Assembly: GCF_030685535.1 (NCBI RefSeq)
Contig: NZ_CP131601.1
Coordinates: forward strand, 868,001 to 932,000
Source: Photobacterium leiognathi
Lineage (GTDB): Bacteria; Pseudomonadota; Gammaproteobacteria; Enterobacterales; Vibrionaceae
Length of the DNA stretch: 64,000 nt
Direction: 5' to 3'
Shown here: one piece after another, positions 1 through 64,000 of the stretch
How positions within the stretch are numbered: position 1 is the stretch's first letter
Layout of the letters: the number at the start of each line of letters is the position of its first letter
The notes under the pieces: model-generated
The model's database searches: none
The model's input: only the letters and a program-made list of their open reading frames with translations
Told to the model about the DNA's origin: nothing
Position numbers and translations under genes: made by a program

Positions 1-929
1 CTTTTCCAGCCCACACGTTTCTTACCCATGAGATCATTGCGGGGACTTAGTGCGTATTTCTCTTTAAGATAAGCAGCACGAGTTGTTTTACCTGAGCGTC
101 CACGCCAGTTATTTGGGGCTTTACCGTCCTCTGGATGATAGATACGAACCATTACGCTATCAGGGTTAGACGGGTCGATTAAGACATCTTCAAGCCACAG
201 GTGTAAAGCCTCTGACTCTCGCAAACCACCGCCATGCATGAGCAGTAAAATTAATTGGTCACGTAATGCAACCCTACGGTCTACTGCACCGCCTAAACCA
301 TCGAAGTAAAACGCTTCAAAATAACGCTCAGGAAACTCTATCGCATCTTGTGACTGCTTACCCAACGGACGTTTTCCTTGAACGCTACGAGCATAACGAA
401 CGGTTGAATTGATGTGCTTATCTTTGATATGACCGAGGAAGTTATGTTGATTTTTACGAAACCAAGCAGCGTAGTTAAGGCGTTGTGTCAAACTGTCAGC
501 CTTAACCAGTGGATTCATGGAGATCGCACCGTGTTTCTCAGCTAACCAGTCAGTCACTTTACTTAGGGCATTAATGTGTAATCGGGCAACTTGCTTGCTG
601 CAAGGCAACCAATACAACCCCGACGGATCTAAACCATCATCACCAATCGTGCCTGTGTATAACCGACTACTGAAATTCTCAAATAAGGATTGTGGAGAGT
701 CAAAACCACTAGTGTTAGCAGCCATGTACTCAAGTAGAAGTTGCGTTGCCTTAACGTAATTACTAATGGTTGATTGACTCATACCATCACGTTTCAACTT
801 CAAAACAAATTCAACCAATGGTTTTACTGGTTCTTTATTCTTATCAAGCAATACAGGTATCTCAGTAAACACCCCTGAATCATCCTGAACTACCTTTGCA
901 TTAACCTTTACAACCTCCACTACACTCAC
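1..929 (-). CDS. gmtY: GmtY-like tyrosine recombinase, 3' end cut by window edge
   Basis: Open on the minus strand with no stop from a GTG at 929-927 to the left edge (about 309 residues seen). The N-terminus (MSVVEVVKVNAKVVQDD) and the phrase GTIGDDGLDPSGLYW match what I remember of GmtY, the tyrosine recombinase of Gamma-Mobile-Trio islands. A SAM-like N-terminal core-binding part (SQSTISNYVKATQLLLEY) is followed by the start of the catalytic domain, with the box I arginine in GGGLRESEALHLW. The box II His-x-x-Arg and the catalytic tyrosine would lie beyond the window. If the island follows the usual layout, gmtZ and gmtX would come next, to the left. The family label rests on memory; tyrosine recombinase is the safer call. 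The GTG start is chosen because it gives the family N-terminus. Confidence 0.75.
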   Translation of the reverse strand, partial: MSVVEVVKVNAKVVQDDSGVFTEIPVLLDKNKEPVKPLVEFVLKLKRDGMSQSTISNYVKATQLLLEYMAANTSGFDSPQSLFENFSSRLYTGTIGDDGLDPSGLYWLPCSKQVARLHINALSKVTDWLAEKHGAISMNPLVKADSLTQRLNYAAWFRKNQHNFLGHIKDKHINSTVRYARSVQGKRPLGKQSQDAIEFPERYFEAFYFDGLGGAVDRRVALRDQLILLLMHGGGLRESEALHLWLEDVLIDPSNPDSVMVRIYHPEDGKAPNNWRGRSGKTTRAAYLKEKYALSPRNDLMGKKRVGWK

Positions 930-1120
930 TCTCTCTACCTTAATAACCTATATTAATTATAGTAAAGCAACTAGATTTAACAGTTAATAATAAACAAAAA
1001 AAAGACCTAAACTAATAGATCTTTTATAAGTCTTATATACTAATAGTCACTAGTAATAACTGAGGTAGCGTTTTTTGTTTTTATCGCGTTTTCATCTCAT
1101 CGTATTCTCATTTCTTAAAA
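930..1120. other. AT-rich junction between recombinase gene and flgB promoter
   Basis: No gene is seen. The stretch is very AT-rich. It holds an imperfect inverted repeat, AAAAGACCTA (1000-1009) and TAGATCTTTT (1016-1025), that could act as a two-way terminator, a small palindrome ATAAGTCTTAT (1026-1036), and the octamer ACTAATAG twice (1011-1018 and 1039-1046). The right border of the putative island must lie here or just inside the flgB promoter region; I cannot define its exact end without the other border. Confidence 0.4.
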
Positions 1121-1138
1121 TTGGCACTGTCTTTGCTT
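1121..1138 (+). promoter_or_regulatory. sigma-54 promoter of flgB
   Basis: TTGGCACTGTCTTTGCTT matches the sigma-54 consensus TGGCAC-N5-TTGC with GG at 1123-1124 and GC at 1135-1136, exactly 10 bases apart. It lies about 30 bases before flgB. Polar flagellar rod-hook operons of Vibrionaceae are known sigma-54 targets of FlrC. Confidence 0.85.
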
Positions 1139-1169
1139 TGTTACTGCTAAGTAATTGTGGAGGCAAGAT

Positions 1170-1565
1170 ATGTCCATTTCGTTTGATAAAGCATTAGGGG
1201 TTCACCAGCATACGGTTGGCGTACGTGCAAAGCGTGCAGAAACCCTTGCGAGTAATATCGCCAATGCCAATACCCCAGGTTATAAAGCTAAAGATATAGA
1301 CTTTCAGCGTGCGCTTAATGCGGCAACATCTGGGGCAAATATTGGCCTAAGTCGAACGAATGGGCGGCATATTAATGCCACAACCCAAGTCACAGGTGAG
1401 CAAAAGTTCCGTGTGCCAACCCAACCTGATACTGGTGATGGCAATACCGTAGATGCACAACTTGAGCAAAACATGTTTATGCAAAACAGTATTGAATACC
1501 AAGCATCATTAGACTTTCTAGGTTCGAAGTTTAAGAACCTGAGCAAGGCACTGAAAGGGGAATAA
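1170..1565 (+). CDS. flgB: Flagellar proximal rod protein FlgB
   Basis: 131 residues. FlgB builds the proximal rod in the periplasm, exported by the flagellar type III system. The N-terminal rod motif (LASNIANANTPGYKAKDIDF, about residues 26-45) is the family signature and the C-terminal heptad-like helix is present. I chose ATG 1170 because GGAGG at 1159-1163 is well placed and MSISFDKALGVHQ is the usual N-terminus; an upstream in-frame start at 1155 would place the Shine-Dalgarno inside the gene. First gene of flgBCDE, three bases before flgC. Confidence 0.95.
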   Translation: MSISFDKALGVHQHTVGVRAKRAETLASNIANANTPGYKAKDIDFQRALNAATSGANIGLSRTNGRHINATTQVTGEQKFRVPTQPDTGDGNTVDAQLEQNMFMQNSIEYQASLDFLGSKFKNLSKALKGE

Positions 1566-1568
1566 TAA

Positions 1569-1985
1569 ATGAGTTTATTTAATGTATTTAATGTAACGGG
1601 ATCGGCAATGAGTGCGGAATCTGTTCGTTTGAATACCACATCAAGTAACCTTGCTAACGCCAACAGTGTCAGTAGCTCAGCAGAAGAAACTTATAAAGCA
1701 CGTCATCCTATCTTTGCTGCCGCATTAGAATCGGCGTCTTATAACCGTGAAGACAGTGTTGCAGTACAAGTAAAAGGTATTGTGGAAAGTGAACGTCCGT
1801 TAACAGCGGAATACAATCCTGATCATCCAATGGCGAATGCGCAAGGCTTTATCTATAAGCCAAATGTGAATGTGATGGAAGAGATGGCGAACATGATCTC
1901 AGCTTCTCGTTCATACCAGAATAATGTTCAAGTAGCCGATGCCAGTAAGCAAATGCTAATGAAAACCTTGCAGATGGGTAAATAA
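1569..1985 (+). CDS. flgC: Flagellar proximal rod protein FlgC
   Basis: 138 residues, normal for FlgC. The N-terminal motif SSNLANANSVSSSAEETYKA and the C-terminal conserved block NVNVMEEMANMISASRSYQN are those of rod and hook axial proteins. It stacks on FlgB in the proximal rod and is exported without a cleaved signal. Spacing of three bases from flgB indicates one transcript. Confidence 0.95.
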   Translation: MSLFNVFNVTGSAMSAESVRLNTTSSNLANANSVSSSAEETYKARHPIFAAALESASYNREDSVAVQVKGIVESERPLTAEYNPDHPMANAQGFIYKPNVNVMEEMANMISASRSYQNNVQVADASKQMLMKTLQMGK

Positions 1986-2002
1986 GGTAAGGAGTTGACA
2001 CA

Positions 2003-2728
2003 ATGAGCACGATCAATGGTGCTGGCAACAGCAATCTTTCTTACCTTGACCAGCTAAAAAGCATGCAAGACAAGAAAGTAGAACAAGAGAAAGATGTCAC
2101 TGGTAAAAACCAGCTTAAACAAGATGATTTCTTGTCTTTATTAACAAAGCAGTTAGCGCAGCAAGACCCATTCAAGCCCGTTGGTAACGATCAAATGATC
2201 GCGCAGATGGCATCATTTGCCACCGTTGACGGCATTAACAAAATGAATGAGCAGTTCGGTTCACTAAACAGTGCGATGACATCAAACCAAGCGCTACAAG
2301 CCTCATCTTTGGTTGGTCAAGACGTGTTAATACCAAACGCTACAGCAATGCGTAGTAGTGAAGGTGAAATGTCCGGTATGGCACGTCTGAGTAACAGCGT
2401 TGATAACGCGATTTTACGTGTGGAAACCGCGCAAGGTGAGTTAGTAAAAACGGTAAGCCTTGGTGCAAAACCTGCTGGTGAACATGCCTTTACTTGGGAT
2501 GGTAAAGATGATGACGGCAATGTTATGCCGGAAGGTATGTACAAGTTTTCTGTTTCTGGCAACGTGAAAGGCGAGAGCCAAAACTTTGAAGTGCTAACAC
2601 ACGCTAACGTAAACAGCGTGCTGCTAGGTAATAATAATAGTCAGGTGATGTTGAATCTCGCTGGCTTCGATAAGCCAGTTCAATTGGCTGATGTTCTACA
2701 AATTGGTAAAGCGACACAAAAAGGATAA
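2003..2728 (+). CDS. flgD: Hook assembly scaffold (hook cap) FlgD
   Basis: 241 residues. FlgD caps the growing hook and is discarded when the hook is complete. The N-terminal part holds KQDDFLSLLTKQLAQQDPFKPV, the FlgD signature (residues about 40-60); the middle and C-terminal part holds the FLG-Ig/Tudor-like fold with FTWDGKDDDGNVMPEGMYKF. ATG 2003 follows AAGGAG at 1988-1993. It lies between flgC and flgE as in all relatives. Confidence 0.95.
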   Translation: MSTINGAGNSNLSYLDQLKSMQDKKVEQEKDVTGKNQLKQDDFLSLLTKQLAQQDPFKPVGNDQMIAQMASFATVDGINKMNEQFGSLNSAMTSNQALQASSLVGQDVLIPNATAMRSSEGEMSGMARLSNSVDNAILRVETAQGELVKTVSLGAKPAGEHAFTWDGKDDDGNVMPEGMYKFSVSGNVKGESQNFEVLTHANVNSVLLGNNNSQVMLNLAGFDKPVQLADVLQIGKATQKG

Positions 2729-2734
2729 TCGAAT

Positions 2735-4138
2735 ATGAGTATGAACATTGCGTTGAGTGGACTAGGCGCTGCTCAAAAAGATCTTAATACCACCAGTAAT
2801 AACATTGCCAACGCTAACACCTTTGGTTTTAAAGAATCGCGCGCTGAGTTTGGCGATGTGTATTCAAGTTCGATTTTCTCTAATGCCAAAACCACCACGG
2901 GTGGCGGTGTACAAACATCAACGGTTGCTCAGCAGTTCCACGAAGGCTCAAGTATTTATACCAATAATCCATTGGATTTACGTGTATCTGGTTCTGGTTT
3001 TTTTGCCGTTTCTGATAATAAAAATGAACCAGCAAACAATAACTTAACGCGTAATGGTGCATTTCATTTAAATAATGAAAATGAGCTAGTTAACTCTGAA
3101 GGTAAGTTTTTATTGGGCTACCCAGTAAACAAAGAGTCAAATACAGTGGCTTCTTATGAAGCAAAATCAATGAAGATCGATGATATTTTTGGTCAGCCAA
3201 CTAAATCGAACAACATCAAGGTATCGTTGAATCTACCTAATAAAGAAACGGCCCCTAAAAATAGCCCATTTGATTTTAACGATCCTGATTCTTTTAGTCG
3301 TTCGACGTCATCAACCATTTATGACTCACTGGGTAAGCCGTATAAAATGACGACTTACTACGTGGCAAAATATGATCCAAATGCGACTCCAACTAACGCT
3401 AATACGTGGGAAGTACACCAAACTATTACGAATAATAGTGGCGAAGAAAGATTATTAAAGCCAGATCCTGCAAGTGTTCCTGCGGCTTACCAAGTTATTG
3501 ATAATACCGATCCTACTGCCCCTGTTGTAACGGGCTATCGCATGCGATTTGATCAAAATGGTCAGCCATATCCTGGAGATGCCGGCGATCCAACTGCCAC
3601 ACCTCCGGTACCAGCAACGCCACCTACACCATTAAATATTCAGATGGAAACATTTGCCTCGGCAGGTATTGATGTTGGTGGTGCAGATCCTACGCAAACA
3701 TTAAACATGAATTACGATGATCCCACTCAGTACGCATCAGCATTTGAAGTGCGTAAATTTGAAGATGTGGATGGCGCAACAACGGGTTACCTATCAAAGG
3801 TAGATATTGATCCTGAAGGTAATATTTTAGCGTCTTACTCTAATGGTAAAGATGTTGTTGTTGGTCGTGTGGCATTGGCCCGTGTTTCTAATGAACAAGG
3901 TTTAGCGCAGCTTGGTGGAACACTTTGGAATACTACCCAAGAATCAGGGCAAGCTATTTGGGGCGATGCATCACAAGGCTCATTTGGTGCGATTAAGAGT
4001 GGTACGCTTGAGCAGTCAAACATTGATATGACTCAAGAGCTGGTGGATTTGATCACCGCACAGCGTAACTTCCAAGCAAGTTCTCGTGCGCTTGATGTGA
4101 ATAACCAGCTACAACAAAATATTCTACAAATCCGTTAA
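2735..4138 (+). CDS. flgE: Flagellar hook protein FlgE
   Basis: 467 residues. FlgE polymerises into the hook outside the cell. The N-terminal axial motif TSNNIANANTFGFKESRAEF and C-terminal block SNIDMTQELVDLITAQRNFQ are conserved; the C-terminus LQQNILQIR is typical. The central region (about residues 190-320) includes a Pro/Thr-rich stretch with PTATPPVPATPPTP at about 289-302 that looks like a lineage-specific surface insert. It starts six bases after flgD and is followed by a terminator-like hairpin. Confidence 0.95.
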   Translation: MSMNIALSGLGAAQKDLNTTSNNIANANTFGFKESRAEFGDVYSSSIFSNAKTTTGGGVQTSTVAQQFHEGSSIYTNNPLDLRVSGSGFFAVSDNKNEPANNNLTRNGAFHLNNENELVNSEGKFLLGYPVNKESNTVASYEAKSMKIDDIFGQPTKSNNIKVSLNLPNKETAPKNSPFDFNDPDSFSRSTSSTIYDSLGKPYKMTTYYVAKYDPNATPTNANTWEVHQTITNNSGEERLLKPDPASVPAAYQVIDNTDPTAPVVTGYRMRFDQNGQPYPGDAGDPTATPPVPATPPTPLNIQMETFASAGIDVGGADPTQTLNMNYDDPTQYASAFEVRKFEDVDGATTGYLSKVDIDPEGNILASYSNGKDVVVGRVALARVSNEQGLAQLGGTLWNTTQESGQAIWGDASQGSFGAIKSGTLEQSNIDMTQELVDLITAQRNFQASSRALDVNNQLQQNILQIR

Positions 4139-4159
4139 GGTTAAATTGTTTCTATCCTA

Positions 4160-4199
4160 TTGCCGCTTCAGGGTATGAATGAAGCGGCAAATTTTTTCC
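4160..4199 (+). terminator. Rho-independent terminator after flgE
   Basis: Hairpin TTGCCGCTTCA (4160-4170) with TGAAGCGGCAA (4180-4190), followed by ATTTTTTCC. It separates flgBCDE from flgF, which has its own promoter just downstream. Confidence 0.85.
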
Positions 4200-4260
4200 T
4201 TTCCTCTGTTATCTCTTCTCTATCTGCGATTAATCCTCTGTAAATAAAAGAAAAATATAA

Positions 4261-4278
4261 TTGGCTTAGTTCTTGCTT
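4261..4278 (+). promoter_or_regulatory. sigma-54 promoter of flgF
   Basis: TTGGCTTAGTTCTTGCTT has GG at 4263-4264 and GC at 4275-4276 with the required 10-base gap. It sits between the flgE terminator and flgF, so flgFGHIJ is likely a separate sigma-54 unit here. Confidence 0.8.
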
Positions 4279-4313
4279 TATTGATGCTGTTAGGAAATAG
4301 GAGTGTCAAAAAA

Positions 4314-5063
4314 ATGGATCGTGCTCTGTATCTAGCCATGAGTGGCGCAAAACAAGACATGTACGGTATGCAAGTTCATGCCAATAATTTGGCGAACGTT
4401 AATACCACAGGCTTTCGTGCCGACTTACAACAAGCGCGTAGTATGCAAGCTTATGGTGAAGGTATGCCAAGCCGTGTGTTTTCAATGGCTGAACGTCCGG
4501 GCAACGACTTTGCTCAAGGTTCAGTGATTAATACCGGACGTGATTTAGATGTGGCGATCCAAGGTGACGGTTGGTTAGCGGTGATGGATGCCAAAGGGCA
4601 AGAAGCTTATACCCGCGCTGGTCACTTAAAAATTGATCAAACAGGCATGTTACAAAACAGCAATGGTCAATTGCTATTAGGTCAAAACGACAGTCCTATT
4701 TTTATTCCTCTACCTATTAGCAAGATTGAAATCGGCAAAGACGGTACGGTTTCAGTATTACCACAGGGCGCGCCACCGGATGCGCTGGCAGTTGTTGATC
4801 GCATTAAGTTAGTGAGCGTCGATAACCAAGCCCTATTTAAAGACACTGATGGCTTATTTAAATTAACAGGCGATCGTATTCCAATGGATGCGGACGCGAA
4901 TGTCACACTTGCAAAAGGCATGTTAGAAGGCAGTAACGTCAATGCGGTATCTGAAATGACCAGTATGATCGATCTTCAACGCCACTTTGAAATGCAAGTA
5001 AAACTGATGAAAACCGCAGAAGAAATGGATAAGTCTTCTTCTTCTCTTATGCGTATTGGCTAA
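4314..5063 (+). CDS. flgF: Flagellar rod protein FlgF
   Basis: 249 residues. FlgF is a rod subunit between the proximal and distal rod. The N-terminus MDRALYLAMSGAKQDMYGMQ and axial motif HANNLANVNTTGFRADL are characteristic, and the C-terminal block VNAVSEMTSMIDLQRHFEMQ is intact. An in-frame TTG at 4281 exists, but ATG 4314 has AGGAG at 4299-4303 and gives the normal family N-terminus. Seventeen bases precede flgG. Confidence 0.95.
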   Translation: MDRALYLAMSGAKQDMYGMQVHANNLANVNTTGFRADLQQARSMQAYGEGMPSRVFSMAERPGNDFAQGSVINTGRDLDVAIQGDGWLAVMDAKGQEAYTRAGHLKIDQTGMLQNSNGQLLLGQNDSPIFIPLPISKIEIGKDGTVSVLPQGAPPDALAVVDRIKLVSVDNQALFKDTDGLFKLTGDRIPMDADANVTLAKGMLEGSNVNAVSEMTSMIDLQRHFEMQVKLMKTAEEMDKSSSSLMRIG

Positions 5064-5079
5064 TTAAAAGGACAGAACA

Positions 5080-5868
5080 ATGCATCCAGCTCTATGGGTA
5101 AGTAAAACCGGTCTTGACGCGCAGCAGACGAATATCTCGACCATTTCAAATAACTTGGCGAACGCCTCAACGGTTGGCTTTAAAAAAGGCCGTGCGGTTT
5201 TCGAAGATCTGTTTTATCAAAATATTAATCAGCCGGGTGGTCAATCAACTCAAGATACTACGTTACCAACAGGATTAATGTTGGGTGCGGGTTCTAAAGT
5301 CGTCGCAACGCAAAAGGTATTTACCCAAGGTAATACTCAGACGACGAACAACGCTATGGATATGATGATTGAAGGTGATGGCTTTTTCCAAGTGCTATTG
5401 CCTGATGGCAACATCGGTTATACCCGTAACGGTCAATTTACCATTAACGCTGATGGTCAATTAGTAACAAGTGGTAGTGGTTACCCTGTTCAACCTGAAA
5501 TTGTCGTGCCTGAAGATGCGGTGGGCATCACAGTAGGTACTGATGGTGAAGTTTCTGCTCGTATTCGTGGTGAGCAAGAAAACCAAGTGCTAGGTCAAAT
5601 TACCACTGTCGATTTCATTAATCCAGGCGGTATGGAGCCTATTGGTCAGAACTTGTTTTTACCAACAGGTGCCAGTGGCGATCCGCAAGAAGGGACACCG
5701 GGCTTAGAAGGTTACGGCTCTATTCGTCAATCGATGCTAGAAACCTCTAACGTAAATGTGACTGAAGAGCTAGTAAACATGATTGAAGCGCAACGTGTTT
5801 ACGAGATGAATTCAAAAGTTATTTCAACAGTCGATCAGATGTTGAGCTACGTTAACCAGCAGCTGTAA
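5080..5868 (+). CDS. flgG: Flagellar distal rod protein FlgG
   Basis: 262 residues, the usual length. FlgG forms the distal rod through the peptidoglycan and outer membrane rings. It starts MHPALWVSKTGLDAQQT, carries the axial motif ISNNLANASTVGFKKGRAVF and ends with the block NVNVTEELVNMIEAQRVYEM. An AAAGGA ribosome site lies at 5067-5072. Confidence 0.96.
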   Translation: MHPALWVSKTGLDAQQTNISTISNNLANASTVGFKKGRAVFEDLFYQNINQPGGQSTQDTTLPTGLMLGAGSKVVATQKVFTQGNTQTTNNAMDMMIEGDGFFQVLLPDGNIGYTRNGQFTINADGQLVTSGSGYPVQPEIVVPEDAVGITVGTDGEVSARIRGEQENQVLGQITTVDFINPGGMEPIGQNLFLPTGASGDPQEGTPGLEGYGSIRQSMLETSNVNVTEELVNMIEAQRVYEMNSKVISTVDQMLSYVNQQL

Positions 5869-5905
5869 TAAGTTGAAATAGATAAATCACGGTCAGGTGA
5901 ACAGA

Positions 5906-6691
5906 ATGAATCGTCAATGGATGAAAGGATCATTAGTGGTATTGAGCTTGGTACTGACGGGGTGTATGTCAACACCACCCGATGTTGCGGGCAGTGATAT
6001 CGAAAAAGCCACGACGAATGTTGATGCGGTAGAAGGCAAAGAGAAAGAGTCGAAAGGGCTGATTGATATGATCCGCAAACGTGAGGATCCTGAAGCTGGC
6101 GATCCTGCATGGAACCCTGTTCGTCCACAAGATAAGCCGGAACATTACGCCACAGCAACTGGCTCTTTGTTTAATCAAGCACAAGTTCAAGATCTCTACG
6201 ATGATACTAAGCCACGCGGTATTGGTGATATCGTGACGATTCTATTGGAAGAGAAAACGGCAGCGAAAAAGAGTGCAAGCTCTGATCTCGATAAATCAAC
6301 AGACTTGAACATGAAGCCGATTGAATTAGGTGGCAAGCCTGTGACTATCCGTGATTACAATCTGTCTTACGGTATGTCCAATAACAACACTTTCGCAGGT
6401 TCTACGTCAGCAGATCAAAGCAACAGCATTAAAGGTTCAATCTCAGTTGAAGTGGTGGAAGTGCTGAATAACGGTAATTTGGTGATTCGTGGTGAAAAGT
6501 GGTTAACGCTAAACACAGGTGATGAATACATTCGTGTTAGTGGGCATATTCGCCCTGATGATATTAGCCAAGATAACACCATTGCTTCGACCCGTATTTC
6601 TAATGCTCGTATTCAATATTCAGGCACAGGTGATCGCCAAGATGTGCAAGATCAGAACTGGCTATCACGCTTCTTTAATGTTGCTTTCTAA
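5906..6691 (+). CDS. flgH: Flagellar L-ring lipoprotein FlgH
   Basis: 261 residues. FlgH forms the L-ring in the outer membrane, the bushing for the rod. The signal peptide ends with the lipobox LTGC (Cys about residue 23), so it is a lipoprotein. The C-terminal half has the family core ([39 protein letters not shown]). ATG 5906 is preferred to the upstream GTG 5897 because AGGTGA at 5895-5900 is well spaced for it. Confidence 0.94.
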
Positions 6692-6738
6692 TCACTTGCT
6701 TTTATAAAAACATCACGCCTCATGGACGGGAGAGTAAA

Positions 6739-7830
6739 TTGAATTTCCGCACAATTATCCTTCTAGGATTCGTTTTATTATCTAGTTCGGCGAATGCTGC
6801 TCGCATCAAAGATGTGTCATCCGTTGCTGGCGTGAGAAGTAACCAATTGGTGGGTTATGGTTTAGTGGTTGGCTTACCGGGCACTGGCGAAACAACGCCG
6901 TTTACCGATCAGAGCTTTAATGCCATGCTACAAAACTTCGGCATTCAATTGCTGGTGGGTACTAAGCCTAAGATCAAAAACGTTGCTGCCGTTGCGGTAA
7001 ATGCGACTTTGCCACCGTTTACTAAACAAGGTCAAACCATTGATATAACTGTGTCTTCCATTGGTTCTGCCAAAAGTTTACGTGGCGGCACATTATTGCA
7101 AACCTTCCTTAAAGGTTTAGATGGCAAGGTTTATGCAATAGCTCAAGGAACACTGGTTGTGGGTGGCTTTAGTGCTGAAGGTGCGGATGGCTCAAAAGTA
7201 ATAGGCAATACCCCAACCGTAGGTCGAATTTCTAATGGTGCAATGGTTGAACAAGAAGTCCCGAATCCATTTGGGCGTGGTGATTACTTAACCTTTAACT
7301 TGCACGATTCAGATTTTACCACGGCTCAGCGTATGGCTGATTCTATCAATCAGTTCTTAGGGCCAAACATGGCATCAGCGGTCGATGCGACGTCGATTAA
7401 AGTGCGTGCACCTCGTGATGTGAGCCAGCGTGTTGCGTTTCTCTCAACTGTTGAGAACATTGAGTTCGACCCAGCGGAAGGTTCGGCAAAAATAATTGTT
7501 AATTCTCGTACCGGTACTATTGTTATTGGTCAGCACGTGAAGTTAAAACCTGCAGCAATTACCCATGGTGGTATGACGGTTTCGATTAAAGAGAACCCGA
7601 AGGTGAGTCAGCCAAATGCGTTTGCTGGTGGTGAAACTACAGTGGTTCAGAACAGTAATATTACGGTTGAAGAATCCGATTCTCGCATGTTTAAGTTTGA
7701 ACCTGGTGTCACGCTGGATGAGTTAGTACGAGCAGTAAACCAAGTGGGGGCTGCACCATCTGACTTAATGGCAATTTTACAGGCATTGAAACAAGCGGGT
7801 GCCATTGAAGGGCAATTGATCATCATCTAA
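6739..7830 (+). CDS. flgI: Flagellar P-ring protein FlgI
   Basis: 363 residues. FlgI assembles the P-ring in the peptidoglycan layer. A Sec signal peptide ends at SSANAA, after which the mature protein opens [20 protein letters not shown], the hallmark of FlgI. The start is TTG 6739 with GGGAGAG at 6728-6734; the only nearby ATG (6722) meets a stop at once, so the TTG start is well supported. The C-terminus ([20 protein letters not shown]) is complete. Confidence 0.95.
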
Positions 7831-7860
7831 TTGCGATGTGACAAACATAAGGATAGCGAC

Positions 7861-8850
7861 ATGAAGCAAGTTGATCCCGGTTTTATTCATGATATTAGTA
7901 ATCTTGATCGATTACGTGCTGGTATTGGTGAAGACTCCGAGGGATCATTGCGTCAGGCTGCTAACCAGTTTGAAGCGATTTTTACCCAAATGCTGTTCAA
8001 ATCTATGCGGGATGCCAACACCGCTTTTGAATCTGATTTAATGAGCAGTAATAACAGTAAGTTTTATCAGCAAATGCATGATGAGCAAATGTCATCTCAG
8101 TTAAGTACGCAAGGGAGCTTAGGCTTGGCTGATATGATTGTAAAACAACTTGGTGGTGAAGAGGGCGAGAAAAAGCCACATACTCCAACCACCGATTTGT
8201 TCCCGAAAAAAGAAAATACCGATCCTATGTTTATGCGCCCGATTGATGCTAAGCCAAAGCCTTTGCACATGCCGCAACAAGAAGAGCAAAATTCGCTGGC
8301 AGCCAAGCAAGTATTAGAACAATACAAGCAACGTTTAAAAACAGCTGATGTTCAGCCGCCACTTCGTCAGCAACCTGAACCTGATAGCTTTGAAACACCG
8401 AAAGCCTTTGTTGAACACATGGCTCCTTATGCTACTAAAGCGGCACGTGCGTTAGGTACTGATCCTGCCATGCTGATCGCTCAAGCAGCATTGGAAACGG
8501 GCTGGGGTAAAAAAGTGATCAAAAATGCGGCAGGAACAAGTAACAACTTATTTAATATCAAAGCCGATCCCCGTTGGAGTGGGCAAAAGGTTGCCACACG
8601 AACATTGGAATACCATAACGGTGTTGCAGTGCAAGAAAATGCCGCTTTTCGCTCTTATGGATCATATCAAGATAGCTTTCAGGATTTCGTGAAGTTCTTA
8701 CAGCAGAATCCTCGTTACTCAACGGCACTTAAACACAGTGGCGAGCCGAACCAGTTTATTCGAGAAATTCATAAAGCAGGATATGCCACTGATCCTAATT
8801 ACAGCACCAAAGTATTAGCAGTAATGAAAAAGGTGAAAAAATTAATGTGA
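7861..8850 (+). CDS. flgJ: Rod cap and peptidoglycan hydrolase FlgJ
   Basis: 329 residues, a two-domain FlgJ. The N-terminal rod-capping part (AANQFEAIFTQMLFKSMRDA, residues about 37-56) is joined by a charged, Pro-rich linker to a C-terminal glucosaminidase domain (about 180-329) with AQAALETGWGKK, whose glutamate is the expected catalytic residue. It opens the cell wall for the rod. ATG 7861 follows TAAGGA; an in-frame TTG at 7831 directly after the flgI stop has no good ribosome site. Confidence 0.94.
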   Translation: MKQVDPGFIHDISNLDRLRAGIGEDSEGSLRQAANQFEAIFTQMLFKSMRDANTAFESDLMSSNNSKFYQQMHDEQMSSQLSTQGSLGLADMIVKQLGGEEGEKKPHTPTTDLFPKKENTDPMFMRPIDAKPKPLHMPQQEEQNSLAAKQVLEQYKQRLKTADVQPPLRQQPEPDSFETPKAFVEHMAPYATKAARALGTDPAMLIAQAALETGWGKKVIKNAAGTSNNLFNIKADPRWSGQKVATRTLEYHNGVAVQENAAFRSYGSYQDSFQDFVKFLQQNPRYSTALKHSGEPNQFIREIHKAGYATDPNYSTKVLAVMKKVKKLM

Positions 8851-9293
8851 TAAAAGATGGACAATAAAAAAGGGAGTGAAATAAAGGAAGAATAAAAATA
8901 AAGACTATTAAATAAACAGTAAATATTCTATCAAATAAAATTTGATGGAAGTTTTCTTATATCTTTAATATAGAGTTACACCACGATATCAATAATATTT
9001 GATACCATCTTTATCAGATCGTTACTTTCAAAAAGTGCATTTTCCACTTCTTTTTCAGGAACTTGTTTTTCTTCTGTCTTGTTGTCATCAAAGGTTTCTT
9101 TTACTAGCGGGACAACGACTTCCTTTAATGCGTAACCAATTAATCCTGATACTAGTAGGTTCATATTTATCTTCCTTTATATTTTGATTTTAATTTAGGT
9201 TGAGCTCTTAAATTATAAATAAACAGTAATTTATTACCATCATTAAATTGAATTAAATATCACCTTAAATAAAGAATATATTTATTAATTAAG
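8851..9293. other. AT-rich spacer between flgJ and flgK
   Basis: About 440 bases before the flgK promoter, markedly AT-rich compared with the flagellar genes around it. It contains one plausible small gene on the minus strand (8976-9164) and a perfect inverted repeat ATCAAAT-AAA-ATTTGAT at 8930-8946 that could end that gene or flgJ. No strong T-tract terminator for flgJ is visible. Confidence 0.5.
8976..9164 (-). CDS. Small protein of unknown function (62 aa)
   Basis: I do not recognise this protein. It opens with a hydrophobic, probably amphipathic or membrane-associated stretch (MNLLVSGLIGYALKEVVVPL), continues with a strongly charged, acidic middle (FDDNKTEEKQVPEKEVENAL) and ends in a hydrophobic tail (MVSNIIDIVV). 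What supports it as a gene is a good ribosome site, AAGGAAG at 9170-9176 in the minus direction, about six bases from the ATG. It lies antisense between flgJ and flgK in an AT-rich spacer, suggesting an acquired or fast-evolving small gene. It could still be a chance reading frame. Confidence 0.4.
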   Translation of the reverse strand: MNLLVSGLIGYALKEVVVPLVKETFDDNKTEEKQVPEKEVENALFESNDLIKMVSNIIDIVV

Positions 9294-9311
9294 TTGGTTC
9301 GATTTTTGCAA
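9294..9311 (+). promoter_or_regulatory. sigma-54 promoter of flgK
   Basis: TTGGTTCGATTTTTGCAA has GG at 9296-9297 and GC at 9308-9309, 10 bases apart. It lies about 50 bases before flgK, so flgKL would be its own sigma-54 unit. Confidence 0.8.
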
Positions 9312-9357
9312 GGTAGGCAGTGAATAAATCACTTTGTTGATAAGTTAGGGAATCAGT

Positions 9358-11691
9358 ATGGCGTCGGATTTAATGCAGCTTGGTATCAGTGGCTTGCGAA
9401 CATCGCAAAAGCAACTGGATGTTACCAGCCATAATATTAGTAATGTTCACACCCCGGGTTACAGCCGTCAGGTCGTTGATCAAAAAGCCGCAGATGCGCA
9501 ATGGAGTGGTGGTAACTATTACGGTAGCGGTGCCTATATTGATAGTGTGAATCGTGCTTATGATCAGTTTGCTGCCCGTGAACTGACGCTTTCTACTACC
9601 CAACTTGAAGAATCTAATGTACGTCAGCAGCACATGATGATGTTAGATGATTTCACGTCAAAAAGTGCGGTTAATACCGTTAACAGCATGAACGATTTTT
9701 ATAACTCGGTACGTTCATTGTCAGATCACCCTAACGATCTTGGCTCTCGACAAACTGTGTTAGAAAGCGCCAATCAAGCAGCAAACAGTTTTAATAATTC
9801 TTATGAAACGCTGACTAACATACGTCGAGATGTGAATGAACAACTGGATGTAACACTTGAACGTGTGAATGCATTAGGGCAAGAACTTGCCGCTATTAAT
9901 ACCAGCTTGCAAGAATTACCTGATGGCGATAAAAACCACGATTTATTAGATAAACAACGTGGCTTAATCAATGAATTAGCGAAATATACTAAAGTCACCG
10001 TCCTCGCTGATAAAGGTAGCCTTGCGGATAAAGTGATTATTGGCAGTGGTGATACTTTAGTCTCTGGCGTTGAATCTTCACAATTAAAAATGGTGAGTGG
10101 CGATCCTGATTTAGAAGATAAACAAATTGCCATTGTTAATGGTAATCAAGCTAAAGCCATTAAAAGTGACCACATAGGCGGCGGATTAGGTGCCATGTTG
10201 TCGATACGTGATGATGTGATTGATAAAAGCCTCGATGAAATGGGGCGAATGGCGATTGGCTTTTCAAAACAAATAAACGATTTGCAGCAATCGGGTACGG
10301 ACTTAACTGGTGCGATTGGTAGCGCCTTATTTACTGATGTAAATAGCCCAACATTACTTAAAGAGCGAGTGTTAAAGCCATTAGGTAGTCAAACCGATAT
10401 CGACGTCAAAATTGATGATGTTAACGCATTAAAAGCAGGTGACTATAAATTGACCACCTCATTTGATGGCACCGATTACAGCTTTAGATTGTTCGATCCT
10501 GCTGGTAATGAAATGAAACAAGCCGATGGTAGTGCATATATTGCTGCAACGGATACCTTACCATTAGAAGTCAATGTTGATGGTTTAACCCTAACTATGA
10601 ATACCGTGATGGGAACGCCGCCTGCTACTGGGCAAAGTGAAACAGTGATCATTCAACCGATGCGTCGAGGTGCTGCTAACATCGGGGTTGAAATGAATGA
10701 TCCCCGTGGGCTTGCAGGGCATCGTCAAACTAACATTGTTGAAGCAAATCCAAACAATACGGGTACAGCACAACTTAGCCAAACATCACAGCAGACACCA
10801 GATGCCTTAGCTGGCACTTATCAAATTGACATTATTAACAGTGCAGATTTAGTAGCGGCAAATAATGCAGCAAATTCAGGAACGGCAACGTTTGAAGCTA
10901 TTTCAGGAGCCGCTGCGGAGAATGCGGTAGGCAACTACACCATTACAGTTAATGCTACGAATAAACTATCTATGAACGATGGTTCAGGTAATGCGGTTAA
11001 ACTGATTGATGATACAGGCGCAGAAGTGACAGAGCTTGATTACCCACTTACCACAACAGGTAACACTTTAACTATGGTTGCTAATGATGGTAGCCAAGTG
11101 AGTGTTGCAACGCTAAGTAATGGTGCTGTTGATGGTGATGAGTTCTCTTTAGCTATTACCACATCAGATAAATTGACAGTAAGAAACACCCAAACTAATA
11201 CCCTAATGGATTTAAAAGATGATGCGGGTAATACCGTTCAGGCTTTGGCTTATCCATTAACGAATGCCAATAAAGAAATTACTTTTGCAGGTCAAACGAC
11301 CTCGACATTGTCACTGAGTGATAATGCTAATGTCGGTGATAACTTCTCTGTGACCTTAGGGCGCAGCAGTGCGGTAGGTGGCAACACTAACTTTTTAGCA
11401 ATGCAGCAAATTCAGCATGGCAAAACCATGAACGAGGGCAAATCGAGTGTGATTGATTTGTTTGAAGGGTTAGCAACAGACATTGGTATGTTAAAGAATA
11501 ATGCGGATAAAACCGCAGAAGTCAATCAATTGGATTTTGATGCCGCGTCCGAGCGAGTATCGAACTTATCGGGTGTTAATCTTGATGAAGAAGCCGCTAA
11601 TCTTATGAAGTTTCAGCAATCTTACATGGCATCATCTCGGATCATGTCAGTGGCTAAAGAAACCTTTGATACCTTAATGCGTACCGTGTAG
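9358..11691 (+). CDS. flgK: Hook-filament junction protein FlgK (long form)
   Basis: 777 residues, clearly longer than the roughly 550-650 usual for FlgK. FlgK (HAP1) joins hook to filament. N-terminal motif TSHNISNVHTPGYSRQVVDQ and C-terminal block SGVNLDEEAANLMKFQQSYM are conserved. Between them lie about 300 residues with three related beta-rich segments, near residues 362-416, 535-573 and 604-642; the last two share the pattern KL-(10)-DLKDD/LIDDTG-(6)-L-YPLT. The extra length probably forms added surface domains. ATG 9358 follows TAGGGA at 9346-9351. Confidence 0.93.
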   Translation: MASDLMQLGISGLRTSQKQLDVTSHNISNVHTPGYSRQVVDQKAADAQWSGGNYYGSGAYIDSVNRAYDQFAARELTLSTTQLEESNVRQQHMMMLDDFTSKSAVNTVNSMNDFYNSVRSLSDHPNDLGSRQTVLESANQAANSFNNSYETLTNIRRDVNEQLDVTLERVNALGQELAAINTSLQELPDGDKNHDLLDKQRGLINELAKYTKVTVLADKGSLADKVIIGSGDTLVSGVESSQLKMVSGDPDLEDKQIAIVNGNQAKAIKSDHIGGGLGAMLSIRDDVIDKSLDEMGRMAIGFSKQINDLQQSGTDLTGAIGSALFTDVNSPTLLKERVLKPLGSQTDIDVKIDDVNALKAGDYKLTTSFDGTDYSFRLFDPAGNEMKQADGSAYIAATDTLPLEVNVDGLTLTMNTVMGTPPATGQSETVIIQPMRRGAANIGVEMNDPRGLAGHRQTNIVEANPNNTGTAQLSQTSQQTPDALAGTYQIDIINSADLVAANNAANSGTATFEAISGAAAENAVGNYTITVNATNKLSMNDGSGNAVKLIDDTGAEVTELDYPLTTTGNTLTMVANDGSQVSVATLSNGAVDGDEFSLAITTSDKLTVRNTQTNTLMDLKDDAGNTVQALAYPLTNANKEITFAGQTTSTLSLSDNANVGDNFSVTLGRSSAVGGNTNFLAMQQIQHGKTMNEGKSSVIDLFEGLATDIGMLKNNADKTAEVNQLDFDAASERVSNLSGVNLDEEAANLMKFQQSYMASSRIMSVAKETFDTLMRTV

Positions 11692-11703
11692 TAGGAGTAA
11701 ATC

Positions 11704-12939
11704 ATGATTAACCGAGTTTCTACTGCTAGCCAGTATCAAAGTTTAACCTCGAATTTAATGCGCAAGCAGGGTGAACTAAATACCAGTAATGAACATTTAG
11801 CGACGGGTCGACGCGTATTAACCGCGGGTGATGATCCTGTTTCATCAGTAATGATTCAGAATTATCGTCAAGAGCAGACACTCATCACGCAATATCAAGA
11901 TGCGATAACATTAGCGACCAACCGCATGAATGTGACGGAATCAACGTTAACGGGTGTAGAGAATAATCTTGATGTGACGAAACAAAAAGTCATTCGCATG
12001 ATCAACGGTGCTATGGCAGCGGAAGATCGCAGTGCATTTAAAGATGAATTGCAGAGCCTTTATGATGAGTTATTAGGGTTAGCGAACACTCAAGATGAAT
12101 CTGGTAACTATATTTTTGCAGGTACACAATCTGCCACCAAACCTTTTATGCAAAATGGGCAAACGCCGCCAACCATTGTTTACCAAGGGGATGATCAAGC
12201 GCGTCATAGCCAAATAGATAAAAACTTAGAGGTGAAGACCAGCTTAACGGGTAATGATGTCTTCATGGCGATACCCAACCCTTATGGTGATTACCGCCCT
12301 GATTTTTCTAACTTACAACCAGACTCGCAACTACATGTTTTAACGGCAACAAATAGCAATCCTAACGACAGCAATAATTACAGTGTAAAGTTTGTCGATA
12401 ATGCTGGTGTAATGGAATATCAACTTTATCAAGGGGATCCAACAACAGGTGTATTATTGGAACAAAATACTTATGAGCCTGAAGTGGGGATAAGCTTTGA
12501 TCTCGCAGCTGCTGGTGGTGCGGGAACGTTAGACTTTCAATTTGATGGTGAAATAAAACTTGGTGATAGTGTCGCGTTAAACCCAAGTAAAACCTTTAAC
12601 GTTTTAGACTCTCTTCAAGATGCGATTAACAACGCAGAACAGCCAACGTCATCAGCAGAAGGTAATGCCAATTTACAACGTGTTATTGATGATTTAAATG
12701 GCGCATTCATTCACATGAACCAGCAGCGCTCGCAGGTTGGTAGTGTGTTACAAACCCTTGATAGACAGGGCGAACAACACAAAGATTTTGAATTAACGTT
12801 GAATAAAGCACAAAGTGGTTTAGAAGATCTCGACTACAGCAAAGCGATCATTGATATGAATGAACAATCGATGGCACTGCAAGCATCACAGGCAGCGTTT
12901 AATAAGACAAAAGAACTCACATTATTTAATTATTTATAG
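11704..12939 (+). CDS. flgL: Hook-filament junction protein FlgL
   Basis: 411 residues. FlgL (HAP3) is the second junction protein under the filament. It is flagellin-like at both ends: N-terminal SNEHLATGRRVLTAGDDPVS and C-terminal SKAIIDMNEQSMALQASQAA. GTAGGAGTAA gives the ribosome site before ATG 11704. It lies 12 bases after flgK and is followed by a strong terminator. Confidence 0.95.
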   Translation: MINRVSTASQYQSLTSNLMRKQGELNTSNEHLATGRRVLTAGDDPVSSVMIQNYRQEQTLITQYQDAITLATNRMNVTESTLTGVENNLDVTKQKVIRMINGAMAAEDRSAFKDELQSLYDELLGLANTQDESGNYIFAGTQSATKPFMQNGQTPPTIVYQGDDQARHSQIDKNLEVKTSLTGNDVFMAIPNPYGDYRPDFSNLQPDSQLHVLTATNSNPNDSNNYSVKFVDNAGVMEYQLYQGDPTTGVLLEQNTYEPEVGISFDLAAAGGAGTLDFQFDGEIKLGDSVALNPSKTFNVLDSLQDAINNAEQPTSSAEGNANLQRVIDDLNGAFIHMNQQRSQVGSVLQTLDRQGEQHKDFELTLNKAQSGLEDLDYSKAIIDMNEQSMALQASQAAFNKTKELTLFNYL

Positions 12940-12956
12940 CTATCTGACACAGAATT

Positions 12957-12985
12957 AAGCGGCAATAAGTTGCCGCTTTTTTTTG
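12957..12985 (+). terminator. Terminator after flgL
   Basis: Stem AGCGGCAA (12958-12965), loop TAAG, TTGCCGCT (12970-12977), then a run of T. It isolates flgKL from the flagellin gene. Confidence 0.9.
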
Positions 12986-13042
12986 TTTAACTAACTGTAA
13001 AAAAAAGTTAACCCTTGATAAGAAAAAAAATAAAAAAAACAT

Positions 13043-13069
13043 TAAAGCATTTTCTGACTGTGCCGTTAA
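13043..13069 (+). promoter_or_regulatory. sigma-28 (FliA) promoter of flagellin gene
   Basis: TAAAGCAT (13043-13050), an 11-base spacer, and GCCGTTAA (13062-13069) closely match the FliA consensus TAAA-N15-GCCGATAA. The element lies 70 bases before the flagellin start. FliA itself is encoded at 39715 in this window. Confidence 0.85.
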
Positions 13070-13137
13070 AGAAATCACAACAGGAAAAACTTAGTTAGCC
13101 CGGGAATCGCTGGGTATCAAATCAAGGAGCTACAATT

Positions 13138-14535
13138 ATGGCTGTTACAGTTAATACTAACGTCTCTGCAATGACCGCCCAGCGTTACCTAAACGGTGCA
13201 AGCAACGGCGTTGCTAATAGCATGGAAAAACTTTCTTCTGGTCTTCGCATTAACTCTGCAAAAGATGATGCTGCAGGTCTTCAAATCTCAAACCGTTTAA
13301 CAAGCCAAACAAACGGTCTAAATGTAGCTATGCGTAATGCCAACGATGGTATCTCTATGGCGCAAACGGCTGAAGGCGCGATGTCAGAAACAACAAACAT
13401 GCTACAACGTATGCGTGATTTGTCTCTTCAAGCAGCGAATGGCTCAAACTCAACAGAAGACCGTGAAGCACTTCAAAAAGAAGTTGATGCGCTACAAACA
13501 GAAATGACCCGTATCGCAGAAACAACCACGTTCGGTGGTCAACAATTACTGGATGGTACATTCGGTACGAAATCTTTCCAAGTTGGCTCAAATGCTAATG
13601 AAACCATTGCTGTCACATTGGGTGATGTGTCTTCAAATGCTATCGGCAGCCAAACTGCAGGTGGTGCTGGTACAGTATTCGGTGCAGCTACTCCAGCAAC
13701 TACAGAGGGTGAAGATTATGCGGACGGTCTTACACCTGGTGATATAACGATTCATGGCGGTAACGGTAGTAAAACTGTTTCTCTTACAGGTACTGATAAA
13801 GTGACTGATGTAGCTGATAAGATCAATAAAGCTGGAAGTGGGGTTACGGCATCAACTTCTGTAACGACAAAAATTGATAACTTAGTTGCTGGTGAGACTG
13901 GTACGTTAGAGATTGGTGATGATTCATTTAACCTAGCGAAATACAATGGTTCAATGGAAGATTTAGCATCTGATCTTGGTAAAGCAGGTTACGATGCAAC
14001 TATTGATGATGCTGGTGCGCTAACGGTTACAGCAAAAGATGTTAATGGTATTAAAGTGACAGATGCACTTGATACTGGGATTACTCTTGATGGTGTTGCG
14101 GCAGGTGCTGCCGATGAAGAAATTGTTAAAAATGCGGAATTAAAATTATCTTCATCTGATTCGTTCTCTGTGACTGGTGCAAATGTCGGTGAAATTATAA
14201 ATGATACTACATCATCGTTAAATTCAGTTAAAGATGTTGACGTAACATCGGCAGCAGGTGCGCAAGATGCATTAGATGTTATTGATGCAGCAATTGCTGG
14301 TATTGATGCGCAACGTGCAGATTTAGGTGCGGTACAAAACCGTTTCAACCACACGTTAAATAACCTTGCGAACATCAATGAAAATGTGAATGCATCAAAC
14401 AGCCGTATTAAAGATGTCGATTTCGCAGCTGAAACCACTAACATGACGAAGAACCAAATTCTGCAACAAGCAAGTACTTCTATTCTTGCACAAGCTAAGC
14501 AGATCCCTCAGGCGGCACTTAGCCTACTGGGTTAA
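13138..14535 (+). CDS. Flagellin
   Basis: 465 residues; the filament subunit, exported through the flagellar type III system. The N-terminal D0/D1 ([19 protein letters not shown] through about 165) and C-terminal D1/D0 (about 375-465, ending [10 protein letters not shown]) are typical of Vibrionaceae polar flagellins. The middle (about 175-370) is longer than the roughly 375-residue Vibrio flagellins and is rich in Asp, Gly, Thr and Ala: a variable surface domain. It is the only flagellin in the window, so I leave the paralogue letter open. Ribosome site AAGGAG at 13123-13128. Confidence 0.93.
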
Positions 14536-14546
14536 TCATTAAAATG

Positions 14547-14577
14547 AAGCCCTGTATTTCAATACAGGGCTTTTTTA
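14547..14577 (+). terminator. Terminator after flagellin gene
   Basis: Stem AGCCCTGTAT, loop TTCA, ATACAGGGCT followed by TTTTTT. It makes the flagellin message monocistronic or limits read-through into flaG. Confidence 0.92.
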
Positions 14578-14605
14578 CTTACAGCGATATCGCTAAGGAC
14601 TGGCT

Positions 14606-15031
14606 ATGGCGATCAATCCAATAAATATATCTTCATCGTCTTTAATCTCTAATCTGGATATGGAAGGCGATAAGAAAGTTCGTCACACTTCCCCTCAAGA
14701 CGTAGAGCAACAAACTGTTAGCTCTGAATCTTCCCTATCATCGATAAAGGCTGTTAATCCTATTGATTCCAGTGACATTGACGATCCCCTTAATTCATCT
14801 TTGCTAGAGCAAAAGTCTGAACAAGAGAGAATTAAGCAGATTGAAATGGCATTACAATCTGCTAATCGCTCGTTACGCTTTCATCAAGATGATGAATCAG
14901 GTAAACAAATTGCCACCATAGTTGATAACAAAACGGGTGAAGTGATTCGACAAGTTCCGGCACAAGAATTGCTAGATTTAAACAAAAATTTGACCAAGTA
15001 CGGTTTAAGCTCGTTAAGTCATAAAGTGTAA
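14606..15031 (+). CDS. flaG: FlaG family flagellar protein
   Basis: 141 residues. The C-terminal 75 residues are a FlaG domain (SANRSLRFHQDDESGKQIAT; VRQVPAQELLDL-like segment IRQVPAQELLDLNKNL). The N-terminal half is low complexity, Ser- and Asp-rich. FlaG proteins influence filament length; position between flagellin and fliD is standard. AAGGA at 14595-14599 precedes ATG 14606. Confidence 0.9.
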   Translation: MAINPINISSSSLISNLDMEGDKKVRHTSPQDVEQQTVSSESSLSSIKAVNPIDSSDIDDPLNSSLLEQKSEQERIKQIEMALQSANRSLRFHQDDESGKQIATIVDNKTGEVIRQVPAQELLDLNKNLTKYGLSSLSHKV

Positions 15032-15042
15032 AAGGAAAACTC

Positions 15043-16428
15043 ATGGGGTTAAGTGCAGGTGGTTTAGCTTCTGGTTTAGACGTTGCGGGTATGACGCAAC
15101 AATTAGTTGCAGCGGAACGTGCGCCGAAAGAGCAGCGCATTAAAGAGCAACAACAAAAATTGGAAGTACAGTTAAGTGGCTACGGGCAAATTAAATCCGC
15201 GGTATCTGGTTTAGAAGATATGGTGAAGAAATTTTCTGAAGATAAGGTATTTGCAGGTCAATCAGCTAAATCATCTGAAAGTGGGTTTGTTTCTGTTGAA
15301 GCATCAGATAAAGCGAGAAATGGTAGCTATACCGTTGAAGTGTTAGAAATTGCTAAATCTCATAAAGTGGTCACCAACAATGCCTTTGATGCAGATCCTA
15401 AAGCAAAACTGGGATCGGGCGATTTGGAAATTACGGTTGATGGTAAAACCATGTCTGTCACCATTGAACCAGATAAAAGCAGTTTAAAAGATGTACTGAA
15501 TGCAATTAACAATTCTGCGGATAACCCTGGTGTAACGGCAACGGTTATTAATGATGCAAATGGTTCGAAAATTGTTTTTTCAAGCACTGATACCGATGTT
15601 GCCAATGAAATATCGATAGATGCATCAGGGATGACGGGTGAGCTAGCCAAATTAAGCTTTGATCCTGCCAATCCAACAGCCAATGCCGATATGGTCGAGA
15701 TGCAAAACGGTGTTGATGCCAAAATTAAAATTGATAACTTCACCGAGATCACTAGTAGTAGTAATAAAATCGAAGATGCCATTGAAGGTGTAACACTCGA
15801 TATTAAAAAACTCACAAATACTGACGATGTTAAGTTTGCAACGATAGATATTACTAACGATACTTCAACGGCAAAGTCTTCTATTGAATCCTTCGTTGAA
15901 AAGTACAATGAGTTTATTGATACCGCAGATAGTTTAAGTAAATACGATACAGAGTCTAAATCTAGTGGCCCATTAAACGGTGATAGTTTAACCCGCTCAA
16001 TCATCAGTCAAATGCGAAATATGATGAATGCGGGGATCGAAGTTGATGGCAGAACATATAGTTTAAGTGATTTTGGTATTACCACTGACCGTTACGGAAA
16101 AATCGAGATTGATGACGATAAGTTAGATGATGCATTAAAAGATAACTTTAATGCGTTTAACGCTTTTTTCCATACCGATGAAAAGGGTTTTCTTGATAAA
16201 GCCGAAGCCATTTTTAAAGGTTACACCAGTTCAACGGACGGCTCCCTAACCAATAAAGAGAAAAGTTTAAAAGAGCAGCAAGACAGATTAAATGATGATA
16301 TGGATGATTTGAATGAGCGAATGAAAGCGTTTGAAGAGCGAACCTATCAACAGTTTACCGCGATGGATGCAGCTATTGGAAAAATGAATAATCAGCTGAA
16401 TACCATGATGAGCCTAATGACATTTTAA
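15043..16428 (+). CDS. fliD: Filament cap protein FliD
   Basis: 461 residues. FliD (HAP2) caps the filament tip and helps flagellin fold. It starts MGLSAGGLASGLDVAGMTQQ, the conserved FliD N-terminus, and the C-terminal coiled-coil (about 395-450, LKEQQDRLNDDMDDLNERMK) is intact. AAAGGAAA provides the ribosome site. Eleven bases after flaG. Confidence 0.95.
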   Translation: MGLSAGGLASGLDVAGMTQQLVAAERAPKEQRIKEQQQKLEVQLSGYGQIKSAVSGLEDMVKKFSEDKVFAGQSAKSSESGFVSVEASDKARNGSYTVEVLEIAKSHKVVTNNAFDADPKAKLGSGDLEITVDGKTMSVTIEPDKSSLKDVLNAINNSADNPGVTATVINDANGSKIVFSSTDTDVANEISIDASGMTGELAKLSFDPANPTANADMVEMQNGVDAKIKIDNFTEITSSSNKIEDAIEGVTLDIKKLTNTDDVKFATIDITNDTSTAKSSIESFVEKYNEFIDTADSLSKYDTESKSSGPLNGDSLTRSIISQMRNMMNAGIEVDGRTYSLSDFGITTDRYGKIEIDDDKLDDALKDNFNAFNAFFHTDEKGFLDKAEAIFKGYTSSTDGSLTNKEKSLKEQQDRLNDDMDDLNERMKAFEERTYQQFTAMDAAIGKMNNQLNTMMSLMTF

Positions 16429-16433
16429 AGTGA

Positions 16434-16739
16434 ATGAAAATGGAAAAATTAACTCAACTCGAACAGCAGATTGAACAGCTTTTACAGCAGCAAGATTATC
16501 CTGATGATTTTCCTCAACAATTAGAAAATTTAGTTGCTCTGCGTCATCAAGAAGTAGAAAACATCTTAGGCCAACCTGATTTAACGCGCGTGGTGTTTGA
16601 TGATGTGGTTGCACGCACCAAAGCATTAAAAAGCTTAATTCAAAAGCATAAAGATATTATTGGTGAGCTTTTAGTGCGTTCGAAAAAGAGCAAACAATCG
16701 TTATCACTGTACAGCAATATTCAACAAAACGGTTCTTAG
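16434..16739 (+). CDS. flaI: FliT-like flagellar chaperone (FlaI)
   Basis: 101 residues, helical and charged. In Vibrionaceae this position between fliD and fliS holds flaI, a probable counterpart of the FliD chaperone FliT. The sequence has no catalytic motif; heptad-like Leu and Gln (LTQLEQQIEQLLQQQ) fit a small export chaperone. It starts five bases after the fliD stop. The function is inferred mainly from position. Confidence 0.75.
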   Translation: MKMEKLTQLEQQIEQLLQQQDYPDDFPQQLENLVALRHQEVENILGQPDLTRVVFDDVVARTKALKSLIQKHKDIIGELLVRSKKSKQSLSLYSNIQQNGS

Positions 16740-16791
16740 TCTTCTTGGTTTTGTTGATTTTGATTTCACTTATTAAATAAGGGATTACATC

Positions 16792-17193
16792 ATGCGTGGC
16801 TCTCTTCAGGCATATAAAAAAGTTTCAGTAAACGCACAATTATCCAGTGCTTCTCCTCACCGTGTTATTCAAATGCTGTATGCAGGGGCGATTGAGCGTT
16901 TAATTCAAGGAAAAGCGGCAATGGAGCAAGGCAATGTTGCGGTTAAATGTGAGCGTTTAAGCAAAGCATTAGATATCGTATTAAGCCTACGTGACTGCTT
17001 ATCAATGGAAGACGGCGGTGATATTGCTAAGAACCTTGATTCACTTTATGAGTTTATGGCAAGCGAAATTACCCGCGCAAACGCTGAAAATCAAACTAAG
17101 CCTATCGATGATGTAATTGGTATGCTACGTGAAATTAAATCGGCATGGGATCAAATTCCTGCGGAATATCATCACCTAAGTGAAGCAAGTTAA
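16792..17193 (+). CDS. fliS: Flagellin export chaperone FliS
   Basis: 133 residues. FliS binds the flagellin C-terminus in the cytoplasm and keeps it unpolymerised until export. Family signatures are ASPHRVIQMLYAGAIERLIQ (about 20-39) and the helical C-terminal part (LREIKSAWDQI). It is called FlaJ in Vibrio. Final gene of the flaG-fliD-flaI-fliS unit. Confidence 0.94.
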   Translation: MRGSLQAYKKVSVNAQLSSASPHRVIQMLYAGAIERLIQGKAAMEQGNVAVKCERLSKALDIVLSLRDCLSMEDGGDIAKNLDSLYEFMASEITRANAENQTKPIDDVIGMLREIKSAWDQIPAEYHHLSEAS

Positions 17194-17263
17194 ATTAATA
17201 AATGCGTGTTTTGATGCATATTGGTGACGAAACGCTGCAAAATATTACTAATTTATGACAGAT

Positions 17264-17310
17264 ATAGGATGAATCGCTGTAAACGGGCAATATTCATCCT
17301 ATTATTTTAT
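17264..17310 (+). terminator. Probable terminator after fliS
   Basis: Inverted repeat ATAGGATGAAT (17264-17274) and ATTCATCCTAT (17292-17302), 11 paired bases around a 17-base loop, followed by TATTTTAT. The long loop and mixed T-tract make it weaker than the others here. The rest of the 17194-17466 gap shows no convincing gene. Confidence 0.5.
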
Positions 17311-17466
17311 ATATCCTTGTATTGGTATCACACCTTTCTGCTATCAAATATTGCCTTATCGTGTTGTTTAATTACAATAGACCTTAATAATATTGGCTGT
17401 GGTTCTCATTTTTATGAGTAAGCCAGTAATTACATCATTTCTATGAAGGCAGGCTATATCCATTCT

Positions 17467-18912
17467 ATGCAAGGTTTAGCAAAGACACTCGTTATTGAGG
17501 ACGATCAACAGCAACGTCATGATCTTAGTGTAATTCTAAGTTTTGTGGGCGAGCAGTATGAAGCTGTTTCATCACAAGATATTGAAGCCGAATTATGGCA
17601 ACAGCCGTGGGGTGCGTGCTTACTGGGTAATATTGAAGCAGGCAAAACACTCACTCATATTATCGATACACTGAAAGTGCAGGCGCACATTCCGGTTGTT
17701 TCATTAGGTAACCATCGTAGTCATCTTTCTGGTTTAGCGAACTATGTTGGCGATCTTGAATTACCTCTACACTATAATCAGCTAGTTGATGCTTTCCGTC
17801 ACTGCCAAGAATTCTCTGGTAAGCGTGCTTACCAAGTCCCTCAGTTAGGCCGTAAAAATACCTTATTCCGTAGTATGGTTGGTAGCAGCTCTGCTATTAG
17901 TCAAATTCGTCATTTGATGGAACAAGTAGCAGCTTGTGATGCTAGCGTTCTGATCTTAGGTGAATCTGGAACGGGTAAAGAAGTGGTAGCGCGTAATGTT
18001 CACTATCATTCGTCCCGTGGTAAAGGTCCTTTTGTTCCTGTGAACTGTGGTGCGATTCCACCGGATCTTTTAGAAAGTGAATTATTTGGTCATGAGAAAG
18101 GGGCATTTACGGGAGCAATTTCTGCACGTAAAGGCCGTTTTGAATTAGCCGAAGGCGGTACGTTATTCCTTGATGAAATCGGTGATATGCCGATGTCAAT
18201 GCAAGTGAAATTATTACGTGTACTGCAGGAGCGTTGCTTTGAACGTGTCGGTGGTAGCGAAACAATCAAAACTAACGTACGTATTATTGCGGCAACACAC
18301 CGTGATTTAGATAAGATGATCCACGAAAATCTATTCCGTGAAGATCTGTATTATCGCTTAAATGTGTTCCCAATCGATATGCCAGCAATGCGTGATCGTA
18401 TTGAAGATTTACCATTATTGTTGCAAGAATTATTAACTCGTATGGAAGCTGAGGGTGCGAAGCGTATTCACTTTACCCCACGTGCGATTAATTCATTAAT
18501 GGAGCACAGCTGGCCGGGCAACGTACGTGAATTAGCTAATCTTGTTGAGCGTCTATGTATTCTTTACCCAGGTGAAATGGTTGATATTAACCACTTACCA
18601 ATAAAGTATCGTTATGGTCAGCTTCCAGATTTTACTCCTGAAAATGCAGTACCAAGTGTGGAAGAGTTAGAGCAAGAAGCGTTAGCGAGTATGTTCTCCT
18701 CTTATGAAGAAGAACAAAATGTCGCTAATAGTGAGCTTCCACCTGAAGGCTTGAACCTAAAAGAAATGTTGGCTGATCTTGAAGTTGATATGATCAAGCA
18801 AGCATTAGATGCTCAAGCTGGCGTGGTCGCAAGAGCGGCTGATATGCTAGGTATGCGTCGTACTACACTGGTTGAAAAAATGCGTAAATATGGCTTAAGC
18901 AAAGAAGGTTAA
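17467..18912 (+). CDS. flrA: Flagellar master regulator FlrA (sigma-54 activator)
   Basis: 481 residues. FlrA/FleQ type enhancer-binding protein at the top of the polar flagellar cascade. An N-terminal FleQ-type receiver-like domain (to about 120) is followed by an AAA+ core with Walker A GESGTGKE (about 168-175), the sigma-54 contact motif GAFTGA, Walker [10 protein letters not shown], and a C-terminal Fis-type helix-turn-helix ([20 protein letters not shown]). ATG 17467 gives the family N-terminus [13 protein letters not shown]; an in-frame ATG at 17443 is possible and neither has a strong ribosome site. It is expected to activate flrBC. Confidence 0.93.
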
Positions 18913-18935
18913 TATTACGCTATTACTGAATATAG

Positions 18936-18970
18936 AGCCGATGTCATTAATTTGACATCGGCTTTTTATT
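18936..18970 (+). terminator. Terminator after flrA, overlapping a FlrA/FleQ-like box
   Basis: Stem AGCCGATGTCA (18936-18946), loop TTAATT, TGACATCGGCT (18953-18963), then TTTTTATTTTT. The stem-loop includes GTCATTAATTTGAC at 18943-18956, close to the FleQ consensus GTCANTAAATTGAC as I remember it. Confidence 0.88.
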
Positions 18971-19139
18971 TTTAATCACATACAAAAGTTGTGTATATAA
19001 TTAAGCTGAAGTTTCTGTCTATTTTTATAGCGATATAAGCTAGGCATTCTTGTCTTCGATCTATTTTCTCGCTCAATATCCCAAATTCCTTTCATCAATC
19101 TGTGTCTTTTTCGTTATTGACCTAATACTTATATCGATT

Positions 19140-19153
19140 GTCATTTTTTTGAC
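19140..19153 (+). promoter_or_regulatory. Putative FlrA/FleQ binding box upstream of flrB
   Basis: GTCATTTTTTTGAC: the half-sites GTCA and TGAC are in the same 14-base arrangement as the Pseudomonas FleQ box. It lies 54 bases before the -24 element of the flrB promoter, a fitting place for an enhancer-binding protein. Binding is inferred. Confidence 0.55.
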
Positions 19154-19205
19154 ATCGTAATTTAATCTTATTTACTTTTAATTTGCTGATTTATAAGAAT
19201 TATAT

Positions 19206-19223
19206 TTGGCATGTAATTTGCTT
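19206..19223 (+). promoter_or_regulatory. sigma-54 promoter of flrB
   Basis: TTGGCATGTAATTTGCTT has GG at 19208-19209 and GC at 19220-19221 with a 10-base gap. It lies 42 bases before flrB. FlrA-dependent sigma-54 transcription of flrBC is known for Vibrio cholerae. Confidence 0.85.
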
Positions 19224-19265
19224 TTTTATAAATTATATTGAATTTTTTGTTATTAGGTTTCGTGC

Positions 19266-19727
19266 ATGGATGATCAAGCGACGGCATTAGGACAATTAGA
19301 ACAACAAGTCGAGCGTTATCAGCAAGTGCTTGAAGTGATGCCTGTTGGGGTGATTTTGTTAGATCCTAAAGGCATTGTCAGTGAAACCAATAATGAAGCG
19401 TTACGTTTGCTAGGTGAGCCATTAGAGGGCGAGCGTTGGGTTGATATTATTCAACGTTGTTTTAACCCTCAAGAAGATGATGGTCATGAGATTTCGCTGC
19501 GATCTGGTCGAAAGGTGAAGCTTGCGATTTCAGCATCCGCTGCTGGTCAATTAATTGTTATTACTGATATGACAGAAACACGCCAGTTACAGTCACGATT
19601 AAGTGAAATGCAGCGTTTATCCTCATTAGGAAAAATGGTGGCGTCGCTGGCACATCAAGTTAGAACCCCGCTATCTAGTGCCATGCTTTATGCTGCTAAT
19701 TTATCTGTGCCTAATTTGCCTAGGTGA
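19266..19727 (+). CDS. flrB: FlrB sensor kinase, N-terminal part (frameshifted)
   Basis: 153 residues covering the PAS-like sensor region (MPVGVILLDPKGIVSETNNE) and the first DHp helix with the phosphoacceptor histidine in SLAHQVRTPLSSAMLYAANL (His about residue 134). The frame then ends at TGA 19725-19727. The continuation with the rest of the DHp and the ATPase domain is in another frame from 19724. One missing base near 19715-19724 would explain this. The stop and the next GTG overlap as GTGA, so translational coupling of two half-proteins is formally possible, but the break falls inside the DHp hairpin, which argues for mutation or a sequencing error. Confidence 0.85.
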   Translation: MDDQATALGQLEQQVERYQQVLEVMPVGVILLDPKGIVSETNNEALRLLGEPLEGERWVDIIQRCFNPQEDDGHEISLRSGRKVKLAISASAAGQLIVITDMTETRQLQSRLSEMQRLSSLGKMVASLAHQVRTPLSSAMLYAANLSVPNLPR

Positions 19728-20308
19728 ATACCCGTGAACGTTTTCAAACTAAGCTTGTTGATCGTCTACAAGATCTTGAAAAGCAAGTGAACGATATGCT
19801 GTTGTTTGCTAAAGGTGGCGATAATAAAGTTGTGAACTGCTTCAGCTTAGAGGCTTTGTTAAATAGCATGGAAAACATGGTTGAAGCCTTAGTGATGAGT
19901 CAAAACGTCGATTTCAGTATCGACTGTGATGATGAATCATTAGTGATTTTAGGTAATGAAAATGCGCTTGCTAGTGCGATCAGCAACCTTATAACGAATG
20001 CTATTCAAATGTCAGGAAAAGGTTGTTCCGTGGCAGTGTCTTGTCATGTGATGGGTGACGATATTTTACTATCGGTGACCGACAACGGTCCGGGCATTGA
20101 GCCCGCTATCCAAGCCAAAGTATTAGAGCCGTTTTTCACCACTCGCCAGCAAGGCACAGGCTTAGGTTTAGCTGTGGTACAAATGGTTGCCCTTGCTCAT
20201 CACGGCAAGCTTTCTTTGCAGTCAGAATTAGGAAAAGGCACGTGCTTTACGTTAACCATTCCAATGGCTTCACAAGAAAACATTCAGCGTCAGTTAGCAG
20301 CATCGTAA
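19724..20308 (+). CDS. flrB: FlrB sensor kinase, C-terminal part (frameshifted)
   Basis: 194 residues from a GTG at 19724. It carries the second DHp helix (TRERFQTKLVDRLQDLEKQV) and the HATPase domain: N-box near NENALASAISNLITNAIQM, G1 VTDNGPGIEP, G2 region GTGLGLAVV. Joined to the preceding part it gives a full FlrB of about 347 residues that would phosphorylate FlrC. No good ribosome site precedes the GTG. flrC follows after 34 bases. Confidence 0.85.
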   Translation: MNTRERFQTKLVDRLQDLEKQVNDMLLFAKGGDNKVVNCFSLEALLNSMENMVEALVMSQNVDFSIDCDDESLVILGNENALASAISNLITNAIQMSGKGCSVAVSCHVMGDDILLSVTDNGPGIEPAIQAKVLEPFFTTRQQGTGLGLAVVQMVALAHHGKLSLQSELGKGTCFTLTIPMASQENIQRQLAAS

Positions 20309-20342
20309 GCATACCTGTGATACGAACTCATGGAGAGAAAAT

Positions 20343-21722
20343 ATGAACCAAACGAGAGTCTTAGTTGTTGAGGATGACGAAGGATTACGTGAAGCACTTG
20401 TCGATACGTTAGCGCTGGCTGGTTATCAATGGATTGAAGCTGAAAGTGCGGAAGATGCGTTAGTGATCATGAAGTCTCAAGCGGTTGATATTGTTGTCTC
20501 TGATGTACAAATGGCAGGAATGGACGGGTTAGGCTTGCTGCGAAGTATTAAGCTTAATTGGCCGAAAGTGCAGGTGCTGTTGATGACCGCTTACGCCAAT
20601 ATTGAAGATGCTGTTGCTGCAATGCGTGAAGGTGCTATTGATTACATGGCAAAACCGTTTGCACCGGAAGTGCTGCTTAATATGGTTGGACGTTATGCGC
20701 CGATTAAAAAGCAAAGCAGTAAAACGGTCGTTGCAGATCCGAAAAGTATTAAATTGTTGGCACTGGCTGACAAAGTTGCTAAAACCGATGCCAGTGTGAT
20801 GGTATTAGGGCCAAGTGGTTCAGGTAAAGAAGTGTTATCTCGCCATATTCACGATAACTCTGAACGTCGAGATGGTCCCTTTATTGCTATTAACTGTGCT
20901 GCTATTCCTGAGAACATGTTGGAAGCGACCTTATTTGGTTATGAGAAAGGCGCATTTACTGGCGCTGTGCAAGCATGCCCTGGTAAATTTGAGCAGGCAC
21001 AAGGCGGTACACTGCTGTTAGATGAAATCAGTGAAATGGATTTGAATCTACAGGCGAAATTATTACGTGTATTACAAGAGCGAGAAGTGGAACGTCTAGG
21101 TGGTCGCAAAAGCATTAAGCTAGATGTGCGTATTCTTGCAACCAGTAACCGAGATCTTAAGACTTATGTTGCTGAAGGGCATTTTCGTGAAGATTTGTAT
21201 TACCGTTTGAATGTTTTCCCAATTGCATGGCCCGCATTAGGGGATCGTAAGGGAGATATTCTACCCTTAGCTTCATTATTTGCTGAACGGCACAGTATCC
21301 AACAAGGAAATGTGGTACCTACTATAAGCCAAGCAGCACAAGATAAATTGCTGCAATATCCGTGGCCTGGCAATGTGCGTGAATTAGATAATGTGATTCA
21401 ACGGGCATTGATTTTATGTGAAAACAATCAGATCCAGCAGCAAGATATTTTATTAGAACATTTTGATTGGCTTGATACAGAAAGCCCCGAAGTAGTAACA
21501 ACATCTGAGCCAAGCGTGATTGCTGTTCGCCCGAAAGTGCCGACAACAGGAGAAGGGTTAGGCAGTGAGTTACGTGAACAAGAATTTAGCATTATTTTAG
21601 AAACGCTGGTGGCCTGTGATGGCAGCCGTAAAGATGTGGCAGAACAGCTTGGGATAAGCCCACGAACCTTACGTTATAAACTCGCAAAAATGCGTGATGC
21701 TGGCATTGAAATCCCTGCGTAG
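20343..21722 (+). CDS. flrC: Flagellar response regulator FlrC (sigma-54 activator)
   Basis: 459 residues, NtrC type. Receiver domain (1-120) has the acidic pair VEDDEG and the phospho-acceptor aspartate in VVSDVQMAGMDGLG (about residue 54). The AAA+ core shows Walker A GPSGSGKE and GAFTGA; the C-terminal Fis-like helix-turn-helix is DVAEQLGISPRTLRYKLAKM. It activates later sigma-54 flagellar promoters (rod, hook, junction). GGAGAG at 20332-20337 supports ATG 20343. If FlrB is truly broken, FlrC phosphorylation would be affected. Confidence 0.95.
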   Translation: MNQTRVLVVEDDEGLREALVDTLALAGYQWIEAESAEDALVIMKSQAVDIVVSDVQMAGMDGLGLLRSIKLNWPKVQVLLMTAYANIEDAVAAMREGAIDYMAKPFAPEVLLNMVGRYAPIKKQSSKTVVADPKSIKLLALADKVAKTDASVMVLGPSGSGKEVLSRHIHDNSERRDGPFIAINCAAIPENMLEATLFGYEKGAFTGAVQACPGKFEQAQGGTLLLDEISEMDLNLQAKLLRVLQEREVERLGGRKSIKLDVRILATSNRDLKTYVAEGHFREDLYYRLNVFPIAWPALGDRKGDILPLASLFAERHSIQQGNVVPTISQAAQDKLLQYPWPGNVRELDNVIQRALILCENNQIQQQDILLEHFDWLDTESPEVVTTSEPSVIAVRPKVPTTGEGLGSELREQEFSIILETLVACDGSRKDVAEQLGISPRTLRYKLAKMRDAGIEIPA

Positions 21723-21772
21723 TGTGCAGGAAGCAGAACGACAAAAAATAAACGAATAGAGAGAATCACGGA

Positions 21773-22084
21773 ATGAAAGTAAACGGACTACAAGCAGAAA
21801 TGCAAGCAATGAGGCTGGATGCCCAAAACTCCTCATCCCCAGCCACAGCACAACAAGTGAGTGCTGATTTTGGCAACCTTCTTAGTGATGCGCTGAAAAC
21901 AGTGAATCATCTTCAAGGACAATCTAGCGAATTAGCAACACGTTTCGATCAAGGTGACCGCAGTGTGTCTTTATCTGATGTGATGATCGCAAGAAACAAG
22001 TCCAGCGTTGCGTTTGAAGCAACGGTTCAAGTTCGCAATAAAATGGTACAAGCGTACAAAGAATTAATGAATATGCAGGTATAA
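21773..22084 (+). CDS. fliE: Hook-basal body complex protein FliE
   Basis: 103 residues, normal. FliE joins the MS-ring to the rod. The C-terminal conserved region is SVSLSDVMIARNKSSVAFEATVQVRNKMV (split around residues 66-94). I see no matching sigma-54 site in the 50-base gap after flrC, so read-through from flrBC is likely. It heads the fliEFGHIJ group. Confidence 0.94.
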   Translation: MKVNGLQAEMQAMRLDAQNSSSPATAQQVSADFGNLLSDALKTVNHLQGQSSELATRFDQGDRSVSLSDVMIARNKSSVAFEATVQVRNKMVQAYKELMNMQV

Positions 22085-22146
22085 ACCTGACTTTTTAAAG
22101 TATGGATAGTAAAGCCGTTATTCTTGCAGTTTATGGGTAAAAAGTC

Positions 22147-23895
22147 GTGGCAGAAGAAAACATTAATCAACCATTAGCCGTATCAGGGAATGGGTCAGCA
22201 CCTGCTTTGCATGATGATGCAGGTCTTGATCAAGGGGCTGATATTTCAGAGAAGAAAGCTTCTTCGACAGATAGCATTTTGGGCAATTTAGATCTCTTAC
22301 GCCAAGTGATCTTAGTGTTGTCTGTGGCTATCTGTGTAGCGCTAATTGTGTTGGTCACAATGTGGATCAAAGAGCCTGAAATGCGCCCATTAGGCACTTA
22401 TGAAACAGAAGAGCTTATTCCGATCCTTGATCACTTCGATCAAAAGAAAATCGAATACCAATTAGATGGTAATACCATCCGTGTTCCTGCTGAAGAATAC
22501 AGCGCGATTAAGCTTGACCTTACACGTTCAGGGTTAAATACACGTACGGTTGAAGGTGACGATATTCTGTTACAGGACATGGGCTTTGGTGTTTCTCAGC
22601 GTCTTGAAAGCGAACGTTTAAAGCTAAGCCGTGAACGTCAGCTTGCTCGTGCTATTGAGCAAATTAGCCAAGTACGTAAAGCGCAGGTTTTATTGGCGAC
22701 ACCAAAACAAAGTGTCTTTGTTCGTCATAATCAAGAAGCAACAGCAACGGTATTTTTAACCCTTTCTTCTGGTGGTTCGCTTGGTCAACAAGAGGTGGAT
22801 TCAATTGTTGATATGGTGGCAACTGCAGTACCTGGCTTACGCCCGACTCGTGTGACGGTGACCGATCAACATGGTCGTTTATTGAGTTCTGGTACTGAAG
22901 ATCCAAGTGCGACTGCAAAGCGAAAAGAGTACGAATTAGAACGTAAGCAAGAGCAATCACTGCGTGAGAAAATTGATGCGATTTTAATGCCGGTTTTAGG
23001 GCTTGGTAATTACACATCTCAAGTTGATGTTGCGATGGATTTCTCGGCTTTAGAAGAAACTCGTAAGCGTTATGATCCGGCAACTGCAGCGACACGCAGT
23101 GAATTTACGTTAGAAGATATCAATGGTGGTAATACAGTTTCAGGCATTCCAGGCGCACTAAGTAATCAGCCGCCAGTCGATTCTGCAATCCCACAGAATG
23201 TTAAAGATATGCAATCAGGTAGTGGTGGTGCTGATGGCTCTGTGCATCGAGAATCAACCCGCAACTATGAATTAGATACCACTATTAGCCATAAACGCGC
23301 GCAGACTGGCACCATTGCACGTCAAACCGTGTCTGTGGCAGTGGATTATAAAACCATTACCGATCCTGCAACGGGCGATGTGACACGTGTACCTGTATCT
23401 GAAGCTGAAATTGCGAAGATCCGCCGTTTATTAATGGGTGGTATTGGTTTTTCTGAAGCCCGTGGTGATTTACTTGAAGTGCTATCTGTGCCATTCGCAT
23501 TACCTGAATCACAAGTAGCAGCAGATCTGCCTATTTGGGAAAACCCGAACTTTAATAATTGGGTTCGTTGGGTAGCTGCAGCACTGGTGATCATCGTGGT
23601 GATCATGGTGCTCGTACGTCCAGCAATGCGCAAATTACTTTATCCAAACCAAGCCCCAGATGGTACGCCATTGGATGAAAATGGTATGCCGATATTGGCG
23701 AATACAACTGATAGTGTTGGCTTAATAGGTGCTGAATTAGATGGTGGTGAAGGATTTGAATTAAGCTCAAGTAGCTTAGATTTACCAAATTTACATAGAG
23801 ATGAAGACTTACTCAAAGCCGTCCGAGCATTGGTGGATAATGAACCCGATCTCGCAGCGCAAGTGGTTAAAAGTTGGGTGAATGAAGATGGCTAA
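22147..23895 (+). CDS. fliF: Flagellar MS-ring protein FliF
   Basis: 582 residues. FliF forms the MS-ring in the inner membrane. It has two membrane segments, about residues 54-74 (ILVLSVAICVALIVLVTM region) and 479-497 (AALVIIVVIMVLVRPAM), flanking the YscJ-like ring-building domain (ELIPILDHFDQKKIEYQLDG; LDLTRSGLNTR). The start is GTG 22147. The C-terminal tail (VRALVDNEPDLAAQVVKSWV) is the FliG-binding segment. Confidence 0.94.
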   Translation: MAEENINQPLAVSGNGSAPALHDDAGLDQGADISEKKASSTDSILGNLDLLRQVILVLSVAICVALIVLVTMWIKEPEMRPLGTYETEELIPILDHFDQKKIEYQLDGNTIRVPAEEYSAIKLDLTRSGLNTRTVEGDDILLQDMGFGVSQRLESERLKLSRERQLARAIEQISQVRKAQVLLATPKQSVFVRHNQEATATVFLTLSSGGSLGQQEVDSIVDMVATAVPGLRPTRVTVTDQHGRLLSSGTEDPSATAKRKEYELERKQEQSLREKIDAILMPVLGLGNYTSQVDVAMDFSALEETRKRYDPATAATRSEFTLEDINGGNTVSGIPGALSNQPPVDSAIPQNVKDMQSGSGGADGSVHRESTRNYELDTTISHKRAQTGTIARQTVSVAVDYKTITDPATGDVTRVPVSEAEIAKIRRLLMGGIGFSEARGDLLEVLSVPFALPESQVAADLPIWENPNFNNWVRWVAAALVIIVVIMVLVRPAMRKLLYPNQAPDGTPLDENGMPILANTTDSVGLIGAELDGGEGFELSSSSLDLPNLHRDEDLLKAVRALVDNEPDLAAQVVKSWVNEDG

Positions 23896-24886
23896 TGAAG
23901 TTTCAGTAAGTGAAAATAAATTCGATATCAACACGCTAAGTGGTACGGAAAAAGCCGCGATTCTTTTGCTTAGCCTCAGTGAGCAAGATGCAGCGAGTAT
24001 TATTCGTCATTTAGAGCCGAAACAAGTACAGCGTGTCGGTGGTGCGATGGCGAGTATGACGGATTTAAACCAAGAAAAAGTGTCAGGTGTTCACCGTCAG
24101 TTTCTTGAAGATATTCAGAAATACACCAGCATTGGTATGGGTAGTGAAGATTTTGTCCGTAATGCACTAGTCGCTGCGTTAGGTGAAGATAAAGCTAATA
24201 ACTTGGTCGATCAGATCCTGATGGGCAGTGGCTCACGTGGTCTGGATTCTTTGAAGTGGATGGATCCTCGTCAGGTGGCAAGTATTATCTTGAACGAACA
24301 CCCACAGATCCAAACCATTGTTTTATCGTACTTAGAGCCTGAGCAATCGGCAGAAATTTTATCGCAATTTCCTGAGCGAGTACGTTTAGATCTGATGATG
24401 CGTATTGCTAACTTGGAAGAAGTACAGCCTGCAGCACTACATGAATTAAACGATATCATGGAGAAACAGTTTGCTAGTCAAGCAGGTGCACAAGCAGCGA
24501 AAATTGGTGGCCTGAAAGCTGCGGCTGAAATCATGAACTATCTCGACAATAACGTTGAAGGTTTGTTGATGGATCAGATCCGTGAAACAGATGAAGACAC
24601 AGCAACACAAATCCAAGACTTGATGTTTGTGTTTGATAACTTAACCGAAGTTGATGATCGTGGTATTCAGACCTTACTTCGTGATGTACCACAAGATCTA
24701 CTGCAGAAAGCCCTGAAAGGTGCTGACGATATGCTGCGTGATAAGTTCTTTATGAATATGTCGAAACGTGCCTCAGAAATGCTACGTGAAGAGCTAGAAG
24801 CGATGGGACCAATTCGTGTCGCAGATGTAGAAGCTGCGCAAAAAGAAATTCTTACCATTGCCCGCCGCTTATCTGATGCTAGGTGA
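23888..24886 (+). CDS. fliG: Flagellar motor switch protein FliG
   Basis: 332 residues. FliG is the rotor protein that meets the stator. FliG N-terminal (SGTEKAAILLLSLSEQDAAS), middle (LNEHPQIQTIVLSYLEPEQS) and C-terminal domains (REELEAMGPIRVADVEAAQK, with the charged torque helix) are all present. ATG 23888 overlaps the fliF stop by 8 bases (ATGGCTAA); an ATG two codons upstream (23882) is also possible. The overlap implies translational coupling. Confidence 0.94.
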   Translation: MANEVSVSENKFDINTLSGTEKAAILLLSLSEQDAASIIRHLEPKQVQRVGGAMASMTDLNQEKVSGVHRQFLEDIQKYTSIGMGSEDFVRNALVAALGEDKANNLVDQILMGSGSRGLDSLKWMDPRQVASIILNEHPQIQTIVLSYLEPEQSAEILSQFPERVRLDLMMRIANLEEVQPAALHELNDIMEKQFASQAGAQAAKIGGLKAAAEIMNYLDNNVEGLLMDQIRETDEDTATQIQDLMFVFDNLTEVDDRGIQTLLRDVPQDLLQKALKGADDMLRDKFFMNMSKRASEMLREELEAMGPIRVADVEAAQKEILTIARRLSDAR

Positions 24887-24958
24887 GATTATGCTGGGTG
24901 GTGGCGGTAGTGCTGATGAATACCTCTAATCAAATACCGCTGATGTCAGGAGGTTGTG

Positions 24959-25762
24959 ATGAGTGATGAACGTCGTCGTGGCTTTTTTCGTGCATCGGAT
25001 CACCAAGCGCAAGAGCTAGAACGTTGGGCATACCCTGATTACTCAGAAGATCGCCCAGAATACACTGAAAACGCATTCAATTATCAACCTCAGCCGATCA
25101 TTGAAGAGTTTGAGCCAGAAGAAGAGCCGGGTCCACCACCGCTAACCGCTGCCGATTTAGAAGCAATGCAACAATCAGCCTATGAAGAAGGCTTGGAGCA
25201 AGGTAAGCAAGCCGGTCACGCTGATGGTTTTAAAGCCGGACATGCTGAAGGGCTTGCTGCTGGTAATGCCGAAGGGCTAGAACAGGGTTTACAGCAAGGC
25301 TTAGTACAAGCGCAACAACAGATCACCGAACAAGTGAATCACTTAGCAACAGTTGCAGAAAAGCTGCTGACTCCTATCAATCAAGTGGATCGAGAAGTTG
25401 AAGATCAAGTCATGCAATTAGCACTGGGATTAGCGAAAGAGTTGATCCGAGTCGAAGTGAAAACCAATCCTCAAGTAATTTTAAATACCATTCGTGAAGT
25501 GGTGGCAACGTTACCGGTTGCGAATCGTGAAATTACCATGCACCTGCATCCTGAAGATATTGCTTTGGTTAAACAGAATTTCACAGATGAAGACTTACAT
25601 GAGCGTAAATGGAAGCTGATTTCAGAGCCGGGATTAAACCGCGGTGACTTACAGGTAAATAGCCAAGATACCTCAGTTGATTATTTTATTGATGAGCGTA
25701 TTCGCCATTCGCTGACTACCTTCGAAGCGATGAATAGCAGTGTGCGAGAGCAAAGCGAATGA
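24959..25762 (+). CDS. fliH: Flagellar export ATPase regulator FliH
   Basis: 267 residues. FliH holds the FliI ATPase and links it to the C-ring. The middle has the GxxxG-like repeated segment [20 protein letters not shown], typical of FliH coiled helices, and the C-terminal domain ([18 protein letters not shown]) matches the family. ATG 24959 is five bases after AGGAGG (24948-24953). The last four bases overlap fliI. Confidence 0.92.
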
Positions 25763-27081
25763 CTGCCACTTTAGCTGAACGTTTAAGCCGTTTTAAAACC
25801 GAAGGGACGGGTTGTAAGCCTGTTGCATCGGGACGGCTAGTACGTGTGGTTGGACTGACATTAGAAGCGGTTGGCTGCCGAGCACCTGTTGGTAGCCTAT
25901 GTAAAGTTGAAACCCTAAATGGAGACTTAGAAGCAGAAGTCGTCGGATTTTCTGGTGAAACATTGTTTTTGATGCCAAGTGAGCAGTTGCAAGGGGTGAT
26001 GCCAGGGGCGAAAGTCACACCTATTCTTCATAACAGTGGTCTGCCTGTGGGACCTGAGTTATTAGGGCGTGTTATTGACGGTGTTGGTAATCCACTTGAT
26101 GGTTTAGGACCAATTTTCACCGAGCAACGTGCTTCATTTAATGCGATTCCCATTAATCCGTTATCTCGAAAACCCATTAAAGAGCCACTTGATGTTGGGA
26201 TTAAAGCGATCAATGGCTGTTTAACCGTTGGTAAAGGTCAGCGTATCGGTTTGTTTGCTGGCTCTGGTGTAGGTAAGTCGGTGACGCTTGGCATGATGAC
26301 CGGAGGGACCAGCGCACAAATCGTGGTCGTGGGTTTGATTGGTGAGCGTGGTCGAGAAGTAAAAGAGTTTATTGATGAGATCTTAGGCCCTGAAGGACGA
26401 GCGCGATCAGTTGTGGTAGCTGCGCCTGCTGATGCGTCACCTTTAATGCGTTTAAAAGGCTGTCAGACTTCGTTAACCATTGCGGAATACTTTCGTGATC
26501 AAGGCTTTGATGTTTTGCTGTTAATGGATTCATTGACTCGTTTTGCTCAAGCGCAACGTGAAATTGCCTTATCTGTCGGTGAGCCGCCTGCAACTAAAGG
26601 TTATCCGCCATCAGTGTTTGCCAAGCTGCCAGCCTTGGTTGAGCGAGCGGGTAACGGTAATGAAAACCAAGGTTCAATTACTGCTTTTTTCACCGTATTA
26701 AGTGAAGGTGATGATTTGCAAGATCCTATTGCCGATGCATCTCGTGCAATCTTGGATGGTCACATAGTGTTATCCCGTGAAATGGCTGATGCCGGACATT
26801 ATCCTGCTATTGATGTTGAACGTTCCGTGAGTCGTGTTATGCCTGCGATTGTCAGTGAAGAGCACATGTTAATGTCAAAAGCGGTGCGTCAGATCTTATC
26901 GATTTGCCGTAAAAATCAGGATTTGGTTTCCATTGGCGCTTATAAGCCGGGAACAGATAACACCATTGATCAGGCTTTTAGCTTTAAACCTAAATTGGAC
27001 GCTTATCTGCAACAAACAATGAAAGAATCGGTGCCGTATGAAATGTGCATCAATATGTTGCGTTCAACCCTTGGTGGCTAA
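25759..27081 (+). CDS. fliI: Flagellum-specific ATP synthase FliI
   Basis: 440 residues. FliI is the hexameric ATPase that readies export substrates. Walker A is [12 protein letters not shown] (about 168-179), Walker [13 protein letters not shown], plus the F1-beta-like block [20 protein letters not shown]. It starts with an ATGA overlap with fliH. Confidence 0.96.
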
Positions 27082-27114
27082 GACTGAGTATCAAAAGGAT
27101 GTGGAGCATAGAAT

Positions 27115-27555
27115 ATGTCTAATGCATTAGCATTGATCATTGAACAAGCGAAAGAGCAAGAGCATCAAGCCAGTCTTGCTTTAAACCAAGCCCGTATCGA
27201 TCAAGAAAATTATCGACAGCAGTTAGCACAAATTGAGCAATACCGTTTGGATTACCTCAATCAACTTTCTACGCGTGGTCAGCAAGGGCTAACAGCAAGT
27301 CAATATAGCCATTTACAGAAGTTCTTAACGCAGCTGGATAATACCTTAGAGAAACAAAAGCAAGCGGGTGGTTACTTTGAAGAGCAAATCCAAAAATGCG
27401 CTCAACATTGGCAAGAGATGCAACAGAAACGTCGCTCAGTGGAATGGTTAGTTGAAAAGCGTAAACGTGAGCATCAAAAGTGGCTGGATAAGCAAGAGCA
27501 AAAGATGATGGATGAGTTCGTCACCCTGCAATTTGCGCGACGATTACAACAGTAA
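27115..27555 (+). CDS. fliJ: Flagellar export chaperone FliJ
   Basis: 146 residues, nearly all helical with long Gln/Glu/Lys-rich coiled coil (QEHQASLALNQARIDQENYR). FliJ is the central stalk of the FliI hexamer and an escort chaperone. Position directly after fliI and length are standard. GGATGTGGAGC before ATG 27115 gives the ribosome site. Confidence 0.93.
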   Translation: MSNALALIIEQAKEQEHQASLALNQARIDQENYRQQLAQIEQYRLDYLNQLSTRGQQGLTASQYSHLQKFLTQLDNTLEKQKQAGGYFEEQIQKCAQHWQEMQQKRRSVEWLVEKRKREHQKWLDKQEQKMMDEFVTLQFARRLQQ

Positions 27556-27572
27556 TTCTATTGATAGAGTTA

Positions 27573-27590
27573 TTGGTTTGGTTTTTGCAT
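27573..27590 (+). promoter_or_regulatory. Probable sigma-54 promoter of fliK
   Basis: TTGGTTTGGTTTTTGCAT has GG at 27575-27576 and GC at 27587-27588, 10 bases apart. It lies in the 123-base gap between fliJ and fliK and closely resembles the flgK promoter. It may drive fliK-flhB. Confidence 0.7.
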
Positions 27591-27678
27591 TAATACTGGT
27601 TATCTCTTTATTGCCAGTTGAAAATAAAATTGTGATGTTGTTGTTTTCGCAAGGCTCAGTATTAGGTTTGGATCGGTT

Positions 27679-28986
27679 ATGAATCTATTAAATCCATTAT
27701 CAACCCAGCATTCAAAAGTTGCTTCCGCTGGTGCATCTAACGCCAAGTCTGTTGATCAAACAGAAGGTGAGCAAGAAGGCTTATTTGGGCAGCAATTACA
27801 ACAAGCCTCTTCTGAGCAAGCGTCTGTAACCGATTTAAAATCAAAAGAAAAAAACGTTGATGCTGGTGACAGTGAAGCGTCTGATGACATTGTAAAGACG
27901 GATGTTGAACCGCTACTTGAAACTGAAAATTCTGAGTTATCAGAAAATAAAACGGATGAAAGTGTTGTTACTGATGAGGTCGAATTTACAGGTGCTATAG
28001 CGACTGAAAGTACAACCCAAGCTGATGAAGTTAAAGATGAAAGCGTTGACAAAGCCATGCTTGAAGGTGCTGATTTCCTTCAGCGATTAAATCAGTCTAA
28101 TCAGCAGTTTAGCAATCAATCAGCTGAAGGTGGCAAAGCTTTGCCGCTAAACGATGATGGTGCTAAGGATATTGAGGTGAGCGAAGAGGGTGAGATCGCA
28201 GAGCTAAAACAAGCAGGATTACTTGATAGCTTGAAATCCTTTGCTGCTAAACAGCCAACCGAGCTGACTGATAAAGAAAAAACATTACTGGCTGATGCTA
28301 AAAGTAATGAGCAAAAACAGGCAATTAATACTGTTGGTGGCAAGAACATTACAGCTGAAACCGATGAAGAGGCAGCTCAGCAAGTTATCGATCCCGAGTT
28401 GAAGAAAACTTTAACAGGCATTAGTGCGGATCAAAGCCTTAATAAAACAGTTTTAACGAGCGGTAAGACCGCAGAAGTACTAGCAGCCGCTGGGGCAATG
28501 GAAACCATCAAACGTAGTTTAGGTGAGGTATCAGAAAAAGACAGTAGCTTAGCTCAACCATTATCTGCACAGATGGGCTCCCAGCAAGCAACTGCCATGA
28601 AGATGGAGCCTCAGATAGCGGCAGCACAAGTACAAACGCCTTTGCTACTGACTAAAGAGCAAGCAGGAGAGCAAATCTCTGAGCGCATCAATATGATGAT
28701 GGCGAAGAATTTAAAACAGGTAGATATCCGTTTAGATCCGCCAGAGCTGGGTAAAATTCAGATCAAATTAACTTTGAACCAAGATCAAGCATCGGTGCAA
28801 TTTACCGTTAATAACAGCCAAACAAGAGATATGGTTGAACATGCAATGCCAAGATTGCGAGAAATGATGCACCAACAGGGATTACAGTTAGCACAAGGTT
28901 CAGTCAGCCAAGATAATTCGAGCCAATTTGCACAGCAGCAGTTCACACAACAACAGCAATCAGAGCAGCAAAGTCGGTTCCTCTAG
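27679..28986 (+). CDS. fliK: Hook-length control protein FliK (frameshifted near 3' end)
   Basis: 435 residues in this frame. FliK measures hook length and switches export specificity through FlhB. The N-terminal two thirds are low-complexity, Glu/Asp/Ala/Ser-rich as usual. The Flg_hook C-terminal domain is present (KQVDIRLDPPELGKIQIKLT; about 350-415). The frame then ends at TAG 28984-28986 inside a CAA/CAG-rich stretch, whereas the expected last residues are encoded in the next frame (28961-29092). A single extra base in the CAA/CAG run explains this. The switching core is intact, so the product may retain partial function. Confidence 0.88.
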   Translation: MNLLNPLSTQHSKVASAGASNAKSVDQTEGEQEGLFGQQLQQASSEQASVTDLKSKEKNVDAGDSEASDDIVKTDVEPLLETENSELSENKTDESVVTDEVEFTGAIATESTTQADEVKDESVDKAMLEGADFLQRLNQSNQQFSNQSAEGGKALPLNDDGAKDIEVSEEGEIAELKQAGLLDSLKSFAAKQPTELTDKEKTLLADAKSNEQKQAINTVGGKNITAETDEEAAQQVIDPELKKTLTGISADQSLNKTVLTSGKTAEVLAAAGAMETIKRSLGEVSEKDSSLAQPLSAQMGSQQATAMKMEPQIAAAQVQTPLLLTKEQAGEQISERINMMMAKNLKQVDIRLDPPELGKIQIKLTLNQDQASVQFTVNNSQTRDMVEHAMPRLREMMHQQGLQLAQGSVSQDNSSQFAQQQFTQQQQSEQQSRFL

Positions 28987-29092
28987 TGAAGGTGTATTAA
29001 CCAGTTCGCAAGAGCCAGAATCAGATAAACATCTTGATGCAATTGAGATGTTCGTTACAAATAAGAAAGATCGGGTTGATTACTATGCGTAA
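28987..29092 (+). pseudogene. fliK: Out-of-frame C-terminal tail of FliK
   Basis: In the frame shifted by one base from fliK, codons run open from before 28961 to TAA 29090-29092. They encode VGSSSEGVLTSSQEP, then IEMFVTNKKDRVDYYA. The ending VDYYA corresponds to the VDIFA end of enterobacterial FliK, which identifies it as the real C-terminus cut off by the frameshift. Confidence 0.75.
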
Positions 29093-29145
29093 TTAACAAT
29101 TGTTAATACTTTAGATAATGAAAATAAAGATAAAAAGGAATAAAA

Positions 29146-29625
29146 ATGGCGATGGGCAAGAAAAAGCTGATGATAATAAGCGCAGCAGTAGTGGTTTTAT
29201 TGTTGGCTGGTGGCATTGGTTTTTGGTTGCTCAGTGGTGATGATGCCGCAGAGCCTCAACAAGCAGCGGAAGTTGCTCAGCAGGATGCTGTTAAAGCGCC
29301 CGTTATGTCTGCGTACTATGTCGTATTACCTCAGCCATTTACCTTTAATGTGACAGGAGATTCCCGCGATCGCGTGGTTCAAATTAAAGTGCAATTAATG
29401 GTAAGAGGGGATAAGAATGAAGCCCTCGCTAAGCAACATACGCCTTTAATTGAAAGCACCTTGCTTCAAGCTTTTGGTGTAGCAACGGTTGAACAATTAC
29501 GTAACCCTAATGGTCGTGATCAATTACGTCAGCAAGCGTTGGAAGCCGTGAAAGCGACAATGGTAAAAGTGGCTGGAACACCAGCGGTTGAGCGGGTTCT
29601 TTTTACCGGTTTTGTAATGCAGTAG
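29146..29625 (+). CDS. fliL: Flagellar basal body protein FliL
   Basis: 159 residues. FliL is a single-pass inner membrane protein that surrounds the stator. The N-terminus has a basic start and one membrane segment (KLMIISAAVVVLLLAGGIGF, about 7-26), then a periplasmic domain with the PFTFNV and VERVLFTGFVMQ ends. AAAAAGGAA before ATG 29146 is the ribosome site. Confidence 0.93.
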   Translation: MAMGKKKLMIISAAVVVLLLAGGIGFWLLSGDDAAEPQQAAEVAQQDAVKAPVMSAYYVVLPQPFTFNVTGDSRDRVVQIKVQLMVRGDKNEALAKQHTPLIESTLLQAFGVATVEQLRNPNGRDQLRQQALEAVKATMVKVAGTPAVERVLFTGFVMQ

Positions 29626-29632
29626 GTTTATA

Positions 29633-30682
29633 GTGAGCGATTTATTAACCCAAGATGAAATTGATGCGCTACTTCATGGTGTAGATGAACCAGAAGATGA
29701 TCTTCATGACGATGAAGCGAGTAGTGATGTTGCGACGTTTGATTTCTCTTCCCAAGACCGTATTGTCCGCGGTCGTATGCCAACGCTTGAGTTGATCAAC
29801 GAGCGTTTTGCTCGCCATATGCGGATCAGCTTATTTAACATGCTGCGCAAAACGGCTGAAGTCTCTATTAACGGCGTGCAGATGATTAAATTTGGTGAAT
29901 ATCAAAACACGCTGTACGTCCCTACTAGTTTGAACATGGTGCGTTTTCGTCCGCTAAAAGGGACGGCTTTGATCACTATGGAAGCACGTTTGGTATTCAT
30001 CTTAGTAGAAAACTTTTTTGGTGGTGATGGACGTTTCCACGCCAAAATTGAAGGTCGTGAATTTACCCCAACAGAGCGTCGTATCGTTCAAATGCTATTG
30101 AAATTGGTGTTTGAAGATTATCGTGAGGCTTGGTCGCCTGTGATGGGCGTTGAGTTTGAATATTTAGACTCAGAAGTCAACCCGACGATGGCAAACATTG
30201 TCAGCCCAACTGAAGTGATTGTAGTGAGTTCATTTCATATCGAAGTGGATGGTGGTGGTGGTGATTTTCACGTTGTGATGCCGTATTCCATGGTTGAGCC
30301 AATCCGTGAATTGCTCGATGCGAGTGTGCAAAGTGACAAAATGGATACTGATGTCCGTTGGAGTAAGGCGCTGCGTGATGAAATCATGGATGTGCCCGTT
30401 AATCTTCGAGCCAAACTGCTTGATGTCGATTTATCGCTTCGTGATTTGATGGAATTACAAGTCGGAGACGTGATCCCAATTGATATGCCTGAGCAGGCAA
30501 CGATTTTTATCGAAGACTTGCCAACCTACCACGCCAAAATGGGACGTTCAGGTGACAATGTTGCTTTAAAAATCAGTGAGAAATTGAAACGTCCAGATAT
30601 GGTGAAAACAGATTTGGCTTTTTTAGATCGTGATGAGCTAGGCACGGCATTACTTAATATCAATAGCGATAGTAACGAATAA
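29633..30682 (+). CDS. fliM: Flagellar motor switch protein FliM
   Basis: 349 residues. FliM is the C-ring protein that binds phosphorylated CheY. The N-terminal CheY-binding peptide LLTQDEIDALLHGVDEPE is present, the CheC-like middle domain (GGDGRFHAKIEGREFTPTER) follows, and the C-terminal SpoA domain ends the protein. The start is GTG 29633, eight bases after the fliL stop. Confidence 0.95.
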   Translation: MSDLLTQDEIDALLHGVDEPEDDLHDDEASSDVATFDFSSQDRIVRGRMPTLELINERFARHMRISLFNMLRKTAEVSINGVQMIKFGEYQNTLYVPTSLNMVRFRPLKGTALITMEARLVFILVENFFGGDGRFHAKIEGREFTPTERRIVQMLLKLVFEDYREAWSPVMGVEFEYLDSEVNPTMANIVSPTEVIVVSSFHIEVDGGGGDFHVVMPYSMVEPIRELLDASVQSDKMDTDVRWSKALRDEIMDVPVNLRAKLLDVDLSLRDLMELQVGDVIPIDMPEQATIFIEDLPTYHAKMGRSGDNVALKISEKLKRPDMVKTDLAFLDRDELGTALLNINSDSNE

Positions 30683-30698
30683 GATAAAGGACGGAACA

Positions 30699-31088
30699 AT
30701 GTCAGATAATAATGATCAACAAATGGCAGATGATTGGGCAGCGGCATTAGCTGAGCAAGCTAACGATGTGCAGCCAGCACCTTTAGAAGAGCTAACCGAC
30801 GACAGTACACCGATCACTGATGATGAGCGTCGTAAACTTGATACCATTATGGATATTCCTGTCACGATTTCAATGGAAGTTGGGCGTACTCAGATCAGTA
30901 TTCGTAACTTGTTGCAATTAAACCAAGGTTCAGTGGTTGAGCTTGATCGTATTGCTGGTGAATCATTGGATGTGATGGTCAATGGAACCTTGATTGCGCA
31001 CGGTGAAGTCGTTGTGGTCAACGATAAGTTTGGTATCCGTTTGACTGATGTGATCAGCCAAACTGAGCGTATTAAAAAGCTGCGTTAA
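30699..31088 (+). CDS. fliN: Flagellar motor switch protein FliN
   Basis: 129 residues. FliN forms the base of the C-ring. The C-terminal SpoA domain contains DIPVTISMEVGRTQISIRNL and GSVVELDRIAGESLDVMVNG, diagnostic for FliN. AAAGGA precedes ATG 30699. The N-terminal 40 residues are acidic and variable. Confidence 0.95.
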   Translation: MSDNNDQQMADDWAAALAEQANDVQPAPLEELTDDSTPITDDERRKLDTIMDIPVTISMEVGRTQISIRNLLQLNQGSVVELDRIAGESLDVMVNGTLIAHGEVVVVNDKFGIRLTDVISQTERIKKLR

Positions 31089-31096
31089 GGCAAGTT

Positions 31097-31537
31097 ATGA
31101 AAGGGAAAATAGCGCAGGCATTACTGGCTTTATCCTTATTATTTGGGGGGGGAGCTAGTTGGGCGCAAACGGAAGTTGCAGAAAAAACAGCACCTCAGTT
31201 AGGTCGTGCGCCTGAACTAAATATCGCCACTACGCTTGCTTCGTTATTGCTGGTACTTGTGATCATCGTGTTTCTTGCTTGGCTACTAAAGCGTATGCGA
31301 GTAGCCGGAATTAGCGGCAATGACTCAGGGCTAAAAGTGGTAAAGCAGTTAGCTGTCGGTCAACGAGAAAGAGTGGTTTTGCTACAAGTGGGTGAAGAGC
31401 AAATGTTAGTGGGGATCACCCAACATAACATTTCTTTACTGAGTAAATTGGATAAGCCTTTAACCATGGACGAATCGCCAAGTGGGGATTTTGCATCTCA
31501 GCTTAGCAAGTTAATGAAAAATAATGTTAAAAAATAG
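31097..31537 (+). CDS. fliO: Flagellar export gate assembly protein FliO
   Basis: 146 residues. FliO helps assemble the FliPQR export gate. It has a signal-like N-terminus (ending SWAQ) and one membrane segment ([20 protein letters not shown], about 45-64), then the FliO cytoplasmic domain ([20 protein letters not shown]). The 3' end overlaps fliP by 14 bases. Confidence 0.92.
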
Positions 31538-32375
31538 AACACTAGCCGTCATTTGGACGGCTTTTATTGCTGTAGTGCTGTTTTTCTGTCTGTCGCTTAA
31601 TATAGCGCATGCGGTTGAGGCCAGTGCTGCTAATAGCACAACGGCTGCAGCAATGAGTGCTGAAACAACCGCAGGGCATCTACAAGCAAATCGTGGTGGC
31701 GGTGGTATTCCTGCTTTGTCTGTCACGGTTAACCCTGATGGTAGTGAAGACTATTCGGTAACACTGCAAATCTTAGCCTTGATGACTGCGCTAGGCTTTT
31801 TGCCTGCGATGGTGATCTTGATGACCTCATTTACCCGCATTGTGGTCGTGATGTCGATTCTGCGTCAGGCGATGGGTTTACAGCAAACGCCATCTAACCA
31901 AGTGATCATCGGTATTGCCTTGTTCCTTACCTTTTTTGTGATGTCTCCTGTCATTGATAAGATCAATACAGAAGCTGTCCAGCCCTATATCAATGAACAA
32001 ATAACGGCAAAACAAGCATTGGAAAAAGCCGAAGATCCGATGCGTCAATTTATGTTGAAACAAACCAGAGTCAAAGACTTAGAAACTTTTGTGAATATGT
32101 CAGGTTCAACCGCTGACGATCCGCAAAATGTCCCATTAACCGTTTTGATCCCCGCTTTTATTACCTCTGAGTTAAAAACCGCATTCCAAATTGGTTTTAT
32201 GCTGTTTTTACCTTTTTTGATCATTGACTTAGTGGTGGCTTCCATCTTAATGGCGATGGGTATGATGATGCTATCACCTATGATTGTATCGTTACCTTTT
32301 AAACTGATGCTGTTTGTTTTGGTCGATGGTTGGAATTTGATTTTATCAACACTGGCAGGAAGCTTTGGTACCTAA
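31524..32375 (+). CDS. fliP: Flagellar export gate protein FliP
   Basis: 283 residues. FliP is the main subunit of the export gate. A cleavable signal peptide ([13 protein letters not shown]) precedes four membrane helices; conserved phrases are [20 protein letters not shown] and [20 protein letters not shown]. The 14-base overlap with fliO supports coupled translation. Confidence 0.95.
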
Positions 32376-32407
32376 GGTATCAGACGCCGAATTAAGAGGA
32401 TGTTTTT

Positions 32408-32677
32408 ATGACGCCAGAAGCTTTTGTTGAGATATTTCAAGAAGCCCTATACATGGTGCTGATTATGGTTTGTGCCATTGTTATTCCAGGTTTGTTAATT
32501 GGTTTAGTTGTCGCTGTGTTTCAGGCGGCAACATCGATAAATGAACAAACCCTAAGTTTCTTGCCTCGTTTAGTGGTGACGCTGTTAGCATTAATGCTGT
32601 TTGGTCACATGATGACGCAAATGCTGATGGATTATTTCTATCGCATCATAGATCAGATCCCACAATTGCTTTACTAG
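32408..32677 (+). CDS. fliQ: Flagellar export gate protein FliQ
   Basis: 89 residues with two membrane helices (MVLIMVCAIVIPGLLIGLVV; LVVTLLALMLFGHMMTQML). The family core QAATSINEQTLSFLPRLV is present. Part of the FliP5Q4R1 gate. AGAGGA at 32395-32400 before ATG 32408. Confidence 0.95.
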   Translation: MTPEAFVEIFQEALYMVLIMVCAIVIPGLLIGLVVAVFQAATSINEQTLSFLPRLVVTLLALMLFGHMMTQMLMDYFYRIIDQIPQLLY

Positions 32678-32698
32678 CAAGGGATACGGCAGTCGATT

Positions 32699-33481
32699 AT
32701 GCATTACACTTCCGCCATTTTGCTTGATTGGTTAGCAAATTATTTTTGGCCCTTTACTCGCATATCATCAATGATGATGGCGATGACTTTTTTTGGGGCA
32801 CGTTTTGTGTCACCCAAAATTAGGCTGTATTTAGCTTTAGCCATTACTTTTGCTGTTATGCCGTTTTTACCCAAGGTTCCACAAGATATTGAGTTGCTAT
32901 CGCTGGCAGGTTTTATCATCACAGGGCAACAAATCATTATTGGTGTAGCGATGGGGCTAGTGACCCAATTTGTCACCCAAACTTTTGTGTTACTGGGGCA
33001 AATATTGGGTATGCAATCGAGCTTAGGTTTTGCTTCTATGGTCGATCCTGCTAACGGACAAAACACCCCAGTATTGGGTCAGTTCTACATGTTTCTTGCC
33101 ATCTTGTTGTTTCTGGCAACCGATGGACATTTAGAAATGTTAAATGCAGTGGTGCTGAGCTTTAAAACTCTGCCCGTTGGAACCGCGATGTTGGGTCAAC
33201 AAGATTATTATGAGTTGGCAGGTTGGTTTGGTCACATGTTTAAAGCAGGGCTGAACATGGCATTAGCAGGGATCATTGCGCTGCTAACTGTAAATTTATC
33301 TTTTGGTGTCATGACCCGAGCCGCGCCTCAGTTAAATATTTTCTCGCTAGGTTTCTCTTTTGCTTTGCTATTAGGCTTAGCCATTAGCTGGTTTATTGTA
33401 TTGGGTATTGTGCCGCAGTATGAAGCGTTGTGGCAGGTTGGGTTCGGTCAGGTATGTAGCTTGATCCGCATTGATTGTTAA
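32699..33481 (+). CDS. fliR: Flagellar export gate protein FliR
   Basis: 260 residues with six predicted membrane helices. Conserved phrases are FTQTFVLLGQILGMQSSLGF-like (residues about 90-110, GMQSSLGFASMVDPANGQNT) and NLSFGVMTRAAPQLNIFSLG. FliR completes the gate and contacts FlhB, encoded next. Confidence 0.94.
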   Translation: MHYTSAILLDWLANYFWPFTRISSMMMAMTFFGARFVSPKIRLYLALAITFAVMPFLPKVPQDIELLSLAGFIITGQQIIIGVAMGLVTQFVTQTFVLLGQILGMQSSLGFASMVDPANGQNTPVLGQFYMFLAILLFLATDGHLEMLNAVVLSFKTLPVGTAMLGQQDYYELAGWFGHMFKAGLNMALAGIIALLTVNLSFGVMTRAAPQLNIFSLGFSFALLLGLAISWFIVLGIVPQYEALWQVGFGQVCSLIRIDC

Positions 33482-33500
33482 CGACTGGGAGTAGATCAGA

Positions 33501-34631
33501 ATGTCTGATTCAGATGGTCAAGAACGTACCGAAGACGCCACGCCCAGACGGCTTGAGCAGGCAAGAGAAAAAGGCCAAGTTCCACGCTCAAGAGAATTAG
33601 CTTCCGTTGCGGTATTGGTGTCTGGCGCTGTAGGTTTAATGTGGTTTGGTGATGGGCTAAGTAAAGCACTCGGTCAGATCATGATAGCTATGTTTAGCTT
33701 AACCCGTGAAGATATTTTCGATCTTGATCGGTTATTCGTCATTATTTTTGATGCGATTGTTCATATCCTATTGCCGTTAGCGTTAGTGCTCATTTTCTTA
33801 TTCTTTGCCGCTTTTATCGGTGCTGCGGGCGTTGGTGGCGTTCGATTCTCTACGCAAGCAGCAATGCCGAAGTTTTCCAAAATGAATCCTATTAGCGGCA
33901 TAAAACGTATGTTTGGGATGCAAAGTTGGGTTGAACTTATTAAGTCGATATTAAAAGTCGGCCTAGTAGGTAGTGTTGCTTGTTATTTAATCTATTCAAG
34001 CTTAGAAGACTTTTTCCAATTAAGCATAGAGGTCTTTCCTGCTAATTATTTTCATGCACTCGATATCTTATTAAATTTCGTATTGCTTATTTGTTGTTCA
34101 TTATTGATTGTGGTAGCGATTGATGTGCCATTTCAGATATGGAATTTCAATCAACAATTAAAAATGACTAAGCAAGAAATTAAAGATGAATATAAAGATT
34201 CGGAAGGTAAGCCTGAAGTAAAAGGGCGTATTCGAATGTTGCAGCGTGAAATGGCACAGCGTCGAATGATGGCTGATGTTCCGCAGGCTGACGTAGTTAT
34301 TACTAACCCCGAACACTTTTCAGTCGCGCTACGCTATGATCCTAAATTAGATTCAGCGCCAGTGGTTATTGCCAAAGGGGGCGATCATCTTGCTCTTAAA
34401 ATACGAGAGGTTGCGAATAAACATAATATTGATATTGTGCCAGCCGCACCGCTTGCGCGTGCTATTTACTATACAACTGAATTAGAACAACAAATTCCTG
34501 ATGGACTCTTTGTAGCGGTAGCACAAGTACTGGCGTATGTATTCCAATTAAAAGAGTACCGGAAGGGTAAAGGCAAGAAACCAACCTTATCGAAAGCGGC
34601 AACCGACATTCCAGAAGAACTTCGTCATTAA
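33501..34631 (+). CDS. flhB: Flagellar export switch protein FlhB
   Basis: 376 residues. FlhB controls export specificity. The N-terminus SDGQERTEDATPRRLEQARE is the family hallmark, four membrane helices follow (to about 210), and the cytoplasmic domain carries the self-cleavage site as NPEH (residues about 271-274; most relatives have NPTH) followed by FSVALRYD. GGGAGTAG before ATG 33501. Last gene of the fliK-flhB stretch. Confidence 0.95.
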   Translation: MSDSDGQERTEDATPRRLEQAREKGQVPRSRELASVAVLVSGAVGLMWFGDGLSKALGQIMIAMFSLTREDIFDLDRLFVIIFDAIVHILLPLALVLIFLFFAAFIGAAGVGGVRFSTQAAMPKFSKMNPISGIKRMFGMQSWVELIKSILKVGLVGSVACYLIYSSLEDFFQLSIEVFPANYFHALDILLNFVLLICCSLLIVVAIDVPFQIWNFNQQLKMTKQEIKDEYKDSEGKPEVKGRIRMLQREMAQRRMMADVPQADVVITNPEHFSVALRYDPKLDSAPVVIAKGGDHLALKIREVANKHNIDIVPAAPLARAIYYTTELEQQIPDGLFVAVAQVLAYVFQLKEYRKGKGKKPTLSKAATDIPEELRH

Positions 34632-34821
34632 TATTTATGTTAATAGTCTGAAGGCAATTATTCACTGAATGCTTGTTCATATTAAAGATTTCAATATTCC
34701 ATGATGGAATAATTTCATTTAGTAAAGTTGATAGTGAGTTTAATTTAGAGATTAGACACAAGCTCACAAATTAAAGTCATATTTAGAGATCGCCAGAAAA
34801 TATTTGATAGACTTTTTTTGT

Positions 34822-34835
34822 GTCAAAAAAATGAC
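34822..34835 (+). promoter_or_regulatory. Putative FlrA/FleQ binding box upstream of flhA
   Basis: GTCAAAAAAATGAC has the same half-site arrangement (GTCA, 6 bases, TGAC) as the box before flrB. It ends 10 bases before the -24 element of the flhA promoter, closer than at flrB. Binding is inferred. Confidence 0.5.
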
Positions 34836-34843
34836 TTATTTGT

Positions 34844-34861
34844 AAGGCATGATTATTGCTT
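34844..34861 (+). promoter_or_regulatory. sigma-54 promoter of flhA
   Basis: AAGGCATGATTATTGCTT has GG at 34846-34847 and GC at 34858-34859 with a 10-base gap. It lies about 120 bases before flhA and would drive the long flhA-to-cheW transcript. Confidence 0.8.
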
Positions 34862-34981
34862 TACCTTATATTATGCATTCATGGTTCTTCGTCTTTATTA
34901 AATAATGGATTATTTAATGATCTTCTCTGTTAATAAAACGAACTCGAATACCAATAATAGAAGAATAGATCACTAGACAGA

Positions 34982-37078
34982 ATGAAGCTCTCAATTCCTT
35001 TTGCAGACAAACTGCCATTAGCCAACTTAAAGTCGATGCCATCCATTGGCGCACCTGTCATGGTATTGGCAACCTTGGCAATGGTGGTATTGCCAATGCC
35101 ACCATTGTTATTGGATATGACGTTTACCTTTAATATCGCCCTTTCTCTGGTGGTGCTGTTGGTAACTGTGTATACCCGTCGTCCGTTGGACTTTGCTGCA
35201 TTCCCGACTGTTTTGCTTATCGCTACATTGTTACGTTTAGCACTTAACGTGGCCTCAACACGTGTTGTTTTACTTCATGGTCATGAAGGGCCAGATGCTG
35301 CTGGACAGGTAATTGATGCATTTGGCTCGGTGGTGATTGGTGGTAACTATGCGGTTGGTTTAGTGGTCTTCCTGATTTTGATGATCATTAACTTTATGGT
35401 TGTTACCAAAGGTGCGGGACGTATTTCAGAAGTTAGTGCTCGCTTTACTCTTGATGCCTTACCGGGTAAGCAAATGGCAATTGATGCTGATTTAAACGCA
35501 GGTTTAATCGATCAAGAGCAAGCGCGTACTCGTCGATTTGAAGTGACCAAAGAAGCGGACTTCTACGGTTCAATGGACGGTGCTTCTAAGTTCGTTAAAG
35601 GTGATGCCATTGCAGGTATTTTGATCCTATTTATCAACATCATTGGTGGTTTGATCATTGGTATGAGCCAACATGGTTTAACCTTTGGCTCTGCAATAGA
35701 AATCTATAGCCTGTTAACTATAGGTGATGGCTTGGTCGCACAGATCCCATCGCTACTACTTTCTATTGCTGCTGCGATGATGGTGACTCGTCAAAATACT
35801 GACGAGGACATGGGCCAACAGATGTATTTCCAAATGTTTAATAACCCGCAAGCACTTATTATTACTGGGGTTATTTTATTTGTAATGGGTATCGTCCCGG
35901 GCATGCCTCATATTCCATTTCTTTTATTAGCAGCCATGATAGGTGCTGCTGCGTATTGGCGAGTGAAGAAAGATAAAGAAGCTGCATTGGTGGAGAAAGA
36001 GCCTGCAGCTACTGAGTTAGCACCTACTCAGCCGTTAAAAGAGCTGTCATGGGACGATGTTCAGCCTGTCGATACAATTGGCTTAGAAGTGGGCTATCGC
36101 CTTATTTCCATGGTCGATAAAGATCAAGGTGGTGAGCTTCTTGAGCGTGTGAAAGGGGTACGTAAGAAATTATCGCAAGATTTTGGCTTCCTGATCCCTC
36201 CTGTACATATTCGAGATAACTTGGAGTTACCACCTAATAGTTACCGTATTAGTTTAATGGGGGTTGCCTGTGGTGAGGCTAATATTCACCCTAAAATGGA
36301 TTTAGCCATTAACCCGGGGCAAGTGTTTGGCTCCATTGATGGTGAAATGACTACCGATCCAGCGTTTGGACTAGAAGCTGTTTGGGTACAAGACTCACAG
36401 CGTGAACATGCGCAGGCCTTAGGCTATACCGTTGTTGATTCTGCCACTGTACTAGCGACTCACTTAAGCCAGTTATTAACGAATAACGCATCACAACTAT
36501 TAGGCCATGAAGAAGTACAAAACCTATTAGAAATGTTAGGTCAAAGTGCGCCGAAATTGGTCGATGGTTTTGTACCCGATCAACTCCCATTGGGTGTGGT
36601 CGTGAAAGTGATGCAGAATTTGTTAAATGAAGCTATTCCACTGCGTGATATTCGAACCATCGTTCAAACCTTGTCGGAGTATTCAAGCAAGAGTCAAGAT
36701 CCTGACATTCTAACAGCGGCAGTACGTATAGGTTTGAAACGATTAATTTGCCAAGAAATCAATGGTATAGAGGTTGAGTTACCAGTGATAACTTTAGTTC
36801 CTGAGTTGGAACAAATATTGCATCAAACCATGCAATCTGCTGGTGGTGAATCTTCAGGTATTGAACCTGGCCTCGCTGAGCGTTTGCAGCGTTCATTAAC
36901 TGAAGCCACACAGCAACAAGAATTGAAAGGTGAGCCTGCCGTATTACTTACTTCAGGTGTATTGCGTTCGACATTAGCTAAATTTGTTAAAAATACAATT
37001 CCAAGCCTACGGGTTTTGTCGTATCAGGAAGTCCCTGATGAAAAACAAATTCGCATTGTGAATGCAGTGGGTAATTGA
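34982..37078 (+). CDS. flhA: Flagellar export gate protein FlhA
   Basis: 698 residues, normal. FlhA is the nonameric export engine: about eight N-terminal membrane helices (to about 330) and a cytoplasmic substrate-docking ring. Family signatures include LLRLALNVASTRVVLLHGHE and the FHIPEP-region ISEVSARFTLDALPGKQMAI. The ribosome site before ATG 34982 is weak. Confidence 0.95.
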   Translation: MKLSIPFADKLPLANLKSMPSIGAPVMVLATLAMVVLPMPPLLLDMTFTFNIALSLVVLLVTVYTRRPLDFAAFPTVLLIATLLRLALNVASTRVVLLHGHEGPDAAGQVIDAFGSVVIGGNYAVGLVVFLILMIINFMVVTKGAGRISEVSARFTLDALPGKQMAIDADLNAGLIDQEQARTRRFEVTKEADFYGSMDGASKFVKGDAIAGILILFINIIGGLIIGMSQHGLTFGSAIEIYSLLTIGDGLVAQIPSLLLSIAAAMMVTRQNTDEDMGQQMYFQMFNNPQALIITGVILFVMGIVPGMPHIPFLLLAAMIGAAAYWRVKKDKEAALVEKEPAATELAPTQPLKELSWDDVQPVDTIGLEVGYRLISMVDKDQGGELLERVKGVRKKLSQDFGFLIPPVHIRDNLELPPNSYRISLMGVACGEANIHPKMDLAINPGQVFGSIDGEMTTDPAFGLEAVWVQDSQREHAQALGYTVVDSATVLATHLSQLLTNNASQLLGHEEVQNLLEMLGQSAPKLVDGFVPDQLPLGVVVKVMQNLLNEAIPLRDIRTIVQTLSEYSSKSQDPDILTAAVRIGLKRLICQEINGIEVELPVITLVPELEQILHQTMQSAGGESSGIEPGLAERLQRSLTEATQQQELKGEPAVLLTSGVLRSTLAKFVKNTIPSLRVLSYQEVPDEKQIRIVNAVGN

Positions 37079-37129
37079 TGTTAGTGGTTGTTGATGCGGC
37101 CTAAGCACTTTCTGACATAGGACGATATT

Positions 37130-38839
37130 TTGAAGATTAAACGATTTTTTGCCAAGGACATGAGGACGGCACTTAGCGAAGTCAAAGAAGAGCTTGGGCC
37201 TGATGCTGTCATTATGTCGAATAAGAAAGTCTCGGGTGGTGTTGAGATTGTTGCTGCTGTTGATGTAGATACAACCCCACAACCATCGAGTACTCATCAC
37301 CGCTCTCGTGAAGAAGCGTCACAAGGTTTAAGTCAAGCAAGACGAAAACTGGCAGATGATAAGGTGCAGTTGAATCAATCAACAGCGCAAAAGTTTGCTA
37401 GCGTGCTGCAAAACTATGCCTCATCACAAGAGCAAAAAGACCAACCAAGCGAAGTTGACTCATTAAGTGCATTGCTTGATCGCCAGTCTAAACTGCGTGA
37501 GCAAGGTGATAGCCATAGTTTGTATGGTGAATCTCACGGCTATCGTGAAGAAGAGGAAAACATGTCGCGTCATTACCAACGCGATATGCTGCAGCCCCAA
37601 AAAGCAAGTGGCTATTCACGTTACGCTGATACCTTTTATCCCGAAAACCAACCGCGTGATAAGCGCTCATCAATGAATGGGAATGGCTCCTCATTTAAGC
37701 GTTATCAGCCAGAAACAAATAAACATAGCTTAGATATTGGAGATTACCGTCGCCCATCATCAAAGCAATATGAACGAGATTTATCAGTCGGTCGTGGTTT
37801 ATTTGATAACCATGACAATGGGGTAAATGGACGCGATAAAGCATCACATAAGCCTCGCTTAGATCCAACACGTTACGAATCGAAAGCTCAGCCAAGTCAA
37901 GATGAGCTAGATCAAGTGCGATCTGAAATGATCTCGATACGTCGTTTACTTGAACATCAACTATCAGGCTTGATGTGGCAAGAAGTCGAACGTCGTGAGC
38001 CAATGCGCGCCATGATGATCAAGCGCCTTGAGAAAATGGGCTTATCAGAACAATTAGCCGATCAATTGGCTTGCTACATCCCTGAAGATATTCAGCCTAA
38101 CGAAGCATGGCAAGCATTACTCGATTTATTATCAGATCAAATCATCACAACCGATGATTGTATTTTAGAAAGTGGTGGCGTTGTTGCCCTACTTGGCCCG
38201 ACAGGGGTTGGTAAAACCACCACTATTGCAAAATTAGCCGCACGTGCCGCAATGGAGTATGGCCCAGAGCAAATCGCCTTGGTAACGACAGATACTTATC
38301 GTATCGGTGCTCATGAGCAGTTAGCAACTTATGGTCGAATTATGGGCTGTCCGGTAAGAGTTGCTAAAGATGCTGAAGAGCTTGCCGATATACTTCATCA
38401 GTTGCGCCATCGTCGCCTTGTATTGCTTGATACAGCAGGGATGGGACAACGTGATATCCGGCTATCTGAACAGCTAGATACTTTAATGAAAAACAGCGGA
38501 GCACATATTCGGAGCTACCTAGTGATGCCTGCAACATCACAGCGTCGAGTATTACAGGAAACCATTGAGCATTTCCGTCGTATTCCGTTATCTGGTTGTG
38601 TACTGACCAAGCTAGATGAATCACTCAGTTTAGGTGAAATCATTTGTGTCGCAGTGCAAAACGCATTACCGATCGCTTATTTAGCTGATGGTCAGCGTGT
38701 CCCAGAAGATATAAAGATTGCGTCGGGGAATTACTTAGTTTCACGAGCAAACGAATTATTGGAGTTAGAGATAAGCCAGCAATCACATTTCTGGTCTAGT
38801 GATAGTTCAGATAATAAGGCGGCAGATTATTATGATTGA
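37130..38839 (+). CDS. flhF: SRP-type GTPase FlhF (polar flagellar placement)
   Basis: 569 residues. FlhF recruits the first flagellar parts to the cell pole. The N-terminal B domain begins MKIKRFFAKDMRTALSEVKE, then a long low-complexity, Arg/Ser/Asp-rich linker (about 60-260), then NG GTPase domains with G1 GPTGVGKTTT, DTYRIGAHEQL and G3 DTAGMG, G4 TKLDE. Start is TTG 37130 with AGGA upstream. The linker is longer than in most Vibrio FlhF. It overlaps flhG. Confidence 0.94.
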   Translation: MKIKRFFAKDMRTALSEVKEELGPDAVIMSNKKVSGGVEIVAAVDVDTTPQPSSTHHRSREEASQGLSQARRKLADDKVQLNQSTAQKFASVLQNYASSQEQKDQPSEVDSLSALLDRQSKLREQGDSHSLYGESHGYREEEENMSRHYQRDMLQPQKASGYSRYADTFYPENQPRDKRSSMNGNGSSFKRYQPETNKHSLDIGDYRRPSSKQYERDLSVGRGLFDNHDNGVNGRDKASHKPRLDPTRYESKAQPSQDELDQVRSEMISIRRLLEHQLSGLMWQEVERREPMRAMMIKRLEKMGLSEQLADQLACYIPEDIQPNEAWQALLDLLSDQIITTDDCILESGGVVALLGPTGVGKTTTIAKLAARAAMEYGPEQIALVTTDTYRIGAHEQLATYGRIMGCPVRVAKDAEELADILHQLRHRRLVLLDTAGMGQRDIRLSEQLDTLMKNSGAHIRSYLVMPATSQRRVLQETIEHFRRIPLSGCVLTKLDESLSLGEIICVAVQNALPIAYLADGQRVPEDIKIASGNYLVSRANELLELEISQQSHFWSSDSSDNKAADYYD

Positions 38840-39626
38840 GAGCAGAATGTACGATCAAGCAAGCGGTTTACGTCGAATGACTCAGCTAACATCAACAAAA
38901 GTGATCACAGTCACTGGCGGTAAAGGCGGAGTAGGTAAAACCAATGTGACACTGAATATGGCAATGTCGATGGCGCGTCAAGGTAAGCGTGTCATGGTGC
39001 TCGATGCCGATTTAGGTCTTGCGAATGTTGATGTGATGCTAGGTTTACGTGCTGGACGTAACTTATCTCACGTTCTTGCTGGTATATGTGAGCTTGAAGA
39101 TATCATTATCGAAGGTCCATACGGCTTAAAAATTATTCCTGCCGCATCAGGTACCCAAAACATGGCTGAGTTAACGCCTGCACAGCACGCAGGGTTAATT
39201 CGTGCTTTTGGTAACTTGCAAGACGATCTGGATTTCTTATTGGTTGATACTGCTGCTGGTATTTCAGATATGGTGCTGAGCTTTGCTCGCGCAGCGCAAG
39301 ATGTATTAGTGGTTGTTTGTGATGAACCGACTTCGATCACTGACGCTTACGCGCTGATCAAAATTTTAAGCCGTGAATACGATGTTCAGCGTTTTAAAAT
39401 TGTGGCAAACATGGTGCGCAGTTACCGTGAAGGGCGTGAACTGTTTACTAAGCTGACGCGAGTTACTGAACGTTTCTTAGATGCAAATCTTGAATTAGTT
39501 GCTTGTATTCCCCTTGATGATAGCGTGCGCCAAGCAGTGAAACGTCAGAAAATTGTGGTTGAAGCTTTCCCACGAAGCCCTGCGGCATTGGCGTTAAATT
39601 CACTATCAACTAAAGCAATGACATGA
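38832..39626 (+). CDS. flhG: MinD-like ATPase FlhG (flagellar number control)
   Basis: 264 residues. FlhG (FleN) limits flagellar number by acting on FlhF and FlrA. It begins with the activator helix YDQASGLRRM, then deviant Walker A GGKGGVGKTN, and LLVDTAAGISDMVLSF; the C-terminal amphipathic helix is present. ATG 38832 overlaps the flhF stop by 8 bases and has AAGGCGG upstream; in-frame starts further upstream (38799) would lie inside flhF. Confidence 0.94.
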   Translation: MIESRMYDQASGLRRMTQLTSTKVITVTGGKGGVGKTNVTLNMAMSMARQGKRVMVLDADLGLANVDVMLGLRAGRNLSHVLAGICELEDIIIEGPYGLKIIPAASGTQNMAELTPAQHAGLIRAFGNLQDDLDFLLVDTAAGISDMVLSFARAAQDVLVVVCDEPTSITDAYALIKILSREYDVQRFKIVANMVRSYREGRELFTKLTRVTERFLDANLELVACIPLDDSVRQAVKRQKIVVEAFPRSPAALALNSLSTKAMT

Positions 39627-39714
39627 TCAATTCCACACAACCCAGGTGGACATTTGGAGTTCTTTGTTGAGCGTTTACTTGTAAAACGTCCACAAGCCAT
39701 GGAGGTGCCATATA

Positions 39715-40437
39715 GTGAATAAAGCGATGGCTTATGCCCAATATCAGCAAAGCCCACAAGCATTTATCGAACGTTACTCATCATTAGTTAAACGTATTGC
39801 GCATCATTTAATGGTGCGCTTACCACCTAGTGTGTTGGTAGAAGATTTAATTCAAGCTGGCATGATTGGCTTGCTTGAAGCCCAGCAAAATTATGATCCA
39901 ACCAAAGGCGCAAGTTTTGAAACTTTCGCTGGTATTCGTATTCGTGGTGCGATGTTGGATGATATTCGTCGTGGTGACTGGGTTCCTCGCTCGGTATACA
40001 AAAATAGCCGAAAGATAAGTGAAGCTATTTCTCACCTTGAAAATGAATTAGGACGAGATCCAAACGACCAAGAAATTGCGCAATATCTCGATATGCCGTT
40101 AGAACAGTACCATCAAGCATTAAATGATGTTAATTGTGGACGATTAGTGGGTATTAGCGATCTTGGTGTAGCTGAAGATTCAGTAGCGAATGAAGAAAGT
40201 ATTGAAGAAAATGCACCTTTTCAAGATGTTGCTGATGATAGCTTTCGTGCATCGTTAGCAGAAGCTATCAAAACGCTACCTGAGCGTGAAGCTTTGGTGC
40301 TCTCACTTTATTACGACGAAGAGCTGAATTTAAAAGAAATTGGCGCAGTAATTGGTGTCAGTGAATCACGAATTTGTCAGATACACAGCCAAGCCATGCA
40401 ACGATTACGTGCCAAATTAACAGCATGGACTGCTTAA
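39715..40437 (+). CDS. fliA: Flagellar sigma factor FliA (sigma-28)
   Basis: 240 residues. FliA directs RNA polymerase to late flagellar promoters, such as the one at 13043. Region 2 (LIQAGMIGLLEAQQNYDPTK; SFETFAGIRIRGAMLDDIRR), region 3 and region 4 helix-turn-helix (LKEIGAVIGVSESRICQIHS) are all intact. Start is GTG 39715 behind GGAGG at 39701-39705. The 88-base gap before it contains a long imperfect inverted repeat, GTGGACATTT at 39646 with AAACGTCCAC at 39684. Confidence 0.95.
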   Translation: MNKAMAYAQYQQSPQAFIERYSSLVKRIAHHLMVRLPPSVLVEDLIQAGMIGLLEAQQNYDPTKGASFETFAGIRIRGAMLDDIRRGDWVPRSVYKNSRKISEAISHLENELGRDPNDQEIAQYLDMPLEQYHQALNDVNCGRLVGISDLGVAEDSVANEESIEENAPFQDVADDSFRASLAEAIKTLPEREALVLSLYYDEELNLKEIGAVIGVSESRICQIHSQAMQRLRAKLTAWTA

Positions 40438-40488
40438 GATTAATTATTTATAGAACTAGAAGAACGCTGGCTCTCAGTGGAGGCAAAC

Positions 40489-40872
40489 TTGAATAAAAAT
40501 ATGAAAATCCTCATTGTTGATGACTTCTCAACAATGCGCCGTATTGTTAAAAATCTGCTTCGTGATTTAGGTTTTAACAACACGTTAGAAGCGGATGATG
40601 GATTAACGGCATTGCCAATGCTTAAGAAAGGCGATTTTGATTTTGTTGTAACAGATTGGAATATGCCGGGTATGCAAGGTATCGATCTTCTTCGTCACAT
40701 TCGTTCTGATGATCAACTAAAACACCTTCCTGTACTTATGATCACAGCAGAAGCTAAGCGTGAGCAGATCATTGAAGCTGCACAAGCAGGTGTTAATGGT
40801 TACATTGTTAAGCCATTTACTGCTGCAACGTTAAAAGAAAAATTGGATAAAATTTTCGAGCGCTTACAGTAA
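40489..40872 (+). CDS. cheY: Chemotaxis response regulator CheY
   Basis: 127 residues. CheY-P binds FliM and changes motor direction. It reads [20 protein letters not shown], acceptor aspartate in [12 protein letters not shown] (about residue 56), Lys in YIVKPF. The start is TTG 40489, five bases after TGGAGG at 40478-40483; ATG 40501 is an alternative. Head of the che group. Confidence 0.95.
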
Positions 40873-40904
40873 CCATCAGCTGCAAATAAGGATTATAACG
40901 AAGC

Positions 40905-41624
40905 ATGATTTCACTGGAACAGGCAAAAGAGCTTGTCAGCTTGCTAGAAAATGGACAACAAGCTGAAGCAAATTCGCTTGTACAAACATTAGTTGCAGAA
41001 AGCCACGAACCAATGTTTGCTGAGGTGGGGAAAATCACTCGTCAGTTACATGATTCTTTGATTAATTTTCGTCTTGATCCTAGGATCAATGACTTAGCAC
41101 GAAATGATATTCCTGATGCTCGTGATCGATTGCTTTATGTGATTGATAAAACGGAAGAAGCAGCCAATAAAACCATGGATGCAGTTGAAAGTACTTTACC
41201 CATTGCTGATCAATTGCATAACACCTTATTGCAAGTGCATCCGCAGTGGCAACGCTTAATGGCTGGTAAGATCGGCCTAAGTGAGTTTAAAGCGTTATGC
41301 CACGATATTGATTTACTGCTTGTTCAAGTGGAAGGTGATAGCAGCACGTTGCGCAATCACCTTACCGATATTCTGATGGCTCAGGACTATCAAGATCTTA
41401 CCGGACAAATTATTCGACGCGTGATTGAATTAGTACACGAAGTTGAAGATCGGTTAGTTGAAATTCTTAAAGCGTTTGGCATGGAGCAAGACTCGAAAAC
41501 TGTGGTTGATGATAAAGCAGCAGCCTTAAAGCCTGAGGGGCCAATTATCAATCCAGAGCAGCGTAATGATGTGGTTGAATCACAAGATGACGTTGATGAT
41601 TTACTTTCGAGTCTTGGATTTTAG
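40905..41624 (+). CDS. cheZ: CheY-P phosphatase CheZ
   Basis: 239 residues. CheZ dephosphorylates CheY-P. The long helical hairpin carries the active-site region ILMAQDYQDLTGQIIRRVIE with catalytic Gln in DLTGQ, and the C-terminal CheY-binding peptide VDDLLSSLGF is present. Ten bases before cheA. Confidence 0.95.
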   Translation: MISLEQAKELVSLLENGQQAEANSLVQTLVAESHEPMFAEVGKITRQLHDSLINFRLDPRINDLARNDIPDARDRLLYVIDKTEEAANKTMDAVESTLPIADQLHNTLLQVHPQWQRLMAGKIGLSEFKALCHDIDLLLVQVEGDSSTLRNHLTDILMAQDYQDLTGQIIRRVIELVHEVEDRLVEILKAFGMEQDSKTVVDDKAAALKPEGPIINPEQRNDVVESQDDVDDLLSSLGF

Positions 41625-41633
41625 GGGAAATTT

Positions 41634-43910
41634 ATGAGCTTTGATTTAGACGAAGATATCCTGCAGGACTTTTTGATTGAAGCAGGTGAAATTCTTGAGT
41701 TGCTTTCAGAACAATTAGTAGAGCTTGAACGAAGCCCTGATGATTCCGAGTTACTAAATGCGATTTTCCGTGGCTTCCATACGGTAAAAGGCGGTGCTGG
41801 TTTTCTTTCACTCACTGAGTTAGTGGATGCCTGTCACGGTGCGGAGAACGTGTTTGACTTGCTTCGTACTGGAAAACGTAGCGTCACTTCCGATTTGATG
41901 GACGTTATTTTAGAAGCGTTAGACTGTATTAACGTGATGTTCGAACAGGTGAAAGCCCATGAACCGCTTGATCGTGCTGAGCAACGCTTACTTGATGCGC
42001 TTCATTTCTATAGCCAGCCACCTACAGCTGGCGAATCTGTAGCGCCTATAGCCAGCGAGCCGACGTTCTCTGAAGAAGTTCAAGAGCAGCCTATTATCAA
42101 CAATGTTGAGCCTGAACCTGTTGTATCAGCGACTGAAGACAGCGTAACAGCAGGTGATAGCGTTGATGATATGACGCAAGATGAGTTCGATCGATTACTG
42201 GATGAATTACATGGCTCAGGTCAAGGTCCATCATCCGGTGTTTCTCCTGAATCAACAGCACAAGCTAATGTCACTGCACAAATTGAATTTGATAGCGGTG
42301 ACATTACCGACGATGAATTTGAACGTTTATTAGATGAATTACACGGTTCAGGTAAAGGGCCGGGTAATAGTCAGTATGCGTCAGCATCTGCAACGTCATC
42401 AGCGGCACCTAGTGCTTCTGATAATACATCAACATCCTCTGTACCTGATGATACTGGTGCTGGGGATAGTGATGATCTCATGACCGATGATGAATTTGAA
42501 CGTTTGTTGGATGAGCTTCACGGGGTGGGTAAAGGCCCATCGCCTGAAGAGCAAGCGTTAGCGGCACAATCTGCAGCAAATAGCTTAACTGAGGTTGAAA
42601 CACCAAAACCTGAACCTGTTGTGAGAGCAGAGCCTACTCAACAGCCAGTAACTACACCAACCTCAGCATCGGCGGCGCATCAACCGCCAGCAGAAATAGC
42701 AGCTAAACCGATTGCGGTAAAAGAAAAAGCCAAGCCGCAAGCCGAAGCGACAGTGCGTGTCGATACTTCTACCTTAGATACCATCATGAATATGGTGGGT
42801 GAATTGGTATTAGTGCGTAACCGTTTAGTTAGCCTTGGTTTAAATACCAACGATGAAGAAATGTCGAAGGCAGTCTCTAACCTTGATGTCGTTACCGCTG
42901 ATCTGCAAGGTGCGGTAATGAAAACCCGCATGCAGCCAATTAAGAAAGTCTTTGGTCGTTTCCCTCGCGTTGTACGTGATTTAGCGCGTAGTTTAAATAA
43001 AGACATCGTCCTTGAAATGCGTGGTGAAGAGACTGACTTAGATAAGAACTTAGTGGAGGCGTTAGCCGATCCATTGGTTCACTTAGTGCGTAACTCGGTT
43101 GATCACGGCATTGAAATGCCAGATGTGCGTGAACAGAAGGGTAAGCCTCGTACCGGTACGGTTTTACTTTCTGCTTCTCAAGAAGGTGATCACATCTTGC
43201 TGACCATTGAAGATGATGGTGGCGGTATGGATGCTGAAAAGTTACGTAATATCGCTGTAGAGCGTGGTGTGATGGATGCTGATTCAGCATCTCGTTTAAC
43301 GGATAGTGAGGCCTATAATCTCATTTTTGCACCAGGTTTCTCGACCAAAAAAGAAATCTCTGATATTTCTGGTCGTGGTGTTGGTATGGACGTCGTGAAA
43401 ACCGGTATTAACCAGTTAAATGGTTCAATTCATATTGATTCTGTACTCGGTAAAGGTACAAGAATTGATATTAAAGTACCGCTGACGTTAGCAATATTAC
43501 CGACTCTAATGGTAGGCGTAGGTGAGCAACCATTTGCTCTACCATTGGCTAGCGTGAATGAGATCTTCCACCTTGATCTAAATAAAACCAACACCGTTGA
43601 TGGTCAGCTTACGATTATCGTACGTGAGAAAGCGATCCCGTTATTCTATCTACAGGATTGGTTATCTGGCGTAACGGCTGGTGCGAAGAAAGATCGTGGT
43701 CATGGTCATGTGGTGATTGTTCAAATAGGTCATCAACGTATCGGCTTTGTGGTTGATACACTAATTGGTCAAGAAGAAGTGGTGATCAAGCCGCTAGATA
43801 GCTTATTACAAGGTACGCCGGGTATGGCAGGTGCAACCATTACCAGTGATGGTCATATCGCCTTGATCCTTGATGTACCAAGCCTGTTAAAACATTACGC
43901 AGGTCATTAA
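41634..43910 (+). CDS. cheA: Chemotaxis histidine kinase CheA
   Basis: 758 residues. P1 domain with phosphoacceptor His in FRGFHTVKGGAGF (about residue 48), a long linker, then P3 dimerisation, P4 ATPase (LVRNSVDHGIEMP; IEDDGGGMDA; GRGVGMDVVK) and P5 CheW-like domain. The linker between P1 and P3 carries three copies of an acidic motif, D/E-FERLLDELHG-x-G-x-GP, near residues 182-200, 224-242 and 285-303. In Vibrio a linker segment of CheA binds ParP; these repeats fall in that part of the protein. Confidence 0.95.
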   Translation: MSFDLDEDILQDFLIEAGEILELLSEQLVELERSPDDSELLNAIFRGFHTVKGGAGFLSLTELVDACHGAENVFDLLRTGKRSVTSDLMDVILEALDCINVMFEQVKAHEPLDRAEQRLLDALHFYSQPPTAGESVAPIASEPTFSEEVQEQPIINNVEPEPVVSATEDSVTAGDSVDDMTQDEFDRLLDELHGSGQGPSSGVSPESTAQANVTAQIEFDSGDITDDEFERLLDELHGSGKGPGNSQYASASATSSAAPSASDNTSTSSVPDDTGAGDSDDLMTDDEFERLLDELHGVGKGPSPEEQALAAQSAANSLTEVETPKPEPVVRAEPTQQPVTTPTSASAAHQPPAEIAAKPIAVKEKAKPQAEATVRVDTSTLDTIMNMVGELVLVRNRLVSLGLNTNDEEMSKAVSNLDVVTADLQGAVMKTRMQPIKKVFGRFPRVVRDLARSLNKDIVLEMRGEETDLDKNLVEALADPLVHLVRNSVDHGIEMPDVREQKGKPRTGTVLLSASQEGDHILLTIEDDGGGMDAEKLRNIAVERGVMDADSASRLTDSEAYNLIFAPGFSTKKEISDISGRGVGMDVVKTGINQLNGSIHIDSVLGKGTRIDIKVPLTLAILPTLMVGVGEQPFALPLASVNEIFHLDLNKTNTVDGQLTIIVREKAIPLFYLQDWLSGVTAGAKKDRGHGHVVIVQIGHQRIGFVVDTLIGQEEVVIKPLDSLLQGTPGMAGATITSDGHIALILDVPSLLKHYAGH

Positions 43911-43922
43911 TTTAAATAATAA

Positions 43923-43947
43923 AAAGGGGGCAATGACCCCCTTTAAG
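43923..43947 (+). terminator. Hairpin between cheA and cheB
   Basis: AAAGGGGG (43923-43930), loop CAATGA, CCCCCTTT (43937-43944). The T-tract is only three bases, so it may act as an attenuator or mRNA-processing/stability element rather than a full stop, since cheB follows 26 bases later. Confidence 0.55.
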
Positions 43948-43969
43948 AGTTTCAACGGGATGAAGTGAC

Positions 43970-45142
43970 ATGGCAGTTAAAGTATTAGTAGTTGATGACT
44001 CAAGTTTTTTCCGTCGACGTGTGAGTGAAATCATTAATGCTGACAGTCGATTAGAAGTCGTTGGTAATGCAGTAAATGGCAAAGAAGCGGTTGAATTAGC
44101 CCAAAAGCTACAACCTGACGTGATCACCATGGATATTGAAATGCCTGTAATGGATGGTATAACGGCAGTCCGTGAGATCATGAAAGTTTCGCCAACTCCG
44201 ATTTTAATGTTTTCATCACTGACGCATGATGGTGCAAAAGCAACGTTAGATGCGCTTGATGCGGGCGCGCTTGATTTCTTACCTAAGAAATTTGAAGACA
44301 TTGCTCGCAATCGTGATGAAGCGGTAGAGCTATTACAAAAACGTGTCGCAGAATTAGCACGTAAGCGTATTTTTATGCGAAGAAGTGCGGTTACTCGACC
44401 TTCAACGCCAGCAAGTTCATCGTTAACGAGTAGTGTCTCTAAACCTTCTTCTTTGACTTCTCGTTTAAATACAGAGCCAACGTCGTCGCTTGCATCGAAC
44501 AGAACAACACCTACAGCTCGTTCATCTGCAATAAAACCAGCATTACGCTTTAAAGCATCAGGGAAGAAATATCAGATAGTTGCAATTGGTACTTCAACGG
44601 GAGGGCCTGTTGCGCTGCAGAAAATTTTAACTAAATTACCAGCAAACTTCCCATATCCTATTGTGCTAATTCAACACATGCCAGCGACGTTTACTGCGGC
44701 ATTTGCTGCGCGTTTAGATCACCTTTGTAAGATCCGTGTGAAAGAAGCAGAAAATGGCGATGTACTAAAACCGGGTACTGCATATCTAGCCCCAGGTGGT
44801 AAGCAAATGATGCTTGATGGTCGACCAGGTGCTGCACGTTTACGTATCATCGATAGTGGTGAGCGTATGAATTATAAGCCTTGCGTTGATGTAACGTTTG
44901 GCTCTGCAGCTAAGGTTTACCAAGATAAAGTGCTATCCATGGTGTTAACTGGTATGGGCGCTGATGGTCGTGATGGCGCAAGAATGTTAAAAAATAGTGG
45001 CTCAACGATTTGGGCACAAGATGAAGAAAGTTGTGTTGTATACGGAATGCCGCAAGCTGTTGCAAAAGCGGGGATTTCAAGTCATGACTTACCTTTAGAT
45101 CGCATCGCTGAATGTATTTTAATTGAGCTAGGTTTACAGTGA
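43970..45142 (+). CDS. cheB: Chemotaxis methylesterase CheB
   Basis: 390 residues. CheB demethylates chemoreceptors when phosphorylated. Receiver domain with acceptor Asp in [14 protein letters not shown] (about residue 56), a Ser/Thr-rich linker (about 145-185), then the esterase with catalytic Ser in GTSTGGP, His in LIQHMP and Asp in [14 protein letters not shown] 43970 follows GGATGAAG. Confidence 0.95.
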
Positions 45143-45152
45143 GGATTCAAGG

Positions 45153-45929
45153 TTGATCGTTTGGAGTATTGCTAATCAAAAAGGTGGTGTTGGTAAAACA
45201 ACAACAACCATTACATTAGCAGGCTTGCTGAGTGAGCAGAATAAGCGTGTCTTATTAGTCGATACCGACCCACACGCTTCTTTAACAACGTATTTAAATT
45301 TCGACTCAGAGCAAGTCCCCGATAGCTTATTTGATTTATTCCAACTACCAGAAGTCAATAAAGCCAGTGTGAAGCCTCTGATCTTAAATACAGAATTTAG
45401 TAATATCGACATTATTCCGGCTCATATGTCACTCGCCACCCTTGATCGTGTTATGGGTAATCGAAGTGGTATGGGGCTGGTGCTGAAAAAAGCATTGCAC
45501 AGTTTGGCAGATGAATACGATTATGTACTTATTGATTGTCCGCCAATTTTAGGTGTGATGATGGTTAATGCATTAGCTGCAAGTAACCGTATTTTAATTC
45601 CAGTACAGACAGAATTTCTGGCGATGAAAGGATTAGAGCGAATGATGCGAACTTTGCAGATCATGCAGCGTTCAAAACCGTCGGGCTTTAATGTCACCAT
45701 AGTGCCAACGATGTACGACAAACGGACGCGTGCGTCATTACAGACATTGAAAGAGTTAAAACATCGCTTTCCAGAGCAAGTGTGGGCATCAGCCATTCCG
45801 ATCGATACTAAGTTTCGTGATGCCAGCATTAAGCATATGCCGCCGTCATTGTACGCGCGCAGTTGTCGTGGTGTTTTTGCGTATAAAACTTTATTGAAGT
45901 ATGTGGAACGGTTAGAAAATCATGCATAG
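45153..45929 (+). CDS. parC: ParC, ParA-like ATPase for polar chemotaxis arrays
   Basis: 258 residues, Soj/ParA type. Deviant Walker A NQKGGVGKTTT (about 8-18), Walker A' VDTDPHAS, Walker B YVLIDCPPIL. In Vibrio, the ParA homologue in this exact slot (after cheB) is ParC, which localises chemotaxis arrays to the pole. TTG start at 45153. It overlaps parP by 8 bases. This is not the topoisomerase IV subunit that shares the symbol. Confidence 0.9.
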   Translation: MIVWSIANQKGGVGKTTTTITLAGLLSEQNKRVLLVDTDPHASLTTYLNFDSEQVPDSLFDLFQLPEVNKASVKPLILNTEFSNIDIIPAHMSLATLDRVMGNRSGMGLVLKKALHSLADEYDYVLIDCPPILGVMMVNALAASNRILIPVQTEFLAMKGLERMMRTLQIMQRSKPSGFNVTIVPTMYDKRTRASLQTLKELKHRFPEQVWASAIPIDTKFRDASIKHMPPSLYARSCRGVFAYKTLLKYVERLENHA

Positions 45930-46872
45930 TAAGCCACTATCGAGTGATCAGGCATTAGATGATTATTTCTTTGATTTGTTAGAAGAATCGAATGACGCTG
46001 CTGTGTCCACAGAAGTACAAGACTCTGCTTTACACATTGATCAGCCCGATATTGAACAGGTTGAAGTTACAACACCTGCTATTTTGCCGAAAATGAAGTC
46101 TGTACAACCCAATATACAGCTTGAAACTGAGTATGTTGAACCAACAAAGTTTCAAGATATCGAACGCTTATTAAGTCGAGTGGATGAAATTGATATTGGT
46201 GATATTCAACAAAATGTCGAGCCAATTGCAAATCAGCCACAAATAAAGCAGGAACAGCCCCAGATTGTCGCTGAAGAACTAACTTCAATTAAAGAGCTTA
46301 ACGAACCAGAAATCGCTCAAGTAGAAGTGGTGGTTGAGACCCCAATTGAAACCCCGACAGTGGAAACTGAATTAGCACCATCTGCTAGTTTGATCCCACC
46401 AGAGCAATGGACACATCATGGTACAGAGCAAGCCTTTCAAGCCTTGTTCTTTGAAGTTAACGGCGTGATGTTTGCGGTCGCATTAACAGAGCTAGGTGGG
46501 ATACATCAATTAGCTGAGTTAAACCGTTTGTTAGGGCGTCCTAGTTGGTATCTTGGTTTGCAATCAAGCCGTGATCAAAAATTAGATGTTGTTGATACGG
46601 CGCGCTGGGTTATGCCTGAGAAGTTGGTCGATGATGAGCATCGTGAAAACTATCGTTATATTGTTATGCTAGGTGAAAGCCATTGGGGGCTTGCAAGCGA
46701 TAAGTTACATGGCACCAAAGTATTAGATGTTGATGATATTCGCTGGCGTGAAAAGGCAGGTAAACGTCCTTGGCTTGCGGGTATGGTAAAAGATAAAATG
46801 TGTGCGCTAATTCATGTGAATGCATTGATAGCAATGCTAAATAATGGATTAGACGTAAATAGTATTGAGTAA
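45922..46872 (+). CDS. parP: ParP, CheW-like array localisation protein
   Basis: 316 residues. The N-terminal 165 residues are acidic and low complexity; the C-terminal part (about 170-310) is a CheW-like domain (QALFFEVNGVMFAVALTELG; GMVKDKMCALIHVNALIAML). In Vibrio, ParP connects ParC to CheA and stabilises polar arrays. Overlap with parC indicates coupled expression. Confidence 0.88.
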   Translation: MHSKPLSSDQALDDYFFDLLEESNDAAVSTEVQDSALHIDQPDIEQVEVTTPAILPKMKSVQPNIQLETEYVEPTKFQDIERLLSRVDEIDIGDIQQNVEPIANQPQIKQEQPQIVAEELTSIKELNEPEIAQVEVVVETPIETPTVETELAPSASLIPPEQWTHHGTEQAFQALFFEVNGVMFAVALTELGGIHQLAELNRLLGRPSWYLGLQSSRDQKLDVVDTARWVMPEKLVDDEHRENYRYIVMLGESHWGLASDKLHGTKVLDVDDIRWREKAGKRPWLAGMVKDKMCALIHVNALIAMLNNGLDVNSIE

Positions 46873-46896
46873 TTCAGGACCTTAAGAGGGAATAGC

Positions 46897-47391
46897 ATGT
46901 CACAGGTAAATATCGCTGAGATCCAAAAAGACGGAGCGAATGATCAGGTTCTGCAATGGGTGACATTTCAGCTAGAAGATGAAACTTACGGCATTAATGT
47001 AATGCAAGTTCGTGAGGTTTTACGCTATTCAGAAATCGCACCAGTACCAGGCGCGCCAGATTATGTGCTTGGTATCATTAATTTACGTGGCAACGTGGTT
47101 ACTGTTATCGATACTCGTTCACGCTTTGGTTTAATGCCGGGTGAAATTTCTGACAATACAAGAATTGTGATTATTGAAGCAGAGAAGCAAGTTATTGGTA
47201 TTCTTGTTGATAGTGTTGCTGAAGTCGTGTATCTACGTAGCTCAGAAATTGATAGCACGCCAAGTGTCGGTACAGAAGAGAGTGCGAAGTTTATTCAGGG
47301 TGTAAGTAACCGTGAAGGACAATTGCTGATTCTGGTTGATCTTAACAAGCTGCTATCTGACGAAGAGTGGGATGAGATGGCGTACTTGTAA
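46897..47391 (+). CDS. cheW: Chemotaxis adaptor CheW
   Basis: 164 residues. CheW couples receptors to CheA. Signatures: QWVTFQLEDETYGINVMQVR, GAPDYVLGIINLRGNVVTVI, and GILVDSVAEV. AAGAGGGAA before ATG 46897. The last base of its stop is the first base of the next ATG. Confidence 0.95.
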   Translation: MSQVNIAEIQKDGANDQVLQWVTFQLEDETYGINVMQVREVLRYSEIAPVPGAPDYVLGIINLRGNVVTVIDTRSRFGLMPGEISDNTRIVIIEAEKQVIGILVDSVAEVVYLRSSEIDSTPSVGTEESAKFIQGVSNREGQLLILVDLNKLLSDEEWDEMAYL

Positions 47392-47825
47392 TGAATACAA
47401 TTGTATTGCAGTGGTTACCGACGGTTATTTCCGTTTTAGCCGTGGTGATTTTTACCGTGTTATTGCTCCGAGAGCGAAAAGCACGACGCAGTTTAGAAAC
47501 GAAATTTACAGCGATTGAAACAGTATTGAAAAACGCTCGTTTACAAAATGAGCGTTTAACGAAAGAGTTTAATGAACTGCGTGCAGGCACCATGGGTATG
47601 AGCCATAAATTGGCTGATATGTCGCATCAATTAGAAGTGGTGGAAGATCGTCAGACGGAAATTATGATGAATGATCCGGAAGGCCGCTTGTATAGCCGTG
47701 CCAGCAAAATGGTCGAGCTCGGTGCTGATGTTCATGAACTAATGAATGAATGCGATTTACCGAAAGCCGAAGCCGAATTACTACTGCGTTTGCAGCAAAC
47801 CATGCCAAAACATCGTCGACGTTAA
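47391..47825 (+). CDS. DUF2802 family membrane protein
   Basis: 144 residues. One N-terminal membrane helix (LPTVISVLAVVIFTVLLLRE, about 9-28), then a coiled coil (about 33-85), then the DUF2802 C-terminal region (SKMVELGADVHELMNECDLPKAEAELLLRL). It starts within the cheW stop (TAATG), so it is translated with cheW. Its role is unknown; its steady place at the end of the Vibrio che operon suggests a link to motility. Confidence 0.88.
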   Translation: MNTIVLQWLPTVISVLAVVIFTVLLLRERKARRSLETKFTAIETVLKNARLQNERLTKEFNELRAGTMGMSHKLADMSHQLEVVEDRQTEIMMNDPEGRLYSRASKMVELGADVHELMNECDLPKAEAELLLRLQQTMPKHRRR

Positions 47826-47828
47826 TAT

Positions 47829-48128
47829 TCAAACTACAACGTCAATATCTTCAAGCCCCTCCCAACCCGGAGGGGTTTTGCCGTTTAGGTACCACGAGAA
47901 AGCAATCAATTCAGCAATGATCAAATAGAGCTCTTGTGGGATCTCATCACCGACATCAAAACTATTGAGGTATTGTGCCAACACCGGATCTTGATGAATC
48001 AGGCCGCCTTGCTGTTTGACTTGCTCTATAATGTGTTCAGCCAATTGCTGGTGGCCTTTAGCGGTAATATAGGGTGTTTTCTCGCCATCGTATTTCAAGG
48101 CAATGGCGCTAGTTTTATTTTTTTCCAT
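47829..48128 (-). CDS. FlhB C-terminal domain homologue (FlhX type)
   Basis: 99 residues. It resembles the part of FlhB after the self-cleavage site: SAIALKYDGEKTPYITAKGH aligns with FSVALRYDPKLDSAPVVIAK-like sequence of FlhB (33501 gene), and LAEHIIEQVKQQGGLIHQDP follows. It has no membrane helices and lacks the NPxH cleavage site. Such proteins can replace the FlhB C-terminal part or bind export substrates. It is followed by a convergent end with the DUF2802 gene (3 bases) and preceded by the FliK-like gene. Confidence 0.85.
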   Translation of the reverse strand: MEKNKTSAIALKYDGEKTPYITAKGHQQLAEHIIEQVKQQGGLIHQDPVLAQYLNSFDVGDEIPQELYLIIAELIAFSWYLNGKTPPGWEGLEDIDVVV

Positions 48129-48130
48129 CG

Positions 48131-48991
48131 TTATACCTTGATATGCAGTCCTGTATGGGAAATGTTTTCAGCTTCAACATCTGTGTTTGGCTGATGTTGA
48201 AAGCTTGGTGCTTCGCATGTAATACCTAATTGTTTCATTCGAGCCAATAATTGGGGAGTTACTTTTTCTACCCGAGCCAGTAAAGCGGCATTGGTGGTTG
48301 AAAATGCAGTATTTAAGGCGCTGTTTTTCCATTGCGCCGTAACATTCAAAATATCGATTGCACCAATAGGTAATGTCAATTTGACCGTCCAGCAGGAGTT
48401 GATATTCTTATCAGTGTTTGAGTTTGAATTATCACTCTCATTTTTCACTTTAATATCAATAAATTGCTCGTTACTTACTGGGTATTGCAGGTGAATGGTA
48501 TTGCTTTCCTGTGATCGTTGCGTTTCAGGCCCACGTTGTTCCCCAGCAAGACGCAGTAAGGCAGTTACATCTTGTTGCTGGTCAAGGCTTAATGTTTTTA
48601 TCCATTGATTTAATGGACTCTGTGGTTGCGATAGTTGTTGTAACAATTGTGCTAGAGGTTTTCTTTCGCCGCCTTGTTGTAACCAAGCAATTAAACTTGC
48701 TTGGTTATTGGGGGCGAAAAGTTGCTGAAAAATAGTATTTAGGTTGTTTGGCAATGGCGTGGTTAATTTAGCTGTACCAGAGTTTAACGGGTTGAATAAA
48801 AATGTAACTAAACGTTGCAAGCTGTTTATGGATAACAATAATTGCGGCAGTTGAGAAACAGGGGTTGATGCTTTTGTTTGTAAACTCGCCAATAATGGCG
48901 TTTTATGATCGATACCGCTTGTTTGCGGTTTATCCGATGGCGCAGCTTGAGCTGCATTTGCTGTGTGAGATGGTGTTGAATTAATGCGCAT
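48131..48991 (-). CDS. FliK-like protein paired with FlhX
   Basis: 286 residues. The N-terminus is low complexity; the middle is Gln/Leu-rich helical (LAQLLQQLSQPQSPLNQWIK); the C-terminal part has a short beta-rich segment (CWTVKLTLPIGAIDILNVTA) followed by TPQLLARMKQLGITCEAPSF, reminiscent of the Flg_hook domain, where a sheet is followed by a helix of two-residue Leu pairs. It ends 3 bases before the FlhX-like gene. In many proteobacteria an flhX gene neighbours a second fliK-like gene. Assignment is by pattern and context. Confidence 0.6.
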   Translation of the reverse strand: MRINSTPSHTANAAQAAPSDKPQTSGIDHKTPLLASLQTKASTPVSQLPQLLLSINSLQRLVTFLFNPLNSGTAKLTTPLPNNLNTIFQQLFAPNNQASLIAWLQQGGERKPLAQLLQQLSQPQSPLNQWIKTLSLDQQQDVTALLRLAGEQRGPETQRSQESNTIHLQYPVSNEQFIDIKVKNESDNSNSNTDKNINSCWTVKLTLPIGAIDILNVTAQWKNSALNTAFSTTNAALLARVEKVTPQLLARMKQLGITCEAPSFQHQPNTDVEAENISHTGLHIKV

Positions 48992-49106
48992 TTATTTCAC
49001 ATTTACTTACGTTCGTTAACCATGAATACGTCCGCAATTTACCTAATTTAATAGCCACTGTGGTATTATGCGGGCTGATTTGTAATACCTAGGATACATC
49101 ATTTAT

Positions 49107-49757
49107 ATGTTGTCTGTAGCAGACTTAAGCTGCGTTCGTGATGAACGTTTATTGTTTGATGAACTTAGTTTCACAATCTCCAGTGGTGAGTTGGTTCAAA
49201 TAGAAGGCCACAATGGTGCGGGCAAGACAACATTGCTACGTATTATTGCCGGATTAGGCCGTGCAGATAGCGGGCAAGTGCTCTGGAACCAAGAAGATAT
49301 TCATACTGCGCGAGAAGACTTTCATCAAGAACTTCTTTTTCTTGGCCATCAAACTGGCGTTAAACGTGAACTTACAGCCTTTGAGAACTTAGCTTTCTTT
49401 CAAGCGATGCATAAATGCAATGAAGGCTCAGATCTCAAGGGTTCGCCAAAAGTCACGGGTGATGACGCGTTATGGCAAGCGTTAGCCCATGTGGGGTTAG
49501 CAGGACGTGAAGATGTGCCAGCAGGACAGCTATCTGTAGGTCAACAGCGTCGCGTAGCATTAGCGCGTCTATGGTTGAGTAATCATAAGTTATGGGTGCT
49601 TGATGAGCCTTTAACAGCGATTGACAAGCAAGGGGTAAAGGTACTTGAAAACTTGTTTCTATCCCATGTCGAGCGTGGTGGCATGGTGTTATTAACCACC
49701 CACCAAGATATGTTTACCGACAGTAATCACCTAAGAAAAATTAAGTTAGGGCAGTGA
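49107..49757 (+). CDS. ccmA: Haem exporter ATP-binding protein CcmA
   Basis: 216 residues. CcmA powers release of haem-loaded CcmE in cytochrome c maturation. Walker [13 protein letters not shown], signature [14 protein letters not shown], Walker [13 protein letters not shown]. It opens the ccm operon after a 115-base divergent spacer. The end overlaps the possible GTG start of ccmB. Confidence 0.95.
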
Positions 49758-49762
49758 TCACT

Positions 49763-50431
49763 ATGCTCAATTCTATTATTCAAATTATTCGTCGTGAGCT
49801 GTTAATTGCCTTTCGTCGTCGTGCGGATGTAATGAACCCGTTGTGGTTCTTTATTATTGTGATCACCTTGTTTCCATTAGGTATTGGTCCTGAGCCAAAA
49901 CTGTTAGCGCGTATCGCACCGGGGATCATCTGGGTTGCAGCATTACTTGCGGCATTGTTGTCGATGGAGCGCTTGTTTCGTGATGATTATGCCGATGGCT
50001 CACTTGAGCAAATGTTATTGATGCCAACGCCATTGGCGGTATCGGCTTTTGCCAAGATGGTTGCACATTGGTTATTGACTGGATTACCTCTGATTATTAT
50101 TAGCCCATTACTGGCGATTTTATTATCACTAAATTGGGATACTTGGGTAGCGGTTGTATTAACTCTGCTGGTTGGTACGCCAACATTGAGCTTTTTAGGC
50201 GCAATTGGTGTCGCTTTAACGGTTGGATTACGAAAAGGTGGCGTTTTGTTGAGCTTGCTCATATTACCGTTATATATACCTGTGCTTATATTCGCGACCT
50301 CAGCGATAGAAGCGGCAGGCTTAGGGATGGCATATAACGGTCAATTAGCATTAATGGCAGCTATGTTGGTGGCATCAGTCACACTGGCACCGTTTGCTGT
50401 GGCTGCATCGCTGCGTATTAGCGTTAACTGA
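49763..50431 (+). CDS. ccmB: Haem exporter membrane protein CcmB
   Basis: 222 residues, six predicted membrane helices. Conserved phrases NPLWFFIIVITLFPLGIGPE and RLFRDDYADGSLEQMLLMP match CcmB throughout. I chose ATG 49763, which matches the Escherichia coli N-terminus length; an in-frame GTG at 49754 overlaps the ccmA stop. Confidence 0.94.
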   Translation: MLNSIIQIIRRELLIAFRRRADVMNPLWFFIIVITLFPLGIGPEPKLLARIAPGIIWVAALLAALLSMERLFRDDYADGSLEQMLLMPTPLAVSAFAKMVAHWLLTGLPLIIISPLLAILLSLNWDTWVAVVLTLLVGTPTLSFLGAIGVALTVGLRKGGVLLSLLILPLYIPVLIFATSAIEAAGLGMAYNGQLALMAAMLVASVTLAPFAVAASLRISVN

Positions 50432-50583
50432 TAAATTAAGTGGGAGTCGTATCACTCTCACTTTTGTATTTTCCCATTAGGGCAAAATTGATTGTGTCTA
50501 ATGGCAGTCATACTTGACTCGCAATTGTGACTGTTTTTGACATTCAAGACGTATTTATAACTATACAAAGAGTAGAGAGCATT

Positions 50584-51318
50584 ATGTGGAAGTGGTTACA
50601 TCCCTACGCTAAAGCCGAGAATACCTATCGCCTGTGCGGTAAGTTACTACCTTGGTTTTCCATCATTAGCTTAATTTCCATTATTGTTGGATCGATTTGG
50701 GGCTTGATGTTTGCGCCAACCGATTATCAACAAGGAGATAGCTTTAGAATAATTTACCTGCACGTTCCTGCGGCAATTTGGTCTATGGGTGCATATGTAT
50801 CGATGGCAATTGCAGCTTTTATTGGTCTAGTGTGGCAAATCCGTCTGTCTGACATGGCAGCGGCTGCAATGGCACCGATTGGCGCTGTGTTTACTTTTAT
50901 TGCACTTATCACTGGTGCAATTTGGGGTAAACCAATGTGGGGTACATGGTGGGTATGGGATGCACGCCTTACTTCTGAATTGATCTTGCTATTTTTATAC
51001 CTTGGTGTGATGGCGCTATACAACGCGTTTGATGATCACAAAACCGCAGCAAAAGCGGCGGGTATTTTGGCGATTGTCGGGGTGATTAATATTCCAATTA
51101 TTCACTTCTCAGTGGAATGGTGGAACACTCTGCACCAAGGCGCAACCATTACTAAATTTGCTAAACCTTCAATGTCTACAGACATGCTATGGCCGCTACT
51201 GATTAATATTATTGGTTTTGCGTGTTTCTTTGGTGCTGTCACCATGATCCGTTTACGCAATGAAATTCTTATCCGCGAAAGTCACCGCCCTTGGGTGCGT
51301 GAATTAGTGAACAAGTGA
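50584..51318 (+). CDS. ccmC: Haem handling protein CcmC
   Basis: 244 residues, six membrane helices. It carries the tryptophan-rich haem motif WGTWWVWDARLTSEL and the flanking histidines (HVPAAIWSMG; HFSVEWWNTLHQ). CcmC loads haem onto CcmE. ATG 50584 gives MWKWLHPYAKAE, the usual N-terminus; an open in-frame extension to 50527 lacks support. Confidence 0.95.
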   Translation: MWKWLHPYAKAENTYRLCGKLLPWFSIISLISIIVGSIWGLMFAPTDYQQGDSFRIIYLHVPAAIWSMGAYVSMAIAAFIGLVWQIRLSDMAAAAMAPIGAVFTFIALITGAIWGKPMWGTWWVWDARLTSELILLFLYLGVMALYNAFDDHKTAAKAAGILAIVGVINIPIIHFSVEWWNTLHQGATITKFAKPSMSTDMLWPLLINIIGFACFFGAVTMIRLRNEILIRESHRPWVRELVNK

Positions 51319-51325
51319 GGTCGGT

Positions 51326-51532
51326 ATGCATTTTGATTCTATGAGCGATTTTTTTGCCATGGGTGGCTACGCAGTATATGTGTGGAGCTCATTCGGTATT
51401 TCATTTATCGCAATGCTATGGATCCTTTTTTCAAGTATGGCAACACAGCGTCGTTTATTAGGTGATATTAAAAATAAAATGGCGCGTGAAGAACGTATTA
51501 AAGAAGCGAAGAAGTTGGAGAACACGCTATGA
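51326..51532 (+). CDS. ccmD: Haem exporter accessory protein CcmD
   Basis: 68 residues, one membrane helix (about 13-34) and a charged cytoplasmic tail ([18 protein letters not shown]). [18 protein letters not shown] is the family core. It helps release holo-CcmE from CcmABC. ATGA overlap with ccmE. Confidence 0.93.
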
Positions 51533-52014
51533 CCCCAAGACGTAAAAAGCGTCTAGCCTTAGTGTTAGCGTTAGTGCTAGGCCTTGGTGCAACTGTTGGC
51601 TTAGTGCTGTATGCGTTAAACCAAAATATGGATCTCTTTTATACTCCTACAGAGCTGGTAAATGGTAAGCCTGATGGTACTAAACCTGAAGTTGGGCAAC
51701 GTTTACGTATCGGTGGTATGGTGGTGAAAGGGTCGGTAAAGCGTGATCCAGAATCGCTTCGCGTAAGCTTCCAAGTGGCTGACACTGGCCCTGCAGTAAC
51801 AGTGACTTACGATGGTATCCTGCCAGATCTTTTCCGTGAAGGTCAGGGTATTGTGGCGCAAGGTGTATTGGTTAACCCTACAACAGTGAAAGCGCACGAA
51901 GTGTTGGCGAAGCATGATGAAAACTACATGCCGCCTGAAGTTGCTGAAGCAATGAAGAAAAATCACTCAAAACTTCAATATACTGAAGAACAACTACAAG
52001 GTAGTGCTCAATGA
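51529..52014 (+). CDS. ccmE: Haem chaperone CcmE
   Basis: 161 residues. N-terminal membrane anchor ([20 protein letters not shown]) and periplasmic beta barrel. The haem-binding histidine lies in [14 protein letters not shown] (about residue 131). MTPRRKKRL start; ATGA overlap with ccmF. Confidence 0.96.
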
Positions 52015-53993
52015 TCCCTGAAATAGGCCATTTTGCCCTTATTGCTGCCCTTGCCTTATCGGTCTTGGTCAGTATTTATCCGCTATATGGTGCTGCAGTT
52101 GGTAACCAAGCAATGATGCGTATGGCCCGTCCATTGTCATACGGTGTTTTTGCTTTCTTATCACTGTCTTTTGTTATCTTATGTTGGTCATTCTATAGTA
52201 ATGACTTCACCGTTGCGTATGTTGCAAGTAACTCAACGAGCTTATTGCCATGGTATTACCGCATTACGGCGGTATGGGGTGCGCACGAAGGCTCGCTACT
52301 GTTATGGGTGCTGATCCAAGCAGGTTGGGCGACAGCCGTTGCACGCTTTAGTCGCGGTATGCCTCTTGAGTCGGTTGCGCGTGTACTTTCTGTTATGGGT
52401 ATGATTGCAGTGGGTTTCCTACTGTTCATCATCATTACTTCTAACCCATTTTTACGTACGCTTCCGGTATTCCCTGTTGAAGGCCGTGACTTAAACCCAC
52501 TATTGCAAGATCCGGGTCTGATCATTCACCCACCAATGCTATACATGGGTTACGTAGGTTTCTCGGTTGCATTCTCTTTTGCGATTGCATCATTGATGAC
52601 AGGCCGTCTAGATACTGCATGGGCTCGTTGGTCTCGTCCTTGGACAATCGCTGCATGGGCATTCCTAACTGTTGGTATCGCACTAGGTTCTTGGTGGGCT
52701 TACTACGAACTAGGTTGGGGGGGCTGGTGGTTCTGGGATCCAGTAGAAAACGCCTCATTTATGCCTTGGCTGGCAGGTACAGCGCTAATGCACTCGCTAT
52801 CAGTAACTGAGAAACGCGGTACATTTAAAGCGTGGACTGTACTACTTGCGATCTCTGCATTCTCATTAAGCTTGCTAGGTACTTTCCTTGTACGTTCTGG
52901 CGTACTGGTATCGGTTCACGCTTTTGCCTCAGATCCAGCACGCGGTATGTTTATCCTTGGTTTCCTTGTGGTAGTTATCGGTGGTTCGTTACTACTATAC
53001 GCACTACGTGGTGGTCAAATTCGCTCGCGTGGTAATTACAGCCTGTTCTCTCGTGAGAACTTATTGCTAGCTAACAACATCTTATTGGTTGCAGGTTTAG
53101 TGGTTGTACTTATCGGTACACTATTACCATTAGTTCACAAGCAAATTGGTTTAGGCTCGGTTTCTATCGGTGTGCCTTTCTTCAATACGCTATTTACATG
53201 GCTAATGGTGCCATTTGCGTTCATTCTTGGTATCGGTCCTCTAGTTCGCTGGAAGCGTGATAACTTGGCAAATGTTCGCAAGCCAATGATTATTTCTGCA
53301 TTGATCACTGTACCATTATCATTCTTACTGATTTACTTCACTGCAAGTGTGGTAGAGCCGCTAGCGGTACTGGGTATGATGATGGCAATTTGGATCATCG
53401 TAATGCACGGCTTTGAGCTATACCAACGTGCAACACACCGCCACACACTATTTGAAGGTCTAGGTAAACTAGGTCGTAGTCACTGGGCAATGGTGTTAGG
53501 TCACCTAGGTTTAGCAATTTCAATTATCGGTATTACATTAGTATCAAACTACGATATCGAGCGTGATTTACGTCTCGCTCCGGGTCAGTCTGTAAATGTG
53601 AAAGGCTATGACTTCCACTTTGCTGGTCTGCGTGATGCGGATGGTCCAAACTACGATGGCTACATTGCTGATTTCAATATCAGTCGCCGTGGCATCAATG
53701 TAACCACGCTACATGCTGAAAAACGTTTCTACAGCGTTGCTGGCTCAATGATGACGGAAGCGGCAATCGACAGTGGTATTACTCGCGACCTTTATGTTGC
53801 AATGGGTGAGAAGCTAGGCGATGGCGCATGGGCGGTACGTATTTACTACAAACCATTTGTTAACTGGATGTGGGCGGGTGCGTTGTTAATGGCACTGGGT
53901 GGTGCATTAGCGATCAGTGATAAGCGTTACCGTTTCCGTAAACCTGCAACCAAGCACGATAAATCAGCAGAGGCAAAATTAACGCATGAATAA
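52011..53993 (+). CDS. ccmF: Cytochrome c haem lyase subunit CcmF
   Basis: 660 residues, many membrane helices. The WWD motif [20 protein letters not shown] (about 236-255) and conserved [11 protein letters not shown] are present. CcmF with CcmH attaches haem to apocytochrome. Overlaps both neighbours. Confidence 0.96.
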
Positions 53994-54540
53994 GAAATTA
54001 CTCTTTATTCCATTAGTTCTGTTTATTGCATTGGTGATCATGTTCATGGTGCAGTTAACACGTAATGCTGATGGTGATGATCCAACAAAACTAGAATCGG
54101 TATTGGTGGGTAAACCTGTACCGACCTTTAAATTAGAAGATCTATTCCAACCTGGAAAAGAGTATCAGCAAACGATTTTCAAAGGCGAGCCTTTACTATT
54201 AAACGTATGGGCGACTTGGTGTCCGACATGTTATGCCGAGCACCAATACCTAAATACGCTCTCTAAACAAGGTGTGAAAATCATTGGTCTTAACTACAAA
54301 GATCAGCGTGAGAAAGCGATTGGTTGGTTAACTGAGTTGGGTAATCCATACCTTCATACTTTGTTTGATGGTAATGGCATGCTTGGTATGGATTTAGGTG
54401 TGTACGGCGCGCCAGAAACATTCCTAATTGATGCTAACGGCATTATTCGTTACCGCCATGTAGGTGATGTGAATCCTGATAACTGGAAAGACACACTAGA
54501 GCCGTTGTACAACAAACTAAAAGCGGAGGCAAAAAGCTAA
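53986..54540 (+). CDS. dsbE: Thiol:disulfide interchange protein DsbE (CcmG)
   Basis: 184 residues. Membrane-anchored thioredoxin fold with N-terminal helix (LLFIPLVLFIALVIMFMVQL) and active site WATWCPTCYAEH. It reduces apocytochrome c cysteines. Overlaps ccmF by 8 bases and ends at the first base of ccmH. Confidence 0.95.
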   Translation: MNKKLLFIPLVLFIALVIMFMVQLTRNADGDDPTKLESVLVGKPVPTFKLEDLFQPGKEYQQTIFKGEPLLLNVWATWCPTCYAEHQYLNTLSKQGVKIIGLNYKDQREKAIGWLTELGNPYLHTLFDGNGMLGMDLGVYGAPETFLIDANGIIRYRHVGDVNPDNWKDTLEPLYNKLKAEAKS

Positions 54541-55055
54541 TGAAACGTTTATTTGCCATGGTTATCGCGGCAACCATCGCGTTAACAGCTGCATTGCAAG
54601 CATTTGCATCAATTGATGTTTATGACTTTAAAAATGCAGAGCAAGAAAAGCAGTTTCAAGAGTTAACTGCCACGCTACGTTGTCCTAAATGTCAAGACAA
54701 TAATATTGCGGATTCTAATGCAACACTGGCGCAAGACATGCGCCAGAAAACCTTCGAATTACTTCAAGAAGGTAAAAGCAGCCAGCAAATTATTGATTAC
54801 ATGATTGCACGTTACGGTAACTTCGTGACTTACAATCCACCAATGACGGCGTCAACGGCGATCTTATGGGTTGGTCCAATTCTGTGTCTTGTGATTGGTT
54901 TTACTGTGCTGGTTTATCGTTCACGTAAGAACGGCGAAAAAGCAGAAGAAGCGCAATTAGATGCAGCGGAAGCGGAGCGATTAAAAAAACTGCTTGCCGA
55001 AATGGAACAGCAAGATGCTGAAAGTGTTGATACTCAATCAAAGGTAAATAAATGA
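54540..55055 (+). CDS. ccmH: Cytochrome c maturation protein CcmH (CcmL-type)
   Basis: 171 residues. Signal peptide ending LQAFAS, redox motif LRCPKCQDNNIADSNA, and a C-terminal membrane helix (STAILWVGPILCLVIGFTVL). It is the short CcmH; the TPR part is the separate ccmI next. ATGA-type overlap with ccmI. Confidence 0.94.
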   Translation: MKRLFAMVIAATIALTAALQAFASIDVYDFKNAEQEKQFQELTATLRCPKCQDNNIADSNATLAQDMRQKTFELLQEGKSSQQIIDYMIARYGNFVTYNPPMTASTAILWVGPILCLVIGFTVLVYRSRKNGEKAEEAQLDAAEAERLKKLLAEMEQQDAESVDTQSKVNK

Positions 55056-56350
55056 CACTGTTTTGGATTATAACTGCTGTCTTAGTGCTTATTGCGATGG
55101 CATTTTTTGCAATACCTATGTTGTATGGCAAAGAATATGACGACGTAGTAAGCCGAGATGAATTAAATAAAGCGTTCTTTAAAGATCGTATTCATGAACT
55201 TGAAAACGAATCTGAAGAAGGTTTGGTTGAGAATCGCCAAGAATTAGTTTCTGAGCTGCAACAGTCATTACTTGATGACTTACCACAAGGTGAAGCGAAG
55301 AAATCAGTACATGTAAGTCCTGCGATGTTACTACCAGGTATCATCTTAATTGTGGGTATTTGTTACGGCATGTATGCCTCTGTTGGTGGTATTAAAAAGG
55401 TTGAAGATTGGCACGATGCGGTGAATCGTCTACCTGAGCTATCAAAGCGTTTACTTGGTGATAATGCTGCTAATGAGCCGCTATCTGATCAAGATATGGC
55501 AGATCTAACCTTAGCACTGCGTACGAAATTGCATGATGATGGTGACGATCCTATGGGTTGGTTACTGTTAGGTCGTATTGCGATGTCGAATCGTGATGGC
55601 GAGACTGCTGAAATGGCAATGAAGCGTGCTTATGATCTTAACCCGATGGATAGCGATATCCAGCTAGGTTACGCACAGTCGCTAATGCTAAGTGGTAAAC
55701 CGGGTGCTAGCGATACCGCACGTCAGCTGCTACGTACAGTGATTAAACATGATCACACTAATACCCAAGCATTATCGCTATTGGCATTTGATGCATTTGA
55801 GCAGAATCAATTCAAACAAGCGATTGCTTACTGGACCATGATGAAGAAACTGATTGGCCCGAATGATTCTCGTGTTCCTATGCTAGATCGTAGTATTGAA
55901 CGTGCCCAATCACGTTTAGACGCCGATAACAAAGCAATGGCAATTGTTAATGGCGCAGAAGCCGCTGGTGCAGTCAAAGCAGACGCAGCACCTAAAGCTG
56001 ATGCAGAACAAGCTAAGCAACAAGTAACAGCAACGATTTCGCTTGCACCAGATGTAGTGATGCCAAAGCAAGGTGACATTATTATCTCGGTACACAGTGC
56101 TGATGGCGCGCCAATGCCAATTGCAGCGGTGAAGTTACCGTTAACGACGAAGTTCCCATTAACTATTACGCTAACAGATAAAGACAGTATGATGCCGCAG
56201 CGCAAACTATCGTCGTTATCTGAAATGCTGATCCGTGCGCGAATTGATAGTGATGGTAATGTGATGACTAAGCAAGGTGACTGGTATGGCGAAAGTCAGA
56301 AAGTTATGCTTGGTGGTGATACAAAAGTATTAATTAATAAACAATATTAA
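55052..56350 (+). CDS. ccmI: Cytochrome c biogenesis TPR protein CcmI
   Basis: 432 residues. Two N-terminal membrane helices (about 5-24 and 90-109) and a TPR region (about 150-290, GWLLLGRIAMSNRDGETAEM) that holds apocytochrome c, followed by a beta-rich C-terminal domain (SLAPDVVMPKQGDIIISVHS). Last gene of the ccm operon, before a strong terminator. Confidence 0.93.
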   Translation: MTLFWIITAVLVLIAMAFFAIPMLYGKEYDDVVSRDELNKAFFKDRIHELENESEEGLVENRQELVSELQQSLLDDLPQGEAKKSVHVSPAMLLPGIILIVGICYGMYASVGGIKKVEDWHDAVNRLPELSKRLLGDNAANEPLSDQDMADLTLALRTKLHDDGDDPMGWLLLGRIAMSNRDGETAEMAMKRAYDLNPMDSDIQLGYAQSLMLSGKPGASDTARQLLRTVIKHDHTNTQALSLLAFDAFEQNQFKQAIAYWTMMKKLIGPNDSRVPMLDRSIERAQSRLDADNKAMAIVNGAEAAGAVKADAAPKADAEQAKQQVTATISLAPDVVMPKQGDIIISVHSADGAPMPIAAVKLPLTTKFPLTITLTDKDSMMPQRKLSSLSEMLIRARIDSDGNVMTKQGDWYGESQKVMLGGDTKVLINKQY

Positions 56351-56370
56351 TTCAATACTGGAACAAACTG

Positions 56371-56405
56371 AGCAGGCTGGATATCATTATCCAGCCTGCT
56401 TTTTA
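56371..56405 (+). terminator. Terminator of ccm operon
   Basis: Thirteen-base-pair stem AGCAGGCTGGATA (56371-56383), loop TCAT, TATCCAGCCTGCT (56388-56400), then TTTTATT. Confidence 0.93.
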
Positions 56406-56418
56406 TTGGATATGTGTT

Positions 56419-57225
56419 TTGAATAAAAATTTACTACTTATAATTGCGCTCTCTCTCGGGATCGTCGGTTGTGCACAAACACCGGATGAACCGTCAGATC
56501 ACATTGTTTCTAGCAATATTTCTGATCACATAGATGCAGATAGTAGCAATGATAATAACGGTGTGTATGACCCATTTGAGGGCTTTAACCGTGCAATGTG
56601 GAACTTGAATTACAATTACCTTGATCCTTACATTGCTCGTCCTGTATCAGTGGCTTACGTTGATTACACACCAACGCCTGTACGCAAAGGCATCATGAAT
56701 TTCTTATCGAATTTAGATGAGCCAGCGAGTATGGTGAATAGCATTCTGTCGTTAAATGGCAAAGAAGCCGTTACCCATTTTAATCGTTTTTGGATCAACA
56801 GCATTTTTGGCTTGGGTGGCTTAATTGATATTGCATCAGCTGCTGATATTACCAAGCCGAATGAACGTCGATTTGGCGATACGTTAGGATACTATGGTGT
56901 ACCTAATGGTCCTTATTTAATGTTACCGTTCTATGGTCCTGTGACTTTCCGTGGTTTTGGTGATTCAGCGGATCAGCTTTACCCAATGTTAGGATTACTT
57001 AACTTTTGGGAAGGGCTAGGTAAGTGGGTGTTTGAAGGTATGGAAGATCGAGCAGCATTAGTGCAGCAAGAATCTATGCTTGAAAATTCTCCAGATCCTT
57101 ATGTCTTTACTCGTGATGCGTATATTCAATATAAAGACTTTATTGCCACGTATGGTGAAGATCAGCCAGCTCAGAAAGCAGATAACTTTGATGATAGTTA
57201 TCTTGATGAAATCGATGGCGATTAA
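56419..57225 (+). CDS. mlaA: Phospholipid-trafficking lipoprotein MlaA (VacJ)
   Basis: 268 residues. MlaA removes phospholipids from the outer leaflet of the outer membrane. The signal peptide ends in the lipobox VGC (Cys about 18). Core motifs: YDPFEGFNRAMWNLNYNYLD, FLSNLDEPASMVNSIL, RFWINSIFGLGGLIDIA. The start is TTG 56419; the ATG at 56412 runs straight into a stop. It lies 14 bases after the ccm terminator, so its promoter must overlap that region. Confidence 0.94.
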   Translation: MNKNLLLIIALSLGIVGCAQTPDEPSDHIVSSNISDHIDADSSNDNNGVYDPFEGFNRAMWNLNYNYLDPYIARPVSVAYVDYTPTPVRKGIMNFLSNLDEPASMVNSILSLNGKEAVTHFNRFWINSIFGLGGLIDIASAADITKPNERRFGDTLGYYGVPNGPYLMLPFYGPVTFRGFGDSADQLYPMLGLLNFWEGLGKWVFEGMEDRAALVQQESMLENSPDPYVFTRDAYIQYKDFIATYGEDQPAQKADNFDDSYLDEIDGD

Positions 57226-57249
57226 ATAACACTGTGACAAATAGATAAT

Positions 57250-57278
57250 AAAAAAGACCTCTCGATGAGGTCTTTTTT
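57250..57278. terminator. Terminator between mlaA and the protease gene
   Basis: AAAAAGACCTC (57251-57261), loop TCGAT, GAGGTCTTTTTT (57267-57278). A/T runs on both sides let it serve both converging genes. Confidence 0.9.
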
Positions 57279-57314
57279 ATATTCGTCTTAATAGTGTGTA
57301 TAAATAATTAGATA

Positions 57315-58343
57315 TTAGTATCTAGTTTTTCTACGAAGGAAAACAATGAATAACAACGAAAATAAAGCTGATAAATTAAATGTACCACCGCCACCACCAT
57401 TATTATCCGTAATAATTTGATCTGGCTTATCGTTATTATCTTTTCCCGTACTATCATCCTTTACTCCTGGATTAATATTGATCACTTCAGTCGGAGATAA
57501 AATAAGGCTGCCTTCATTACCATCAGTATCAATAACATACGTACATGTTTTAAAAGGGCTAATATTACCTCTTAAACACGTTGATTGGTCAGAATTAATA
57601 GTAACGTTACCACTAGTGTAAGCCTGATCGATAACATCATCTTTATGTAGACTCTGAATAGTGATCACCTGCTGACCTTTAACATTGGCTAGTAATGTCG
57701 GGTAGTTCCAGCCATCAACTGTATTTAGAATAAAATCTTGTGCACTAGAGATACGTGTACCACGGTAAAAATCACCTTCAACGCCTTGGTGAACTGCGAC
57801 AATTTGGTTATTAGCATTGATATAAGGGGCTCCAGAGTCACCAGCAACTAAGGTTCCATTACCTTTAAGAACTACACTTTTAACTATTGAATCATTATCG
57901 TTAGGTTGCGATGTTATGATCAGCGGTACTTTACTTATTTGATCACTATTATTGGCAAAGCCATATAAGTCGATATTTTGTTTGGCTGATATTGGAGGTA
58001 TGGATAGTGGCGTGATTTTGTTAAATTGCGCATCTTTATCAAGTTTCCACAAAGCAATATCAATAGTATCACCATAATAATAAGGGCTATTATTATGATT
58101 AATTTGTTCTTTAACTAATATGCGTTGATTATTAAACGTATTAATAATAGTAGGGTTATTCGCTGAACAGTGTTGAGCGGTTAATACCCATTTCCCTGCA
58201 ATTAAATTTCCCGTGCATTTGTTTTTAGTTGTTTGAATAATTGTTTGATGTTGTGTGTTTAATACATTTTGACCACTTTCAATAGCAAAAGTCTGACTTG
58301 TTAACAACGCAGTTAACACTAATAAATATTTCTTTTGTTTCAT
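57315..58343 (-). CDS. Trypsin-like serine protease with GlyGly-CTERM-type tail
   Basis: 342 residues. Signal peptide (LLVLTALLTSQTFA), then a trypsin fold (S1) with catalytic His in VLTAQHC, Asp in DTIDIALWKL and Ser in AGDSGAPY. The end has GGGGGTFNL, a hydrophobic helix and RRKTRY: the GlyGly-CTERM arrangement cut by rhombosortase in Vibrio and Shewanella, which is linked to type II secretion. The true target is unknown. ATG 58343 is preferred to the TTG three codons upstream because of GGA spacing. No rhombosortase gene is in the window. Confidence 0.88.
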   Translation of the reverse strand: MKQKKYLLVLTALLTSQTFAIESGQNVLNTQHQTIIQTTKNKCTGNLIAGKWVLTAQHCSANNPTIINTFNNQRILVKEQINHNNSPYYYGDTIDIALWKLDKDAQFNKITPLSIPPISAKQNIDLYGFANNSDQISKVPLIITSQPNDNDSIVKSVVLKGNGTLVAGDSGAPYINANNQIVAVHQGVEGDFYRGTRISSAQDFILNTVDGWNYPTLLANVKGQQVITIQSLHKDDVIDQAYTSGNVTINSDQSTCLRGNISPFKTCTYVIDTDGNEGSLILSPTEVININPGVKDDSTGKDNNDKPDQIITDNNGGGGGTFNLSALFSLLFIVFLRRKTRY

Positions 58344-58696
58344 AAAATCCAAGTAAAAAAGAGCGCAAGAAATTATTGGGCTATTTAAGCCTTTCTATTT
58401 CTTGATAAATATGAGTAAACGGGCTGACAAATATACACCGACGAATATTTATTCGTGGTGATAGAGTGATTACTGGCGGATAGTGATGATGAAATACTAT
58501 GGTAGTGGCTGATATTTGTATTGTGCAGCTACAATATTCAAATCGGTATCTGAGCTCAAAAGAACTCTTCAATATCAACTTCGCAGGAATGATAAACGAT
58601 AGGTTATATGAGGTCTAGATGATTTTTTACTCAATTAATGAACTTTTTAGCTGTTTATTGGAATTAAATAAAATTTAATCAATATAAACAAAGACA
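58344..58696. other. Intergenic region upstream of the protease
   Basis: About 350 AT-rich bases. It must hold the protease promoter on the minus strand; I see no clear consensus. A 65-codon minus frame at 58381-58578 lacks a ribosome site and protein-like composition and was not called. Confidence 0.4.
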
Positions 58697-58724
58697 AAAA
58701 CGCCTCTATGAAAAGAGGCGTTTT
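58697..58724 (-). terminator. Terminator of the first fadL gene
   Basis: AAAACGCCTCT (58697-58707) pairs with AGAGGCGTTTT (58714-58724); on the minus strand it is followed by TTTTT-rich sequence. It lies 30 bases after the stop of the gene ending at 58755. Confidence 0.88.
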
Positions 58725-58754
58725 ATCTATTTCTAATGTAATCGAGGTATTTGA

Positions 58755-60092
58755 TTAGAAACGGTAGCTTGCTTGAACACCTGCAAGCCATACATCGCCA
58801 GAGGTTGTGCCTGCAAATGATAGTTGTGTTGGTTGCTCTAGAACACCACTTGCAATAGCGTTAATCTTGCCATCAGTTTCATTTAGATGCGCTTTTTTCG
58901 CATAAACGTATGTAAGACCAGCATCTAGAGTTAGGTTTTTAGACCATTGATAGCCAGCGCCTAGGCTTAGCCAAGTACGATCTGTTTCTGGAATGGTTTG
59001 AGTACGGTGTGCTTCATCAACAGCTGCTGTGTCGTAGGCAATACCTGAACGAAGTGCTAGCTTTTCATTCACTTGGTAAGTAGTACCAATAGCGAAACGG
59101 TAGTTATCCTTCCAGTTTTCTTGCTTGATTAGATCGTTACCACCCATTGCAGGAATGTTCGCCTCTAATTTTTCAAAGCTGCTCCAGTCTGTCCAGTTAA
59201 CACTTGCGTGTACTGCCCACTTATCATTAAGTTGGTGGAAACTTGCAATTTCAGCTGACGCTGGTAGCTCAAGAGGTAGTGAGCCTGATAATGTTTGGTC
59301 TTTATATGCCAAACCACTAGCGTGACCACTAAGATTTAAATCAACTGCGGAGTGGTAGCTTACACCAATACGGTTGGTTGGGTTAATTTGCCACGCTGCA
59401 CCAGCTTGCCAACCCCAAGCGTTATCTTCACCTTCCATGTACTTAAGGTTTTTGCCTGCTAGTCCTTTGTTGTACATGTACTGGTATGCAGGTGGAAGTT
59501 GGCCTGCAATTGCTTTTGGCAGTGTGCTTGGTAGCGCTGCTCCGAAGTGGCCTTTCGCCATGATGTAACGTACACCAGCACCCACGCTAAATTGGTCATT
59601 GATTTTGTAACCAAGGTTAGGATTGATCTCAACGGTGTGGACTTCTGCTTGATTACCAAAAATAGAACCAGAGAATTGAGAACCAAGATCTGTACGCATA
59701 CCGAAATTAGTACCGAATGCCAAACCTAAAGTGGCTTTGTCGTTTAATTGACGAGAAATGTAGAAGTTTGGAATAACGGCACTGTGAGCAATATTACGTG
59801 CTTCAGTTTGGTCAATAGTGTGGCCGTTTACTTGAACATCGCCTTTTACATCGATATTTGGATCAACGTAAATAGCACCAGCAGATACTTGTGTACCTTC
59901 AAGGTAAGTTAGCATTGCAGGGTTGCGGAACTGCGCGCTAGCGTTATCTGCCATTGCTGCTTCACCTGCAAATGCACGGCCTAGACCTGTTGCTGAGTAT
60001 TCTGCTAATTGAAAACCTGCAGCTAAAGCGTTAGTGCTCATGCCTAGTGCTAATGCTGCTGTTAACGATAATGTGATTTTGTTCTTATTCAT
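58755..60092 (-). CDS. fadL: FadL-family outer membrane fatty acid transporter (1)
   Basis: 445 residues. Signal peptide ending NALA, then mature AGFQLAEYSATGLGRAFAGE, the FadL N-terminal plug signature including the NPAxxxxL-type segment FRNPAMLTYL. The rest alternates as beta strands and ends with Phe (ASYRF), as outer membrane barrels do. It imports long-chain fatty acids. A FadR-type box lies 160 bases upstream (60252-60268). Confidence 0.92.
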   Translation of the reverse strand: MNKNKITLSLTAALALGMSTNALAAGFQLAEYSATGLGRAFAGEAAMADNASAQFRNPAMLTYLEGTQVSAGAIYVDPNIDVKGDVQVNGHTIDQTEARNIAHSAVIPNFYISRQLNDKATLGLAFGTNFGMRTDLGSQFSGSIFGNQAEVHTVEINPNLGYKINDQFSVGAGVRYIMAKGHFGAALPSTLPKAIAGQLPPAYQYMYNKGLAGKNLKYMEGEDNAWGWQAGAAWQINPTNRIGVSYHSAVDLNLSGHASGLAYKDQTLSGSLPLELPASAEIASFHQLNDKWAVHASVNWTDWSSFEKLEANIPAMGGNDLIKQENWKDNYRFAIGTTYQVNEKLALRSGIAYDTAAVDEAHRTQTIPETDRTWLSLGAGYQWSKNLTLDAGLTYVYAKKAHLNETDGKINAIASGVLEQPTQLSFAGTTSGDVWLAGVQASYRF

Positions 60093-60386
60093 TTTTATCT
60101 ATAGCTACTTGTTCGCTGAAACTAAGGCGCAAATAATACTCTTATCAAATAAGAACGTGGCAAATTATCGATATGATTTTTATCTATTGAAATAATATTC
60201 CAATAAATGGAAATTAATTGGTTTTTTATCCGTTACTTTTTATCCTGTTTAATCTGGTCTGATCTGTTTTCAGCGTACACCTGTACCAGCTATTGCATTG
60301 TTCTGGTGGTTATTTGAACAATCATTGGTGATGTAGAGTGAATAAAAGAAGGGAAAGTGTGGCGAAGACAATGGAGAAAAGATCAA
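60093..60386. other. Spacer between the two fadL genes
   Basis: AT-rich upstream region of the first fadL gene. It holds a FadR-like box (60252-60268), a palindrome TTCCATTTATTGGAA around 60199-60213, and TTCAGCGTACACCTG at 60269-60283, whose near-perfect inverse (CAAGTGTACGCTGAA) sits at 60426-60440 at the end of the second fadL gene. Confidence 0.5.
60252..60268 (-). promoter_or_regulatory. Putative FadR operator upstream of fadL (1)
   Basis: ATCTGGTCTGATCTGTT closely follows the Escherichia coli FadR pattern ANCTGGTCNGACNTGTT (one clear mismatch). FadR control of fadL is known in Vibrio. Confidence 0.65.
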
Positions 60387-60410
60387 AAAAGGAGCCAAGT
60401 GGCTCCTTTT
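60387..60410. terminator. Terminator of the second fadL gene
   Basis: AAAAGGAGCCA (60387-60397), loop AG (a 4-base loop if the inner pair opens), TGGCTCCTTTT (60400-60410), with A/T runs on both sides. It lies 32 bases after the stop of the gene ending at 60442. Confidence 0.85.
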
Positions 60411-60441
60411 AATCATTTTAGCGTTCAAGTGTACGCTGAAA

Positions 60442-61671
60442 TTAGAACGAACGGCTGTATTGTAGGCCGTATAGCCATGCGTTAGCACGCGTTGTTGCAT
60501 TAACTGTTGCTAATGGTGCTTGTGATTCTTCAACACTTACATCTTTACCAATTAGGTAAGTTAAACCGAAGTCGATGGTTGATTTACTGTCTAGATGGTA
60601 GCTAAAGCCACCTGATAACCAGTTACGATCCGAATCAGGTACAGAAATCGATGTTTCTTTATTTTGTGCACTGGTGTCATGCATGTAACCAGCACGTAGC
60701 GTCCACTGGTTGTTTAGGTAGTAAGTACCACCAATAGAGTAGTGCCAGCTGTCTTGCCACTCATATGCTTTAGAGAAAGTACCGCCAGTGGTTTCTAGTT
60801 TGTCGAATTCACTCCAACGGATCCATTGAATGCTGTAGTGAACGGCAAATTTGTCGTTTAACTTGTTAAAGCCAGAGAATTCAGCCATATCAGGTAGTGG
60901 CATTTTTAGTTTTTCGTTGCCGATGTCACGACCTAAGTAATTGATATCACCTTTTGCTTCAAGTGTTGGACTGTAACGGTACGATAAACCAAAACGGTTA
61001 TTTTGATCTAATTCGTAAATCGTACCTAGGTTAAAGCCAAGTGCTACACCATCGGCATCGATGTTTACTGCATCTTTGCCGCCTAGTAGAGGACTATTAC
61101 GGCCACGTTCTAGTTTGCCGCTACCGTAAATCACGTCTAAACCACCACCAATGCTGAGTTGTTGGTTAATACGGTATGCTGCACTTAAACCTAAGTTAAC
61201 GCTTTTCACATCAGTGATACCACCAAATAGATCGGCAGCGTAATCTTCGTTGAACTCAGTTTTAGTACCAAAGTTTGAGTAAAGTGATGCACCTACAGCG
61301 AACTTATCGTTAATAGGCTGAATGTAGTAAATATTTGGTGCGTAACTTGTACCGCCAATTGATGCATCATCAATTGGTAATGGACGGTTTGGATTTAAAG
61401 GTGTTCGGATACTGGTATCTTTAACTTTAACGTCAGTGTCAATTGCGATAACACCAAGAGAAAGAGCTGGTGCATCAAATAGCGTCATTGAGGCTGCGTT
61501 CTTTGCCATTGTTGATGCGTTATCAGCGATAACACCGTCACCAGCGAAAGCACGGCCAAGACCTGTTGCAGATTGTGCGTTTAATTGAAATCCTGCCGCC
61601 ATAGATTGTGAAGAGGCTAAAGCGATCGCAGCAGTAATAACTGAACGAGTGAAAATTTGCTTCTTATTCAT
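60442..61671 (-). CDS. fadL: FadL-family outer membrane fatty acid transporter (2)
   Basis: 409 residues. Signal peptide ending QSMAA, mature AGFQLNAQSATGLGRAFAGD, and the same barrel layout as the downstream paralogue, but diverged and shorter. It ends LQYSRSF with a terminal Phe. Probably a paralogue with different substrate range. A FadR-like half-conserved box lies about 95 bases upstream. ATG 61671 is supported by the signal peptide and the paralogue. Confidence 0.92.
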   Translation of the reverse strand: MNKKQIFTRSVITAAIALASSQSMAAGFQLNAQSATGLGRAFAGDGVIADNASTMAKNAASMTLFDAPALSLGVIAIDTDVKVKDTSIRTPLNPNRPLPIDDASIGGTSYAPNIYYIQPINDKFAVGASLYSNFGTKTEFNEDYAADLFGGITDVKSVNLGLSAAYRINQQLSIGGGLDVIYGSGKLERGRNSPLLGGKDAVNIDADGVALGFNLGTIYELDQNNRFGLSYRYSPTLEAKGDINYLGRDIGNEKLKMPLPDMAEFSGFNKLNDKFAVHYSIQWIRWSEFDKLETTGGTFSKAYEWQDSWHYSIGGTYYLNNQWTLRAGYMHDTSAQNKETSISVPDSDRNWLSGGFSYHLDSKSTIDFGLTYLIGKDVSVEESQAPLATVNATTRANAWLYGLQYSRSF

Positions 61672-61762
61672 GCTTCGAATAATTCCTAATTATATATTTT
61701 ATTGTTTTTTATTAGCTATTTTCGCTAATTTGCGGTGATTGTAGGGGGACTAACGGGTTGAT

Positions 61763-61779
61763 CAAAGCAGACCAGTGCT
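61763..61779 (-). promoter_or_regulatory. Putative FadR operator upstream of fadL (2)
   Basis: On the minus strand the bases read CACTGGTCTGCTTTGAT, matching CTGGTCNG of the FadR site and weaker after it. Position about 95 bases before the start fits a promoter operator. Confidence 0.45.
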
Positions 61780-61872
61780 ATATTTGAATAAAAATACTTT
61801 TTAACGAAATTTATGGTGATTTTGGTATCAAATAGCGTTAATTAAGGTTGTTTTTACGATAATTTTAAGCAA

Positions 61873-61900
61873 GAAAAAACGGTGACATTATGCCACCGTT
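61873..61900 (-). terminator. Terminator of the sigma/anti-sigma operon
   Basis: AACGGTG (61878-61884) pairs with CACCGTT (61894-61900); on the minus strand it is followed by TTTTTTC. It lies 35 bases after the stop at 61935. Confidence 0.85.
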
Positions 61901-61934
61901 AATGAGTTTATAAGAGAAGGGATATAGTGAGAGA

Positions 61935-62654
61935 TCAGATCTCCCAAATCAGGTTTTTCTTTATTTCATTTGCTACAGGCATTAGATTTTCGCCTTTGCT
62001 ACCAACAATAATTAAGCTCGCATCATGAATCGGCATAACCAAGCTTTCACTTTGATTATCGGTTGAATTTGAAATACCGTCGCTTGGTGTTGGTACAAAA
62101 AAGACCGTAACCTTACCTTGTGGTGTATCCATGATCATATGCAAAGAAGGTTTGCCATCAAAGCCGCAGTAATTGACGTAATAAACATGCCCAGGTAGGT
62201 TTTTAATTTCTGAACCTAAAGGCTGTAATTTAGCGTTAACTTGCTGCAAGGTTGCATTTTCATTTAAGTTTCTAACAAACTTTTCTTCATAATTAACGTG
62301 TTCAATAGCAATATCAGCCAAGTTGGTGGCTGTTGGTGGTAATTGGGTCGGATTGAAATTAGCTTGACCAAAGTACATACCAATAGCGAAAGCAACAGAA
62401 GCGGCAAGGCCATAAGACCAGACGTTTTTAAATCGCTTCGGTGGCATTTCTTCCCCTGATTGATGAAATAAAATCCTATCAGCTAAATCGTCAGGCACGT
62501 CAACTTTGAGTGCTTTCTCTAACTGCATATCTAGCTGTAATAATTCATCAGCAAACTTTTTATTGGCTACTGATTCTAATTTGCATGCAATGACTTGGGG
62601 ATCATTATCATGCGGATCGGCTAGCAACCTCCGTCTAAATTCTAATTCATCCAT
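61935..62654 (-). CDS. DUF3379 family protein, probable anti-sigma factor
   Basis: 239 residues. A cytoplasmic N-terminal part (1-75, MDELEFRRRLLADPHDND...), one membrane helix (WSYGLAASVAFAIGMYFGQA, about 79-98) and a periplasmic DUF3379-like domain (PGHVYYVNYCGFDGKPSLHM). Overlap of 8 bases with the sigma factor gene and the topology fit a membrane anti-sigma factor. The signal it senses is unknown. Confidence 0.82.
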   Translation of the reverse strand: MDELEFRRRLLADPHDNDPQVIACKLESVANKKFADELLQLDMQLEKALKVDVPDDLADRILFHQSGEEMPPKRFKNVWSYGLAASVAFAIGMYFGQANFNPTQLPPTATNLADIAIEHVNYEEKFVRNLNENATLQQVNAKLQPLGSEIKNLPGHVYYVNYCGFDGKPSLHMIMDTPQGKVTVFFVPTPSDGISNSTDNQSESLVMPIHDASLIIVGSKGENLMPVANEIKKNLIWEI

Positions 62655-63210
62655 TTCGATTCCCTCTCTGTTGAGATTGGTTCTCTAGTTGTTCTTTTAA
62701 CTGGTTGCGAGCACGGAAGAGTCGCGTCATTACCGTATTACGGTTAAGTTCTAAAATTTGTGCTATTTCATCGCCATTAAACCCAGCCATAACTTGCAGA
62801 ATAAGCGGTTCTCTATATTCAGGTGCAAGATTCATAATTAAACGTTGAAGTAGGTGCTGATCAGCATTATTTTCAACGCTTGACGTTGCATCGGCAATAG
62901 CATGGTCGTCAATATCAACAAGGTCGAGTTGTTTTCTTTCAAACCGTCGTGCATTTTCGCGCCTAAGAATGGTAATTAACCATGCTTTTGCGGCTTTATC
63001 ATCCTGTAGGCTATCTAAGGAACGCCATGCGCGTAAACATGTCTCTTGTACCAAATCCTCAGCAATGTGAGCATCATGGCAAAGCCAATATGCGTAGCGA
63101 TAGAGATCCCGATGCCAAGCCCTAACGAGGGCCTCGTATCTTCTTTGTTTGTCCATATCTAAAGAGACCGAGGGATCTTGTTTTTTATTACCAAAAAAAT
63201 TTCTGAACAT
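62647..63210 (-). CDS. ECF-type RNA polymerase sigma factor
   Basis: 187 residues. Region 2 (YRYAYWLCHDAHIAEDLVQE, then TCLRAWRSLDSLQDDKAAKA) and region 4 (LAPEYREPLILQVMAGFNGD and EIAQILELNRNTVMTRLFRA) are clear. No region 3, as in ECF sigmas. It is the first gene of the pair with the DUF3379 protein. I could not identify an autoregulatory promoter with confidence. Confidence 0.92.
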   Translation of the reverse strand: MFRNFFGNKKQDPSVSLDMDKQRRYEALVRAWHRDLYRYAYWLCHDAHIAEDLVQETCLRAWRSLDSLQDDKAAKAWLITILRRENARRFERKQLDLVDIDDHAIADATSSVENNADQHLLQRLIMNLAPEYREPLILQVMAGFNGDEIAQILELNRNTVMTRLFRARNQLKEQLENQSQQRGNRNG

Positions 63211-63360
63211 GGCAATTTCCGCCGTTTTTCCATGTGAAAGCAGATGAACAGATGCATTTATAAGATATTTGATCTTATTTTTTCTCTTTTAGTGGGGAAT
63301 CAGCACTAAAATTGATCTGGTTCAAAATCTCAATTTAAGAGAGCGTTATAGTTGTCCTCG
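63211..63360. other. Upstream region of the ECF sigma gene
   Basis: AT-rich; no gene. It includes GATCTGGTTC near 63314-63323, which resembles a FadR half-site only. The minus strand promoter of the sigma gene should be here. Confidence 0.35.
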
Positions 63361-63572
63361 TCATCTGATAGCGAGATGGTGGGTGTCAAAATCGGCTATT
63401 GTTAAGCTATCTGTTGAGCAAGATGACAACTTCCTTTTGAAGGCTGACTTTACTTTCTCCTATCAGGTTTTCCTGATTTGCAATTGGCTTTATGTTGATT
63501 GACTTATTCATTACGCAGATTGCTTTCCGCGTGAATTATGACCATACCTCGTTAGGTATGGTTTTTTTTTGC
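63361..63572 (+). ncRNA. Candidate small RNA with hairpin series and terminator
   Basis: No protein gene is convincing here, yet the plus strand shows successive short hairpins: CATCT/AGATG (63362-63378), CTTC/GAAG near 63430-63442, ATCAGG-TTTT-CCTGAT (63462-63477), and finally a strong terminator (63541-63570). A terminator without an upstream gene on the plus strand suggests a small RNA or a long structured leader. The 5' end and promoter are not defined. Confidence 0.4.
63541..63571 (+). terminator. Orphan terminator before fadI
   Basis: ACCATACCT (63541-63549), loop CGTT, AGGTATGGT (63554-63562), then eight or more T. It faces the plus strand, but the nearest upstream gene is on the minus strand, so it must end a non-coding transcript. 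Confidence 0.88.
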
Positions 63573-63703
63573 CTGCCATTTTACTTTTTTGTTATTTCCT
63601 CAGTACTTTTTAATTATCTCCATTATTACACGTTAACTCGTTTTAAAACTGAGAGAATTGATCACAATCTTTGACATCAATATCGCAAAATTCAAACACC
63701 TGA

Positions 63704-63731
63704 TTGAATTTAATAACATTTAGATTACAAT
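63704..63731 (+). promoter_or_regulatory. sigma-70 promoter of fadI
   Basis: TTGAAT (63704-63709), a 16-base spacer, and TACAAT (63726-63731). The FadR-like box begins five bases later, so it would cover the start of transcription. Confidence 0.65.
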
Positions 63732-63735
63732 TGTT

Positions 63736-63748
63736 GAGGTCTGACCTC
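63736..63748 (+). promoter_or_regulatory. Putative FadR operator of fadI
   Basis: The perfect palindrome GAGGTC-T-GACCTC matches the core GGTCNGACC of FadR sites and sits just downstream of the -10 element, a repressor position. Confidence 0.7.
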
Positions 63749-63805
63749 TAGTGCACAGGTGTGCCTACAGGCTTTATTTAAGCCAAATAATGAAAAGGAG
63801 TTGCG

Positions 63806-64000
63806 ATGACACGTCTCCAGAATCTTACGACTCGTCAAGGGGAGCGGATTGCTGTTATTAGTGGATTACGTACCCCATTTGCTCGTCAAGCTACCGCTTT
63901 CGATGGGGTTCCCGCGTTAGATCTCGGCAAGCTTGTTGTAAATGATATGCTGCAAAAACTCGATTTTGATCCGGCATTAATTGAACAAGTGGTATTTGGG
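63806..64000 (+). CDS. fadI: FadI, 3-ketoacyl-CoA thiolase, cut by window edge
   Basis: 65 residues seen; the 3' end is outside the window. FadI is the thiolase of the FadIJ fatty acid oxidation complex. It opens [20 protein letters not shown] and continues [20 protein letters not shown], the thiolase N-terminus of FadI. AAGGAG at 63795-63800 supports ATG 63806. fadJ is expected next. The FadR-type operator and nearby fadL genes fit a fatty acid regulon. Confidence 0.93.

Follow-up and report, generated by a model that had tools for sequence, protein, structure and literature searches.

A Gamma-Mobile-Trio island beside flgB in Photobacterium leiognathi and its probable insertion into the loop of a transcription terminator

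The window analysed here, a stretch of 64,000 nucleotides of the Photobacterium leiognathi genome (G000:C3:868001-932000), has at its left edge the gmtY end of a Gamma-Mobile-Trio (GMT) island, as its preliminary description had proposed. This island of 6.4 kb, located between cheR and flgB, has very probably entered the loop of the Rho-independent cheR terminator by recombination within loops of about 6 nt that places a hexamer from the donor on the far side of the element. Insertion into the loops of terminator hairpins would suggest how GMT islands spread among bacteria and plasmids without breaking genes.

The island between cheR and flgB

The left flank (C3:832001-869500) was added to the window and its open reading frames were called. 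The gmtY gene, which encodes a tyrosine recombinase of 495 aa on the minus strand (C3:867442-868929, its 5' part being window positions 3-929), runs leftward out of the window as described previously, and is followed consecutively, left of the window and on the same strand, by gmtZ (880 aa, C3:864810-867452) and gmtX (231 aa, C3:864149-864844). All three products exceed the cut-off of their NCBIfam models: GmtY scores 550.3 bits against NF040693 (cut-off 340), GmtZ 1027.1 bits against NF047926 (cut-off 600) and GmtX 243.6 bits against NF040692 (cut-off 40). GmtY also matches Phage_integrase and GmtZ matches PF13009; five residues of GmtZ (R258, H462, R465, H490 and Y499) are invariant in six sequences and may be catalytic, while its predicted structure was poor (mean pLDDT 42.7) and was left out of the analysis. 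Past gmtX there is a single orphan gene of 216 aa (C3:863149-863799, minus strand), which we consider the cargo, and beyond it cheR, on the plus strand, ends at C3:862659. The extension that had been recommended consequently recovered gmtZ, gmtX and cargo, in an island of about 6.4 kb. The order Y, Z, X of adjacent genes with cargo behind gmtX is that given for known GMT islands, at varied locations, in the published passages available, from which the G000 copy differs in having one cargo gene only. Since the island is so small, the expectation that the unseen flank would hold new defence or offence genes shrinks to one candidate, with a function that is predicted at most.

The gmtY-side end of the element occupies window positions 930-1059, and its outermost bases, TTATTACTAG (minus strand 1059-1050), are common to the islands of Photobacterium sp. 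SKA34 (L095), of G166 (L084) and of Psychrobacter (L118, L138). The first gene to the right of the island is flgB (plus strand, window 1173-1565), and the border therefore lies less than 200 bases from it, as had been claimed with regard to the flgB promoter, although at about position 1059 and not at 1120, where the piece previously described ends. Next comes a spacer of 5-6 nt (window 1060-1065, its length uncertain by 1-2 nt), which by analogy would be host loop sequence retained on the gmtY side, and then one half of the split cheR terminator, the right one, consisting of an arm and a T-run (GTAGCG-TTTTTT; plus strand, window 1065-1076). Its left counterpart, AGCGCTAC, is found at C3:862667-862674, with the far border of the island at about C3:862675-862681, so that the two halves are now about 6.4 kb apart; no long target duplication was seen by eye at the borders. 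Short repeats and inverted repeats had been put forward as markers of the island end. The repeats ACTAATAG, present at 1011 and 1039, were discarded in this role, their number being at chance level (3 copies in the window vs 1.89 expected, with 34 of 100 shuffles reaching 3); an imperfect inverted repeat, TACTA-N8-TAGTA (window 1038-1055, by eye), does sit at the element end and is possibly the core to which the recombinases bind, but what marks the border is the split terminator.

Between the island and flgB, a motif match identified TTGGCAC-N5-TTTGC (window 1121-1137, plus strand), which we take to be a sigma-54-type promoter motif; the sequence is identical in the closest relatives, and the predicted flgB promoter is spared by the GMT insertion.

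Relatives without the island allowed both borders to be placed. FlgB was searched in 40 relatives, with matches in 35, and 29 loci from other genomes were read. In 28 of these cheR adjoins flgB (98-607 nt apart), the exception being a locus (L042) that ends at a contig end and in which no cheR was seen; the neighbour of flgB in the window is therefore as unusual as had been stated. The cheR terminator (AGCGCTACCGC...GTGTAGCGCTTTTT) is intact in the four closest relatives read (G006, G010, G002 and SKA34, with -22 kcal/mol in the latter), the sequences of which are nearly identical and hence not independent. SKA34 has this empty site and yet carries, elsewhere, a trio that is 94% identical in DNA over 4,958 bp; the far end of its island (L095) was sought and not found. 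With a related trio at another site and empty sites in kin, the G000 element is unlikely to be a decayed and immobile remnant: it is the single trio of its genome (one match over the GmtZ cut-off) and has one orphan cargo gene, active excision being invisible in sequence, but its three genes are all open and of full length, and both island ends are present. As to GmtY itself, the protein of SKA34 is about 98% identical to that of the window and the protein of Acinetobacter sp. CFCC 10889 (L142) about 91%, values that point to a fairly recent transfer between Photobacterium and Acinetobacter.

A separate region of the same flank (C3:842432-854066; L003, L004), which stops about 8.6 kb short of the GMT island on its left, contains a second integrase and a type I restriction-modification set (HsdR, HsdS and HsdM by PADLOC), with an unassigned gene of 580 aa between hsdR and hsdS.

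Targets of other GMT islands

A scan of genome contigs with a GmtZ alignment provided 80 named loci, the best 80 of 164 candidates. Outside the gmtY border many of these have an A-tract and a G+C-rich arm, and in one large subgroup the far end reads CACTCACTCAC...ACTATATACTC. The flanks could be paired for 21 islands with both ends, 18 pairs being on one contig (as judged by position in the genome hits for L101, L109, L126 and L140); the right ends of L099, L121 and L125 are on another contig and were chosen by arm match, a biased choice, and complementarity of the arms had initially helped to find nine pairs. Once rejoined, the outer flanks form a hairpin in 20 of the 21 islands, with a mean energy of -17.1 kcal/mol, mismatched flanks giving a mean of -7.4 kcal/mol (0 of 20,000 permutations), and the right flank of the island itself ranks best for 15 and second best for 5 of the 21. 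The result is the same for the single-contig pairs only (hairpin in 17 of 18; 0 of 20,000 permutations) and for the pairs obtained without arm matching (8 of 9; 0 of 20,000 permutations). After addition of one plasmid pair, an uninterrupted stem of at least 6 bp is found in 20 of 22 pairs, compared with 9 of 462 mismatched pairings, and the distance from border to stem is 5-7 nt on the gmtY side and 5-6 nt on the far side. It is hardly credible that GMT inserts nearly anywhere and is seen in terminators because insertions at such safe intergenic places are not removed by selection. Insertions in genes would be lost, and most borders, as read by eye, fall between genes, but selection would not centre the element in the loop at these distances from stems that are mostly intact, and only 1.3-2.5% of the upstream controls resemble these borders.

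The sole failure among the 21 is L102, the same-contig flanks of which do not pair. Combining the left flank of L102 with the right end of L194, which is on another contig, and the left flank of its sister island L106 with the right end of L102, restores two hairpins, and hence these ends look exchanged or misassembled. These loci, together with L190, derive from Vibrio sp. Isolate32; the ends of its two GMT islands match only in crossed combinations, which points either to recombination between the two islands or to misassembly.

When the gmtY side was considered separately, a half-terminator was found at 29 of 58 borders, as against 2032 of 82,365 upstream positions and 85 of 6,380 near positions; the 58 include one false border hit (L097), and five further borders were too short. 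Among the 29 borders that fail this test, one is the false hit of L097, those of L116, L121 and L162 (which has an interrupted stem) still pair well with a far flank, and that of L102 does so only with another contig; others belong to sites of a different kind, near an apparent 4.5S RNA gene or in a CRISPR repeat, which are described below. L084 and L139, outside the set of 21, have terminator halves at both ends. A fixed orientation of the element relative to the U-tract was rejected, given that the T-tract is on the far side in G166 (L084). No convincing far end was recognised in the far sides fetched for L112, L131, L134, L135 and L174, and L130 and L142 had no border that could serve as a starting point. 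In L107, L108 and L132 the contig ends coincide with the ends of the GMT element, which is expected if a genome has several copies of it.

Natural empty sites are available for several of these islands. In G166 the GMT element, with a GmtY 88% identical to that of the window, occupies the terminator downstream of a gene that by eye is phoR-like; this terminator is whole in all 8 relatives that were read. GMT with a GmtZ gene related to that of L117 was found in 5 of 5,426 complete Escherichia coli genomes, one being near-identical and two being resolved at both ends. The first of the latter, strain TW05614, has GMT in the eno terminator, with GCCAGC-CCGGAG on the gmtY side and AAGTAT-GCTGGC on the far side, and the uninterrupted site of strain E2865 is GCCAGC-CCGGAG-GCTGGC. 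The second, S1-CAM-01-A, has GMT in the crcB/cspE terminator with CCCGC-TGATTAA on the gmtY side, and the native site of strain M217 reads CCCGC-TGATTAA-GCGGG, a spacer of 7 nt if the stem is so drawn. As to the remaining three of the five, the gmtY border of plasmid KFu015 is AAAACGCCC-TTAAG; plasmid Ecol_732 showed no border motif at its GMT, and EC2001 has part of the trio only. GMT islands occur also on conjugative plasmids: both IncHI2 plasmids with the L117-type element that were read have GGCCAGC-AAGTAT on the gmtY side, and plasmid R478, which is without the element, has GGCCAGC-AAGTAT-GCTGGC. In all three cases (eno CCGGAG, crcB/cspE TGATTAA and R478 AAGTAT) the gmtY side predicted the native loop that was subsequently read, the empty sites agreeing to the base. 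For the chromosomal site of Leclercia the native terminator was also sought, and the flank was present in none of 11 relatives.

Some GMT have targets of other kinds. Seven loci (L145, L146, L149, L151, L152, L160 and L166) are downstream of an apparent 4.5S RNA gene, recognised by eye. In two Psychrobacter loci (L138:8363 onward and L118:8369 onward) GMT begins inside a CRISPR repeat (CACC-GCATAG, then TTATTACTAG), and in L138 this repeat closes an array that has 15 whole units; the far half of the split repeat was sought without success, with a pattern of guessed spacing in both loci and also in the fetched contig end of L138, L118 ending with its contig. Distant GmtY proteins (about 30-35% identity) are found inside coding genes, by eye an apparent greB in five cases (L085-L089) and, in two (L090, L091), a radical-SAM-like gene that is interrupted at the cysteine motif. 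Terminator targeting is hence not a property of all GMT, and these distant relatives look as if they had gene-specific targets instead. Two Acinetobacter loci (L097 and L115, about 13258-13400) have a far end apparently within about 150 bp of gmtX, with no cargo behind; in L115 the match to gmtY is confined to the last third of the gene, and L097 has another gmtY-side end elsewhere.

The hexamer footprint and a possible mechanism

The sites compared above have the host loop of about 6 nt retained on the gmtY side and a foreign hexamer on the far side. According to passages of a published account (PMC10214605), movement of strand-biased circularizing elements (SEs) and of Tn554 leaves, to the right of the new site, a copy of the 6 bp that flank the donor on its left. 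The far-side hexamer of the chromosomal copies in Leclercia and E. coli is AAGTAT and, if the same rule is applied to GMT, their donor should carry AAGTAT on its gmtY side. This expectation was formed before the IncHI2 plasmids were viewed, and AAGTAT was then found on the gmtY side of both; the left 6 bp of the donor are thus present at the right of the new insertion for the IncHI2-borne GMT and the Leclercia and E. coli copies. As a single donor element is involved, the footprint counts as one case. Leclercia 29361 has one copy on a plasmid and one on its chromosome, with 100% identity over 12,462 bp, and retention of the plasmid copy fits a copy-type movement. In L126 and L121 the hexamers of the two sides are identical. 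The G000 element would obey the hexamer rule too, its own hexamers being uncertain by 1-2 nt.

A scheme that joins the trio, its borders, the terminator targets and the hexamer rule of the IncHI2 case, all read from compared sequences, would run as follows. GmtY, an ordinary tyrosine recombinase, and GmtZ, a large one, would with GmtX make a copy of the element that includes about 6 bp flanking the gmtY end. Recombination would then occur within the loop, of about 6 nt, of an inverted repeat that is typically a terminator; the target loop would remain next to the gmtY end, the hexamer carried over from the donor would take the far side, and the terminator arms would be split. A terminator of the element itself, inside its gmtY end, may insulate it and could replace the one that is lost. 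In this regard, a hairpin accompanied by an A- or T-run occurs at most 110 bp from the gmtY border in 49 of 62 elements, vs 29 of 371 windows placed inside gmtY or gmtZ. The G000 element did not pass this test; a hairpin with a T-run inside its gmtY border (window 994-1030, minus strand; -9.3 kcal/mol on folding, z -5.1) is probably its own terminator, and a second hairpin followed by TTTT is found near the cheR end of the island (L004:12830-12860).

What the recombinases recognise in such a site may be explained in two ways. The chances are about even that they read a degenerate sequence (an A-tract, a G+C-rich arm ending in C, N6 and G) as double-stranded DNA, the hairpin being irrelevant. 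The sites of tyrosine recombinases are normally inverted repeats around a spacer of 6-8 bp, and C-N5-7-G is found at the loop edge in 17 of the 22 sites, most of which have A- or T-tracts; however, the arm sequences vary from site to site, L116 uses an A+T-rich inverted repeat of 12 bp without terminator tracts, and L118 and L138 use CRISPR repeats. We propose the second explanation tentatively, as a possibility that falls somewhat short of an even chance: GMT would recognise the shape of the hairpin or its dyad symmetry and not its sequence, any terminator with a loop of about 6 nt or CRISPR repeat would serve, and the element would bring along a replacement terminator. If this were true, GMT would be a tyrosine-recombinase island having the intrinsic terminator itself as general attachment site.

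Comparison with known systems and cargo

The primary paper on GMT islands is reportedly that of Mahata et al. from 2024 (Nat Microbiol 9:3268). It is outside the literature covered here, in which no report of GMT target sites or of terminator-targeting tyrosine-recombinase islands was recognised; likewise, terminator-loop targeting and the 6-bp footprint are absent from the passages of papers citing it. The novelty of terminator-loop targeting by GMT is provisional to that extent. Among the systems with partial likeness, Tn554 is said to have one main target site. It shares with SEs and, in the IncHI2 case, with GMT the presence of the donor's left 6 bp at the right of the new site, whereas SEs, in the passages of their description, need tfp and srap (PMC10214605) and GMT uses many terminators. 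Group IIC introns also insert at intrinsic terminator motifs, but are retroelements that enter after the motif, as far as the relevant passages indicate (PMC4424553), while GMT is a tyrosine-recombinase island that splits the loop. The insertion sequences IS1272 and TnSha1 are described, in part of one account, as targeting terminator hairpins without primary sequence specificity, cutting at the hairpin and possibly deleting part of it (PMC4923244), in contrast to GMT, which keeps both arms and a loop of about 6 nt. The integron integrase offers the precedent of a tyrosine recombinase that recognises palindromic sites by their structure (PMC2727003, in part); attC, though, acts as single-stranded cassette DNA, whereas the GMT data give no sign of single-stranded recognition. 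Against this background GMT would be a tyrosine-recombinase system offering a general, gene-sparing target, and its entry into terminator loops with a readable 6-bp tag gives access to exact island ends, empty sites and the tracing of copies to donors.

Passages of PMC12039261 describe defence and antibacterial functions in the cargo of GMT islands of γ-proteobacteria, and mention two identical islands that lie in different syntenic regions. The cargo protein of 216 aa in the G000 island has, besides its own cluster, 4 relatives among 5.8 billion proteins, and searches of viral contigs, plasmids and PDB sequences yielded none. The hexapeptide RNQWVH is invariant in all 5 aligned members. It fits RX4-6H and so resembles the motif of HEPN ribonucleases; no profile over cut-off and no fold match supported HEPN, and the structure matches obtained were common helical arrangements, which were discarded. 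A role of the predicted protein as toxin or in abortive defence would be a guess. The GMT elements of IncHI2 plasmids and E. coli have a different cargo, annotated as DUF6527, ThiF-family and multiubiquitin-domain genes (L197:25829-28625, L226:19616-22412), possibly a ubiquitin-like set with a function in defence.
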